Assembly (NCBI GenBank): GCA_016204695.1
Contig: JACQKD010000007.1
Span: 1-55,180 of the forward strand
Source of the DNA: Candidatus Kaiserbacteria bacterium
GTDB lineage: Bacteria; Patescibacteriota; Minisyncoccia; Phycocordibacterales; UBA918
Direction of reading: 5' to 3'
Length of the DNA stretch: 55,180 nucleotides
This document shows positions 1-55,180 of this stretch, piece by piece (the stretch's first letter is position 1; each line of letters opens with the position of its first letter). Made by a program: the position numbers and the translations under genes. The notes beneath the pieces are model-generated. The model was given only the letters and a program-made list of their open reading frames with translations. It ran no database searches and had not been told where the DNA came from.

Positions 1-26
1 CCTTTTCGATTCCTCTGAAGCCCCTG

Positions 27-72
27 TCGACACAAATTTCCCCACGCATATGCGTGGGGGCTTTTGTGTCGA
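27..72. terminator. Extended hairpin next to tRNA-Arg, probable terminator
   Basis: tcgacacaaa(27-36)/tttgtgtcga(63-72) encloses the perfect palindrome ccccacgcat/atgcgtgggg (40-59). Confidence 0.6.
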
Positions 73-75
73 GGG

Positions 76-147
76 TGCCCCCGCGAGGAATCGACCCTCG
101 AATAGCGGCTTAGAAGTCCGCAGTTATATCCATTTAACTACAGGGGC
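76..147 (-). tRNA. tRNA-Arg(TCT)
   Basis: Reverse complement GCCCCTG...GCGGA CTTCTAA...GGGTCGATTCC...CGGGGGC-A folds as a cloverleaf with anticodon TCT. Confidence 0.9.
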
Positions 148-260
148 GAGCGAAGAGGATAATGAGAGTTTACTCGCATTATTTCTCTGAGCGAAGACCC
201 TGTATGCATTTAGCATACGAGGGCGAATGTCGCTCGTTTTCCACTCTACTTACATCTCCC

Positions 261-656
261 TTATTCCGCAACCGTCTCATCGATACTCGTCGGCTTCGTC
301 GACGTCGCGGTACTCGTCGCAACTTCCTCATCTGCGTCCGGCACTACCGCAGAAACGTTTCCGCCCAGCGACTCGTATGCTCTTTTGCGCACGCGGTATT
401 TCTCGAGCGTGCGAGTGATCAACTTCTGGTCGTACGAGACCTCCTCGATCGCCACATCGTATGCCTCGGTTACCTCACTGCTCTTGTACCAATACAGATA
501 TCCCGTACCGCCGCCTACCGACAAAAAGAGCGCCGCCGCGACAAAAAGACCGATGAGCCAGTCGCGCGCCGGATGCATGATGCGGCGGTCGGCATGACCT
601 TCGCTTCGGCGAAGAATGTGTTTTGCTATGGCAAAGATACTGCGCTTCTCAATCAT
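261..656 (-). CDS. Small membrane protein at the end of the pilM-N-O gene run
   Basis: ORF from MIEKRS with one TM segment and a charged Ala/Thr-rich tail; directly follows the pilO-like ORF. Confidence 0.6.
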   Translation of the reverse strand: MIEKRSIFAIAKHILRRSEGHADRRIMHPARDWLIGLFVAAALFLSVGGGTGYLYWYKSSEVTEAYDVAIEEVSYDQKLITRTLEKYRVRKRAYESLGGNVSAVVPDADEEVATSTATSTKPTSIDETVAE

Positions 657-731
657 GGTTACTTGGGTACGTGAGCGGTTAAATGAACATGTGCGTGCAT
701 ATATATCGTGCGTGTCATTCAAACGAGTGGC

Positions 732-1265
732 TTACTTATACTTGGTCACATAGAGCCGATACGAGCCGCGCCACAGAGTCGTATCTTGTTCATCGCTCGC
801 CCGATCGACGAACGCACTGCGTACCTGCACCTGGTACGGCAACGTCTCAAATAGAGAGAGCATCTCGATCACCGATGAAAAGGAGCCAAGCACGCCGACT
901 TCAAGCGTCAGATACTCGAACGTATCACTCTCCTCGATAGCTTCCACCGCAAGCGAGCGCGTCTCCGTCGTCACACCTTTCGCACGTCCGAGTGCGCCGA
1001 TGATCGAGAGGAAGTCGACCACCGTGTCTTCGGTAAGAATAAATCCCGACAGCTCTGCGCGGTCGGCCGCCGTCTCGTCGGCAAGACGACCGAGCGACTT
1101 CGCCTCTTTTTCCGTAGCAATACGGAGTGCGCGCGCCGCAAGCCGTTCTTCGTAGACACGGTCTTTCCGCCAGGTCAGAAAGCCCATGCCGCCCGCCGCT
1201 CCGAACGCCAAAAGAAACACAAGAATCGAGAGGATGCAGAACCGCTTTGTTTCGGGTGTATACAT
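732..1265 (-). CDS. Type IV pilus assembly PilO-like protein
   Basis: N-terminal TM, coiled region, position after pilN-like ORF. Confidence 0.6.
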   Translation of the reverse strand: MYTPETKRFCILSILVFLLAFGAAGGMGFLTWRKDRVYEERLAARALRIATEKEAKSLGRLADETAADRAELSGFILTEDTVVDFLSIIGALGRAKGVTTETRSLAVEAIEESDTFEYLTLEVGVLGSFSSVIEMLSLFETLPYQVQVRSAFVDRASDEQDTTLWRGSYRLYVTKYK

Positions 1266-1271
1266 AGTATC

Positions 1272-1820
1272 TTATGTCTTCTTCTCGGCGAGCACGATGG
1301 TAAGCGTAAACGGCAGTTCTCGATCGGAAGCGAGATCGGAAACCGGCACCTCCGCTCGCGCAAAGAGCGGATTACGCTCAAGCGCGGCGGTGAACTGCGC
1401 GAGCGCTTCCCGCGTCGATGCCGTACCGCGCACCGTTACAGCATCGGGTCGCCCAACGGCACGCTCGTACGAAAATCCGTAGATAACGATGGCGTCGGTC
1501 TGGGACTTTCGCACTTCGGTGAGAATCTGCGACGGTGTCGGACCCGAATACGAAACCGCGAGCTGGAGCGCAAGATCATGCGCTCCCGAAAGCGCTTCGC
1601 GCGTCGCAAGATACTGTTCGGTATCCGACTCTTTTTCCAAAGTAATGATCTCTTGGGACAGCGCATCAAGTTGGCGTATGAGAAGCACATACGTCGGCCC
1701 GAGGAGCGCCGCGCCCACCGTCGCGACAGCAGCAAGCAGTAGCATCCATACGCTCACAACACGCGTAAAGTATTCGCGCTTGACGGCTTGTTTCGCTTCG
1801 GGAGAAAGAAAGTTGATCAT
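1272..1820 (-). CDS. Type IV pilus PilN-like (fimbrial assembly) protein
   Basis: N-terminal MINFLSPEAK...YFTRVVSVWMLLLAAVATVGAALL; start overlaps the end of pilM. Confidence 0.7.
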   Translation of the reverse strand: MINFLSPEAKQAVKREYFTRVVSVWMLLLAAVATVGAALLGPTYVLLIRQLDALSQEIITLEKESDTEQYLATREALSGAHDLALQLAVSYSGPTPSQILTEVRKSQTDAIVIYGFSYERAVGRPDAVTVRGTASTREALAQFTAALERNPLFARAEVPVSDLASDRELPFTLTIVLAEKKT

Positions 1821-2917
1821 ATCGATTCTTGCTCGATGCTATCGCGTAAGGCCAGACCGATTGCCGTCGCATACCCATACGAATACCGCAGACTGATCGG
1901 GGGGACGGCCCCGGACGGCAAAAAAACATTGCGCCACACATCCACCCGCTCGGCCTCGATGCCAAGTGTCTCGGTGAGGTATTCGGGAAGCCCCGCCATA
2001 TTGACGCTACCGCCGCAGAGGATGATCTTCTCGATCTTCCGTTCGCCGGAGGAGGCATTGCGCGTATTCCAATAGACGAGACGCGTCGCAATCTCGTCCC
2101 GCAGGGCGGCTACCGGAGACAAAAGCGTCTCGTACACATCATCTTTTTTCCCGCTGGCAAGGAGGCCGCGCTCATTTTTGAGCTCGGTGATCGCGGCCTC
2201 GTCGAGATCGTTGAATTGCCGCCGGAGTACCTCGCTGAATTGCTGGCCGCCGATGTCGATCGTCGAGGTGTAGAGCAATGTCTGTTTCTCCACGATGCCG
2301 AGTCCGCTTCGTACCCTGCCGATGTCGAGGATCATGGAAACACCCTTCTCCGTGCGCGGCACTGCGGCCCGAGCGATGGCGTCCGCTTCGACTTCAAGTG
2401 AGAGCGCCATCAGCCGCGCTTTTTTGCATGCATCATAGTAGGTGAGAATCGTCTCTTTGGCATAGACGGCGACACCGATATGCAAGAGCTGGTCGTCGGT
2501 CTCGTCTTCCACAATTTCATAATCAAAAAACGCATCTTTCGGTGAAAGCGGCACGTTTTCTTCCATGCGAAACTCGAGCAAGTTGCGAATGTCTTTTTCG
2601 GGCGTCCCGCGCTTGATAGTCGTCTCAAACAGGTAGGCGCGCTCTTCCGGGAGTGAAACGCGAATGTACGGCGTACCGCACACGGCGCGAACTTTCTCAA
2701 GCGCCTCGACCAGTCCGCCCACCTCCGCGATAGTACCCCGCACGACCACGCCCGCAGGCAGGGGGATGTCTCCCCAGTGAACAAGCGTGCGCGAGGAATT
2801 CTCGGTGTGAAATTGCACATACTTCAGCGACGACTCGGAAATGTCGACGCCCACGCTCGGCAATGTCATAAAGCGCGGCGGCGGGAATATGGCGGCGATG
2901 CGCGAAAGTGCGAACAT
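1817..2917 (-). CDS. pilM: Type IV pilus assembly protein PilM
   Basis: VGVDISESSLKYVQF, actin-like ATPase motifs, ILCGGSVNMAGLPEYL; -10-like TATACT 6 nt before ATG. Confidence 0.9.
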   Translation of the reverse strand: MFALSRIAAIFPPPRFMTLPSVGVDISESSLKYVQFHTENSSRTLVHWGDIPLPAGVVVRGTIAEVGGLVEALEKVRAVCGTPYIRVSLPEERAYLFETTIKRGTPEKDIRNLLEFRMEENVPLSPKDAFFDYEIVEDETDDQLLHIGVAVYAKETILTYYDACKKARLMALSLEVEADAIARAAVPRTEKGVSMILDIGRVRSGLGIVEKQTLLYTSTIDIGGQQFSEVLRRQFNDLDEAAITELKNERGLLASGKKDDVYETLLSPVAALRDEIATRLVYWNTRNASSGERKIEKIILCGGSVNMAGLPEYLTETLGIEAERVDVWRNVFLPSGAVPPISLRYSYGYATAIGLALRDSIEQESI

Positions 2918-2980
2918 GCGTACAGTATACGATGCGCGCCGCGCAAACGCAGTACGTAAAATGCACAGATGCGGCGCGCG

Positions 2981-3307
2981 CTAGATCACGCGCGTACCCG
3001 CAGGCAGGTCGTTCGACGGAAGCAGGAGTGCAAATGTATCTTCGTGATGCGCCGCAAGCAACATGCCTTCGCTTTCCAGACCGCGGATCGTGCGATGTGC
3101 AAGATTGGTGAGAAACGGGCACTTCTTTCCGACAAGCGCCTGCGGGTCTGCGAAGAACGTGCGAATGCCCGAAATAATCTGACGCGGCCGCTCCTCGCCG
3201 AAATCAACAGTGAGTCTCAGAAGTTTGTCCGCGCCGTCGACTACGTCGACGGCGCGTATCTCCCCTATCGTTATCTCCAGTTTTGCAAAATCGTCGTATG
3301 CAATCAT
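2981..3307 (-). CDS. Stand-alone tRNA-binding (EMAP/MetG C-terminal-like) domain protein
   Basis: FAKLEITIGEIRAVDVVDGADKLLRLTVDFGE...RQIISGIRTFF...GLESEGMLLAA. Confidence 0.85.
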   Translation of the reverse strand: MIAYDDFAKLEITIGEIRAVDVVDGADKLLRLTVDFGEERPRQIISGIRTFFADPQALVGKKCPFLTNLAHRTIRGLESEGMLLAAHHEDTFALLLPSNDLPAGTRVI

Positions 3308-3693
3308 AGTGTCTGTTGGTTGCGAGTGATATAACTGTCCAAAATAAGCGCGGCGGCGGACGCATCGGTCGCGGACGTACGACCCTGGATGCGTAGCGCG
3401 GCCTGGGTGCTGAACTGCTCCGGTTCAAGATACACCGGCACGGACAGCGCCTCGCGCAGGGCCGCGACAAATGCATCAATATCTTTCTGCACCTTGTTCG
3501 GTGCGCCGTCGAGGTCGTGCGACTTGCCGACGACAATGCCACCCACACCTTTGTCTTTGCACAACTCGCCTACGCGCGCAATGAGCGAATCATCGTTCCC
3601 GTATGTCGCATGGGGAAACGCCATTGCGCCATCCTCATCGGTAAGCGCAATCCCCACCCGCTTCGTCCCATAATCAATCCCCATAAGCCGCAT
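3304..3693 (-). CDS. ruvX: Putative pre-16S rRNA nuclease / Holliday junction resolvase-like YqgF
   Basis: MRLMGIDYGTKRVGIALTDEDG...GGIVVGKSHDLDG. Confidence 0.9.
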   Translation of the reverse strand: MRLMGIDYGTKRVGIALTDEDGAMAFPHATYGNDDSLIARVGELCKDKGVGGIVVGKSHDLDGAPNKVQKDIDAFVAALREALSVPVYLEPEQFSTQAALRIQGRTSATDASAAALILDSYITRNQQTL

Positions 3694-3778
3694 CGAAAAA
3701 GCATAGCATATGCCGCCACATATGCGCTTCGGAGAATATTTGCTACTATCAGAATCGCTGATACTGATAAGTTGGACT

Positions 3779-3861
3779 GGAGGGGTGTGCCGAATGGTAA
3801 GGCAGCGGTCTTGAAAACCGCCGGGAGCAATCCCTTGCAGGTTCGAGTCCTGTCCCCTCCG
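3779..3861 (+). tRNA. tRNA-Ser(TGA)
   Basis: GGAGGGG...CCCCTCC acceptor, anticodon loop CTTGAAA, long variable arm, GGTTCGAGTCC T-arm. Confidence 0.92.
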
Positions 3862-3953
3862 CTAAATGAGAAATGAGGTCATCGGCTCACAAGCCGTTTT
3901 TCTGAGTTGAAAGAATTTGCCGTCAAAGAGCAGAATCAGCTAAAATAATAAGC

Positions 3954-4358
3954 ATGGCAAAGTGGAGAAAAACAATTAGTCTAGACGAATACAATGAGAC
4001 ACTGAAGCCTGGTGGGGAGTTAAGCTGGGGAGATACTGTTCCCTTTGAGGCTGTTAGAACGCCTGAAGGGACTGAATGGGTAGCGTGGCATTGTGATAAT
4101 TTCCCCATACACTCTGCAAGAGACGCTCGTGGAACAATGTATATTCAAAGAAACGACTGCGGGCATTGGAATTTCTACGTGTATGATATTCGTGGATATG
4201 ATAGCGAAACTATAACCATCGACTCTCTGGGGGAAGAAATAACTGAAATTCCCCATGCAACCGTAAAGAGAATAGAAGAGATACCAGAACGCTTCAGAAA
4301 CTCAATGCCAGAACATTATAGGGTAAGGTTGGAGTATCTGGTAAATCAAGACTCCTAA
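3954..4358 (+). CDS. Hypothetical protein (AT-richer than surroundings)
   Basis: 134-aa ORF; no recognised domain. Confidence 0.6.
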   Translation: MAKWRKTISLDEYNETLKPGGELSWGDTVPFEAVRTPEGTEWVAWHCDNFPIHSARDARGTMYIQRNDCGHWNFYVYDIRGYDSETITIDSLGEEITEIPHATVKRIEEIPERFRNSMPEHYRVRLEYLVNQDS

Positions 4359-4527
4359 AAGATTCTCTAGTATTTCTAGAAGTCTGTCGCCAAAGAACAA
4401 CTTGAAATCGTCCTTTCCGTTCCGATTCAGGGCGAGGCGAGCGAAGGGGGGAATTCCGCCCGCCCAGCCCAGCCCGTTCCGTTCGGATATTTTCAAACAG
4501 ACACCGTAGATTTAACCCGAGTTGGAA

Positions 4528-5730
4528 TCACTCTTCTTCACTTGTGCCGATGAGGCGTTCGGCGTTTTTGTGGGCGTACTTTTCTTGGACCGAGGGGTCG
4601 AGGCGGCCGATGAATGCGCGGGTGTAGTCGTTGAGCGCGATGGCGACGTCGAGGTCGAGCGACCACAGCGCGCTTCCCCCACGGTCGGTCCCCCAGAGCA
4701 CTTGGTCGGGATGCGCTTCGATAAAATCCTTCCACGTCGCCAAATCTTTTTTGAGGAGCGGCTCGTACTTTTCCAAATGGGTGAAGAATTTCTCTTTGGG
4801 GATGTCATGCCGCAGGAGCCACACGTCGCCATAGAGCTCGTCGACGCCGTAATACGCATTGGGATGGCGCTCCAGTATTTCGGCGATGTGCGATAGGTTT
4901 TGCTTGCCGCCTTCCCCGTACGGAATGAGTTGGTCGCCGTGCCAGATGAAATTGATATCGGGATTTGCCGAGAGGACTTTTTCAAAGCTCTCTTGCTGTC
5001 CTTGTCCCAAGTGGAAGTAGACCAGCAGTTTGTCTTTGCGCACCACCGGGTAAATGGCGAGCAGGCGCGAAGAGTCGGGAGGAAGCTCCGGTGCGCCAGT
5101 CGGGCCGCCGTGGTCGCCGCGCGCATAGAGACCTATCTCGCCATATCCTTTGAATAGACCGGGGACCACCTTGAGCATGTTTGAAAGTATGTCCGCCGTC
5201 ACCGTCGGGAAGCCGTCGGGACGGTCATCGCGGTCCGGCGGCATCAGAAACGGCACGAAACGGTCGGGATACCGCTCCATGGTCTTATCCACCACATCCA
5301 CGGATTCCGAAATAATCGGCTCCCACACCGGGAAAAAGGTGAACGCCTTGCTCGTACCCTCGGTATCCATCATGCAGACGTAATCCGCAATCGTGAGATT
5401 GACTCCGAGCGTCGGACGAAGCTCATCAGATGCAACGGGACCGTCCGGTATCGGCGCCATGTGGACGTGCGTGTCGACCATCGGCCCGAGATAGGACGAG
5501 CGGTACGGATGGCGTTCGGGCGGCGGCGGACAATTCGTCTCTTCCAAGGGTTTTCCAAGGGCGGCGGACACCCGGGTGTCCCAGACTTGCCCTATGACAA
5601 AAGACGCGTACGCCGACATGCGCCGTATCGCCTGCGCGTCCATCCTCCGCCACAGATGCACGCCGCCAAGAATAACCGCCACCACAAGCAATCCTCCAAG
5701 CACATACGCGCTTCGCCGATAGATACTCAT
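4528..5730 (-). CDS. Membrane-anchored amidohydrolase-family (TIM barrel) protein
   Basis: N-terminal TM then MVDTHVHMAPIPDG..., FIWHGDQLIPYG, VLWGTDRGG. Confidence 0.75.
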   Translation of the reverse strand: MSIYRRSAYVLGGLLVVAVILGGVHLWRRMDAQAIRRMSAYASFVIGQVWDTRVSAALGKPLEETNCPPPPERHPYRSSYLGPMVDTHVHMAPIPDGPVASDELRPTLGVNLTIADYVCMMDTEGTSKAFTFFPVWEPIISESVDVVDKTMERYPDRFVPFLMPPDRDDRPDGFPTVTADILSNMLKVVPGLFKGYGEIGLYARGDHGGPTGAPELPPDSSRLLAIYPVVRKDKLLVYFHLGQGQQESFEKVLSANPDINFIWHGDQLIPYGEGGKQNLSHIAEILERHPNAYYGVDELYGDVWLLRHDIPKEKFFTHLEKYEPLLKKDLATWKDFIEAHPDQVLWGTDRGGSALWSLDLDVAIALNDYTRAFIGRLDPSVQEKYAHKNAERLIGTSEEE

Positions 5731-5898
5731 GCGCCTATGGTAACGTGCGCTCGCGTCCTTGCCTATGCCCCGCAGTGCATATTCCGCCGCGATACGGAAG
5801 ACACTCTGGTATGCTTGTATGTGGGTTGTGTTGATTGTGTCAGATGTTGACACGTGATCGCGCCGACACAACCGCCGATCTGCCACCGACCGAATGAC

Positions 5899-6768
5899 AT
5901 GCCTCATTTCCTTGGAATATTATTTGCATTTGTCGCTCTGATCTCTTGGGGATTTGGAGATTTTTTCATACAGCAAACCATTCGAGCCATCGGGAGCTGG
6001 AAATCGCTCTTTTTTATCGGTGCGACCGGTTTCGTCGCGCTGTTCCCGTTTGTGTACGACGACCTGTTCGTCCTTGACGCGATGGATCTCCTTCTGCTTT
6101 GCGTACTTGGCATCGTAGTCCTCTTCACGACGCTCTTCGACTTCGAGGCGTTGCGCGAGGGAAAGATTGCCGTCGTCGAGCCGGTCATCGGACTCGAACT
6201 GCCGATCACCGTAGGCTTAAGCATGACCGTGGCGCGCGAATCGCTTTCCTTGTCGCAGATATTCGTCATCGGATTGATTTTTATCGGGATCATGTGTGCG
6301 ATCACCACTCATTGGACACATCTCCACCACAGACGAATGCTCGAAAAAGGGATCATTCTCGCCGGCATGGGCGCCATCGGCATGGCGCTTTGCAGTTTTC
6401 TTGTCGGTATCTCAAGCCGGAGCATATCGCCACTGGTCACCATTTGGTTTTCGCACTCGCTTTTGGCGGTCGTATGTATCGCGTATCTTGCCGCCGCGAA
6501 GGAGCTTCCGTCGCTCGTTTCGAGTATGCGGAAATATCCGAGATTGATCCTTAGTCAGAGCGTCCTCGACAACGCCGCATGGGTCGCATTCGCGACCGCG
6601 ACGACATTCGTCCCGATTGCGATCGCCGCAACCATCAGCGAGAGCTATGTCGCGCTTGCGGTACTGCTCGGTATCTTCGTCAATCGAGAGAAACTGAAAC
6701 CACACCAACTCGCGGGAATACTGCTTGCGGTGGCGGGCGCGATAGCACTCTCGTATATTTCCTCATAA
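5899..6768 (+). CDS. EamA/DMT-family transporter
   Basis: Ten-TM pattern, LISWGFGDFFIQQ...REGKIAVVEPVIGLELPIT. Confidence 0.75.
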   Translation: MPHFLGILFAFVALISWGFGDFFIQQTIRAIGSWKSLFFIGATGFVALFPFVYDDLFVLDAMDLLLLCVLGIVVLFTTLFDFEALREGKIAVVEPVIGLELPITVGLSMTVARESLSLSQIFVIGLIFIGIMCAITTHWTHLHHRRMLEKGIILAGMGAIGMALCSFLVGISSRSISPLVTIWFSHSLLAVVCIAYLAAAKELPSLVSSMRKYPRLILSQSVLDNAAWVAFATATTFVPIAIAATISESYVALAVLLGIFVNREKLKPHQLAGILLAVAGAIALSYISS

Positions 6769-6857
6769 AACGAACGGTCGTTTTATGATTTTCCACCGTA
6801 TCTGCGGGCCATGTTGTGCACATATCCGCCGCATGCGCATGCTACACTGTATGCATC

Positions 6858-7328
6858 ATGGCGACGCAAGCACCGACGATCACATGGGAAGCGTTTGAGC
6901 ATCCGCATGTCGAAAAGAAGAGCGACTGGTATTGGGCGCTTGGCATCGTCGCCCTTGTCGGGGCGACGATCGCGGTCGTGTTCGACAATATTCTCTTCGC
7001 CATCGTCATTGTCTTGAGTGCGGTACTGATGGCGGTCGTCTCGACTCGCAAACCGTCGATCGTACCCTATGCGATCACGCCGCGCGGCATGCGCGTGGAC
7101 GACGAACTCTATCCCTACGCCACACTTGAGTCTTTTTGTATCGATGAAGAAGCACCGGCCGGACCGCAACTCATTCTGAAATCGACCGGCATGTTGCGGC
7201 CTCTCATGGTCATTCCCTTGCCACCCGAAGCGATCGAGGAAGTCGACACTATTCTCGCGGAGCGTCTTCCCGAGGAACATCTTGAAGAATCGCTCGCTCA
7301 CCGCCTGCTGGAATTTTTGGGATTTTAG
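6858..7328 (+). CDS. Two-TM membrane protein
   Basis: MATQAPTITWEAFEHPHVEKKSDWYWALGIVALVGATIAVVF... Confidence 0.65.
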   Translation: MATQAPTITWEAFEHPHVEKKSDWYWALGIVALVGATIAVVFDNILFAIVIVLSAVLMAVVSTRKPSIVPYAITPRGMRVDDELYPYATLESFCIDEEAPAGPQLILKSTGMLRPLMVIPLPPEAIEEVDTILAERLPEEHLEESLAHRLLEFLGF

Positions 7329-7466
7329 GGTTATTGTGTGATGTGTGAGTGGAGGATTTTCCCTCTGGCTTGCTCCCTGTATAGCTTCGTGTATTTTCAC
7401 GAAGCTATCGGGAGCTCACTCAGACATCGGATGAGAGGCCTTCGGCTTCTCTCATCCTTCTCGTTC

Positions 7467-7538
7467 GCTCCCGTCGTTCAACGGATAGGACGCAGGCTTG
7501 CGGAGCCTGTAATGGTGGTTCGATTCCTCCCGGGAGCA
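7467..7538 (+). tRNA. tRNA-Arg(GCG)
   Basis: GCTCCCG/CGGGAGC acceptor, CAGGC TTGCGGA GCCTG anticodon arm; T-stem GGTGG/CCTCC has a central T-T mismatch. Confidence 0.85.
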
Positions 7539-7586
7539 CACATGCAAAAATGCCGGACAAAAGTCCGGCATTTTTGCATGTGTGCT
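7535..7586. terminator. Bidirectional terminator shared by tRNA-Arg and rpsT
   Basis: 24-bp perfect stem agcacacatgcaaaaatgccggac aaaa gtccggcatttttgcatgtgtgct; enters the tRNA acceptor strand and the rpsT stop codon. Confidence 0.9.
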
Positions 7587-7851
7587 ATTTCCCCATCCGC
7601 GCTATCGCGCCGACAAGCCGCGACTTCTTTCGGGCGGCGGTATTCGCTTTGATAACGCCGCGCTTTGTCGCCTTGTCTATCGCCTGATACGCCTGCGGCA
7701 CAAGCGCTTGTGCATCTTCTCTCTTGCCCGCCACAACCAGCTTGCGTACCTGCTTCAGCGCCTCATTCATCGTCTTTTTTCGACGCAGGTTAAACACATG
7801 CTTGTGCAGGGATGCTCGATGCGCTTTTTTCGCTCCTTTGGTGATTGCCAT
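7585..7851 (-). CDS. rpsT: 30S ribosomal protein S20
   Basis: MAITKGAKKAHRASLHKHVFNLRRKKTMNEALKQVRKLV. Confidence 0.9.
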   Translation of the reverse strand: MAITKGAKKAHRASLHKHVFNLRRKKTMNEALKQVRKLVVAGKREDAQALVPQAYQAIDKATKRGVIKANTAARKKSRLVGAIARMGK

Positions 7852-7883
7852 ACTTGCCCGCCACTATAGCCCACGCACCGAAA

Positions 7884-7927
7884 AAACGCAATGAGTTCCG
7901 CCGCATGGCGGAACTCATTGCGTTTTT
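7884..7927. terminator. Terminator hairpin
   Basis: aaaacgcaatgagttccgccgcatggcggaactcattgcgtttttt perfect inverted repeat with T-run. Confidence 0.8.
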
Positions 7928-7942
7928 TGGCTTCCCCTGCGA

Positions 7943-10900
7943 CTATATCTCCTCAAACTTCGGTCGGACACGGATGGTCACTTCGGCGGAACGGTCATCA
8001 CCGCCGACATCGGTACAGTCAATCGTGTATTTCGTCTCGCCGACAAGACTGATCGTGGGAGTCCCGGCGCTGTCCGCCGTTTTCGGATTTCCTCCGAGCG
8101 TATCGCCGTTTGTTCCCGTGACCGAACATCCGGTGTTGCCGTTACGATTCCATGATACGTTGCTCGTCCCTCCATAGTCCACGACGAGCGGGCTGGCATC
8201 AATGGTCGGGTCACCGCCGGGCCCGCCAGTCACAGTGACCGTCGCCTGCGCGGTGCGACTGGTGCCGTCGTTGTCTTCACATCGGACGGTGTACGCCTTA
8301 CTGCCGCTTGCCGGCTCATTCCTGACTCCGTTTGGTCCCTGCGTCTCGCCATTTGGCGGATTGCCGCCGCCGGTGCTGAAGTCGGCATCCCCAAAGCAGT
8401 TGACGCCATCGGACGCCCATCTGAGCTCCACATGCTGTCCGCTCTGTATGGTGACTGCGTCCTCCTCCCACACACTGTCCCCGAATCTCCGTATATCAAG
8501 GTCGGCGGTTGGAGCATCGCTGTCATCGTCGTCATCAGGAGGAGGCGATGTTGGCTCGGAACATGAGGCAGTCGTTCCTCCGTTTGAGCCGACGCAATTC
8601 CATGACCACGGACCGCTCGCGCCACCGATATTGTTTACACTGGTGCCGGCATCGCATTGATAATGAGTAGCATTGCACTTGCCGTTTACTACCGGCGGAC
8701 CTATCGGCTCGGAACACGATGCGCTAGTACCCCCATTTGAGCCATTACATGTCCATGTCCATCCGGTTGAGCTGACTACATTGTTTGCACTTGTGCTACC
8801 AGGGGCACACTCGTAGTGAGTGTCCGGCTCCGGCCTGCAAGCGCCATTGACCGGGCCGCACGACTCACCCTGTGCCACCACCATCACGCTGTTACTTTGT
8901 CCTCCGAAAGAACCACCGCCGTTGAAACGGAAAACATACCGGAAAAAGTACATGCCTGGGGATACATCTACAGTATTAAAGGATAACGTTCCGGTATCAG
9001 TACCGCCAGTCGAATCCTCGGTGACATATACGTCACCTGTACCTGTCGACTTATACATATTGATTCCATCCCCGGACCCGGGAGTTCCTGATGTAACATT
9101 CCACGTCACATCAACCAACTCACCTTGCATCAAACAGGCGGGCACTGCGGTAAGCACAACGGTTGGCGGCTTCGGCTCAGAGCATGAAGCGTGTGTTTCG
9201 GCACCACCACTCCCGCTACACACCCATGTCCACTCTGTGGATCCCTCAATGTTGTTGAGACTTACGCTTCCACCTTCACATCCATAGTGAGTGGCAGAAC
9301 AAGCGCCGAGAATAACACCGGGCTTCCACTCGGTACATACTGCATTGGTTCCGCTTCCGCCACCGGGAGTGCCGGCACAGTTCCATGTCCATTTCGTATT
9401 GGTTTCATTCTGATTGGCGGGCGTCCCGGCACTACATTGGTAGTGAGAAGGAGGATTACTGCATGCACCAACAACCGTTGGTCCCGTGGGAGTCACCGTC
9501 ACCGACGTTGAGCAGGTGCCGGTCTGACTCCCCGTACTTACCGTTCCGGTGTATGTCGTGTTTGCAGTAGGTGATACACTTCGACTACCGCTGGTGGTTC
9601 CGTTATGGACGTTACCGATGCCGCTAATTACAAAGGAGGTGGCATTTGCGCTTACCGTCCACGAGAGAGTCGTGGAGTTGCCCGATGATATCGTCGAGGG
9701 ATTCGCGGAAAGGGTGCAGATCGGGGCTCCGGCAGGCGGGGCAGGCTCCGAACATGAGGCGTCAGTATGATTGGGACCGGAACCATTGCAACTCCATGTC
9801 CACGGACCCGTGCTCCCGCCGGTTTGGTTTGCACTCGTACCCGTCCTGCATGCCCAGTGAGTATCGGGCTCGGAGTTACATTGACCATTGACAGTAGGAA
9901 TAGGAACGCCTTCCGGTTGGAATGTCGCACCGACGGTGCGGTCTTGGTTCATGGTCGTCTGACAGTCGGGCACCGTACTGCCGTCGCATCCGCTTGTCGG
10001 TCCCGACCAGTGGGAAAATACTGAACCGATTGCAGGAGAAGCATGCAATGTTACTGGTGTCCCGTCCGAGTAGCTCTCATTGCAGTCGCTTCCGCAACTG
10101 ATTCCCTGCCCAGTGACCGTTCCCGAGCCGGTGCCGCCTTTGTTTACTTGGAGCGTCCTCATTACCGCCGTGGGAGCCGTCACTGTTACGCTCCCGCAGG
10201 AGGCAGTCTTCGTATTTCCCAAGGTGTCGGCGACAATAACGGACGCGTTCCTGGAACCAGCTGTCGTGTACGTCCTCGTCCACGAGTGCGCCTCACCGCT
10301 TGAGAATGTCGCGCCGTCCGTATCGGCCCAGCTGTATTGGTAGAAGCCGCTTCCGCCCGATGGAGATGCTCCCCATGTGACAGACTGGTTAGTCTGTACC
10401 GAAGGGGCGGAAGCCTGACAAGTGACAGCGAGGGGAGGAGGAGGCACATCGTTGACCGTGATATCAAGCGAATCGGACGCGGTCGCTCCGCTATTGTCGG
10501 TGACGGTGAGCGTGCAAGAGTAGGTAGGATACACGTTCGAGCCATTAGGAGCGGTATATGCAACATCAAGCGTGTTATCGGGACTCAATGCGCCGCCGGT
10601 GCATGTCCACTTATAGGATGTAATTGAGCCGTCGGGGTCGCTCGCAGTCGCATCGTTGATGGCAACCTGTTGGCCTTCGGTGACCGTCTTGTCGGGACCG
10701 GCATCCACGACGGGCGGTTGGTTGTTAGGAGGCGGCTGTTGAGGATTATTTGCCATCACCGCAATAGTTACCCTCGGAAACTGTATGGTACCACCTAACC
10801 CAAACCGCCCCGGGTTGCTCAACCGATCCGAGTAGCACTCATCACCAACGCGTGTGTCATAACCAACCGTATAGTACCCGGGTGCCACACCGGCAATGTC

Positions 10901-11356
10901 AACATTTACCCTAAATGAATAATCGTTGCGGTCCCATATCCACGGCTGATTGTCCAAACTGCCCATATTGTGACCAAACGCCGCGCTATGGCCGCCATGC
11001 GCCGTTATCGAACGCGCGGGGGTCGTCTCACTCGCCGACAGTCGCGGTCCATTGGTTACCGGAGTAAGCTCGAACCATCCGGGGTTGCTTGCGTTGATAT
11101 GGTACGAGTAGATGAAATTAAACGGGGCGCTTCCTTCCTGTACGACAATGACCCGACCAAGGTCGGGGTCATACGAAACATTGGAGTTCACATCTTCGGG
11201 ATTCCGCAGAGACGTTATCCAGTTGGTCGGTACCACATCGCAATCCTTTTCCCACGGGGCACCCGGATAGTCGGCGCGGCCTGCATGCGCCGAAGCCGCA
11301 AAAAACAGTGGCGAAAGCAGGACGACAACGGAAATGAGAAGAAGGTATTTTTTCAT
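7943..11356 (-). CDS. Large secreted surface protein: PKD, InlB-B-like and five Cys-rich repeats
   Basis: Signal peptide MKKYLLLISVVVLLSPLFFAASAHA; five GxC...HYxC...WxWxCxG...C(S/T)E repeats; PKD-like PPVVDAGPDKTVTEGQ. Confidence 0.85.
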   Translation of the reverse strand: MKKYLLLISVVVLLSPLFFAASAHAGRADYPGAPWEKDCDVVPTNWITSLRNPEDVNSNVSYDPDLGRVIVVQEGSAPFNFIYSYHINASNPGWFELTPVTNGPRLSASETTPARSITAHGGHSAAFGHNMGSLDNQPWIWDRNDYSFRVNVDIAGVAPGYYTVGYDTRVGDECYSDRLSNPGRFGLGGTIQFPRVTIAVMANNPQQPPPNNQPPVVDAGPDKTVTEGQQVAINDATASDPDGSITSYKWTCTGGALSPDNTLDVAYTAPNGSNVYPTYSCTLTVTDNSGATASDSLDITVNDVPPPPLAVTCQASAPSVQTNQSVTWGASPSGGSGFYQYSWADTDGATFSSGEAHSWTRTYTTAGSRNASVIVADTLGNTKTASCGSVTVTAPTAVMRTLQVNKGGTGSGTVTGQGISCGSDCNESYSDGTPVTLHASPAIGSVFSHWSGPTSGCDGSTVPDCQTTMNQDRTVGATFQPEGVPIPTVNGQCNSEPDTHWACRTGTSANQTGGSTGPWTWSCNGSGPNHTDASCSEPAPPAGAPICTLSANPSTISSGNSTTLSWTVSANATSFVISGIGNVHNGTTSGSRSVSPTANTTYTGTVSTGSQTGTCSTSVTVTPTGPTVVGACSNPPSHYQCSAGTPANQNETNTKWTWNCAGTPGGGSGTNAVCTEWKPGVILGACSATHYGCEGGSVSLNNIEGSTEWTWVCSGSGGAETHASCSEPKPPTVVLTAVPACLMQGELVDVTWNVTSGTPGSGDGINMYKSTGTGDVYVTEDSTGGTDTGTLSFNTVDVSPGMYFFRYVFRFNGGGSFGGQSNSVMVVAQGESCGPVNGACRPEPDTHYECAPGSTSANNVVSSTGWTWTCNGSNGGTSASCSEPIGPPVVNGKCNATHYQCDAGTSVNNIGGASGPWSWNCVGSNGGTTASCSEPTSPPPDDDDDSDAPTADLDIRRFGDSVWEEDAVTIQSGQHVELRWASDGVNCFGDADFSTGGGNPPNGETQGPNGVRNEPASGSKAYTVRCEDNDGTSRTAQATVTVTGGPGGDPTIDASPLVVDYGGTSNVSWNRNGNTGCSVTGTNGDTLGGNPKTADSAGTPTISLVGETKYTIDCTDVGGDDRSAEVTIRVRPKFEEI

Positions 11357-11368
11357 TAGAGAAACAAC

Positions 11369-11944
11369 CTATTCGCTCACCCAGATGATTCCGGCGGGGC
11401 CGGCATTGTCACAGCTGTATGCGTGCGCTCCGGCCGTCGCGCCGAAGTTGGCGGCGTTGACCGGTGCGATAATGCTTTCATTGGCGGGCACGGAGAAGGA
11501 GAGCGTCCCGTCAAGCGTGGCGAAAGCGTGCGGCACGGTGTCGTAGTTTTTTATGAGGATTTCACCTCCCATTTTGACTTTCAAGACCACCGGAGAGAGG
11601 GCACACTTCGCACCGAGCGCAAGCTCACCGCCCTCTTTTGCCGCCTGTGCGACCTTCTGCATATATGCGGCGGCGTTGGTCTGGTCTTCTTTGTTTGCCG
11701 CCATATCAAGCACGGCGCGCTCATCGGCCGACACCGGCGGGAAGTTGAAAGTGCCCGTCACCGGCCCGGGAACGCCGCCCGCAGACGGAGCGGTGTCCTC
11801 CGTCGGCATCGTAGGAGCGGTGTCGTTCGCGACCTGCCGATAGACGAAATACAAAAGCACGACGGCTATGACAAGCATAACCATGATGATCTTTTTGCCC
11901 AGAGAAGAACCTCCTTGCATATTTTCTTGTGTGCCTAGTTCCAT
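11369..11944 (-). CDS. Membrane-anchored cupredoxin-like protein
   Basis: TM anchor, then KVKMGGEILIKNYDTVPHAFATLDG...GAHAYSCDNAGPAG. Confidence 0.6.
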   Translation of the reverse strand: MELGTQENMQGGSSLGKKIIMVMLVIAVVLLYFVYRQVANDTAPTMPTEDTAPSAGGVPGPVTGTFNFPPVSADERAVLDMAANKEDQTNAAAYMQKVAQAAKEGGELALGAKCALSPVVLKVKMGGEILIKNYDTVPHAFATLDGTLSFSVPANESIIAPVNAANFGATAGAHAYSCDNAGPAGIIWVSE

Positions 11945-12041
11945 ACTGTTATTTGATGCTATGCGCCACGCTTGCTGTTAATACTGCTTCAGTATGCAGT
12001 GTACACCCCATCCTGTCTCGGAGAGATGAGTAATCCACAGG

Positions 12042-12106
12042 CACGGAATATGCCGAAGGCATATTCCGTGGGGTTGGGGAAATCGGCCGCCGCCAAAGGC
12101 GGCGGC
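12042..12106. repeat. Two tandem 3-nt-loop hairpins upstream of ruvA
   Basis: cacggaatatgcc gaa ggcatattccgtg (12042-12070) and gccgccgcc aaa ggcggcggc (12086-12106). Confidence 0.8.
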
Positions 12107-12140
12107 TGGGGCTTGCGCAGATCTGTTGTATGATGAGCGT

Positions 12141-12707
12141 ATGATTCGGTTCATACGAGGAGAAGTGCTCGACATCGGTACGTTTGCGGTGACGGTGGAT
12201 GTCGGGGGTATCGGCTATCTGATTCATACACCGAGCACGAGCGGCGGGTTTGCCGTAGGCGAACCCGCCGCCTTCCACACACACCTCGCCGTCCGCGAAA
12301 ACGCGCTCGACCTCTACGGCTTCCTCACGACCGAGGAGCTTGACATGTTTCTCCTCCTCATCGGCCTGCCAAAAATAGGCCCGAAGTCCGCCATGCTCAT
12401 CATGTCGCAGGCCGATGTCGCGCTCTTGCGCAAGGCCGCCCTCTCGGGAGACGCCTCATATCTCTCCAAAATCTCGGGCATCGGCAAGAAGAGCGCGGAG
12501 AAAATAGTCATGGGCCTGCGGGAAAAATTCGGCGCGGAAGACATCGCACTCGGCGACTACTCCGACACCGACCACGATGTCATGGACGCACTCATCACCC
12601 TCGGCTACTCCCAGAAAGAATCCCGCGACGCGCTCAAAAAAATGTCGCCGGAACTCACCGAAACCAACGCCCGCATCAAAGCCGCACTCAAGCTTCTCGG
12701 ACGATAG
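12141..12707 (+). CDS. ruvA: Holliday junction branch migration protein RuvA
   Basis: MIRFIRGEVLDIGTFAVTVDVGGIGYLIHTP...LYGFLTTEELDMFLLLIGLPKIGPKSAMLIMS. Confidence 0.93.
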   Translation: MIRFIRGEVLDIGTFAVTVDVGGIGYLIHTPSTSGGFAVGEPAAFHTHLAVRENALDLYGFLTTEELDMFLLLIGLPKIGPKSAMLIMSQADVALLRKAALSGDASYLSKISGIGKKSAEKIVMGLREKFGAEDIALGDYSDTDHDVMDALITLGYSQKESRDALKKMSPELTETNARIKAALKLLGR

Positions 12708-12840
12708 TTATCCGAAGTTGACTCGTTCCCCCCGAAGAAGCGCAAATCCTTTTTGCACGTTTTTGAGCGCCTCGTCGCTGACATCAAACAGCACCGTATG
12801 CGACCCTTTGATATAGTTGATGTCGGCAAACGCGGCAACA
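12708..12840 (-). pseudogene. Truncated NUDIX hydrolase relic (paralog of 52705-53223)
   Basis: FADINYIKGSHTV|LFDVSDEALKNVQKGFALLRGERVNFG matches FADINYVKGSHTV...LFDVSDEALKNVQRGFALLRGERIDVG with an in-frame 35-aa deletion; NUDIX box absent. Confidence 0.85.
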
Positions 12841-13017
12841 ACGGCCGTCTGCGGGCAGAGTAGATTTGAGAAGATTCTTAAAACCAAGAATCGACTGTGC
12901 ATGAAAATCTTTAAACCTTCGGCTCTTTATAAAAAAATAAACACAGGGTTGGAGAAACTCCTACCTGCGTTCTGTAGTGAAAATTGTCCGAAGACAAATT
13001 AAGTTCTGGAAGAACTA

Positions 13018-13068
13018 ATGATGGTGGGGCCTAAACGCCCATTGAGCAAAAAGGAGCCCCACCATCAT
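13018..13068 (-). terminator. Long-loop hairpin downstream of the pheA operon
   Basis: atgatggtggggc (13018-13030) / gccccaccatcat (13056-13068), 25-nt loop. Confidence 0.65.
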
Positions 13069-13121
13069 CTCTCTCTGCCACATTGGCTGGGAGATATTTG
13101 AACTATAAGCTTTTTACAAAA

Positions 13122-13445
13122 TCAGTCAATACACTCCTGATCCTCGACGGCAAAGATTCTGTACCTGGCACGATATGGGTCATATTCCTTTCTGTCCTCG
13201 GGTAGCTTGCGTAGCCTGTATGGTTTCCTCTCTACCTGCATAATCTTATTTACCCCACTAAGGACAGATGTCAGTGTTTTGAACCCAGAGAGACGCAGAA
13301 TCTCATATTCGCTCATCGGCCGATTGCCGTTTGTGCGGAAGACAGCGACTACATTTCGGAACCTCTCTGGAAACGGGTATTTCTCAATTTCTCTCCACTC
13401 GCCCTCGGTGATCACCCTGTCTGTTGATCTCGGCTTCACCGACAT
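13122..13445 (-). CDS. Hypothetical protein co-oriented with pheA
   Basis: MSVKPRSTDRVITEGEWREIEKYPFPERFRN...; SD-like GGAGGGGAG immediately upstream. Confidence 0.65.
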   Translation of the reverse strand: MSVKPRSTDRVITEGEWREIEKYPFPERFRNVVAVFRTNGNRPMSEYEILRLSGFKTLTSVLSGVNKIMQVERKPYRLRKLPEDRKEYDPYRARYRIFAVEDQECID

Positions 13446-13456
13446 TCTCCCCTCCT

Positions 13457-14380
13457 TCACTCTATGATCGCCTCGTTTAGAAACGAGCCAAGTACGATCA
13501 TCCGCTTGCTCATAGCGGCAAGTAACGTGAAGATCGCATTCATGACACGTGGATTTTTATGCACATCCATCTCTATGCAGAACACTACGCGATTGTCCGC
13601 ACCTCCGAGCGGAATTTGTGGAGCATATCGAACATTCACCTTGAGCGCCGCCATGGGGCTCAAGATGTCATGAAGGACGCCCGCCTCGTTCCGGTCAGGC
13701 CACAACAACACGGCAACCCCCGATCCAAAATCGTTTTGGACTATGCGATGTCCTTTCACCACAAGGTAAAAGTGCGTGTAATTTTCTTTGACATCCGCTA
13801 CATCGTCCACGAGCGGCGTCAAATTGTACAGCCCGGCGCAAAAGCGAGACGCGATCGCAGCGCGCGACGGATCTTGGATTTCCGCAACAGACTGTGCGGC
13901 GCCGGAAGTACTGGACATTGGCTCCAGTGAGGCGTCAGGAAGAATGCGCCGAAGCATTCGAGCGCACTGCCCCAGGGCCTGTCCGTGCGAGACCACCGTC
14001 TTGATGTCACTCAATTGCACCGAAGGATCACAAGCGAAGAGCTGATGCCTGATACGCAATGTAACCTTACCCACGACATGAAATGTCTCCTCCGAAACAA
14101 AAGAAGGCTGGGTGGATAGGTAGTACTTCTCATGACTCGGTCCTCTCATGAGATAGCGCATCACACCAGCCACGTATCCCTCAACTGTGTTGTAAACCGG
14201 GACGATACCCATTGGCAAATCAGCTTCACCGCTACCGTTTTCAATCTCAGCAAGCACATCCTGATTGTCTTTCACAAACTCAATTTCTACAGTTCCATGG
14301 AAGACGTTTGCGTTTAGCCATTGAGCTACACAATCTCCGTAGGATCCTCCCGGCCCCAAACACACTAATTTGCGACTCAT
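13457..14380 (-). CDS. pheA: Prephenate dehydratase (PDT plus ACT-like C-terminus)
   Basis: CLGPGGSYGDCVAQ..., MGIVPVYNTVEGYV, STSGAAQSVAEIQDPSRAAIAS, ENYTHFYLV. Confidence 0.8.
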   Translation of the reverse strand: MSRKLVCLGPGGSYGDCVAQWLNANVFHGTVEIEFVKDNQDVLAEIENGSGEADLPMGIVPVYNTVEGYVAGVMRYLMRGPSHEKYYLSTQPSFVSEETFHVVGKVTLRIRHQLFACDPSVQLSDIKTVVSHGQALGQCARMLRRILPDASLEPMSSTSGAAQSVAEIQDPSRAAIASRFCAGLYNLTPLVDDVADVKENYTHFYLVVKGHRIVQNDFGSGVAVLLWPDRNEAGVLHDILSPMAALKVNVRYAPQIPLGGADNRVVFCIEMDVHKNPRVMNAIFTLLAAMSKRMIVLGSFLNEAIIE

Positions 14381-14430
14381 CAGACACTCTCCCCTACCGT
14401 TTTGTGGTTATCAACGAACACTCCCAAAAC

Positions 14431-14461
14431 AAAAACCGCTGCCCGGAGGGTAGCGGTTTTT
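14431..14461 (-). terminator. Attenuator terminator of pheA leader
   Basis: aaaaaccgct gcccggagggt agcggttttt, T-run on the minus strand. Confidence 0.85.
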
Positions 14462-14481
14462 GTTTCAGATTTCTTGTAACA

Positions 14482-14544
14482 CTAACGCACCCTTCGGGTT
14501 TCCGAGGTTCTAAAGAAACCAAAGAAGAGTGCGTTGTGTATCAC
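14482..14544 (-). CDS. pheL: Phe leader peptide MIHNALFFGFFRTSETRRVR
   Basis: GTG ATA CAC AAC GCA CTC TTC TTT GGT TTC TTT AGA ... TAG between promoter and attenuator terminator upstream of pheA. Confidence 0.8.
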   Translation of the reverse strand: MIHNALFFGFFRTSETRRVR

Positions 14545-14551
14545 GGGGGTA

Positions 14552-14579
14552 ACTATACCGTCTAGTTTATAAAAAGCAA
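14552..14579 (-). promoter_or_regulatory. Promoter of pheA attenuator
   Basis: Minus strand TTGCTT-16-TATAGT, 7 nt before the GTG of the leader ORF. Confidence 0.65.
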
Positions 14580-14687
14580 GCACGTCGAAATATAAATAGA
14601 TTGAGGGCTCCCCGGAAATCGCATGTGAATACGACTCCGAGAGAGCCCTCGGGTCAGCCAATATGCTGACATGGGATCGACAGGAGT

Positions 14688-15008
14688 TTATTTTGCGTAG
14701 GGATACACCGCCGACCCCACGAGAGACGGGTCTTCAATCGCGGTAGACTGCCCACTGCAGGAAACGATCCTGCGGACTTTTTGTGTTAAGTCTTCGACAA
14801 CTCCACTGTCGAAGTCTCTGCCTACAAATACCTTTCTGGCAGCCAATCGAGCCCACGGGCCTCTCCCCCTCTTGGTGAAAAAGGCCACGGACCCCTTCGG
14901 GGCCACTTCGTCTGGCTGAAGCCAGCGAATGTGACATCCTACCCTTTGAGCTGCGGCGAGAATGGACCTAATAGCAGAAAGATCGTTCTGGGTAGCAACA
15001 ACTAACAT
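14688..15008 (-). CDS. Orphan 106-aa protein downstream of the Leu-rich leader
   Basis: MLVVATQNDLSAIRSILAAAQRVGCHIRWLQ...; strong SD AAGGAGG 6 nt upstream. Confidence 0.65.
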   Translation of the reverse strand: MLVVATQNDLSAIRSILAAAQRVGCHIRWLQPDEVAPKGSVAFFTKRGRGPWARLAARKVFVGRDFDSGVVEDLTQKVRRIVSCSGQSTAIEDPSLVGSAVYPYAK

Positions 15009-15153
15009 CGTCAGCCTCCTTATCGGATACATGGACGCCCTGCCTTCACGCAGATACCATTTCAACCCAGCATCAGCGAGGCGGCAAAATAAGCGTCGGA
15101 ACGCCGACCTCACCGCCTCGCTGATGCATTTTGTGGAAAGAACTGAAGAACAA

Positions 15154-15190
15154 ACGAAAATCGACCTCCCAAAGGAAGGCCGATTTTCGT
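15154..15190 (-). terminator. Attenuator terminator of the Leu leader
   Basis: acgaaaatcg...cgattttcgt, 10 bp plus an inner ccuccc/ggaagg stem; minus strand followed by TTTGTTCTTC. Confidence 0.75.
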
Positions 15191-15206
15191 CGTATGCTTC
15201 TACTAT

Positions 15207-15302
15207 CTATGAAAACATACGAGAACCAGCCTTCCTTTCAAGAAGGACTAGTCCTAGCACGAGAAGCTGGCTCTGTTGCCGACTTACTTCTATCGTTTTC
15301 AT
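15207..15302 (-). CDS. Leu-rich leader peptide MKTIEVSRQQSQLLVLGLVLLERKAGSRMFS
   Basis: Six Leu codons in CTT CTC GTG CTA GGA CTA GTC CTT CTT just before the pairing segment. Confidence 0.75.
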   Translation of the reverse strand: MKTIEVSRQQSQLLVLGLVLLERKAGSRMFS

Positions 15303-15309
15303 ACAGAGT

Positions 15310-15337
15310 ATAGTATGCCGACGCAAAAATATGTCAA
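15310..15337 (-). promoter_or_regulatory. Promoter of the Leu attenuator
   Basis: Minus strand TTGACA-16-TACTAT, 7 nt before ATG. Confidence 0.7.
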
Positions 15338-15368
15338 GCAACCCGGACTCGGAATAGGAAAAGCAGCT

Positions 15369-15575
15369 CTAGGGAGAGCTGCTCGAGGTGGCGTCATAGG
15401 TGACTTCGACAAAACTATACATCTCCGGCGGGAACTCTGTCATTCCCGTCAGGCGATCCCAGGTCAGACGCTCAAAGTAAAGCTGCTCGTATTCAGCCTG
15501 AGTGGGACGTCTGTAGTGTCGTGCCGGACTCTGACTTTTGCAACTGTTCTCCGCTACTACTAAAGGAACTGGCAT
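15369..15575 (-). CDS. Orphan 68-aa protein downstream of the Ile leader
   Basis: MPVPLVVAENSCKSQSPARHYRRPTQAEYEQLYFERLTWDRLTGMTEFPPEMYSFVEVTYDATSSSSP; GAGGGAG SD-like. Confidence 0.6.
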   Translation of the reverse strand: MPVPLVVAENSCKSQSPARHYRRPTQAEYEQLYFERLTWDRLTGMTEFPPEMYSFVEVTYDATSSSSP

Positions 15576-15626
15576 CGTTCTTCTCCCTCTTCTTTGAAGA
15601 GCAATATGTCCTGTAACACCGCACAA

Positions 15627-15660
15627 AAGAAAAACTCCTCTTGGCAGAGGAGTTTTTCTT
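15627..15660 (-). terminator. Attenuator terminator of the Ile leader
   Basis: 15-bp perfect stem aagaaaaactcctct tggc agaggagtttttctt. Confidence 0.88.
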
Positions 15661-15688
15661 GAGGAAACTGGAATCTAGTCGCGCGCCA

Positions 15689-15760
15689 TCAAGCAAACTC
15701 CTCGAGAGAGGAGATAATAATCGCAATGATGGCGCCCGTCAGATGTTGTTGCGATGTCAC
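15689..15760 (-). CDS. Ile-rich leader peptide MTSQQHLTGAIIAIIISSLEEFA
   Basis: GTG...ATC ATT GCG ATT ATT ATC TCC TCT CTC GAG GAG TTT GCT TGA. Confidence 0.78.
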   Translation of the reverse strand: MTSQQHLTGAIIAIIISSLEEFA

Positions 15761-15766
15761 ATCCTT

Positions 15767-15796
15767 ATATTAAACGAGAATGTCCCACTTGGTCAA
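15767..15796 (-). promoter_or_regulatory. Promoter of the Ile attenuator
   Basis: Minus strand TTGACC-18-TAATAT, 6 nt before GTG. Confidence 0.65.
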
Positions 15797-15864
15797 GTTG
15801 CGAGAAATAAAAACGATGCACTCGTAGCTCAAAGGGCAACATAGAGTGCACCGTTTCAAGTGGA

Positions 15865-15969
15865 CTATTGCCCACTTGGCCGCGCCGGGGGTGGCGCAGG
15901 CTTCTGGGTTCCGGACCCTTTCCCTTCTGCAGGGGGGATGGGGTCCGAACCTGTGTAACCCAGCACCAT
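15865..15969 (-). CDS. Orphan 34-aa Pro/Gly-rich protein downstream of the aromatic leader
   Basis: MVLGYTGSDPIPPAEGKGSGTQKPAPPPARPSGQ; SD AAAGGAG 5 nt before ATG. Confidence 0.5.
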   Translation of the reverse strand: MVLGYTGSDPIPPAEGKGSGTQKPAPPPARPSGQ

Positions 15970-16077
15970 AAGAACTCCTTTCTCAAGACCGCCACCATGA
16001 CGGCCTCCAGAGAACCTCGTTGTCCTCTGGCATCGAGGCGGGGTGTTCCCTGCGCGCGATGCCAAGTGACAAACGAA

Positions 16078-16102
16078 AACTCCTCTCGGAGTGAGAGGAG
16101 TT
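16078..16102 (-). terminator. Attenuator terminator of the aromatic leader
   Basis: aactcctctc ggagt gagaggagtt; minus strand followed by TTCGTTTG. Confidence 0.75.
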
Positions 16103-16122
16103 GTCGGGTGTGTTCTGTCTTT

Positions 16123-16221
16123 TCAGGCCTTTGCCATACTGACCGCACCGATCCAACTCCTCTTACTAAAGAAGTAATAGAAGGCAAAGAAATAAATGGC
16201 AACGGTCACAATGTAATGCAT
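16123..16221 (-). CDS. Aromatic-rich leader peptide MHYIVTVAIYFFAFYYFFSKRSWIGAVSMAKA
   Basis: Run TAT TTC TTT GCC TTC TAT TAC TTC TTT preceding the antiterminator segment. Confidence 0.7.
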   Translation of the reverse strand: MHYIVTVAIYFFAFYYFFSKRSWIGAVSMAKA

Positions 16222-16235
16222 GATGTCGATGTAAC

Positions 16236-16262
16236 ACTATACCCACCCCCACACGTTGTCAA
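16236..16262 (-). promoter_or_regulatory. Promoter of the aromatic attenuator
   Basis: Minus strand TTGACA-15-TATAGT; -35 overlaps the trpA stop codon. Confidence 0.6.
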
Positions 16263-17053
16263 TCGGCACCGGTGAGTTGCTTCACCTGTGCGGATATGTT
16301 CTGGAGCAAGCGTTTTTTATTCGAAAGATTATCGGTGATGGTCTTGACGAGCGCACTGCCGACAATGGCGCCATCCGCTCCCTGTTTTTCGAGAAGCGCA
16401 ATATGTTCCCTCTTTGAAATGCCGAAGCCCACGGCAAGCGGCAAGTCGGTCTGTCGCCGTATTCGTTTCAAAAGCTTGGGCATGTCCGCAGAAAGGGACG
16501 CCCGTGCGCCGGTGACGCCGAGCACGGATACAACATACAGATACCCTTTTGCGTAACGGAGAATTTTTTTGAGCCGCTCGGGAGTCGTAGTGTGCGCCAC
16601 GAGAAAGATGGGGTCGATGCCGGCCTTTGCCGCCGCCTGCGCGAACGGTTCTATTTCCTCCACCGGCACGTCGGGGATAAGCACGCCGTCGACGCCTGCG
16701 GCTTTCGCTTCTGTATAAAATCGCTCGATTCCTTTCTGGTAAACGATATTCGCGTAGACGAGCACGGTGATCGGTACGTCGGTGGACTCGCGAACTTTTT
16801 TGATGTATGTGAAGACGTGATCAGTGTCCATCCCGGCGCCGAGCGCGCGAATATCGGCGGCCTGGATCGTCGGGCCGTCCGCGAGCGGATCGGAATACGG
16901 GAATCCTATTTCCAAAAGATCAGCGGGCGACGCGATCGTTTTTGCAATCGATACGCTCGTTTCGAGGTCGGGATCTCCCGCAACGAGAAACGGCATGAAC
17001 GCGATCCTGCCTTCGGCTCTCGTCTCTTTGAATTTCTGCTCTAGCCGTGTCAT
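16259..17053 (-). CDS. trpA: Tryptophan synthase alpha subunit
   Basis: [49 protein letters not shown]. Confidence 0.95.
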
Positions 17054-18225
17054 AGGGATTGTGCGCGAGTGACGGTTTCGAGGTCTTTGTCCCCTCGTCC
17101 CGAAAGATTGATAACGACGATCTTATTTTTCGGCAGACGCTTTGCGAGCGCGTAGCCGTAGGCGACCGCGTGTGAAGATTCGAGCGCGGGAATGATGCCC
17201 TCGGTTTCACAGAGGAGCGAAAACGCTTCGAGCGCTTGTTTGTCCGTCACGGAGACATACTCCGCCCGCCCGATTTCTCGGAGAAAGCTGTGCTCGGGAC
17301 CGACGCTCGGATAATCAAGCCCCGCCGAGACACTATGCGTCTCTTTGATCTGGCCGAATTTGTCTTGGAGTACAAACGATTTGGTCCCGTGGAGAATACC
17401 GACCCTGCCTCCGGCAAAACGTGCGGCGTGTTTGCCGGAGGCGATACCAAGCCCTCCGGCTTCGACGCCGATCATCTGCACTTTCTTGTCTTTGAGAAAC
17501 GGATAAAAAAGTCCGATCGCATTGCTTCCGCCGCCGACGCAGGCGACAAGATAGTCCGGAGGGCGTTTTTCTCTTTTGAGGATATCGCGTCGCGCTTCCT
17601 CGCCGATCACTTTCTGAAAATTGCGGATCATCTGCGGGTAGGGGTATGGGCCGAGCACCGATCCGAGAAGATAGTGCGTGGTATTGATGTTGGTAATCCA
17701 GTCGCGGAGCGCTTCGTTGATTGCGTCTTTGAGCGTCTTTGATCCCGAAGAGACCGGCACGACCTCGGCTCCCAGGAGCTTCATCCGAAGGACGTTTGGC
17801 TTCTGGCGCTCCATATCCACCTCTCCCATGTATACGACGCATTCCAAGCCGAATTTCGCCGCAACCGTCGCAGTCGCCACACCATGCTGGCCCGCACCGG
17901 TCTCGGCGATGATGCGCGACTTCCCCATGAAGCGCGCAAGGAGCACCTGCCCCACGGCGTTATTGATCTTGTGCGCGCCCGTGTGCGTGAGGTCTTCGCG
18001 CTTGAGGTATATTTTCGCGCCGCCGGCTTTTTTGGTCAGCCGCTCGGCAAAATAAAGCGGGGTCGGCCGTCCGGCAAACTCATGCAGATGCCGCGCAAGC
18101 TCCGCCCTACACTTCTTATCGCGAGAAAATTTCCCGTATGCGCGCTCAAGCTCTTCAAGCGCGCTCATCAGCGTCTCCGGCACGAACTGCCCCCCGAATT
18201 CTCCAAAATATCCTTTTTTATCCAT
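17050..18225 (-). CDS. trpB: Tryptophan synthase beta subunit
   Basis: [48 protein letters not shown]. Confidence 0.96.
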
Positions 18226-19084
18226 GTCGATCAGTCTTTTTCCGATAATATTCGTCGTTCGTAATGACTTTTATGGACTCTTCCTGTGCGGTGGAGATAA
18301 TAGTTTGCATCTCTTTCTCGGAACTACGCCCTCCTACAATCATCCCCATGACCGTGCCTGCAAATACATCCCCGGCATTGATGGGATCAAGCGGCCGGAC
18401 CACGCGGGCAAGAGGAAACATCCGACTCTCCGCAGGCGTTATGACTTCAATGCCGGAAGTGCCTTTTGTTTTAAAGATGTACTGCAGATTTTTGCAGTGC
18501 TCAAAAAGATCTTCTCCAATTTTGTCTGTCATATATTCGTACTCCTCCGCATTGGTGAAGAGGTGCGTTGCCGCTTTGACCAAGTCGATCGCATACTGCT
18601 CGTTATGCTTGAGGTGGTACAGAAGCGTATTGACCGCAACGACTTCGGGACATTGCATTTGTTTCAGTACTGCAAGCCCAAGTCGCGGATTCGAGCCGCT
18701 GAACAGGATGTTCTTCGACTTTTTCACCTGCTTCGTGGACAGCACAGGGCTATACGACCCGTAGACGCCGAACGCTATCTCTTCTCCTGACAGTTCAAAG
18801 GTGTCCGGGTCATAGGTGGATTGATAATAAAAACTCTCGCCTTCCATCTGCTCGACATTTTCTATGTGTACGGACGGCCCGAGGGCGCGCGCCAAGTCTT
18901 CGCGCGGCATGTCGGTCCCGATGACGCCGATTAGATCTACTTGCACGTGTTTGGCGGCCGCAAGGCTCGCGAGCGCGCCGTTGCCGCCAATGTATACGGG
19001 CGAGTACTCGGCACCGGCAAATCGGGACCTGCAAAACTCTATGGTTCCGAAAATCGTCAGTGACGTTGTGGTAAAAGATTCCAT
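18218..19084 (-). CDS. PfkB-family carbohydrate kinase
   Basis: [47 protein letters not shown]; overlaps trpB start. Confidence 0.8.
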
Positions 19085-19191
19085 GTGTAATTGTGATTAG
19101 TATGAAAAAGGGTTACGGGCGGCGGATGGGCACAGTACCGCCCGCCACACCTCCCTCACCCTGTGACTTTGTTTGTAGTGTACCGTACCCC

Positions 19192-20007
19192 TCAATCCCC
19201 CACCAACTCCTCTAAGCTCTCAATGAATGTGAGCGCCGGAAATCTGGTCCTGAACTCGACCTGTCTCTCCGGGTTGATGATGATGCCAGTCACGTCATGG
19301 CACATATCCACCAAGAGACAGTCCGTCATGCTATCGCCGATATATATGATCGGCGATCCAGTCTCCAATCTTCTCGCAGTCTGCACTCTCTGGGCGGCAA
19401 GATAGACCGAGAATGGATGCGGCTTTGCCAGGTAACCGCGAGTGTAACCGTGCTCCGCCTCTTCTTGCTCAATGGTTTCACTGCCAACCACCAAATGTGC
19501 AGGAAAGATGTCACTTATTGCGCTTCTCGCGATAACTTGATGAACAAATCGTTCCGGACTGGCACTGGCGATCCCGCACACTATTCGCTTCTGTCTCATG
19601 TAGGCCAGAAGCGTATCAAGACCGGGGATTGGCGCGGGCAAATCTGCTTCAATCGACCGGTAAAGGAAGTCCCTCCGCATCGAGACGCAGAGACCAATCT
19701 GCTTTTCCGTGGACGAACCAGAAGACCTCCTGCCCAACTCGGTCAGCATTGATGGGAGACTTGGCATTTCGTGGGCGACATCAACATGTGCCGTCCCTCG
19801 AGCGATTGCAAGCAAGATGTGAAAAACTTCCCAATCACTCTTCCCTCGCAACAACGGCACAAAGCTTCGCGGGATAGGATCGCACACTCCCAACCCCTCC
19901 AGGACCGAATCAAACGAACTACGGTGGCGACGTGACGTATCGAACATTGTTTGGTCGAAATCAAAAACCAACACAGACCCTGTTCCTAAGTCCCTTAGTG
20001 ATCTCAT
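19192..20007 (-). CDS. HAD-superfamily hydrolase
   Basis: VLVFDFDQTMFDTSRRH..., CGIASASPERFVHQ, IIYIGDSMTDCLLV; SD AGGAGG. Confidence 0.75.
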   Translation of the reverse strand: MRSLRDLGTGSVLVFDFDQTMFDTSRRHRSSFDSVLEGLGVCDPIPRSFVPLLRGKSDWEVFHILLAIARGTAHVDVAHEMPSLPSMLTELGRRSSGSSTEKQIGLCVSMRRDFLYRSIEADLPAPIPGLDTLLAYMRQKRIVCGIASASPERFVHQVIARSAISDIFPAHLVVGSETIEQEEAEHGYTRGYLAKPHPFSVYLAAQRVQTARRLETGSPIIYIGDSMTDCLLVDMCHDVTGIIINPERQVEFRTRFPALTFIESLEELVGD

Positions 20008-20075
20008 GATATCGTCCTCCTGCTTGTGGTTGTAATCAGCACAAAATTTTTGAAGAACTCAATCAAAAGAACCGT

Positions 20076-20127
20076 GTTTGTGCTGGTGTGTAGGATCTTT
20101 TCTAAAAGCCCACACACCAGCACAAAC
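20076..20127 (-). terminator. Long-loop hairpin between trpC and the HAD gene
   Basis: gtttgtgctggtgtgt/acacaccagcacaaac, 16 bp, 20-nt loop. Confidence 0.7.
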
Positions 20128-20145
20128 TGAAGCAATACGTCTGGG

Positions 20146-20937
20146 TCAACACCAGCCGGACTGCTTCAACTCCTGTATTTTCTGCAGGGGATCTTGAGAC
20201 TTGATGATCGAGGTGCCGACGAGTATGCCCCGCACACCAAGTCCGGTAAGCTCTCGGACATCTTCGGCAGTATTGATCCCCGATTCGCTCACCACTATCT
20301 TGTCTTTCGGAATGAGCCGCATCAGATCCCTCGTTGTTTGCAGGTCTACCGTAAGTGTCTGGAGGTTACGATTGTTGATACCTATAATCTCGGCATCTGC
20401 CTCAAGTGTCCGAGCAAGCTCATCCGCGTCGTGAACCTCAACGATACTAGCGAGACCGAGCGACCTTCCGAGAGACAAAAATTCTTTCAGCTCGGTCGCG
20501 GTGAGCAGAGAAGCCATGAGCAGAAACGCATCTGCCCGGGCCAGGAACGTCTCGTAGATTTGGTAGGCGTCAATGATGAAATCTTTTCTAAAGATCGGCT
20601 GTGGAGCAATGTCTTTTACATCTTTGAGATAGAGCAAATCACCGTCGAAATACGTCCGGTCCGTGAGTACCGAAACAGCGTCAGCACCGCTCTCCGCGTA
20701 GAGTCGGGCAATCTGTCGATGATCAAGACTGGTCAGCCGCCCCTCGGAGGGGGATTTAATTTTTATCTCCGCAATAAGGGCGACTCCTTCCATACCGAAG
20801 ATGTCTTTGAAGGGTCGAATTTCCCTTTTCCCCGTGAGTGCGGTCGACGTTCGTTCAATCTCACAAAGAGACATCTTCGATTTCGATTCATCGATTTCTT
20901 TCTTTTTTGTCGATATGACTTGTTTTAGGAAATTCAT
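20146..20937 (-). CDS. trpC: Indole-3-glycerol phosphate synthase
   Basis: VALIAEIKIKSPSEGRL, LTDRTYFDGDLLYLKDVK, IFRKDFIIDAYQIYE, IIGINNRNLQTLTVDL. The 308-aa ORF start at 21072 is spurious. Confidence 0.92.
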   Translation of the reverse strand: MNFLKQVISTKKKEIDESKSKMSLCEIERTSTALTGKREIRPFKDIFGMEGVALIAEIKIKSPSEGRLTSLDHRQIARLYAESGADAVSVLTDRTYFDGDLLYLKDVKDIAPQPIFRKDFIIDAYQIYETFLARADAFLLMASLLTATELKEFLSLGRSLGLASIVEVHDADELARTLEADAEIIGINNRNLQTLTVDLQTTRDLMRLIPKDKIVVSESGINTAEDVRELTGLGVRGILVGTSIIKSQDPLQKIQELKQSGWC

Positions 20938-20966
20938 GGTGATAGTGATGGTAGATACTGCACAAA

Positions 20967-21003
20967 CAAAAACTTCTCCCGCAAAGTCCGGGAGAAGTTT
21001 TTG
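20967..21003 (-). terminator. trp attenuator terminator
   Basis: caaaaacttctcccg...cgggagaagtttttg, 15-bp stem and T-run on the minus strand. Confidence 0.88.
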
Positions 21004-21023
21004 TGGCTGGTGTCTGGGAGATA

Positions 21024-21107
21024 TCAAGCCAACGCGAAAATCGGACTTTGCAGAGAAGTTTGCAAGGCCCACCAGTTCAACGAAATTGCGCGTCGGTTTG
21101 ATTTCAT
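21024..21107 (-). CDS. trpL: Trp leader peptide MKSNRRAISLNWWALQTSLQSPIFALA
   Basis: Tandem TGG TGG upstream of an antiterminator-competent segment and terminator before trpC. Confidence 0.85.
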   Translation of the reverse strand: MKSNRRAISLNWWALQTSLQSPIFALA

Positions 21108-21119
21108 ATGTTCACGAGT

Positions 21120-21148
21120 ACGGTAACAAATGTGGATTTCGCTGTCAA
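21120..21148 (-). promoter_or_regulatory. Promoter of the trp leader
   Basis: Minus strand TTGACA-17-TACCGT between groEL stop and leader ORF. Confidence 0.6.
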
Positions 21149-21154
21149 CCAAAG

Positions 21155-23337
<2,183 letters not shown>

Positions 23338-23525
23338 GAACTATATTCCAATAATACACAGACTCCCCGTCCGCAACAGACCAAAAATGTGTTTGGGAAG
23401 CTGTGTTTTGTCGCGGCATTATACGTCATTTCCCCGTATCGTCAAAATAACTGTCGCGGTTTAAAAAACGAGGACCGAGGTGGTAACGAGCCGACTGGCT
23501 CTCCCTCGGTCTTTGGTGACACATG

Positions 23526-23798
23526 TCAGCGGATGTCCGACACACGCAGAACCCGATTCGCCCGAGCCGCCTGTGCAATAAGCTCCTTGGCTCTCGGTAG
23601 AGTCATATTGTCAAAATCTTTATCCAACAACTCCAAGCACGCCGCTTGGATGCTGGCGAAGGCGATAAAATTTTCCGGGTCGTATGCAAGTACCCTGCTC
23701 GCGCACTCAAGGAGTGCCCCCCACATCCTCGGCTGTGCGGCAAGAGCATTCAAAAGCGCTGACAACACCTCCAACCTCTCAACATCAGCAGATGTCAT
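23526..23798 (-). CDS. Small hypothetical helical protein
   Basis: 90 aa from MTSADVERLEVLS; SD-like AAGGGGAG; followed by a hairpin terminator. Confidence 0.55.
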   Translation of the reverse strand: MTSADVERLEVLSALLNALAAQPRMWGALLECASRVLAYDPENFIAFASIQAACLELLDKDFDNMTLPRAKELIAQAARANRVLRVSDIR

Positions 23799-23963
23799 CG
23801 TGCTCCCCTTGTCAGTCACCATGTGCGATATATCATCTTCTACCCACAGAAGCTTTTGCCACAATTACCTGTGTCCCTCAACAATCGAGCGTGCCATATA
23901 CACAGTTTCCACGACAATGGGCGACTTGCGGGAGGAGGGTATGTTTGCTAGTATACTGGGGAC

Positions 23964-24206
23964 ATGGAAATCATCGGGTCCGGCATAGCCCCAGCTCTGC
24001 CGTACATACAGATTGTCCTCTCCGTCTTGCTTGTTGCCGCGATTCTCTTGCAGCAACGCGGGTCCTCGCTCGGAGGTGCGTTCGGAGGAGACAATTTCAG
24101 TGCCACTTTCCACAAGCGCCGCGGCGCCGAGCTTTTTCTGTTCCGGGCAACCATCGTCATCGGGATTCTCTTTGTCATTTCCGCGTTTCTCCCGCTCGCC
24201 TTCTAG
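23964..24206 (+). CDS. secG: Preprotein translocase subunit SecG
   Basis: MEIIGSGIAPALPYIQIVLSVLLVAAILLQQRGSSLGGAFGG. Confidence 0.88.
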   Translation: MEIIGSGIAPALPYIQIVLSVLLVAAILLQQRGSSLGGAFGGDNFSATFHKRRGAELFLFRATIVIGILFVISAFLPLAF

Positions 24207-24288
24207 CGCCAGCGCCGCGCAATCTCTGCGTTCGGCATGACCGTTATCCTCTCACGATCTTTCATATTTTTCCCGCACCGTCGTGCGT

Positions 24289-26049
24289 ATGAACACCACA
24301 TCCACCATCTCTAAACACTCCATGATTGACCGAATGCTCGGGTTTGCAGAAGGACTGTCAATCGGAGACCGATTCCTGCTCAAGATCGCGGCAGTCGCCT
24401 TCTTTCTGTCTTTCCTATGGCTTGCCGTCTCCGTCAATGCGCGGGCGCTGGTCGTGGTCCCCGGTCGCGGCGGCACGCTCACCGAGGGCGTGGTGGGTGC
24501 ACCACGCTTCGTCAATCCGGTACTCGCCGTGACCGTGGCCGACCAGGATCTCACCGCACTCGTCTATGCGGGACTCGTGGCACGGAATACAGACGGCCAG
24601 CTCGTGCCCGATATCGCGGAGTCGATCGAGGTTTCCGAGGACGGGCGTACTTATCGTTTGGTACTACGGCAGGATGTCGTCTTCCATGACGCAACGCCGC
24701 TTACCGCCGACGACGTGGTCTTTACCGTCTCGCGGGTACAAGATCCTGCGGTTAAAAGCCCTCTGCGCGCGAGCTGGGAAGGCGTCGCCGTAGAGCGGCA
24801 GGGCGAACATGAGATACAATTCCTCCTGCCCGAACCGTATGCGCCTTTTATTGAAAATCTGACACTCGGCATCCTGCCGAAACATATCTGGGAAGGAGTG
24901 AGCGCGGAAGAATTTCCGTTCAGCCAGTACAACAGCGAGCCGGTCGGCGCCGGCCCGTATGCGATCTCCGAGGTCAGCCGCACCGACGCCGGCATCCCGG
25001 AGTCGTACGAACTCGTGTCGAACCGCCGCTTTTTCAAGACTCCCCCGCGGATCAAGAAACTGTATCTCCGGTTTTATCAGACCGAGTCCGAGCTCGTGGA
25101 CGCCATCATGCAGGGCGTGGTGGAAAGCGCCGGCGGTCTCTCGGAAACCGCATTGGATACAATCTCCGTCGCGCAAGTGCCGATCACCCGCGTGAGCGCA
25201 CCCCTTCCGCGAACATTTATGCTCTTTTTTAACCAAAACGAGGTGCCGATGTTTCGCGAGAGCGCCGTGCGCAAGGCGCTCCAGATCGTCGTCAACCGAC
25301 AGGTCATCGTCGAAGAGGCGCTCGACGGCGCGGGCATTGCGATCACTTCGCCCATCCCGCCGGGATTCGAGATTGAGACACCGCCTGTAGCGGAGACGGG
25401 CGATGTCGCCGCCCTCGACGAGGCGCGCGCGATCTTGCGCGACGCCGGCTGGAGAATGCATGAGGAGACCGGCAGGTGGGAAAAGACCATCGACGGTACG
25501 GCTACGGAACTTTCGTTCAGTATCAGCACCGTTAATACTCCGGTATTCGAGGAAACCGCCGAGATATTGAAATCGCAGTGGGCGGAGCTCGGCGTGCCGG
25601 TGACCATAGAGCAATTCGAGCAGTCGGATCTTGTGCAGACGACCATCCGCCCGCGCCAGTACGAAACTCTGCTTTTCGGCACGGTCGTCGGCCGAGAGCT
25701 CGACTTCTATTCATTCTGGCATTCGAGCCAACGCAACGACCCGGGACTCAATGTTGCGCTCTATGCCAATATTGCGACCGATTCCCTGCTCTCGGCCGCG
25801 CGCGCCGGCGGCACATCGGAAGAACGCGCGGTACTCTACCAAAAGTTCAGCGACACGCTCGCGGACGAGATCCCGGCAATATTCCTGTATGTGCCGACAT
25901 ACGCATATGTCGCGCCGCCCGCAGTACGCAATGTCTCGCTTGCCGGCATCGCGCGCGGCTCCGAACGATGGAGTACGGTACACGACTGGTTTATAGAGAC
26001 GAATACCGTGTGGCCGTTTTTTGCAGATAATGAGGAACAGGAGGAATAA
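24289..26049 (+). CDS. Family 5 extracellular solute-binding protein (Dpp/Opp-like)
   Basis: LVYAGLVARNTDGQLVPDIAESIEVSEDGRTYRLVLRQDVVFHDATPLTADDVVFT. Confidence 0.88.
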   Translation: MNTTSTISKHSMIDRMLGFAEGLSIGDRFLLKIAAVAFFLSFLWLAVSVNARALVVVPGRGGTLTEGVVGAPRFVNPVLAVTVADQDLTALVYAGLVARNTDGQLVPDIAESIEVSEDGRTYRLVLRQDVVFHDATPLTADDVVFTVSRVQDPAVKSPLRASWEGVAVERQGEHEIQFLLPEPYAPFIENLTLGILPKHIWEGVSAEEFPFSQYNSEPVGAGPYAISEVSRTDAGIPESYELVSNRRFFKTPPRIKKLYLRFYQTESELVDAIMQGVVESAGGLSETALDTISVAQVPITRVSAPLPRTFMLFFNQNEVPMFRESAVRKALQIVVNRQVIVEEALDGAGIAITSPIPPGFEIETPPVAETGDVAALDEARAILRDAGWRMHEETGRWEKTIDGTATELSFSISTVNTPVFEETAEILKSQWAELGVPVTIEQFEQSDLVQTTIRPRQYETLLFGTVVGRELDFYSFWHSSQRNDPGLNVALYANIATDSLLSAARAGGTSEERAVLYQKFSDTLADEIPAIFLYVPTYAYVAPPAVRNVSLAGIARGSERWSTVHDWFIETNTVWPFFADNEEQEE

Positions 26050-26282
26050 TCATTTCCATTCGAAGACACGACACAGCAATTACTATCATACTAACCACAT
26101 TCATTATGACACCAGCACATACACCACATACTCGATCGTATCGGCCGGCGCGCATGTATGCACGCCTCGCGGGCGGCGCGCCTGCGCCTGCGCATGGGCG
26201 CAGTGAAGGCCGCCCGGCAAACGGCGAACGAAGGGGCGGCAGAGGACCCCGTGGCAGAGCGCAGGCGCGCCGCCCGCGCTCC

Positions 26283-28031
26283 ATGACCAACCCCCCGCTC
26301 CAGCACCGCGACACGGTCGCAAACCCGGACATCGCCGTCATCCCGCCCGTCACTGACCCGGACGTCGTCCGCGTCATCCCGCTCGGCGGCGTCGAGGAGG
26401 TCGGCAAGAATATGCTCGCGGTTGAAACCGCGGACGATATCCTTATTTTCGATGCGGGCTTCCAGTTCGTCTCCGAAGAGAACGACGCACCCGGCATCAA
26501 CTACATCCTCCCGAACACGCAATATCTTGAACAAAATAGAGACAAGATCCGCGGACTCGTCATTACGCACGGCCACCTCGACCACATCGGCGGCATTCCC
26601 TTTCTCATGGAGCGTCTCGGCAACCCGCCGATCTATACCCGCTATCTGACGTCGCTCATGATCCTGAAGCGGCAAGAAGAATTCCCGCATCTGCCGAAAG
26701 TGAACATGCACCTCGTTGAGCCGGGACAACGCATCAAGCTCGGCACTACCTACATCAAGCCGTTCCCCGTCACGCACTCCATCCCCGATTCCATGGGTAT
26801 TTCGGTGGAGACCAAATACGGCAACATCGTCATTTCCGGCGATCTCAAACTCGACCACGAGGACGGCGTACCGTCGAAGACGGAACAGGAAGTCTGGGGC
26901 ACGATCGGCAAGGACAACAACATCCTCTTTATCGCCGACTCGACGAACGCCGAGAAGACCGGTTTCTCCATTCCCGAGATGCGCGTCCATACCAACATTG
27001 AAGAGATCATCCGCTCGGTCAAAGGCCGTCTCATTATCGGCACCTTCGCGTCGCAGTTCGCCCGCATGACGCACATTATCGCCATCTGCGAGAAGCTCGG
27101 GAAAAAAGTCGTCACCGAAGGTCGGAGCATCAAGACCAACATCGAAATCGCGCAAAAAGCGGGCATTCTCACGGTGCAGAAAGACACCATCATCCCTGTG
27201 CAGGAGATCGACAACTACCCCGCAGACCGCATCGTGGTGATCTCGACCGGCGCGCAGGGCGAGGAATTCGCCGCACTCATGCGCATCGCGACCAAACAGC
27301 ATAAGTTTATCGCGCTCGGCGAACGCGACACCATCATGCTCTCGTCTTCGGTTATTCCGGGCAACGAGCTTTCCGTGCAGAAATTGAAAGACAATCTCTA
27401 CCGTCGCGGCGCGCAGATCATCCACTACCGATCTTCGGATGTGCACTCGACCGGCCACGGCAACTCGGGAGAGCTCGTCTGGATGAACCACCAGGTGCAC
27501 CCGCGCTTCTTCATGCCCGCCTACGGCTACCACTCTATGATCCGCTGTCATGCCTACGCGGTCGAGGAAGCGGGCTTCCCGAAAGAAAATATCATTATTG
27601 CCGACAACGGTCTGGTGGTCGACATCAAGAACGGCACCGAGTTGAACATTCATAAGGAGAAAGCGCCAACCGAGATCATGATGGTCGACGGCTTCACCGT
27701 CGGCATGCGGCAAGAGGTCGTGATCCGCGACCGCCAGTCGCTTGCCCAAGACGGCATGTTCGTCATCATTGCGACCCTCAACATCAAGACCGGCAAGCTC
27801 CGGAAGTCGCCCGATATCATCTCGCGCGGCTTCGTGTACCTGCGAGAATCGCAAGCACTGCTTTCCGAAGCGCGAACGCTCATCAAGCGCACCGTCGAGA
27901 AAAGTACCGAGAACATGCAACCGATCAATCTCGACTTCGTCAAAGACCAGCTCACCGACACCGTCACCGGCTTCCTCCTCCAAAGGACCAACAAGACGCC
28001 GATGGTGATTCCCGTTCTCATCGGTATTTAA
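26283..28031 (+). CDS. rnj: Ribonuclease J (ORF can extend to 26106)
   Basis: VRVIPLGGVEEVGKNMLAVE, ITHGHLDHIGGIPFLM, HSTGHGNSGELVWM. Confidence 0.92.
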   Translation: MTNPPLQHRDTVANPDIAVIPPVTDPDVVRVIPLGGVEEVGKNMLAVETADDILIFDAGFQFVSEENDAPGINYILPNTQYLEQNRDKIRGLVITHGHLDHIGGIPFLMERLGNPPIYTRYLTSLMILKRQEEFPHLPKVNMHLVEPGQRIKLGTTYIKPFPVTHSIPDSMGISVETKYGNIVISGDLKLDHEDGVPSKTEQEVWGTIGKDNNILFIADSTNAEKTGFSIPEMRVHTNIEEIIRSVKGRLIIGTFASQFARMTHIIAICEKLGKKVVTEGRSIKTNIEIAQKAGILTVQKDTIIPVQEIDNYPADRIVVISTGAQGEEFAALMRIATKQHKFIALGERDTIMLSSSVIPGNELSVQKLKDNLYRRGAQIIHYRSSDVHSTGHGNSGELVWMNHQVHPRFFMPAYGYHSMIRCHAYAVEEAGFPKENIIIADNGLVVDIKNGTELNIHKEKAPTEIMMVDGFTVGMRQEVVIRDRQSLAQDGMFVIIATLNIKTGKLRKSPDIISRGFVYLRESQALLSEARTLIKRTVEKSTENMQPINLDFVKDQLTDTVTGFLLQRTNKTPMVIPVLIGI

Positions 28032-28068
28032 TCCTTTCCCGCTCGCGGGCGGGGAGTATACTTTCTCT

Positions 28069-29274
28069 ATGGCTTCCTCGGTAGTCACTCCGGAAATGCG
28101 TGCGGCCGCCAAGCGGCCGCACGCATTTCGGAGCATATACGGCCTCACGCTCATTTTCGCCCTCCACTGGGCGCTCGTCGCCTACGTCAACTCGGCGCTC
28201 CTTTCGCAGTTCGTCTCCGACCGGACCATCGGCGTGCTCTACATCCTTTCGTCGATACTCACCATCGTCGCATTCTTCTCCACAAGGAGAATCCTCGGCC
28301 GCTGGGGCAATTCCCGGACCGCGCTCGGACTCGGCGTGACCGAAACGATTGTTCTTGTCGGTCTCGCATTCGCGAACTCCCCCTATGTTTCTCTGCCGCT
28401 TTTCGTACTCCACCACGCCTTGGTGCCGCTTTTGCTGTTCAATATCGATATTTTCATGGAGGATCGTATCGGTAAAAGCGAAAAAATCACCGGCGGCACA
28501 CGCGGCATCATGCTTGGCATCTTGAGCATAGGGACGGCATTCGCCACGCTTGCCGTTGGCTTTTTACTCGGCAGCGGCGAACCGCGATTTATGCTCGCCT
28601 ATGTGGCGAGCGCCATCCTGATGGTCGTCTTCTGTTTTCTGCTCTTGCGCTATTTCGGCACATTCCGCGATCCGGTGTACGCGAGTCTCAACATCTTCGA
28701 CATCTGGTACCGCTTTTCCATCAAACACGATCTGCGGTCGGTGTTCGTCTGTCACTTCCTCCTCCAACTCTTTTTCGCGTGGATGGTCATCTACGTGCCG
28801 CTCTATCTCGCCTCGGCCATCGGCTTTTCTTGGGACGAGATCGGCCTCGTACTCTTTGCCGGCCTCTTCGCCTATGTCATTCTCGAATACCCGATCGGCG
28901 TCGTCGCGGACCGATGGATCGGCGAGAAAGAGATGATGACGGCGGGCTTTATCATACTCGCCGTTTCCACCGCGTACATGGCGTTTCTTAAAGTCCCCAT
29001 CCTTCTGCCGTGGATGGTGACAATGTTTATGACGCGCGTGGGCGCGAGTTTCGTCGAAGTCACGACCGAAAGCTATTTCTTCAAGCAGACCAAAGACGCG
29101 GATGCCGGCATCATCGGCTTTTTCCGCGCCTGCCGCCCTATCGCCTTCCTCCTCGCGTCCCTTCTCGGCAGTGTTCTACTCATATACACGCCCTTCGCCT
29201 ATCTTTTCGCAATCTTCGGTCTCTTGATGCTTCCGGGTGCGGTGTTCTCGCTACTTCTGAAGGATACGCGGTAA
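28069..29274 (+). CDS. MFS-type transporter
   Basis: Twelve-TM pattern, 401 aa. Confidence 0.75.
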   Translation: MASSVVTPEMRAAAKRPHAFRSIYGLTLIFALHWALVAYVNSALLSQFVSDRTIGVLYILSSILTIVAFFSTRRILGRWGNSRTALGLGVTETIVLVGLAFANSPYVSLPLFVLHHALVPLLLFNIDIFMEDRIGKSEKITGGTRGIMLGILSIGTAFATLAVGFLLGSGEPRFMLAYVASAILMVVFCFLLLRYFGTFRDPVYASLNIFDIWYRFSIKHDLRSVFVCHFLLQLFFAWMVIYVPLYLASAIGFSWDEIGLVLFAGLFAYVILEYPIGVVADRWIGEKEMMTAGFIILAVSTAYMAFLKVPILLPWMVTMFMTRVGASFVEVTTESYFFKQTKDADAGIIGFFRACRPIAFLLASLLGSVLLIYTPFAYLFAIFGLLMLPGAVFSLLLKDTR

Positions 29275-29355
29275 AAAGTAAGGGTGGAGATTTATAACTT
29301 TTGGTGTTACTCTTTCCGAGTTCCAAATATATACAGTACGGGCAAAGGAGACACT

Positions 29356-29604
29356 ATGGCTACCGAAGCAACTGTCCACCCACCGTTGGATTTTGACCCG
29401 GAGTTGGCCGCACGTTTGTTCCAAAAGCTGTCGGAGCATTTAGCTCTGTGTACAGAATGTCTACGGAGTGCTCACGAAGCTGATATCCCCCTCAAGAGGC
29501 ACCATGTGGACCCCATGATGGTGGGAATTGAGGCCTTCATGGTTTGGAGCCCCCTCGCCCGAATCATGGCCACAGTACACCCCAAAAGAGAAGGTATGGA
29601 TTGA
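29356..29604 (+). CDS. Small 82-aa hypothetical protein
   Basis: MATEATVHPPLDFDPELAARLFQKL...; SD AAAGGAG; palindromic terminators at 29615-29660. Confidence 0.6.
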   Translation: MATEATVHPPLDFDPELAARLFQKLSEHLALCTECLRSAHEADIPLKRHHVDPMMVGIEAFMVWSPLARIMATVHPKREGMD

Positions 29605-29668
29605 TGGTCTTCCAAGTGGGGGCCTAGGCCCCCACAACCCTCGTCCAATAGGACGGGGTTTGGTATTT

Positions 29669-30490
29669 TTAGCAGAGATATGTTTTGTTCTTCTTTTTCA
29701 AAAATCCTTCCCGGACGAGGGTATCCGCTATCGTTTGTACGAATTTGAATGGCTTTTTTGTTTTTTTGGCGAGCGCGGCGGCAGTTAGTGCGCCTTCAGC
29801 GAGAAGCGTTTTTATAATGAGCCCACGGATCTGGCGATTGGACCCTTCGAATTTGGATTGCTTCGTATAGTGCGCACTTCTGAGGTTTGCGTTGCCGTGC
29901 TCTTTTTTCAGATATGCGCCGTAGTCCATGAGCGCCCAGTACCATTCTCGGGGATGTTTGGTATCGAGCGTCGCCTCGATATACGGAATGATCTTGCTGT
30001 CCGGCACATTCGTTTTGTTTTTGAAAAAGTAGTGGAGAAAGACCGTGCGGATGTTTGTCTCTATAAAAACTTCCGGCAAGTTGTATGCAAATGTCGCAAT
30101 TGCTCGGGCGGTGTAGTGTCCTACTCCGGGGAGCTGTTCTATTTCTTCAGCGGTTTTGGGAAACCGGCCGTGAAAATGATCTTCGATCATTTTCACGGCC
30201 TCATGGAGAAATTTCCCTCGGCGATTGTATCCGAGCCCCTGCCACGCACGAAGCACATCGGCGAGCGTCGCGCGAGCAAGCGCGCGTGGTGTCGGAAATT
30301 CTTTAAGAAACGCGCGATATTTCGGAGTGACACGGTCGACTTGCGTCTGCTGGAGCATCATTTCCGAAACGAAGATGCGGTACGGATTTTTCGTACGTCG
30401 CCACGGCAGATCCCTGCCGTGGCGGCGATAATACTCCCAGACTATTCTTCGAAATGCAGTACTCTCGGGCTTTTTCATCTCCCCAGACAT
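29669..30490 (-). CDS. mutY: MutY-like adenine glycosylase lacking Fe-S cysteines
   Basis: DLPWRRTKNPYRIFVSEMMLQQTQVDRV, LPGVGHYTARAIATFAYN; Cys ligands absent, HYTKQSKFEGSNRQIRG instead. Confidence 0.85.
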   Translation of the reverse strand: MSGEMKKPESTAFRRIVWEYYRRHGRDLPWRRTKNPYRIFVSEMMLQQTQVDRVTPKYRAFLKEFPTPRALARATLADVLRAWQGLGYNRRGKFLHEAVKMIEDHFHGRFPKTAEEIEQLPGVGHYTARAIATFAYNLPEVFIETNIRTVFLHYFFKNKTNVPDSKIIPYIEATLDTKHPREWYWALMDYGAYLKKEHGNANLRSAHYTKQSKFEGSNRQIRGLIIKTLLAEGALTAAALAKKTKKPFKFVQTIADTLVREGFLKKKNKTYLC

Positions 30491-30495
30491 GCCTG

Positions 30496-31374
30496 TTAGC
30501 TGACCGCAATAAATGACGGTGCGAGCGCCTTCCATTCGGCTTCGACGAGTACGCGCTCGTTGTAGATGCCGTGCGACGGCCAGTCGGCTTCGGAGATCTG
30601 TATCGAGTCGTTGAATACCTTGTCGACATACGCAAGATGGGCTTTTTCGTCCGATAGGACGAACTCCATGACCGAACCAACTGATGGCTCGTCGCCGATC
30701 TTCGCACTGGAAACCGTCGAGAGAATCTTCGCCCATGCGCCTGGCGTGCGCGGACGAATGTCGGGCCACGCCAGGTGCACGCCACGGCGCAGTAGCCGGT
30801 AATAGACGTATTCGTGAGCTCCGAGCGGAAGCTGGGTGAGCCCTGCCGAAAATTCGTCATCAATCACCGACCGCAGACGCACGGTATTGATATCGTGCGC
30901 ACCGTTTTCTTCCCCGATCATAAATGTCGGATAGACGTCCGCGGCTTTCTGCACGATTGCGGTACTCGGCACATACCCCCGCTTGTCCCCCAAAGCAACA
31001 TGGGCGTATGCATCATCCGCCGCAAGCAACATGAGCATCTCGCCGTACGGGATCATGGCAATCGTGGTGTCGCTTGCGCCGTCCGGCGTCGTGCGCAACG
31101 GAACACGAGATTTCGCGCAGTACACGAGCGTATGCTTCTGTGGAGCGGCCATGCTCGGTGCTGTAGCAGGAGCCACTGGCACCGGCTCAGCCATCGGCAC
31201 AGGCGACGTATGCCGATACGAGTCGATATCAGTCGTCTCCCGTACAGCAGACACCACCCGCGAGGGCGGAAGATATAGCGTATCATTACTGTTTCCTACC
31301 TGTCCCTGCCGCCGAAACAGCACCGAAACCGCAAACGTATAGAGATCCTCGACAACCGCTAAAAGTATATTCAT
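30496..31374 (-). CDS. SH3-like plus CHAP-like domain protein
   Basis: VPLRTTPDGASDTTIAMIPYGE...; AHLAYVDKVFNDSIQISEADWPSHGIYNERVL. Confidence 0.55.
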   Translation of the reverse strand: MNILLAVVEDLYTFAVSVLFRRQGQVGNSNDTLYLPPSRVVSAVRETTDIDSYRHTSPVPMAEPVPVAPATAPSMAAPQKHTLVYCAKSRVPLRTTPDGASDTTIAMIPYGEMLMLLAADDAYAHVALGDKRGYVPSTAIVQKAADVYPTFMIGEENGAHDINTVRLRSVIDDEFSAGLTQLPLGAHEYVYYRLLRRGVHLAWPDIRPRTPGAWAKILSTVSSAKIGDEPSVGSVMEFVLSDEKAHLAYVDKVFNDSIQISEADWPSHGIYNERVLVEAEWKALAPSFIAVS

Positions 31375-31443
31375 AGGCCTTCCATTCCCACCTTGGGTGG
31401 GTGCACTATAGCACCGCCCCCAAATTCCGTCACTGACGAGACG

Positions 31444-32112
31444 CTAGTGAGCTTTTGGCCAAACTATCGCGGCCTTTTTGTACACGTTCGTCAGGGGGTG
31501 CGCAAGACAATCATGCTTGCGGGCCGGGCAGATATCGCGACCGTAGTGTACGAGACGGTGGTTGAAGAGCCACCATTCCTTTTTTGGCATAATCGCCATA
31601 AGGTCGCGCTCAATGCGCAGGGGGTCTGTATGGTCGGAAAGGTCAAAGCGAATGGCAAAACGCCGGACATGCGTATCCACGGCGATGCCGACCGCAGTGC
31701 CGTAGAGCGTCGCCATAACGACATTCGCCGTCTTGCGAGCGACACCGGGAAGCGAGAGCAGGTCGGGCATCGTCTCGGGAATGCGGCCGCCAAAATCGTC
31801 TTTGACGATTTTGGCGGCCGCAAGAATGTTCCTCGTCTTGTTTTTATAAAATCCGCAGGAGAAAATGTCCTTCTCGAATACGCGCGGCTGTGCGCGTACG
31901 TACGCATCGAGCGTCCGGTACTTCTTGAAAAGTTTTTTGGTGACTTCATTCGCCCGCTTGTCCGTGCATTGCGCGGAGAGCTGTACCGCGACCAACAGCT
32001 CCCACGGATTACCATAAAGAAGTGCAATATGCGGGTCCGGATAGAGCCGCTTCAATACTCGATTCATGGCGCAAACCCGAGCGACACGTTCTTTCTTTTT
32101 CACTGCGTTCAT
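31444..32112 (-). CDS. nth: Endonuclease III-like glycosylase with incomplete Fe-S motif
   Basis: LVAVQLSAQCTDKRANEVTKKLF, LPGVARKTANVVMATLYG; C-x6-C-x2-H-x5-Y in place of C-x6-C-x2-C-x5-C. Confidence 0.88.
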   Translation of the reverse strand: MNAVKKKERVARVCAMNRVLKRLYPDPHIALLYGNPWELLVAVQLSAQCTDKRANEVTKKLFKKYRTLDAYVRAQPRVFEKDIFSCGFYKNKTRNILAAAKIVKDDFGGRIPETMPDLLSLPGVARKTANVVMATLYGTAVGIAVDTHVRRFAIRFDLSDHTDPLRIERDLMAIMPKKEWWLFNHRLVHYGRDICPARKHDCLAHPLTNVYKKAAIVWPKAH

Positions 32113-32132
32113 AACGGTAGTCTGCAATCCGG

Positions 32133-32636
32133 TCAGGAGGAAATATATTCGTCGAGTGCTTCGCCTATGAAAAAAGTGAGGATCGCGATACCGAGAGAAA
32201 AGGCGCACATTTCAAAAAATTGCACCGAGTAGCGACGACCAAGCAATCGGGAACTGTAGAACGCGACGACGGCAACCAGAGCGACAGCGACAAAGACGGT
32301 GGCCGTAAGCGCGATCGTAATATCATCGCACGCCATAAATGGCGCGGTGAGGAGCAGTGCGACTGCGAGGTACGATACGCCGGTGACAAGCGCGGCCTTC
32401 AAGGCCTCCCGCCTTCGCTCATGCCGCGCCTGCTGATAGGCGGATGCCGCCATGGAAAGAGCCGCCGATATACCCGTAATGAGCCCGGCGACAGCGATCA
32501 CATTCGGCTCCCTCAGCGCCACAAAAAAGCCGGCGAGCGCTCCGGTAAGCGAGATGAGCGCGTCATTGAAACCGAGGACTACGTTCGGAAAAAATTTTTC
32601 GAGCGACGATGCTCTATTGGAGTATCTGGCGGCCAT
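32133..32636 (-). CDS. VIT1/CCC1-like membrane protein
   Basis: VVLGFNDALISLTGALAGFFVAL...GLITGISAALSMAASAYQQ. Confidence 0.75.
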   Translation of the reverse strand: MAARYSNRASSLEKFFPNVVLGFNDALISLTGALAGFFVALREPNVIAVAGLITGISAALSMAASAYQQARHERRREALKAALVTGVSYLAVALLLTAPFMACDDITIALTATVFVAVALVAVVAFYSSRLLGRRYSVQFFEMCAFSLGIAILTFFIGEALDEYISS

Positions 32637-32643
32637 GAGAATG

Positions 32644-33756
32644 CTACGACCGTACGCGCGCGTATACGAGCGTCGTTATGCCGCCGATAAGCACGACCGT
32701 CGCCACCGCAAACACCAGCGCGCCGAGATACGGGACATAACCGAGAAGCACAAGCGAGAGCGTACCCACGATCGTCCATTTCAACGAGACAGCCGCAGTG
32801 CCATCAACAAAACGCGCGAAGAGCGCGCCCGCAAGAATCCCACTGCAAGACAGCGCAACGGCGATCAGAAGGAAATACGCCAAAAGGAGCGCCATGCCGA
32901 CGGGCAGACCGATGATACTCACCAGCAACGCCCCCACGACAATCGGCACCGCCGCCATGACGCCGAATCCGAGAAGACCATGAAGACCGAACGAGCCGAC
33001 GGTATGACGCATGAGCCGGTCGAGGATTTTTCTGAACAGCAACAGGTAGGCCGCGGTAGTGAAAAAGAACACGAGAAGCGGAAGCACATAGGACGATATC
33101 GGCGCTCTCGCATCGACCATCGGCTTTTTGACCACATCGCCGATCACCACCGACCCCGGCGCGCGTGCAATCTCGTTTCTGCTTGTGTATTCGACGATAC
33201 CCTCCACATGCGCCTGATCGCCGAGCTCAAGTGCGCTTGCCGCAGTCACGGAAACATCGCCGAACACCCGCCCGTTGACCCTGATCTTTTCCGCCTGTCC
33301 GGAAAGCGAGCCCTTCAATTCCCCTTCCATGGTCATTTCCCCTCCGACAAAAAGAATGTCCCCGCCCACATGCGCCGTCGACAACACATGGACGGCGCCT
33401 CCCATCACGAGCACGTCTCCCTCAATCGTGCCGGCGATGACCAGTTCCCCGCCGATCATGCGGACATCGTCCTTCACCGGACCATCGAGACGCACCGACC
33501 CTCCCGCAATCACGGCATCGCCTCCGACCGTGCCATTCACCGTCACCGTGCCGGCCGCGGCATAGAGATCGCCGTCGACCGTACCGGACACCGTAACCGC
33601 GCCGCCGACGGCATAGAAATCACTCTCCACTTTTTGCGCTTCACCCACCGATACGGATTCGCCGCTCCGGAGCACCGGAGCGGCGAGGACGGTAAGCGGC
33701 ATAAGCGCCAGTGTTGCGCTGACAAGTATCGTACCAACAAGCGTTCGTATATGCAT
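32644..33756 (-). CDS. Bactofilin-like polymer-forming protein with TM C-terminus
   Basis: Repeated VxGxVxGDxxxxGGxVxx beta-strand pattern. Confidence 0.7.
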   Translation of the reverse strand: MHIRTLVGTILVSATLALMPLTVLAAPVLRSGESVSVGEAQKVESDFYAVGGAVTVSGTVDGDLYAAAGTVTVNGTVGGDAVIAGGSVRLDGPVKDDVRMIGGELVIAGTIEGDVLVMGGAVHVLSTAHVGGDILFVGGEMTMEGELKGSLSGQAEKIRVNGRVFGDVSVTAASALELGDQAHVEGIVEYTSRNEIARAPGSVVIGDVVKKPMVDARAPISSYVLPLLVFFFTTAAYLLLFRKILDRLMRHTVGSFGLHGLLGFGVMAAVPIVVGALLVSIIGLPVGMALLLAYFLLIAVALSCSGILAGALFARFVDGTAAVSLKWTIVGTLSLVLLGYVPYLGALVFAVATVVLIGGITTLVYARVRS

Positions 33757-33816
33757 ATGCTCTCTATACTATACCCATTCGGCGTCTTTTTCGAGATAGC
33801 TATACCATCCCCGTGT

Positions 33817-34848
33817 CTACTGTGCAAAGATCGCCGCTCCTTTCTCCCACATCTCCGCACGGCCTTTTGTTTTGAGCCAATACCACCACTCCCCTCCCCA
33901 GAGGTATTGGCGGTCATACCGCGTCTCTTTTGCATACTGGATAATCTCGTCAAATTTTTCCGGGTTCATCCGTTCAAGCTGGGTCTCGATCGGCACCTTG
34001 ATGACCGGCTCAATGAGCCATGGTTCAAGCGACAGCTCGATGAGAAATGTCGGCTTTGTGCCATAGAAAAGCTGTACCAGATTCTCCTTAATGCGATAGG
34101 TGACCGACGGAAGCACGGTACGAAATTGACCATACGTCGGATTCCAGAAGTATACGTACACGCTTGTGCCGAACGCGTCTCCGGCGCCGTACGCCCCCGT
34201 CCATGTCCCGAAATTGCCGCCGTCGGTAACCAAAATCGGTCTTCCCGGATCAAGTTCCCGTACGAGCGCAATCTCTTCTTTGAGGAATGCTTCGTCAAGT
34301 TCGCCGCACTGGTCCCGGGCAAATGTCCCGAGGTACGGCTCATTCTCGACCTGCCAGTAGACAATATGCGGCTCGTCTTTGTAGCGATTGATCACTTCGG
34401 TAACATACGCTTTGATTTCATTTTTCTGTTCCTCCCAAGAAAGCTCTTGCGCCCATCCCGGCGTATGACACTCCGGCCAACGCGGCAGACGCCTGCCAAC
34501 CGCAAGTACGATATCCGCGCCGTACTTTTTCGCCTCGGCAACTTCGAAGTCGAGCTCGGAAAAATCAAATGCATCGCGGCGCGGCTCGATCATCGGCCAC
34601 TGCGCCGCCAGTCGCAGATGGCGCACGCCGAGCTCCGCAAGAAATGCGGTATAGACCTCACGCGCATTGAGACCAAGCTCTTCCGTATACGGCGCACTGA
34701 AAGAGATGCCGTAGGTAAACCGTTCGGGCACGGGCTTGCGCGCAAGCAGTACGAGCGCGAGCGCGAGTAATGCGAGAGCGCCCCCGATCCAGAGCAATAT
34801 TCGTTTGAGACGCGATTTCTTCTGTAGCTTTTTTTTGGGCTTCTTCAT
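33817..34848 (-). CDS. Membrane-anchored glycoside hydrolase (TIM barrel, GH5/GH39-like)
   Basis: VYWQVENEPYLG catalytic Glu motif. Confidence 0.7.
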   Translation of the reverse strand: MKKPKKKLQKKSRLKRILLWIGGALALLALALVLLARKPVPERFTYGISFSAPYTEELGLNAREVYTAFLAELGVRHLRLAAQWPMIEPRRDAFDFSELDFEVAEAKKYGADIVLAVGRRLPRWPECHTPGWAQELSWEEQKNEIKAYVTEVINRYKDEPHIVYWQVENEPYLGTFARDQCGELDEAFLKEEIALVRELDPGRPILVTDGGNFGTWTGAYGAGDAFGTSVYVYFWNPTYGQFRTVLPSVTYRIKENLVQLFYGTKPTFLIELSLEPWLIEPVIKVPIETQLERMNPEKFDEIIQYAKETRYDRQYLWGGEWWYWLKTKGRAEMWEKGAAIFAQ

Positions 34849-34872
34849 GCATCCATATCTTATCTTTGCATC

Positions 34873-35811
34873 TTATCCGAACAACACCCAAAAACCGAGT
34901 ATGATGATGGCGACAAAGACAGCTTTATGCGCGAACACCTTTAGGTCGCGCGTATTCTCTCCGTATGCGAAGGGGGTATGCGGACCGAGCGTGACGCCAA
35001 AGATGAAAATGAAGAGAAACTGCAGGCCGCCGAGCGCCTGCACCACCGACACATCCCCGAGTTCCGTCGCCTTCAGTACGAGCACCGACGCGACCCCCGC
35101 GATAACTTTATTGACGACAACGAGCGCGCCGATCCGTTTGCGCGTCGCCCGAACATGCGGAAGGATCCTCTTCCCGTGACTCGGTATCAGCAGAAGCGAG
35201 ATCGCAAAGAGCACGAAGCCGACGCGGCTCCAGAAAAAGCCGTCGTCAAAGGACGTCTCGTTGAAAAGTCCTTTGATCACGACATAGTGGAGTGAAAAGA
35301 ATATACCGGAGGAGATGCAGGTGAGCACTCCCTTCCATGAAAGTCTGAAATGCGAAACCAGGAGCGTCCCGAGCGCGAGCAGGATCACGCCAAACGCGAA
35401 ATGAGCCGACAACGTAGCGCCCAAGAAGAGGTACGCGAGCGCGAGCGAGCCGATCGCCGAAACCGCACCGACGACCGGCACCACATCGGACGCGTCGGCC
35501 TGCTGAAGCGCCTTGAACATCGAAACGAGCGCGTAGAAAAACGTATACGCCGAGAGTATGGAAAGCCCGAGTACTTCGAGCGTCGGGAAACGCACATTGC
35601 CGACATCGGGGAAGGTGACGCCGTCGATCGAAACCGGAAGCAGGCCGGGGATATAGATTACGATCGCCGCACCGGAGAGTACACAGGTATAAAAAGCATA
35701 GACGAACGGCTCCGGCACGGCCTTCTTGCTCGTGACGATATACTTGTCGACCAGCGCGACGATCGCATTGAAAAACTGCGCAATGACTGCAAACAAAATC
35801 CACGCTGGCAT
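34873..35811 (-). CDS. EamA/DMT-family transporter
   Basis: Ten-TM pattern with ADASDVVPVVGAVSAIGSLALAYLFLG. Confidence 0.75.
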   Translation of the reverse strand: MPAWILFAVIAQFFNAIVALVDKYIVTSKKAVPEPFVYAFYTCVLSGAAIVIYIPGLLPVSIDGVTFPDVGNVRFPTLEVLGLSILSAYTFFYALVSMFKALQQADASDVVPVVGAVSAIGSLALAYLFLGATLSAHFAFGVILLALGTLLVSHFRLSWKGVLTCISSGIFFSLHYVVIKGLFNETSFDDGFFWSRVGFVLFAISLLLIPSHGKRILPHVRATRKRIGALVVVNKVIAGVASVLVLKATELGDVSVVQALGGLQFLFIFIFGVTLGPHTPFAYGENTRDLKVFAHKAVFVAIIILGFWVLFG

Positions 35812-35815
35812 GCGC

Positions 35816-37069
35816 CTATTCTAGCATCGCATTGCGCTCAATAATCTCTTTGTATGCATATGCGGACGGGCGAATCTTCCGCTCGAGCGTCTGGTAGTCG
35901 ATCTCGACAAGCCCGAAGCGTTTTTCAAACCCGAGCGCCCACTCGTAGTTATCAATCAGCGACCAATACATGAAGCCGCGCACATCCGCGCCGTTTTCTA
36001 TCGCGACATGCATACACCGGACGAGACGCTTGATATAGTCGGCGCGGATGCGGTCTGCCGCATCGGCAACCCCCGCTTCCGAAACCCAGATAGGTAATTT
36101 GTATCGCTTGACCATCAGGAGCGCATCACAGAGTCCCTCGGGGTACACATCCCAACCCATATCAGTCTTGTCATAGGTCGCATTGTCGCCGAATTTTTTG
36201 TGCTGGTAGTAATTGATGCCGATTGAGTCGCACTTGCGATAGACACGCGAAAGTATGGCGTGCGTCGCGTGCCAATTCGCAATCCACGCAAGCAATTTGT
36301 TGAAAGGATTGCCATTCGCATGGAAGAGAACAATGTGATGGACGATACCCACTTCCGCGCCAAACGCTGCCGCTTTGATCGCATCGTATGCCAGATTGTG
36401 CGCCCTGATGAGATGTCGCCGCACACGCAGATAGGTCATGACATTGTGCCAGGTTGCCTTCTGTCCGATGAAATCGGGACGTTCCACAGGAATCGCTTTG
36501 AGAAGATCCAGTCCTAACCATTTTTTAAATGGCGGCCAACTCCCGGTAAGCCATCCCTGCCCGGCAAACACCGTCGGCTCGTTCATGGTCGCGAAATGCC
36601 GGCAGTCGTTTCCGAGCTTTCGCGCCACATATCCGCAGTAGCGGGCGAAAATCTCCGGCGCATCTTTGCGCTCCCATCCGCCGCTTTCGGCAAACCACTG
36701 CGGAAGCGTGAAGTGCCAGAGTGTCACAAATGGCTTGATGTGGCGCGCGCGAAGCGCGGCGAGTACGGCGAGATAGTGCTCGATTTCTTTTTCATTAAAC
36801 GTCCCTTCCTCCGGCTCGATGCGCGCCCACTCGACCGAGATGCGGTGGCAGTTGTGCCCGAGCGACTTTGCAATATCAAAATCTTCTTCATAGCGATTGT
36901 AGTGGTCGGCCGCACGACCGCAAGGCGGCACTCTGCCCTCTCGCGCCGCTTGCGCCCAGTCGGTATTCTCGATACCGCCCTCCACCTGATACGACGCCGT
37001 CGCCGCCCCCCAATAAAACCCTTCCGGGAATGTCATAGGAAACTTTCGGGGAAATTCTTTTTCAGACAT
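35816..37069 (-). CDS. GH1 family glycosidase (beta-glucosidase-like)
   Basis: FPEGFYWGAATASYQVEGG, RISVEWARIEPEEG, ATMNEPTVFAGQGW, WVSEAGVADAADR. Confidence 0.92.
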   Translation of the reverse strand: MSEKEFPRKFPMTFPEGFYWGAATASYQVEGGIENTDWAQAAREGRVPPCGRAADHYNRYEEDFDIAKSLGHNCHRISVEWARIEPEEGTFNEKEIEHYLAVLAALRARHIKPFVTLWHFTLPQWFAESGGWERKDAPEIFARYCGYVARKLGNDCRHFATMNEPTVFAGQGWLTGSWPPFKKWLGLDLLKAIPVERPDFIGQKATWHNVMTYLRVRRHLIRAHNLAYDAIKAAAFGAEVGIVHHIVLFHANGNPFNKLLAWIANWHATHAILSRVYRKCDSIGINYYQHKKFGDNATYDKTDMGWDVYPEGLCDALLMVKRYKLPIWVSEAGVADAADRIRADYIKRLVRCMHVAIENGADVRGFMYWSLIDNYEWALGFEKRFGLVEIDYQTLERKIRPSAYAYKEIIERNAMLE

Positions 37070-37078
37070 GCGGGAAAA

Positions 37079-37426
37079 TTACAACGCCTGCAAACCCACA
37101 TGCCGTTCCACTCTGCCCATGCGGTCGGAGAGGTCATCTGTCTCCGTGGTGAGACCGGAGAGATTTTCGACAGCCGTCTCGACATCGGTAAGCCGTTCTT
37201 TCACTTCGGAAAGCTCCGACCTCACTGAAGCGAAACCTGCGGACATTTCCACCTTCGTCGCCATTTCTTCACGCACGGCGGCAAATCCTTCGGCCATCTC
37301 CGCGCGAATCCCAGCCAAACCTTCCGCAAGCTCTGTTTTCGTCGCCGTCTCTTCCTTGGTCGCCATGTGTTCGGCAACGTGCATTAAGAGCTCATGGACT
37401 TCACCGAGTGTCACTTCTTTCGCCAT
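37079..37426 (-). CDS. Coiled-coil hypothetical protein
   Basis: Heptad-like 115-aa ORF. Confidence 0.55.
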   Translation of the reverse strand: MAKEVTLGEVHELLMHVAEHMATKEETATKTELAEGLAGIRAEMAEGFAAVREEMATKVEMSAGFASVRSELSEVKERLTDVETAVENLSGLTTETDDLSDRMGRVERHVGLQAL

Positions 37427-37459
37427 GCGGGAATTGTAGCATGCCTCCCTAAACCCATG

Positions 37460-38095
37460 CTAGCGCAACAAGAACGCGACGAGGATAAAAAGCGAACACA
37501 TAAAAAGCAGGTACTCCGTCACTGATACCCAATTGCGGGTCAAATACCATTTATCGATCCAGTCACCTCTTCCCCACCGCATGATAAAACGAGGTAATTC
37601 TTCTTCACTCCATGACACGATAAACCGCACCCGACGCTCGTCAACCGAAAGTTTCTCCCAGACACCGTCGGCGACCAGCATCCTTTTCGGCTGGTTTACT
37701 TTTCGATCTGCGCACTTGTACCGAGTGCGCGAGAACGGCCACAGCCACGCAACGCCCCAGCCGACGCCGTATGAATCGTTGACAAAATGCAACATGGTCG
37801 CAATAAGAAAAAGCCAGCCAAAAAAACCGACGAGCCATGCAAGCACGATGCCGACAAGCAAAAGGACCGCGGGGTAATGCAGACCTTCCCTATGGTCATA
37901 CACATAGTCACTGGAAGCGGCAACTTTCCCCCGTCGCAACAATTCAGGCACCGCGTCGAGATCCGGCATCATGGCAAGCGGAACTCCGACCAAAAAATGC
38001 CACCAAAAGATTTCTGTATTCGTAATCCATCCCGCAAGCAGCGTCGCGAAAATACCATTTGCAATATCGGCAAGTACCGGAAGAATTTGTTTCAT
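37460..38095 (-). CDS. Multi-TM membrane protein
   Basis: His/Asp residues in HFLVGVPLAMMPDLDAVPE, HFVNDSYGVGWG. Confidence 0.6.
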   Translation of the reverse strand: MKQILPVLADIANGIFATLLAGWITNTEIFWWHFLVGVPLAMMPDLDAVPELLRRGKVAASSDYVYDHREGLHYPAVLLLVGIVLAWLVGFFGWLFLIATMLHFVNDSYGVGWGVAWLWPFSRTRYKCADRKVNQPKRMLVADGVWEKLSVDERRVRFIVSWSEEELPRFIMRWGRGDWIDKWYLTRNWVSVTEYLLFMCSLFILVAFLLR

Positions 38096-38175
38096 TGTCC
38101 GTATCAGTATAGCAAAAACAGATTACGCGCAGATCAGCCTCATGGGCCAACCTGCGCGTAAAAACAACCAACACT

Positions 38176-38796
38176 TTACCGAGTGGGGATACGCGAATAA
38201 ATGGTCCTATCCCCTATGTACCGCCGAGCAACTTCCCGCACAGGCAGTTGCCGCCCATGCACTGCTGACACGGCCCCCAAGAGCGCAGAACCACGACCAC
38301 GACGTAGCTGAGATGGCCCCCAACAGGGTATGCGGGACATCCCCGCAAATTTTATTTCCTGGCCATCCGGATTTTTCCATATAGGAAACCACGGTTCGGT
38401 AGGATCAGTCGGAGAAAACACGACAGTTCTCCTCCACCCACCCAACAACGGTATGTGAGTGAAAGGATATTGGGTGGTCTCTCCGGGTATACCTTCCGAA
38501 AGAATCATCATGTTGGGGTTCAAATGAGCGACCTCGTCTGGTCGCAGCTTTGTGTTGTTCCAGGGGTGAGTATACGGTCCAAACTCCAGAAAATAGAACA
38601 GCGACTCTAATGCACCGAGATAGGCATCCGCATTCTGAGCAAGAAGTCCCGTCGGTTTGGCATATATCCTCCCCTCTCGAACTTCTACCGGACGACCTTC
38701 CCATCGCACCAAAAAGAAACCCCAGGCACTACCCATCAGAATGGCAATGAGTAGCACGAGTCCCAACCGCCACAGTATTGCTAAAACCATAACCAT
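38176..38796 (-). CDS. Hypothetical membrane-anchored protein
   Basis: ORF from MVMVLAILWRLGLVLL; SD GGAGGGG. Confidence 0.5.
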   Translation of the reverse strand: MVMVLAILWRLGLVLLIAILMGSAWGFFLVRWEGRPVEVREGRIYAKPTGLLAQNADAYLGALESLFYFLEFGPYTHPWNNTKLRPDEVAHLNPNMMILSEGIPGETTQYPFTHIPLLGGWRRTVVFSPTDPTEPWFPIWKNPDGQEIKFAGMSRIPCWGPSQLRRGRGSALLGAVSAVHGRQLPVREVARRYIGDRTIYSRIPTR

Positions 38797-38864
38797 CCCC
38801 TCCAGAGACGTATTGTTGACTAGCAACCCCAATTTCTGGAAAGATTAAAGCACAATTTTGTAGT

Positions 38865-39593
38865 TTAGTCAAAATTTCGAAATGCCGACGGCGAGAGATA
38901 GGTCTGCCATTTTTTGTAGAGTTCCGTCGTCGCAATGATGTCACGGACGTTGTAGCGGGCGATGGTTTCGTATTTGCCTTCCCGGAAAAGCGCGCTCACG
39001 TCGTCTCCGGTGACACCCGCGGCTTTCGGACTTTCAATCCCGAACGCGCGACAGTAGAGATGCAGAGATGCTTTCTTGAACACCGCGCCGTAAAAAGAGA
39101 GCTGGTCGGCGAGGTCTATGTGTTTGGCACCCTTCTGCTGATAGAGGTACCGGCCGTCCATCAGGTCGCGCGTCGGCTTTACCCCGAGTATCGCCGAACG
39201 AAGCAAGAGAAACGGCACGTCAAATCCTCGTCCGTTGAATGTCACGAACGCGTCGTACGCCTTCGCGCCGGCCCAAAAATCTTCGAGCATCTGTTTTTCG
39301 CTTCGTACTTTCAATAGCACCGCGCCTTCGGCGAGATCGTCCGCCAGAGTGTCATCCGTCCGGTAATACACCACGCCCTTCTCTTGTTCCAAATCATAGA
39401 GTCCGATGGCGACGATGCTTCCGGTCAGCGGCGAAAAGCCCAGACCATCCTGCAAATCGGCAAGCTGTGCGGTATGTTCCTCATCGCTTTTCGCCGTGCG
39501 GTCTATCCAACGGGTCAGCATGTGTTGGGTCGTCTCATCAAGCGCAGACCACTCCTCGCCGATGGTTTCAATATCAAAAACAAGCGTTCGCAT
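38865..39593 (-). CDS. Predicted 3'-5' exonuclease (RNase H-like)
   Basis: MRTLVFDIETIGEEW, FVTFNGRGFDVPFLLLRS. Confidence 0.8.
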   Translation of the reverse strand: MRTLVFDIETIGEEWSALDETTQHMLTRWIDRTAKSDEEHTAQLADLQDGLGFSPLTGSIVAIGLYDLEQEKGVVYYRTDDTLADDLAEGAVLLKVRSEKQMLEDFWAGAKAYDAFVTFNGRGFDVPFLLLRSAILGVKPTRDLMDGRYLYQQKGAKHIDLADQLSFYGAVFKKASLHLYCRAFGIESPKAAGVTGDDVSALFREGKYETIARYNVRDIIATTELYKKWQTYLSPSAFRNFD

Positions 39594-39610
39594 CGCTCTA
39601 TGCTACCACG

Positions 39611-40939
39611 CTATTGCGAGTCGTCTTCCTGCACATCATCCCAGACGAGATACGAGTTGAGGCAGTGCTGGGTAAAGTCAATGCGCTGTGTAAACTCCTC
39701 TTCTCCGGTCAAAAAGCCGCCGTACGCCCGCTCCGGGTCGGCAATCATGGCAAATGATGCCGTGCGCCCGTCAAACATCACACGGTATCGGTCGCGGCCG
39801 GCGACCTGCAGTGCGCGTTCTTTTGCAAGCCAAAACTCTATTTCATCGCGGTACGGCGCGCGCGCCGAGGGCGGCAACGACCCATCGAACACATCGTACC
39901 CAAGTACGATGCCTTCGAGGTACGCGCACATGTTGTGTTTGGTCTCCCGCATGTCGGTAAATCCCGCCATGCGCCAATCGGTATACGCCCGAGCGTACGC
40001 CTCATACTCCGGACGAGGTTCCTGTGCATTGATGTCAACGAGCGCCGCCATCACCCACAGATAGAGCGGTATATCAAACGGCACATCGTTCTTGAGATGT
40101 TGAAATGCCGTATCAAGACTGCGCTGTATCTTCTCATCGGAACGATACTGTTCATAGCGTGCCAGTGCGAGGAACGCTTCGCCGTTTGCATACGACGACT
40201 CCGTGTCCGACTGTACATCGCGTCCGAACACAAACGTGCTTCGGAAACCGCCGTTTTCTTTCTGCAGAGCCGTCAGAAACGATGCGTAGCCGGAGGTCAG
40301 GTGTCCGTAATCCTTGCCGTCCGGGTCGGCAAGGTCGTCGTCGTAGTGTGTTTGGTAGTATTCCGACTCAACAAAACTCAAGATGCCGACAAGCGCAAGC
40401 GCGGTCGCGCCGAGCTTGCAACGCGCGGGCGACGTCGGGTCGGTGACACATCGGAATGACTTCCCCTCGTATATACCTTCCTGCGTCAGCGAGGCGAAAT
40501 AGCCGATTGAAGAGAACATCGCCTCCGTAATTGCTTCTTCGTCTCCCTGCCCGCGTCGCAATACTTCGCCGAGCTCATAAAACGCTCCCGCCTGCCGGAC
40601 GATATTGTCGTCGTCAAGGTATCGGTCTTCATACGGCATGTACTCGTACCGGAAATGGCCGTCCTCTTCTTGCGCGGCAACAAGCCACGCCACGGCACTT
40701 TCGATGACATCCGTCCTGTCCTCGTGAGACAGCCACGCACTACTGCGATACCCGCCGAGCCGCCCGACTGCGGCCGCGAGCGCCTGCACTTTTTGTGCAA
40801 GCGTCAATGTCGGCGCGCCCACCGCAAATGCCGACAACGGCGTCGTCATCAGCGAGAAAACGAGAAAAAACGCGAGTGTATTTCGACGAAACGTATCCAT
40901 GCGTTCAGTATACCCCGACGGCCCGATGCGCGCACTCAC
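39611..40939 (-). CDS. Secreted alpha/alpha-toroid-like hypothetical protein
   Basis: N-terminal signal, AWLVAAQEEDGHFRYEY, LQKENGGFRSTF. Confidence 0.55.
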   Translation of the reverse strand: MSARIGPSGYTERMDTFRRNTLAFFLVFSLMTTPLSAFAVGAPTLTLAQKVQALAAAVGRLGGYRSSAWLSHEDRTDVIESAVAWLVAAQEEDGHFRYEYMPYEDRYLDDDNIVRQAGAFYELGEVLRRGQGDEEAITEAMFSSIGYFASLTQEGIYEGKSFRCVTDPTSPARCKLGATALALVGILSFVESEYYQTHYDDDLADPDGKDYGHLTSGYASFLTALQKENGGFRSTFVFGRDVQSDTESSYANGEAFLALARYEQYRSDEKIQRSLDTAFQHLKNDVPFDIPLYLWVMAALVDINAQEPRPEYEAYARAYTDWRMAGFTDMRETKHNMCAYLEGIVLGYDVFDGSLPPSARAPYRDEIEFWLAKERALQVAGRDRYRVMFDGRTASFAMIADPERAYGGFLTGEEEFTQRIDFTQHCLNSYLVWDDVQEDDSQ

Positions 40940-41475
40940 CCCCGTCGATAGTGGAGAAACACCGCAATAAAAAATACAAACGCACTGAAAGACATCAACG
41001 GAAGCGTGATGTAGCCGAACTCAAACACGAGGCGGCGAGCACAATCGGCACCGAGGCCGGAACTCGGACAAATGAGTCCTCCTCCCGTCATCTGACCATA
41101 GTGGTGATAGAAAGAGACAAGTGCGCCGATGACGGCAAGTACGAGCCCGTAGTCGGCGATTGCCGTGTCGCGCGCGCCTTTATGGTATCGCCAGAGTGCC
41201 GTGACAGATAGTATTGTCAGCGAGTAGAGGAGCCCACGCTCCACCCAGCAGAGTCCGCACGGAATAAACCCGTACACTTCCGAGTAGACAAGCGAGAGTA
41301 TGGCCGAAACCGCACCGGTAGCCGCGACGAGCCACAACCCAAAACGCCGCAGGTAGGGCGATGAGTATCGCTCCGTCAGAAAAAAGTATTCAATGAGGAG
41401 ATACGCAGTGGCGACCTGCAAAAACACCGCGCCAAGCGCGACCCAATAGCTGTACGCTTCAAGAGGAGGCATCAT
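40936..41475 (-). CDS. dsbB: Disulfide bond formation protein DsbB
   Basis: YGFIPCGLCWVERGLLY; CPSSGLGADCARR; ATGA overlap with upstream thioredoxin ORF. Confidence 0.85.
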   Translation of the reverse strand: MMPPLEAYSYWVALGAVFLQVATAYLLIEYFFLTERYSSPYLRRFGLWLVAATGAVSAILSLVYSEVYGFIPCGLCWVERGLLYSLTILSVTALWRYHKGARDTAIADYGLVLAVIGALVSFYHHYGQMTGGGLICPSSGLGADCARRLVFEFGYITLPLMSFSAFVFFIAVFLHYRRG

Positions 41476-41846
41476 AATGGCAATTCGCACCCCGACTTTT
41501 CCGCGAGCGCCGAAAGCGACTGCGGCCCGCTGAGCCGCTCGCCGTCGGCAAACACCCATGTCGGATATCCTTTGACGCCGGCATCCTTGCACACGGCCAG
41601 CTGGCTCTTGCCGTCGGGCGTCGAGCACTCCGTGTACGGAAGCTTGTCTTTGGAGCGGCCAAACATCGCTTTCTGTTCTTGGCAGTGCGGACACCAGAAC
41701 GCGCCGTAGAAGATGACATTCTTGTCTTTGAGACACTGCGCAAAGCCGTCGTATTTCCCCGGTTGCGTGCTGTTCCAGATGCCGTAGCCTGCAAGCAACA
41801 CAACCACTCCGAGCACTCCGATCATCATCACTTTCCCATGCGACAT
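41472..41846 (-). CDS. Membrane-anchored thioredoxin-like protein
   Basis: VIFYGAFWCPHCQEQKAMFG. Confidence 0.85.
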   Translation of the reverse strand: MSHGKVMMIGVLGVVVLLAGYGIWNSTQPGKYDGFAQCLKDKNVIFYGAFWCPHCQEQKAMFGRSKDKLPYTECSTPDGKSQLAVCKDAGVKGYPTWVFADGERLSGPQSLSALAEKSGCELPL

Positions 41847-41952
41847 ACGGCAGTACTATAGCATCTATTTCGGCAATACGCGTGCTTTGTCCACGCGCAC
41901 ATACGACCACAACACAATTGTTCCCCGTAACTTCATACTATATGATGCGTAC

Positions 41953-42807
41953 ATGGTCTACATTTTGCTCGCCTGTGCGCTCGTCATGCTCGCTTCGTTT
42001 GTCGGCGTGCTCTCGGTATGGAAGCATCTCGGAGAGCATATCGAACGCAATTTGAGCATGCTCGTCAGTTTTTCGGCTGGTGTCTTTCTCCTGATCGGCT
42101 ACGAACTGGCGCGCGAGACGCTTGAACACGCCCCTTCGGCGGGATACGGACTCGCATGGATCATAGGCGGCATCGTATTGCTGTCGCTCATATTCCGACT
42201 GATACCCGCGTTCCATCACCATCACGATGAACATGAGGAGACGCATCCGCATCCTCGCATCGACGGACGCCGCGTGCTATTGAGCGACGGTATTCACAAT
42301 ATCGGCGACGGCATTCTGCTTTCGGCGGCATTCGCCGTCAGTACGCCATTTGGCTGGGTCACCGTCGCGAGCGTCCTCGTCCATGAGCTTGTACAGGAGA
42401 TATCGGAATTTTTCGTATTGCGGCAAGCGGGATACGACACAAAGCGCGCGATCACGCTCAACGTTCTCGTTTCGGCAACCATTCTTATCGGAGCAATTGG
42501 GAGTTTTTTCTTGCTTGATCTCTTCACACAGCTCAAACTGCCTCTTCTCGGACTCACCGCCGGCGCACTCTTTGTCGTCTTCGTCTACGACCTCATTCCC
42601 CACTCCGTCCGAGCATCCCAGAAGGAGACGCGCTGGTTGCGGCACATTTTTTGGTTCGCGCTCGGCGCGTTTTTGATGTTCGGCGTCCAGACACTCGCAA
42701 GTCACTCAAAAGAGTCTGACAAAAACGAGCAGGCTCGTCTCGAACCTGCTCGTTTTATTGCTCTCCATATTAATTCCGGCGCGCCTTGGAGCGGTCGTTT
42801 TCAGTGA
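41953..42807 (+). CDS. ZIP family metal transporter
   Basis: SDGIHNIGDGILLSAAF, VLVHELVQEISEFFVL. Confidence 0.85.
   Translation: MVYILLACALVMLASFVGVLSVWKHLGEHIERNLSMLVSFSAGVFLLIGYELARETLEHAPSAGYGLAWIIGGIVLLSLIFRLIPAFHHHHDEHEETHPHPRIDGRRVLLSDGIHNIGDGILLSAAFAVSTPFGWVTVASVLVHELVQEISEFFVLRQAGYDTKRAITLNVLVSATILIGAIGSFFLLDLFTQLKLPLLGLTAGALFVVFVYDLIPHSVRASQKETRWLRHIFWFALGAFLMFGVQTLASHSKESDKNEQARLEPARFIALHINSGAPWSGRFQ
42721..42760. terminator. Bidirectional hairpin between ZIP and typA
   Basis: aaaacgagcagg ctcgtctcgaa cctgctcgtttt. Confidence 0.75.
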
Positions 42808-44584
42808 GGTATTGTTTGCGCAAGCGTACGGATTTCGGCGTGATTTCGAGATACTCGTCGTCGGCCATGATTTCAAGTCCGGTTTCAATGGAAAGCGGGT
42901 GCGGCGGCACAAGGTCTAGTGCTTCATCAGAGCCCGAGGCGCGCACATTGGAGAGTTGTTTGCCCTTGGTCGGATTGACCGACATCTCTTCGCCCTTGGA
43001 GGTATTGCCGATGACCATCCCTTCGTACACCTCCACGCCGGGACCGAGATAGAGCGTACCGCGGTCTTGGAGATTCCAGAGTGAAAAGCCAAGCGTCTTT
43101 CCGGTCGCCATGGAGATCATCGAGCCGGCCTTGCGCCTCTGTATCTCGCCCGCATACGGTCGGAACCCGAGCACCTGCGAACAGAGAATCCCCTCTCCTT
43201 TCGTATCAATCACAAACTGCCCGCGATATCCGAGAAGCCCGCGTGTGGGTCCCTCAAGAATCAGCCGTACTTGATTTTCGTGCGTAATGATATTTTGCAA
43301 AATAAACCCGCGCTGGCTCAAGCGCTCAATGACGATGCCCTGGTACTCGCTCGGCACATCCACCGTCACCTCCTCGAACGGCTCGTGTTTTGCGCCGTCT
43401 ATCTCTCGGACGATGACCTGCGGCTGGGACACCTGAAGCTCGTATCCTTCGCGGCGCATATTCTCAAGCAAAATGGCGATGTGCATCTCCCCGCGGCCGT
43501 ACACACGGAAAGAATCCCCGCCCGTATCGGATGAAAAATCAACCTGCAAGCCGACATTGACCTCAAGCTCCCGCACGAGCCGGTCGCGTATCTGCCGCGT
43601 CGTCACAAACTTTCCCTCGCGGCCGGCAAACGGCGAATTATTGACGAGAAAATTGAGCCCGATGGTCGGCTCATCCACCGCGATCGCCGGCAGTGGCGCG
43701 GTCTCCGCAGTGTCGGTAATCGTCTCGCCGATGGAGATGTCCTCAATGCCCGCCACGAGCACAATGTCGCCCGCGTATGCGCGCTCCGCTTCCACGCGCT
43801 CAAGCCCCGCGAAGCTGAAGAGCTTGGTGATTTTCCCTTTGCGCGGCTCGTTGTCTCCGTTTTTCACAAAAATCGGCGCGCCGACCGCAAGCGAGCCGGC
43901 ATAGATGCGCGCAATCGCAAGCCGTCCCATGAAGTTGTCATAGCCGAGATTGAAGACCTGCGCGCGGAGCGCATCGCCCTCCGTGTACGGAGCCGCCGCC
44001 GGCACCTTCTCAAGAATCGTATCGAGAAGCGGCGAGAGGTCTTTCGACTCGTCGGCAAGCGCACGCTTGGCGATACCGTCGCGGCCAATCGCATAGACGA
44101 CCGTGAAGTCGGCCTGTTCGTCGGTCGCGCCGAGTTCAAGAAAAAGCTCAAGCACCTGCTCTTCCGCGCGCGCCGGGTCGGCCGCCGGCTTGTCTATTTT
44201 ATTCAAAACAACGATTGGTTTGAGACCAAGCTCAAGCGACTTCCGCAGGACAAAGCGCGTCTGCGGCATCGGACCTTCCTGTGCATCGACGATAAGAAGC
44301 ACTGAATCAATGGAGCGCAGTACCCGCTCCACCTCCGAGCCGAAGTCCGCGTGCCCGGGCGTGTCCACGATGTTGAGCTTCGTCCCCCTGTATACGAGCG
44401 AGGCGTTTTTCGCGTAAATGGTAATGCCGCGCTCTTGTTCAAGCGAGTTGCTGTCCATGGACACGCCCTCCTTCGACGCGCCGGTCTGGCGCAGTAAAGC
44501 ATCGGTAAGCGTGGTCTTGCCGTGGTCGACGTGCGCGATAATCGCGATGTTTCGTATTTCCTCTCTTGTTCCCTGCATATGCAA
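42770..44584 (-). CDS. typA: Ribosome-associated GTPase TypA/BipA
   Basis: IAIIAHVDHGKTTLTDALLRQTG, full-length 604 aa. Confidence 0.96.
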   Translation of the reverse strand: MHMQGTREEIRNIAIIAHVDHGKTTLTDALLRQTGASKEGVSMDSNSLEQERGITIYAKNASLVYRGTKLNIVDTPGHADFGSEVERVLRSIDSVLLIVDAQEGPMPQTRFVLRKSLELGLKPIVVLNKIDKPAADPARAEEQVLELFLELGATDEQADFTVVYAIGRDGIAKRALADESKDLSPLLDTILEKVPAAAPYTEGDALRAQVFNLGYDNFMGRLAIARIYAGSLAVGAPIFVKNGDNEPRKGKITKLFSFAGLERVEAERAYAGDIVLVAGIEDISIGETITDTAETAPLPAIAVDEPTIGLNFLVNNSPFAGREGKFVTTRQIRDRLVRELEVNVGLQVDFSSDTGGDSFRVYGRGEMHIAILLENMRREGYELQVSQPQVIVREIDGAKHEPFEEVTVDVPSEYQGIVIERLSQRGFILQNIITHENQVRLILEGPTRGLLGYRGQFVIDTKGEGILCSQVLGFRPYAGEIQRRKAGSMISMATGKTLGFSLWNLQDRGTLYLGPGVEVYEGMVIGNTSKGEEMSVNPTKGKQLSNVRASGSDEALDLVPPHPLSIETGLEIMADDEYLEITPKSVRLRKQYLTENDRSKARRN

Positions 44585-44640
44585 AAATAAAAACGCGCAC
44601 CCCGCGCGTCCCGCCAGAGTACGCTAAAAAAACGGTGTGG

Positions 44641-44943
44641 TCAATGGGTCATTCCGTCTCCATGGACGAGCGCGTGTTTCCCGGAGCGACTCATCTGTTT
44701 AATCTCCGCTTCCCGCTTCATTGCGGCGCTTTTGTCCCCACACCCTTCCATATAGACAAGTCGCACGGGCAGACGGCTTCTCGTGTATTTCGCTCCGGTC
44801 TTTCCGGCATTGTGTGCAAGCACCCGCCTCTCAACGTCATTCGTGCTTCCCGTATAGTACGTCCCGTCCGCACATTCAAGCATATACACAAAATACACCG
44901 TTGTCGGCTGTGCCGATTTCATACGAATACCGCCCGGACGCAT
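44641..44943 (-). CDS. GIY-YIG domain protein
   Basis: VYFVYMLECADGTYYTGSTNDVERRVLAHNAGKTGAKYTRSRLPV. Confidence 0.85.
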   Translation of the reverse strand: MRPGGIRMKSAQPTTVYFVYMLECADGTYYTGSTNDVERRVLAHNAGKTGAKYTRSRLPVRLVYMEGCGDKSAAMKREAEIKQMSRSGKHALVHGDGMTH

Positions 44944-45116
44944 CCGCTTATTTCTTCTTGTCCTTCTTGGGCTTCTTTTTTTCTTTTTTATGTGTTTGCC
45001 GTTCCGCCATATATGTTTCCCACGCTATCGGATAATAGCTCCATGGTAGCACGCACGCGTGGTATACTCTCCACAGCGTCTTCTTATTTATCACGGCGCT
45101 GATATGGTAAATACAA

Positions 45117-45554
45117 TTGCACATGCTTAAAAAACTTATCGTCGCTTCTCTTTTTGCCGTCATAGGCGCCGTCAGCGTGCCGGTGTCCGCATACGCCGAG
45201 TCGTCTTCCGCCACATTGGACCACACGGTTATGACGTGTCTCAAGGATGCCGTGGTGGACCGAGAAAAAGTGCTCGACACCGGGCGACGCACATTCAACA
45301 GCTTTGTAAACGTCGCGTACGACCACCGAGCGGCCGCACTCGAGGACGCGTATTCAAACACCACCCGCGCCGCGGTGAAAACAGCGGTGAAGACCGCATG
45401 GAGTACGTTCAAAAGTGAAATCAAGTCCGCCAAGGACACGTGGATTAAAACGCGCACGGATGCCTGGAAAACATTTAAGACCGCATCAAAGGCCTGCAAG
45501 CCTCCTAAAGGTCTTGAAGACAGTGGGAACTCCGGAACAGACGGGAGTGTCTAG
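45117..45554 (+). CDS. Secreted helical hypothetical protein
   Basis: Signal peptide MLKKLIVASLFAVIGAVSVPVSAYA. Confidence 0.6.
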   Translation: MHMLKKLIVASLFAVIGAVSVPVSAYAESSSATLDHTVMTCLKDAVVDREKVLDTGRRTFNSFVNVAYDHRAAALEDAYSNTTRAAVKTAVKTAWSTFKSEIKSAKDTWIKTRTDAWKTFKTASKACKPPKGLEDSGNSGTDGSV

Positions 45555-45557
45555 CAA

Positions 45558-45619
45558 AGGCCCGCACATAATAAAAACACCGCAGGAGCTCCTGCGGTGT
45601 TTTTATTATGTGCGGGCCT
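45558..45619. terminator. 62-nt perfect palindrome between convergent genes
   Basis: aggcccgcacataataaaaacaccgcaggag followed directly by its reverse complement. Confidence 0.9.
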
Positions 45620-45999
45620 CACCACGAACGCGGATATCCTGAAACGAGACAAAATTCGTTGCCTTCCGGGTCCAGTAGTACTTGAAACGAGCCGGGCGGC
45701 TCGTGAAAAACATCTCCTTGTGCCGTAGCGCCGAGCGCAACTGCTCGAACAGTTGCTTCCGCAAGGTCCGTGACCTCGACATCGATATGCATGCGATTCT
45801 TCACCGACTTGCCCTCTGGCACCCGCTGAAATGCGAGCTTGCCGATGCCGCCTCCCCCGACGAGCGCCACCCAATTATTCGTCGCGTCGATTTCGCCGCC
45901 GAGCATGCCCCGCCAAAATTCCGCGAGCGCCCGCGGCTCCGCGCAATCAATCACGATCTCGTGACAATACCCGACCGGTTTGTACTCTCGTTCTAGCAT
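45619..45999 (-). CDS. Glyoxalase/VOC-family protein
   Basis: EIVIDCAEPRALAEFWRGMLGG...VLLDPEGNEFCLV. Confidence 0.8.
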   Translation of the reverse strand: MLEREYKPVGYCHEIVIDCAEPRALAEFWRGMLGGEIDATNNWVALVGGGGIGKLAFQRVPEGKSVKNRMHIDVEVTDLAEATVRAVALGATAQGDVFHEPPGSFQVLLDPEGNEFCLVSGYPRSW

Positions 46000-46003
46000 A
46001 CTT

Positions 46004-46381
46004 TTAATGCAGACCTACATTCTGCGCAAGCAACCAAAAGAGCACCCCCGCCACTCCCCACATCGGGATGACAAGCAAACTGGTATACCCATTCCCTACC
46101 TTCAGCCGACTGTAATACCAGAGGTGCCGGTTAAGAATCTTGTTGTAGGCAAGTCCGACAACGTACTCAAGGAAAAATCCGACGATTGCACTCGCGATAA
46201 AAAACTGGATGATTTTTGCTCCATAGATATATCCCAAGCTCAAACACCCTACCACCGGCACTGAGATAAAGACGACATACTCGCTCCATCGAAACTTTTT
46301 TGTGTTTCTCCCATATAGATATGCAATATATACCCCCAACGAAGAGGCTAATAAGAGCGTTGCGCTGATAGAAAATGTCAT
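46004..46381 (-). CDS. Multi-TM hypothetical protein
   Basis: 125-aa hydrophobic ORF. Confidence 0.6.
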   Translation of the reverse strand: MTFSISATLLLASSLGVYIAYLYGRNTKKFRWSEYVVFISVPVVGCLSLGYIYGAKIIQFFIASAIVGFFLEYVVGLAYNKILNRHLWYYSRLKVGNGYTSLLVIPMWGVAGVLFWLLAQNVGLH

Positions 46382-46534
46382 ATCGAAAGTATAGCAGTCG
46401 TCTCTCGGCTTTTAGTAACAGTGCTGCGCAACCATGTGAACGACATTAAAGCTACAGTGCAAGATGGTGGCATCCATGTTTGTTTCCTCAATCTGTTCCT
46501 TGCCCCTCGATCGCTACGACCTAACCATTGCAAA

Positions 46535-46921
46535 TCACCCCTGAAATTCAATCTCAAACGGGTACATGCCCATGCTACAACTCCCTTCCAGCGTCCCAAG
46601 CGCGGGATTCCCAAGCTCAATGTCGGTTGCGCCCGAAGGCGGGAGATTCCTCTCTATTCCCATGCTCGGAATGCGTACTGCGCTGGAACAGTCAAACGTC
46701 CCGTCCGTCTCAAACCGCAATACGGTCGGGATACCCGCCTTGGCGACGCTTTTCTCCGGAGAGTAACCACCCTTCGCTTTTATTTCAATAATTTGTTTCC
46801 CGCCGACTACGCTCACAGTATCCGCAGATGTCGTCTCTTGCGGTACGCCTCTCTGCGTAAGGAGAAAAGCCCCTCCAATGAGGACGATGGCGATGATAGC
46901 GGCTATCGTGATTGATTTCAT
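46535..46921 (-). CDS. Cupredoxin-like protein of the copper operon
   Basis: MKSITIAAIIAIVLIGG...GGYSPEKSVAKAGIPTVLRFETDGTFDCSSAV...GSCSMGMYPFEIEF. Confidence 0.75.
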   Translation of the reverse strand: MKSITIAAIIAIVLIGGAFLLTQRGVPQETTSADTVSVVGGKQIIEIKAKGGYSPEKSVAKAGIPTVLRFETDGTFDCSSAVRIPSMGIERNLPPSGATDIELGNPALGTLEGSCSMGMYPFEIEFQG

Positions 46922-46940
46922 AGGTGACAACGATAGTGTA

Positions 46941-47960
46941 TTAAAAATTAAACACAGGCGATATGAGGCCGATGACGACCAGACTGTTGATGAGATTAAA
47001 GAGCGCAAACATAATCACCACAAGACCCGCGGCTTTGAAGAAAATCCCCGCCTGTGCGCTCTTCTGGATACTGAACGAGCTGAAACTGATGAGCGCGAGC
47101 ACCGGCAGTGTGCCGAGTGCAAACGCGAGCATTGTGAGGCCGCCGTTGAGGAAGGTGCCGGTTGTGAGCGTGTAGAGTTGCATGGACTGCGTAAATCCGC
47201 ACGGCAGGAAAAATGTGGCGATACCGACAAGAAGCGGCGTCACGGTATGATTCAGCTTGGTAATGCCGAGAGCGTGTTTCGAAAAAAACTTCGGCAGTGA
47301 CGGCTGAAACCGCTTCGCGCCATGGAATACATCAAGCAAGTTGATGCCAAGGATGAGCATGACGACGCTGATGATAAGACCAAGGACAAATGTCGCCGCA
47401 GTATTGAGCGCAAACACGGACCCGATCGCGCCGATAACGCCGCCAAGAATGAAAAAAGATGCGAGTCGGCCGATATGAAAGAGAAGCTGAGGCCGCACCT
47501 TGTCGCCCTCTTTAGCGAATGTAGCGGACATCGAGAGCACCAAACCGCCGACAACCGCCATGCAAGTAGAAAGAGAGGCGATGATGCCGATGACAAACGC
47601 AGTGCCGTACGAGACATTGTTGGCATTGACGAGATTCACAATTCCCATCTTTTGCAGAAGCACGAAGAGCGCCGCGAATCCGAGCGCTATCGGTACCGCG
47701 ATTTTGAAATCCGCCCAGTTTCTTGTCTCGGCCTGTTTCTCGGTCGAAAGCGAGTAGCCGTGTTTTGCAAGCAGTCCCGTGAGTTCCTCGGCAATCGAGG
47801 CAAGCGGCGCATCTCCGAAGTCTCCACATACCTCCACGGTACGCGTCACGAGTGTCGACTTCGCCGATGACACACGCGGATGCTCGATGAGCTCACTCTC
47901 GGTGAGTACCACACATGACCGGCAATGCATCCCGACAACATGAAAGGTATATGTTTTCAT
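46941..47960 (-). CDS. HMA domain fused to DsbD/UreH-like membrane transporter
   Basis: VVGMHCRSCVVLTESEL plus FLPCGFTQSMQLYTL. Confidence 0.82.
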   Translation of the reverse strand: MKTYTFHVVGMHCRSCVVLTESELIEHPRVSSAKSTLVTRTVEVCGDFGDAPLASIAEELTGLLAKHGYSLSTEKQAETRNWADFKIAVPIALGFAALFVLLQKMGIVNLVNANNVSYGTAFVIGIIASLSTCMAVVGGLVLSMSATFAKEGDKVRPQLLFHIGRLASFFILGGVIGAIGSVFALNTAATFVLGLIISVVMLILGINLLDVFHGAKRFQPSLPKFFSKHALGITKLNHTVTPLLVGIATFFLPCGFTQSMQLYTLTTGTFLNGGLTMLAFALGTLPVLALISFSSFSIQKSAQAGIFFKAAGLVVIMFALFNLINSLVVIGLISPVFNF

Positions 47961-48838
47961 AATAATTTTGCTTTCGTAAGCGCATTAAGCATTTCCCCGA
48001 CCACATATGCCGGCTCGTCGTACAGCACAGTGTGACCTCCTTTAAGAGTAACGAATTGCGCATCTGAACGCACCTTTTTAATTTTTTCGTACAGCAGACG
48101 AGCTACTCGAATATGAGTTACGCCTCCCCCTTCAGCTATTGTGTGCTCTTCTCCATCTCGTTCTCCCCACAGCATAAGAACCGGGCGCCGCGAGTAGTCG
48201 ACCTCCATGAAAGAGCGCCCGGTTATAAACGACTGAACCGCTTGGCGTACTCTGGCAGATGCAAGCAAATACATGCGCCTCGGATATTTTTCCATCGCAT
48301 CCCAGACAATCTCGTAGTGCTTCCAAAGGGTGCCAACAATCCGCAGGGTTAATCTCCGCGGAAGAATGGGAAGAAGCAGTCCAGCAATTTGCACCAGGAC
48401 AATCTGAACAAAGAATATGCGCAATGTCCGGGGAATCGGGATAGTGGGCATGATCGCGTCAACGAGTACCAGAGCGCGTATGGCATCGGGATACTTCTTG
48501 AGATAGCCATGCGCCGCATGCCCGCCAAACGATTGTGCCATAATTATCGACTTCGCTTCACCCAACCTCTCTTTCTCAAGAATCTGATGGACAACATCTG
48601 CGTATTGCTCGGGAAGGTTCGTATATCGTGCTAATGGATCGGAACGACCAAATCCGGGTTGTTCGAGAGCGATGACGTAGAAGTATTTGGCAAGTTCTGC
48701 CGTAACGTCACGGCACTTCATGCCCCATGGCGCACCATGAAGAAAGACGAGTGGCTGACACGTTGAGTCTCCGGCGATGGTGTAAAAAATAAGTGAATCG
48801 CCAACCAGAATATGATGATCTTCAACTTGCATACGCAA
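47957..48838 (-). CDS. Alpha/beta hydrolase
   Basis: LVFLHGAPWGMKCRD, IMAQSFGGHAAHGYL, LKGGHTVLYDEP. Confidence 0.8.
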   Translation of the reverse strand: MRMQVEDHHILVGDSLIFYTIAGDSTCQPLVFLHGAPWGMKCRDVTAELAKYFYVIALEQPGFGRSDPLARYTNLPEQYADVVHQILEKERLGEAKSIIMAQSFGGHAAHGYLKKYPDAIRALVLVDAIMPTIPIPRTLRIFFVQIVLVQIAGLLLPILPRRLTLRIVGTLWKHYEIVWDAMEKYPRRMYLLASARVRQAVQSFITGRSFMEVDYSRRPVLMLWGERDGEEHTIAEGGGVTHIRVARLLYEKIKKVRSDAQFVTLKGGHTVLYDEPAYVVGEMLNALTKAKLL

Positions 48839-49229
48839 CGTTCCTGTAGTGTTTAATAAGTTCTCTCCAGAAAAAGAACCCTATCGCGTACAGCGCGAAG
48901 GCAGTTATGAGACCCGGGGCGTACCCGCCGACCGCGACAGCTTCGTACACATGGTGCAATTCGTAGACAAAAATGATCCCGAGTACGGTCATCACTCTGA
49001 TCTGCCAGCGAGACCCGAGTATGAGTAGGTACGCGACGATAAGTAACAGCCAAATGGTCACCTGAAAGGTGGTAAAGACCGCCTGCATGGTCGGCAATGC
49101 GGTAAGCCATCCGAATACGAACGTCACGTGCGAATTGACGAGCGCAAAGCCCGTGAAGATTTCCTCAAGACCATGCGCAACAAACAAGGGGATGGCGACA
49201 AGAAATAGTTTTTGTAGTTTCGGGGTCAC
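48822..49229 (-). CDS. HXXEE-domain membrane protein
   Basis: [20 protein letters not shown]. Confidence 0.75.
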
Positions 49230-51520
49230 AGGCGCTTTGCCTTAATGCGTAACGAGTTGCCGACGACCGAGACGCTTGAAAGCGCCATCGCAAGCCCGGC
49301 AAACACGGGCGACAGCAACCATCCGAAAAGCGGGTAGAACAATCCGCCTGCAAGCGGGATGCCGACGATGTTGTAGATGAATGCCCAAAAAAGGTTCTGC
49401 TTGATGCCGCGCATGGTGAGCTTCGAGAGGTTGACCGCTTTCTCAAGCTTTGAAATGTCGCCGTGGAGAAGCGTGATGCCCGCCGATTCGATGGCGACGT
49501 CCGTGCCGGTAGCCATCGCAATGCCCACATCCGCCTGCGCGAGCGCAGGCGCGTCATTGACCCCGTCTCCGGCCATGGCAACAATCTTCCCCCCCGCCTG
49601 CAGTTCTTGTATCTTCTTCTGCTTATCTTCCGGCGAAACTTCCGCCACCACTTCATCTATGCCAACCTGCGCCGCAATATACTCTGCGGTATTTTTATTG
49701 TCCCCGGTAAGCATGACTACCGTGATGCCCAGCTGATGCAAGCGGTCTATCGCTTCTTTCGCTTCCGGCTTTATCGCGTCGGCGACCATTGCTACGCCAA
49801 GTACCGCTTCTTTCGTCGCAAGAATCACCGGCGTCTTACCTTCCCGCGTTTCGCCTTCAATGGCGGGCGCGTCGAAAGGCAGATTAAGACTTTCTATGAG
49901 CGCGACGCTTCCCGCAAAATACTCCGTACCATTGACAGTGCCTCGCACGCCCTTGCCTCTCTGTGCCTCAAATCCCTCTACCGCCGGAAGCGACAGGCGC
50001 ATATCGCGCGCGCGCGAGACTATCGCATGCGCGATAGGATGTTCCGACTTCTGTTCAAGAGCCGCGAGAATCGCAACGAGTTCGTCATCGCTCCTCTGCG
50101 AGAGGTTGCGGACAGATACAAGTTCCGGCCTGCCCTTGGTGATCGTGCCCGTCTTGTCGACCACGACCGTATTCACCTTGTGCAGTTGTTCAAGCGTTGC
50201 CGCATCCTTGATAAGGATGCCCTCTTTCGCCCCCTTGCCGACGCCGACGATGATGGCCGTCGGCGTGGCAAGTCCGAGCGCGCACGGGCAGGCAATGACG
50301 AGAATGCCGACAAACGATACGAGACCGTACGACAGCGCCTGCGAAAAGCCGAGATATTGCGTACCAAGAATGAGCCATGTTCCGAGCGCGATGAACGAAA
50401 GGACGAGGACGATAGGCACAAAGATTCCGGATATTTTGTCCGCGAGTCCCTGTATGGGCGCGCGGCTCCCTTGGGCATCTTCGACCATCTTGATAATCTG
50501 CGCGAGCAATGTTTCGGAGCCGACCTTCGTCGCTCTGAACATGAACGCGCCGCTCGTGTTCATAGTCCCCGCAACGACAGCGTCGCCAGTCTTCTTCTCC
50601 ACCGGCATCGGCTCACCGGTCACCATCGCTTCGTCAATATATGAAGAGCCCTCCGTGATCACGCCGTCGACGGGAATCTTTCCTCCGGGCTTCACCGCAA
50701 CAATGTCTCCGTGCAGTACTTCGCTTACGGGAAGCTCCACTTCCTTCCCTTCCCGCAGTACGAGCGCGGTCTTTGCCTGCAAGTTGAGCAGGGCTTCTAT
50801 TGCTTCTCCCGTCTTGAGCTTTGAGCGAGCTTCAAGATATTTTCCGAGCGTGATAAATGCAATCACGACGATCGTGATATCGTAATAGGTTTCCTCCACA
50901 TTGAGAAACGGGCGCAGTGTATCTTCAAACGCCGAGATGACAAAGCTGTAGAGGAACGCCGCAACCGTGCCGATGCCGATGAGCGTATCCATATTGGCCT
51001 TGCCGTAGCGAAGGAACCGGTAGAAGCCCAGAAGATAGGGCTTGCCGACCATGAAGAGGGCGTATGCCGCCATAATCGGCAGGAGATGATGGAAAAACTC
51101 CTTCCACAAATGCGGCATCGTCGGCAAAGCGCCAAACTGCGCCAACATCTCCCAACCCATGAGTAGTATGCTGAAAGCCGCAAGCGGCATGACGGACAAC
51201 ACGCTCGCCCGCATGTCCGCAATCTCCGCCAATTTTTCCTGCTTCGACTGCGTGAGACCGAGATGCGCCGCGTGTTCTTCGGCGGACATGCCCATTTCTT
51301 CAGCGGTCGGAACCACAAGCGAGTAGCCAAGCGGCTCTATTTTCATCGAGAGGTGATGAGGGTTCGTTTTTGTCTCGTCGAACGTAATCTTCGCGGCTTC
51401 GGTACCGTAGTTCGCCTCAACCGCATGAACGCCCTCCTCTTTCTTCAGCGTCTTTTCGATAGTCCCCGCGCACGAAGCGCAATGCATTCCGCGTATTTTG
51501 TATGTGGCTGTATGGCTCAT
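49226..51520 (-). CDS. copA: Copper-translocating P-type ATPase
   Basis: [53 protein letters not shown]. Confidence 0.95.
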
Positions 51521-51534
51521 GGTTTCTTTAGGAC

Positions 51535-51801
51535 TTATTTGCGCTTAAGACGATAGACTTTGAGAATCTCTCCCTTTGCTTTCGTCCCCATACCCTTTTT
51601 CACTTGGTCCATGACGCAGGTGCTCAAATGGCTTTCCATAAGCGCATCCTCAACGCCCGAAAGCGCCTGCTTTACAGCAGATGTCTGCGTGATGACGTCG
51701 ATGCAGTAGGTGTCTTTTTCCACCATCTCCGCAAGCCCCCGCACCTGCCCCTCGATACGCCGCAAACGATTCCGCACCTGTGTCTTTATTTCCCGTTTCA
51801 T
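51535..51801 (-). CDS. csoR: CsoR-family metal-sensing repressor
   Basis: [38 protein letters not shown]...HLSTCV. Confidence 0.9.
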
Positions 51802-51807
51802 ACCGAC

Positions 51808-51837
51808 ACACTATACCCATGGGGGGTATAGTGTCAA
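51808..51837 (-). promoter_or_regulatory. Promoter with overlapping CsoR-like operator
   Basis: acactataccc atggg gggtatagtgt, 11-bp inverted repeat overlapping TTGACA-16-TATAGT; ATG 8 nt after -10. Confidence 0.8.
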
Positions 51838-51944
51838 CCGAATGACCAAAAAGCTCTAACGTGCACAAAGACAAAAAGACGCTTCCGCGTCTCTTCGTCC
51901 GTTACTGCGCGGCCTCGTGGACGATGTTAGAACTGCTACACGTG

Positions 51945-52448
51945 CTATGTAATCGATTTTCCTACCTCTTCAAGTGCTTTCTTGAATTTTTCCTTAAACC
52001 AGTTATCTAAATATGGAAAGTACTCTTTTTGTAACTCTTTTGGGAGTTTGAAAAAATCGGCATTCATCATGCCTCTACATCTTTGACTTCCACAATGACA
52101 AACAATACCTGAATCGTAATATCCATTAATTGCGTAGTCATATGTAATCTCTTCCCCCTTTTCTATATCTCTTAGGGCAATTACTTCCCTAATCCCATCT
52201 ATTGTCTTTACATAAGTATTTGGATCACACGAGTGATTTATATGTTTTTCAGGAGCTTGCATTAAAATAGTTTTGTCATCTCCCAACCAGTCACATTCGT
52301 ATTTTTTCTGATACTCAGTAAGGGTATTCATATCTTCAACAATATGAGAATCATCAATATTTAATATGATTTCGCCTGCACTGATAGCACCTATCGCAAA
52401 CACGCCTTTCCCTTCTATACCAGAATCTCTTACTTCTACCTTATCCAT
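51945..52448 (-). CDS. SET-domain protein lysine methyltransferase-like
   Basis: GIEGKGVFAIGAISAGEII, INHSCDPNTYV, GEEITYDYAI, CHCGSQRCRG. Confidence 0.88.
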   Translation of the reverse strand: MDKVEVRDSGIEGKGVFAIGAISAGEIILNIDDSHIVEDMNTLTEYQKKYECDWLGDDKTILMQAPEKHINHSCDPNTYVKTIDGIREVIALRDIEKGEEITYDYAINGYYDSGIVCHCGSQRCRGMMNADFFKLPKELQKEYFPYLDNWFKEKFKKALEEVGKSIT

Positions 52449-52504
52449 GATATTTGTGAGTAAATCTTAACATGATTCTTTGTCCCGTCAGTATGTATAT
52501 GTAA

Positions 52505-52533
52505 GAAAAAGAGCCCGATTTATCGGGTTCTTT
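52505..52533. terminator. Hairpin terminator
   Basis: aaaaagagcccgatttatcgggttcttttt. Confidence 0.7.
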
Positions 52534-52704
52534 TTCGATGCGCGACCTCGTGGCTGTTAGAACCAACATTACATGCAGAGACGCTCTCAATTTTTACATC
52601 CCCCCGACCTGCCGCATAAACAAGAGAAACCCCCGACCGCGCGATATCGCAACGACTATGGTCTCCGTAGCCGTTGGTTGCCTCGGAACATCGACCGGTA
52701 GTAG

Positions 52705-53223
52705 TTATCCGACGTCGATTCGTTCCCCCCGAAGAAGTGCGAACCCTCTTTGCACGTTTTTGAGCGCCTCGTCGCTGACATCAAACAGCGTCATCGCCTC
52801 ATCCTCGGCGGCCCACACGTACCCGCTGTGATCTTCGGGGTGGAGAACAATGTTCTCCACCGGGTCGAGAAATGTCGCAAAATACACGATCTCTACGGTA
52901 TGCGACCCTTTGACATAGTTGATGTCGGCAAACGCGGTAAATGGATCGCCCACGTTGATCCGCATACCCATCTCTTCCTTGATCTCGCGCGCAAGTCCTT
53001 CCTCAAGACCTTCCCCGAAGTCGATATGTCCTCCAGGAAGCTCGTAGAAACCGGGGAGAAACTTCTTCGTCTCCGCCCGCTTGGGCAAAAACACTTTCTC
53101 CACCCCGTCAAACACATGGTGGATGAATGCCGACGCGGTGACGACCTGCTGTCCGTGCGCAGGTGTCTCACTGTCGTGGATAATCTTGTTTGTCATAACG
53201 TTATACAAAATCCTTTGGGTCAA
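52705..53223 (-). CDS. NUDIX hydrolase
   Basis: GGHIDFGEGLEEGLAREIKEEMGM. Confidence 0.85.
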   Translation of the reverse strand: MTQRILYNVMTNKIIHDSETPAHGQQVVTASAFIHHVFDGVEKVFLPKRAETKKFLPGFYELPGGHIDFGEGLEEGLAREIKEEMGMRINVGDPFTAFADINYVKGSHTVEIVYFATFLDPVENIVLHPEDHSGYVWAAEDEAMTLFDVSDEALKNVQRGFALLRGERIDVG

Positions 53224-53659
53224 ACATACTTCGAAATGGCCCCAATTGGTCGTTCAGATCAAGCATTTGCACTTCTTCTTTCGTACAAAAGCGGATCTCG
53301 TCGCATTCCCCAGTCGGTGTAAATACCAGATTTTGCACTTCAAAAGGAAACGCCAGGATCAGCGTATAGTACCAATCCATCTGTCTTCTTGAATAATTTT
53401 TGTTCGTCCATAGATACATCGGTTTAGCCGCCATCTTCGTTACCGTAAGTCCCATCTCTTCTTTCACTTCCCGCGCCAGGGTATCGGCGAATGTCTCTCC
53501 GAAATCCATGCCGCCTCCCGGAAGCTCCCAGAGCGCCACGGGTTCGCCGTTGCGCACGCAGGAGGGGTCGTGCGCAAGCAGGACCCTACCATCTCGGACA
53601 CAAAGTCCTTTTACGGCAACTCGGTAAAAGGAGTCGGGAAAGTGGGATGAGGTTTCCAT
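53201..53659 (-). CDS. NUDIX hydrolase
   Basis: GGGMDFGETFADTLAREVKEEMGL. Confidence 0.85.
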   Translation of the reverse strand: METSSHFPDSFYRVAVKGLCVRDGRVLLAHDPSCVRNGEPVALWELPGGGMDFGETFADTLAREVKEEMGLTVTKMAAKPMYLWTNKNYSRRQMDWYYTLILAFPFEVQNLVFTPTGECDEIRFCTKEEVQMLDLNDQLGPFRSMFDPKDFV

Positions 53660-53688
53660 CGCGTGTATTATACTGTATCCATACGCCC

Positions 53689-54987
53689 ATGAGCACCCTC
53701 CTCTATTACCTCAAAAAACTGATTCCGGAATTCGTGCTCCGGGCGGTTTTGCCTGTCTACCACTACCTTCTCTCGTTCGCCGGAGCGGTGCGGTACGGCT
53801 TTCCATCGAGACATATCACCGTTATCGGGGTCACCGGTACCAAGGGCAAATCGTCGGTGGTGGAAATCATCGGAGCGATCTTCGAGGCGGCCGGCAAGCG
53901 CACAGCGCTTGCCGGCACCATCCGTTTCAAAATCGGCGACCAATCCCGCCCCAACCTCTACAAAATGACGATGCCCGGGCGTTTCTTCATGCAGAAATTT
54001 CTCCGCAAGGCGGTGGACGAGCATTGCGACATCGCCGTCATCGAGATGACTTCGCAGGGCGTTATGCAATACCGACATAAATGGATAGACCTCGACGCGC
54101 TTATTTTCACCAACATCTCCCCCGAACACATCGAGTCGCACGGCTCGTTTGAGAATTACCTTTCTGCAAAGCTTGCACTCGCCCGCTTGCTCGAACACTC
54201 GCGCAAACGCCCGCGCCGCGTCATCGCAAACACAGACGACGAGCATGGCAAGGATTTTCTCGCGGCAGACGTCGAGGAAAAAATTCCCTACTCGCTCAAA
54301 GACCTCGACCTCCACACGCTCACCGGAGACGGCGCGAGCATCGTCATTGACGGCATGACCATCCGCACGCCGCTGATGGGCCTCTTCAACGTGTACAACA
54401 TGCTCGCCGCCATCGCCTGCACGCGAGCATTCGGTGTGTCGCTCAAAACGATTGAAAAGGCGCTTGTCGCCTTGCCGCCGATTGCCGGCCGGGTTGAAAA
54501 ATTTGAGAGCCCGAAAGGAGCGCAGAAGCAGGTTACCGCCGTCGTCGACTACGCACATACGACCGACTCCCTCACGCAATTTTATACAGCATTCGAAAAA
54601 GACCGGAAAATCTGCATCCTCGGCAACACCGGCGGCGGCCGCGACATATGGAAGCGCCCGGAGATGGGGCGCATCGCCGCAGAACACTGCGACCACGTCA
54701 TCCTGACGAATGAAGACCCCTACGACGAAGACCCCGCCGCGATCATACAGGCGATGGCCGACGGCATCGAGGACAAGACGCGCCTCTCCATCATCATGGA
54801 CCGGCGCGAGGCCATCCGCACTGCACTCCGCCGCGCTCCCGACCGAAGTTTCGTGTTGATTTCCGGAAAAGGCACCGACCCGTACATCATGGGTCCGCGC
54901 AACACGAAAGAACCATGGAGCGACGCACAAGTAGTACAGGAAGAAATGGCGAAATTGTTTGGTGAGGAAAGTGGGAGCACCCCCTGA
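53689..54987 (+). CDS. Mur ligase family (MurE-like) protein
   Basis: GVTGTKGKSSVVEIIGAIFEAAGKRTALAGTI, EMTSQGVMQYRHKWI, VVDYAHTTDSL. Confidence 0.9.
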   Translation: MSTLLYYLKKLIPEFVLRAVLPVYHYLLSFAGAVRYGFPSRHITVIGVTGTKGKSSVVEIIGAIFEAAGKRTALAGTIRFKIGDQSRPNLYKMTMPGRFFMQKFLRKAVDEHCDIAVIEMTSQGVMQYRHKWIDLDALIFTNISPEHIESHGSFENYLSAKLALARLLEHSRKRPRRVIANTDDEHGKDFLAADVEEKIPYSLKDLDLHTLTGDGASIVIDGMTIRTPLMGLFNVYNMLAAIACTRAFGVSLKTIEKALVALPPIAGRVEKFESPKGAQKQVTAVVDYAHTTDSLTQFYTAFEKDRKICILGNTGGGRDIWKRPEMGRIAAEHCDHVILTNEDPYDEDPAAIIQAMADGIEDKTRLSIIMDRREAIRTALRRAPDRSFVLISGKGTDPYIMGPRNTKEPWSDAQVVQEEMAKLFGEESGSTP

Positions 54988-55050
54988 AACAATTTTTGGA
55001 AGCAATCCCCACGGCCACAGCCCTTCTCAAAAATTGTTTCAGGGGGTGCT
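54976..55050. terminator. 23-bp inverted repeat overlapping both convergent stop codons
   Basis: agcaccccctgaaacaatttttg / caaaaattgtttcagggggtgct, 29-nt loop. Confidence 0.85.
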
Positions 55051-55147
55051 AGTGGTTTAATAACCTGTAGAGCACAATCCCCGCCGCAACCGAGACATTG
55101 AGTGACTCTTTCGTTCCGCGCATGGGAATGGAGACGATGAAGTCGGC
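55049..55147 (-). CDS. C-terminal fragment of SpoU/TrmH-family rRNA methyltransferase
   Basis: ADFIVSIPMRGTKESLNVSVAAGIVLYRLLNH; truncated at window end by a poly-G tract. Confidence 0.8.
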   Translation of the reverse strand, partial: ADFIVSIPMRGTKESLNVSVAAGIVLYRLLNH

Positions 55148-55180
55148 GGGGGGGGGGGGGGGGGGGGCGGGGCGCCCCAC

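Follow-up and report, generated by a model that had tools for sequence, protein, structure and literature searches.

A run of isoleucine codons, followed at once by alternating complementary blocks and a terminator, raises the question of what an isoleucine-sensing switch could be regulating when the gene behind it encodes an orphan protein of 68 amino acids. The locus lies in a stretch of Candidatus Kaiserbacteria DNA that was analyzed as a whole (55,180 nucleotides; hereafter, the window). A first-pass annotation had proposed an Ile-responsive attenuator controlling this protein. Our analysis indicates that the unit is probably a transcription attenuator of the ribosome-mediated, trp type, which responds to isoleucyl-tRNA and has a single gene, that of the 68-aa protein, under its control. 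The mechanism itself is already known; the novelty lies in the lineage, in leaders that are probably leaderless, and in the orphan and apparently non-biosynthetic targets. A survey in 2010 placed the demonstrated leader-peptide systems in Proteobacteria and Actinobacteria alone and extended the list to Firmicutes (PMC2965389). In the literature outside preprints, we found no report of leader-peptide attenuation in the candidate phyla radiation.

All elements of the Ile unit could be located on the minus strand of the window. A sigma-70-like promoter (TTGACC-18-TAATAT, 15767..15796) stands 5' of the leader, and the GTG start codon is situated 6 nt past the -10 box. Because the start codon follows this box so closely, the mRNA of the leader peptide is probably leaderless, or close to it. 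The reading frame extends from GTG 15760 to TGA 15689 (15689..15760) and encodes MTSQQHLTGAIIAIIISSLEEFA, with five Ile residues in six codons (11-16). As the first-pass annotation had described, the control run ATC ATT GCG ATT ATT ATC leads directly into TCC TCT, within this leader, and all four alternating CTCCTC/GAGGAG blocks, with their 1:2, 2:3, and 3:4 pairings, were found. The strand, the GTG start, and the sibling units discussed below are additions to that description.

Block 1 (CTCCTC, 15713-15708) can form a hairpin with block 2 (GAGGAGTTT, 15695..15703), as CTCCTC-TCTC-GAGGAG (15698..15713). Block 2 is also the 5' half of a 9-bp antiterminator, GAGGAGTTT:AAACTCCTC, in which its partner is block 3 (AAACTCCTC, 15647..15655). 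The other partner available to block 3 is block 4 (GAGGAGTTTTT, 15640-15630), with which it forms the intrinsic terminator, AAGAAAAACTCCTCTGCCAAGAGGAGTTTTTCTT followed by TTTTG (15627..15660), and this hairpin does fold as the 15 pairs that had been claimed for it. Pairing analysis indicates that the antiterminator and the U-run terminator are mutually exclusive. The terminator is the more stable of the two at equilibrium, and therefore the switch must be kinetic. The 196-nt leader folds at -81.1 kcal/mol, versus a mean of -52.3 for shuffled sequences (z -6.7), and none of 200 shuffles is as good. Another terminator (15361..15384, minus strand) lies over the stop codon of the 68-aa ORF, and the unit is therefore monocistronic. 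A weak alternative pairing joins block 2 to TTTCCTC just 5' of the attenuator's terminator, and AACTCCTC occurs in eight copies in the window, versus 1.35 expected.

The dependence of the antiterminator on ribosome position was modeled by placing each codon in turn in the ribosomal A site, with 12 nt covered downstream, and by counting the bases of the terminator's 5' arm that find an upstream partner before synthesis of the 3' arm. In this model, approximately 12 of the 18 arm bases are paired for stalls up to Ile15 (12.0 at Ile14), and the value falls to 8.9 at Ile16, 4.7 at Ser17, and 4.9 at the stop codon, such that the drop in antiterminator pairing coincides with the end of the Ile run. 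Arm pairing stays above zero from Leu19 to Ala23, and shuffles match the observed maximum in 9 of 300 cases; taken alone, the modeled result for the Ile unit is good but not overwhelming. The same stall logic holds in the model for the Phe/Tyr, Leu, Phe, Trp, and Met units.

These features suggest how the switch may operate. Transcription would start at the GTG or within a few bases of it. When Ile is plentiful, the ribosome would pass the Ile codons, reach the stop codon, and cover block 2, upon which the 3:4 hairpin would form and RNA polymerase would halt short of the 68-aa ORF. Under Ile shortage, a ribosome stalled at Ile codons 14-15 would sit over block 1, block 2 would be available for pairing with block 3, and the terminator would not be formed in time. 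Read-through would then allow the 68-aa protein to be made from a message needing no Ile. We infer ribosome stalling, read-through, and the role of the 68-aa ORF as functional target from the sequence.

The case for an attenuator is strong because the Ile unit is one of a set. Four further units (Trp, Phe/Tyr, Leu, and Phe) lie on either side of it on the same strand and in the same layout, with 79-119 nt from start to terminator and 15-28 nt from stop to terminator. The Trp attenuator (MKSNRRAISLNWWALQTSLQSPIFALA, 20966..21107; terminator 21004-20966) precedes trpC. The Phe attenuator, which has a GTG start (MIHNALFFGFFRTSETRRVR, 14427..14544; terminator 14465-14427), precedes its cognate target pheA (13457..14380, minus strand), encoding prephenate dehydratase (PF00800, 1.2e-37). 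Two of the five attenuators in the window are thus placed before a cognate biosynthesis gene. The Phe/Tyr attenuator (MHYIVTVAIYFFAFYYFFSKRSWIGAVSMAKA, 16078..16221; terminator 16102-16078) precedes a 34-aa ORF, and the Leu attenuator (MKTIEVSRQQSQLLVLGLVLLERKAGSRMFS, 15153..15302; terminator 15191-15153) precedes a 106-aa ORF. No Phe leader was recognized at pheA relatives within the order, and no convincing Trp attenuator was found in the examined flanks of trpC loci of the phylum.

The 34-aa ORF (15865..15969, minus strand) has the Shine-Dalgarno sequence AAAGGAG, is Pro/Gly-rich, and lacks Phe. A strong inverted repeat, GGTTCGGACCC...GGGTCCGGAACC, lies inside it, and for this reason the segment could be an RNA instead. 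The 106-aa ORFan (14688..15008, minus strand; Shine-Dalgarno sequence AAGGAGG) is not clearly Leu-poor, as 27% of windows are as low, and its single-sequence structure model is poor (pLDDT 39). Weak matches to this protein within the order were short and mostly interrupted by stop codons, and were discarded. Between the Leu attenuator and this ORF is a 15-bp perfect inverted repeat, GCATCAGCGAGGCGG...CCGCCTCGCTGATGC (15127-15070, minus strand). Directly 3' of pheA is a 107-aa ORFan (13445-13122, minus strand) with a strong Shine-Dalgarno sequence; a search of 289 other genomes from the phylum returned no relative of it. A NUDIX-like fragment (12708-12902, minus strand) at the locus edge matches the end of an intact NUDIX gene lying 40 kb away (52705-53223, minus strand), a sign of rearrangement there.

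To describe how common such units are, we used a detector that looks for a leader run, a terminator, and a run-dependent antiterminator. It was applied to approximately 363 kb of the organism's own genome (approximately 0.84 Mb), including the window. The detector returned four matches in the locus of approximately 8 kb, all on the same strand and representing four of the five known units. Two matches were returned in the other 355 kb or so, one of them a convincing Met attenuator. Shuffling the locus 60 times with dinucleotide composition preserved gave a mean of 0.02 matches. Because the thresholds were set after the locus had been seen, these counts are a description, not an independent test. 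Matches at window position 38161, L042 17570, L050 3250, and L106 8745 (all minus strand) were judged to be noise, and none of the detector matches in approximately 370 kb from relatives was a convincing further attenuator. Searches with Rfam models gave no T-box in 14400-16300, even at a permissive threshold. Within the window, gathering scores were reached by tRNAs only, and the Ile unit reached none of the amino-acid leader families. Matches to mir-3688 and rnk_pseudo were far below gathering score and were dismissed as hairpin noise.

The Met unit provides a check outside the locus. Its leader (...TNMMMGMMTSAYEGAFLRN), near 14270 on the minus strand of L038, starts 6 nt past a TATAGT box, and the attenuator and its target gene together occupy 14372-13438. 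The target is a 260-aa protein with a SAM hydroxide adenosyltransferase (SAM-HAT) C-terminal domain. Seven other genomes of the order have a SAM-HAT gene, and one, which belongs to a different family (G055, L086), carries the Met leader MTFGRNSNMMMEMMT. The leader core is common to the two families (NMMMGMMT and NMMMEMMT) and precedes SAM-HAT genes that are 49% identical. The G055 unit differs in both terminator and antiterminator sequence; its antiterminator, CGGAGGGG:CCCCTCCG, matches its own terminator, and an equal score is obtained with 37 of 300 shuffles. When searched as a DNA pattern, the Met run occurs in only these 2 of 228 genomes, both times before a SAM-HAT gene. This apparent recurrence across families is comparative support of a kind that the Ile unit lacks. 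The sibling units that precede cognate genes number three (Trp-trpC, Phe-pheA, and Met-SAM hydroxide adenosyltransferase). In all, at least six amino-acid attenuators are present in the genome of approximately 0.84 Mb, and three of them precede small ORFans, not biosynthetic enzymes.

The target of the Ile unit is more difficult to assess. The 68-aa ORF (15369..15575, minus strand) follows the Shine-Dalgarno-like sequence GAGGGAG. Relatives were found neither in 48 other genomes of the family (its genus is represented in the set by this genome alone), nor in 85,488 species searched with exact-peptide seeds, nor among viral contigs, phage records, and plasmid records. The protein had no match in Pfam, NCBIfam, or PDB. 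In every search that was run, then, it behaved as the domainless orphan it had been taken for, and no relatives of the whole Ile unit were found. Of the 20 amino acids, Ile is the only one missing from the protein. This absence was noticed after the fact and is shared by 1.2% of windows of that length in host proteins; it fits a product needed while Ile is scarce. The codon score of the ORF lies within the bottom 3.5% of the values for genuine coding pieces, and it is not separable from that of off-frame stretches; pheA, the adjoining 107-aa gene, and a HAD gene of the same locus also score below trpA/B/C. A single-sequence structure model is poor (pLDDT 59), with one helix at residues 26-43. 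We regard the ORF as likely to be a functional gene; a starvation-response or scavenging role for its product would be a guess. As to the proposal that an Ile-responsive attenuator controls this protein, the attenuator is upheld by its anatomy, the stall model, and the siblings, whereas control of the ORF is supported, not proven, by its position, its Shine-Dalgarno-like sequence, the close terminator, and the lack of Ile. The main uncertainty is whether the ORF is a working gene or a remnant behind an orphaned switch.

Gene content bears on this question. No ilvD was detected in the organism's own genome assembly (approximately 96% complete), and this gene is present in 14 of 14 control genomes. 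Because ilvD was not detected, the cell is probably unable to make Ile, in which case an Ile attenuator would report a failing supply. A TrpE-type chorismate-binding enzyme is likewise missing from this genome and present in all 14 controls, and the trpC-BA pathway may therefore be partial, or a salvage route. In the order, whose genomes measure 0.4-1.2 Mb, trpC is otherwise nearly absent. These genome sizes, together with gene content, suggest a place for the organism in the candidate phyla radiation (Patescibacteria). We tentatively propose, at slightly less than even odds, that the near-leaderless Phe/Tyr, Ile, and Leu attenuators form a bank of starvation sensors for imported amino acids in a largely auxotrophic, ultra-small host. 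They would control the 34-, 68-, and 106-aa ORFans, not biosynthesis, and these products may have compositions adapted to the amino acid in short supply.

The same gene content can be read differently. A working Ile attenuator might have lost its target when branched-chain and aromatic genes were deleted, leaving small ORFs that are chance frames or remnants. Of the five attenuators in the locus, three precede ORFans whose codon usage is not host-like, ilvD and chorismate-binding enzymes were not detected in the genome, and the rarity of trpC in the order suggests that the locus may have been acquired or may be in decay. The resemblance of the NUDIX fragment (12708-12902) to the end of the 52705-53223 gene also points to rearrangement nearby. 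However, a Shine-Dalgarno-like sequence is well placed before every one of the small ORFs, and the 68-aa ORF is Ile-free and has a stop codon that abuts its terminator. Moreover, decayed operons should show decay of the switch too, and all three ORFan-linked attenuators look intact. On balance, we consider loss of the target unlikely.

Much less probable is that the regulated product is an RNA, with read-through or terminated transcripts serving as small RNAs, or with a trans-acting leader peptide. The downstream segments are structured (including the strong inverted repeat in the 34-aa ORF), coding is not evident from the codon score, and there is a precedent for a leaderless attenuator RNA with trans roles in S. 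meliloti rnTrpL/peTrpL (PMC7298713). Yet this explanation sits poorly with Shine-Dalgarno-like sequences before open frames of 68 and 106 codons and with the lack of any Rfam family above gathering score, and it would make the absence of Ile from the 68-aa frame meaningless. Coincidence, in the form of a terminator with repeated CTCC/GGAG blocks beside a meaningless short frame, is hardly credible. Sequences of the CTCC/GGAG type are common in terminators here, and the antiterminator alone is matched by the 9 of 300 shuffles, but chance would have to account for five similarly arranged units that share a strand, of which two stand before cognate genes, and for a Met unit that recurs across families.

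The presence of at least six attenuators in one genome, with one leader core common to two families, indicates that ultra-small bacteria use attenuation. The reading of Ile and Leu in a genome with no detectable ilvD points to small proteins that may be induced when the outside supply fails, and such attenuators could offer a handle on how ultra-small cells sense nutrient supply.

Several characterized systems resemble the Ile unit in part. The enterobacterial ilvGMEDA, ilvBN, and leu leaders, and that of ilvBNC in Corynebacterium, likewise combine a run of branched-chain codons with an exclusive antiterminator and terminator (PMC1183508, PMC11857589). However, ilv and leu leaders control branched-chain biosynthesis, whereas the Ile unit has an Ile-only run and an ORFan target in a genome with no detectable ilvD. 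As the ilv/leu class is defined by an Ile/Val/Leu biosynthesis target and the gene downstream here is an ORFan, the unit falls outside it. The sibling unit at pheA follows the same logic as Phe_leader (RF01859) and aligns with it over the full length at 29.4 bits (E 0.024), which is below the gathering score of 55, such that it is not a member by the Rfam threshold. In the S. meliloti trpL attenuator, as proposed for the Ile unit, the transcript begins with the start codon of the leader or immediately beside it; its target, unlike that of the Ile unit, is trpE(G) (PMC7298713). Finally, the leucine-rich attenuator peptide of S. aureus and Ile sensing in L. monocytogenes show branched-chain supply being read through a leader peptide or as an environmental signal; those systems act on ilv-leu operons and, in Listeria, on CodY-linked virulence genes, whereas the Ile unit precedes an ORFan (PMC5794164, PMC5864092).
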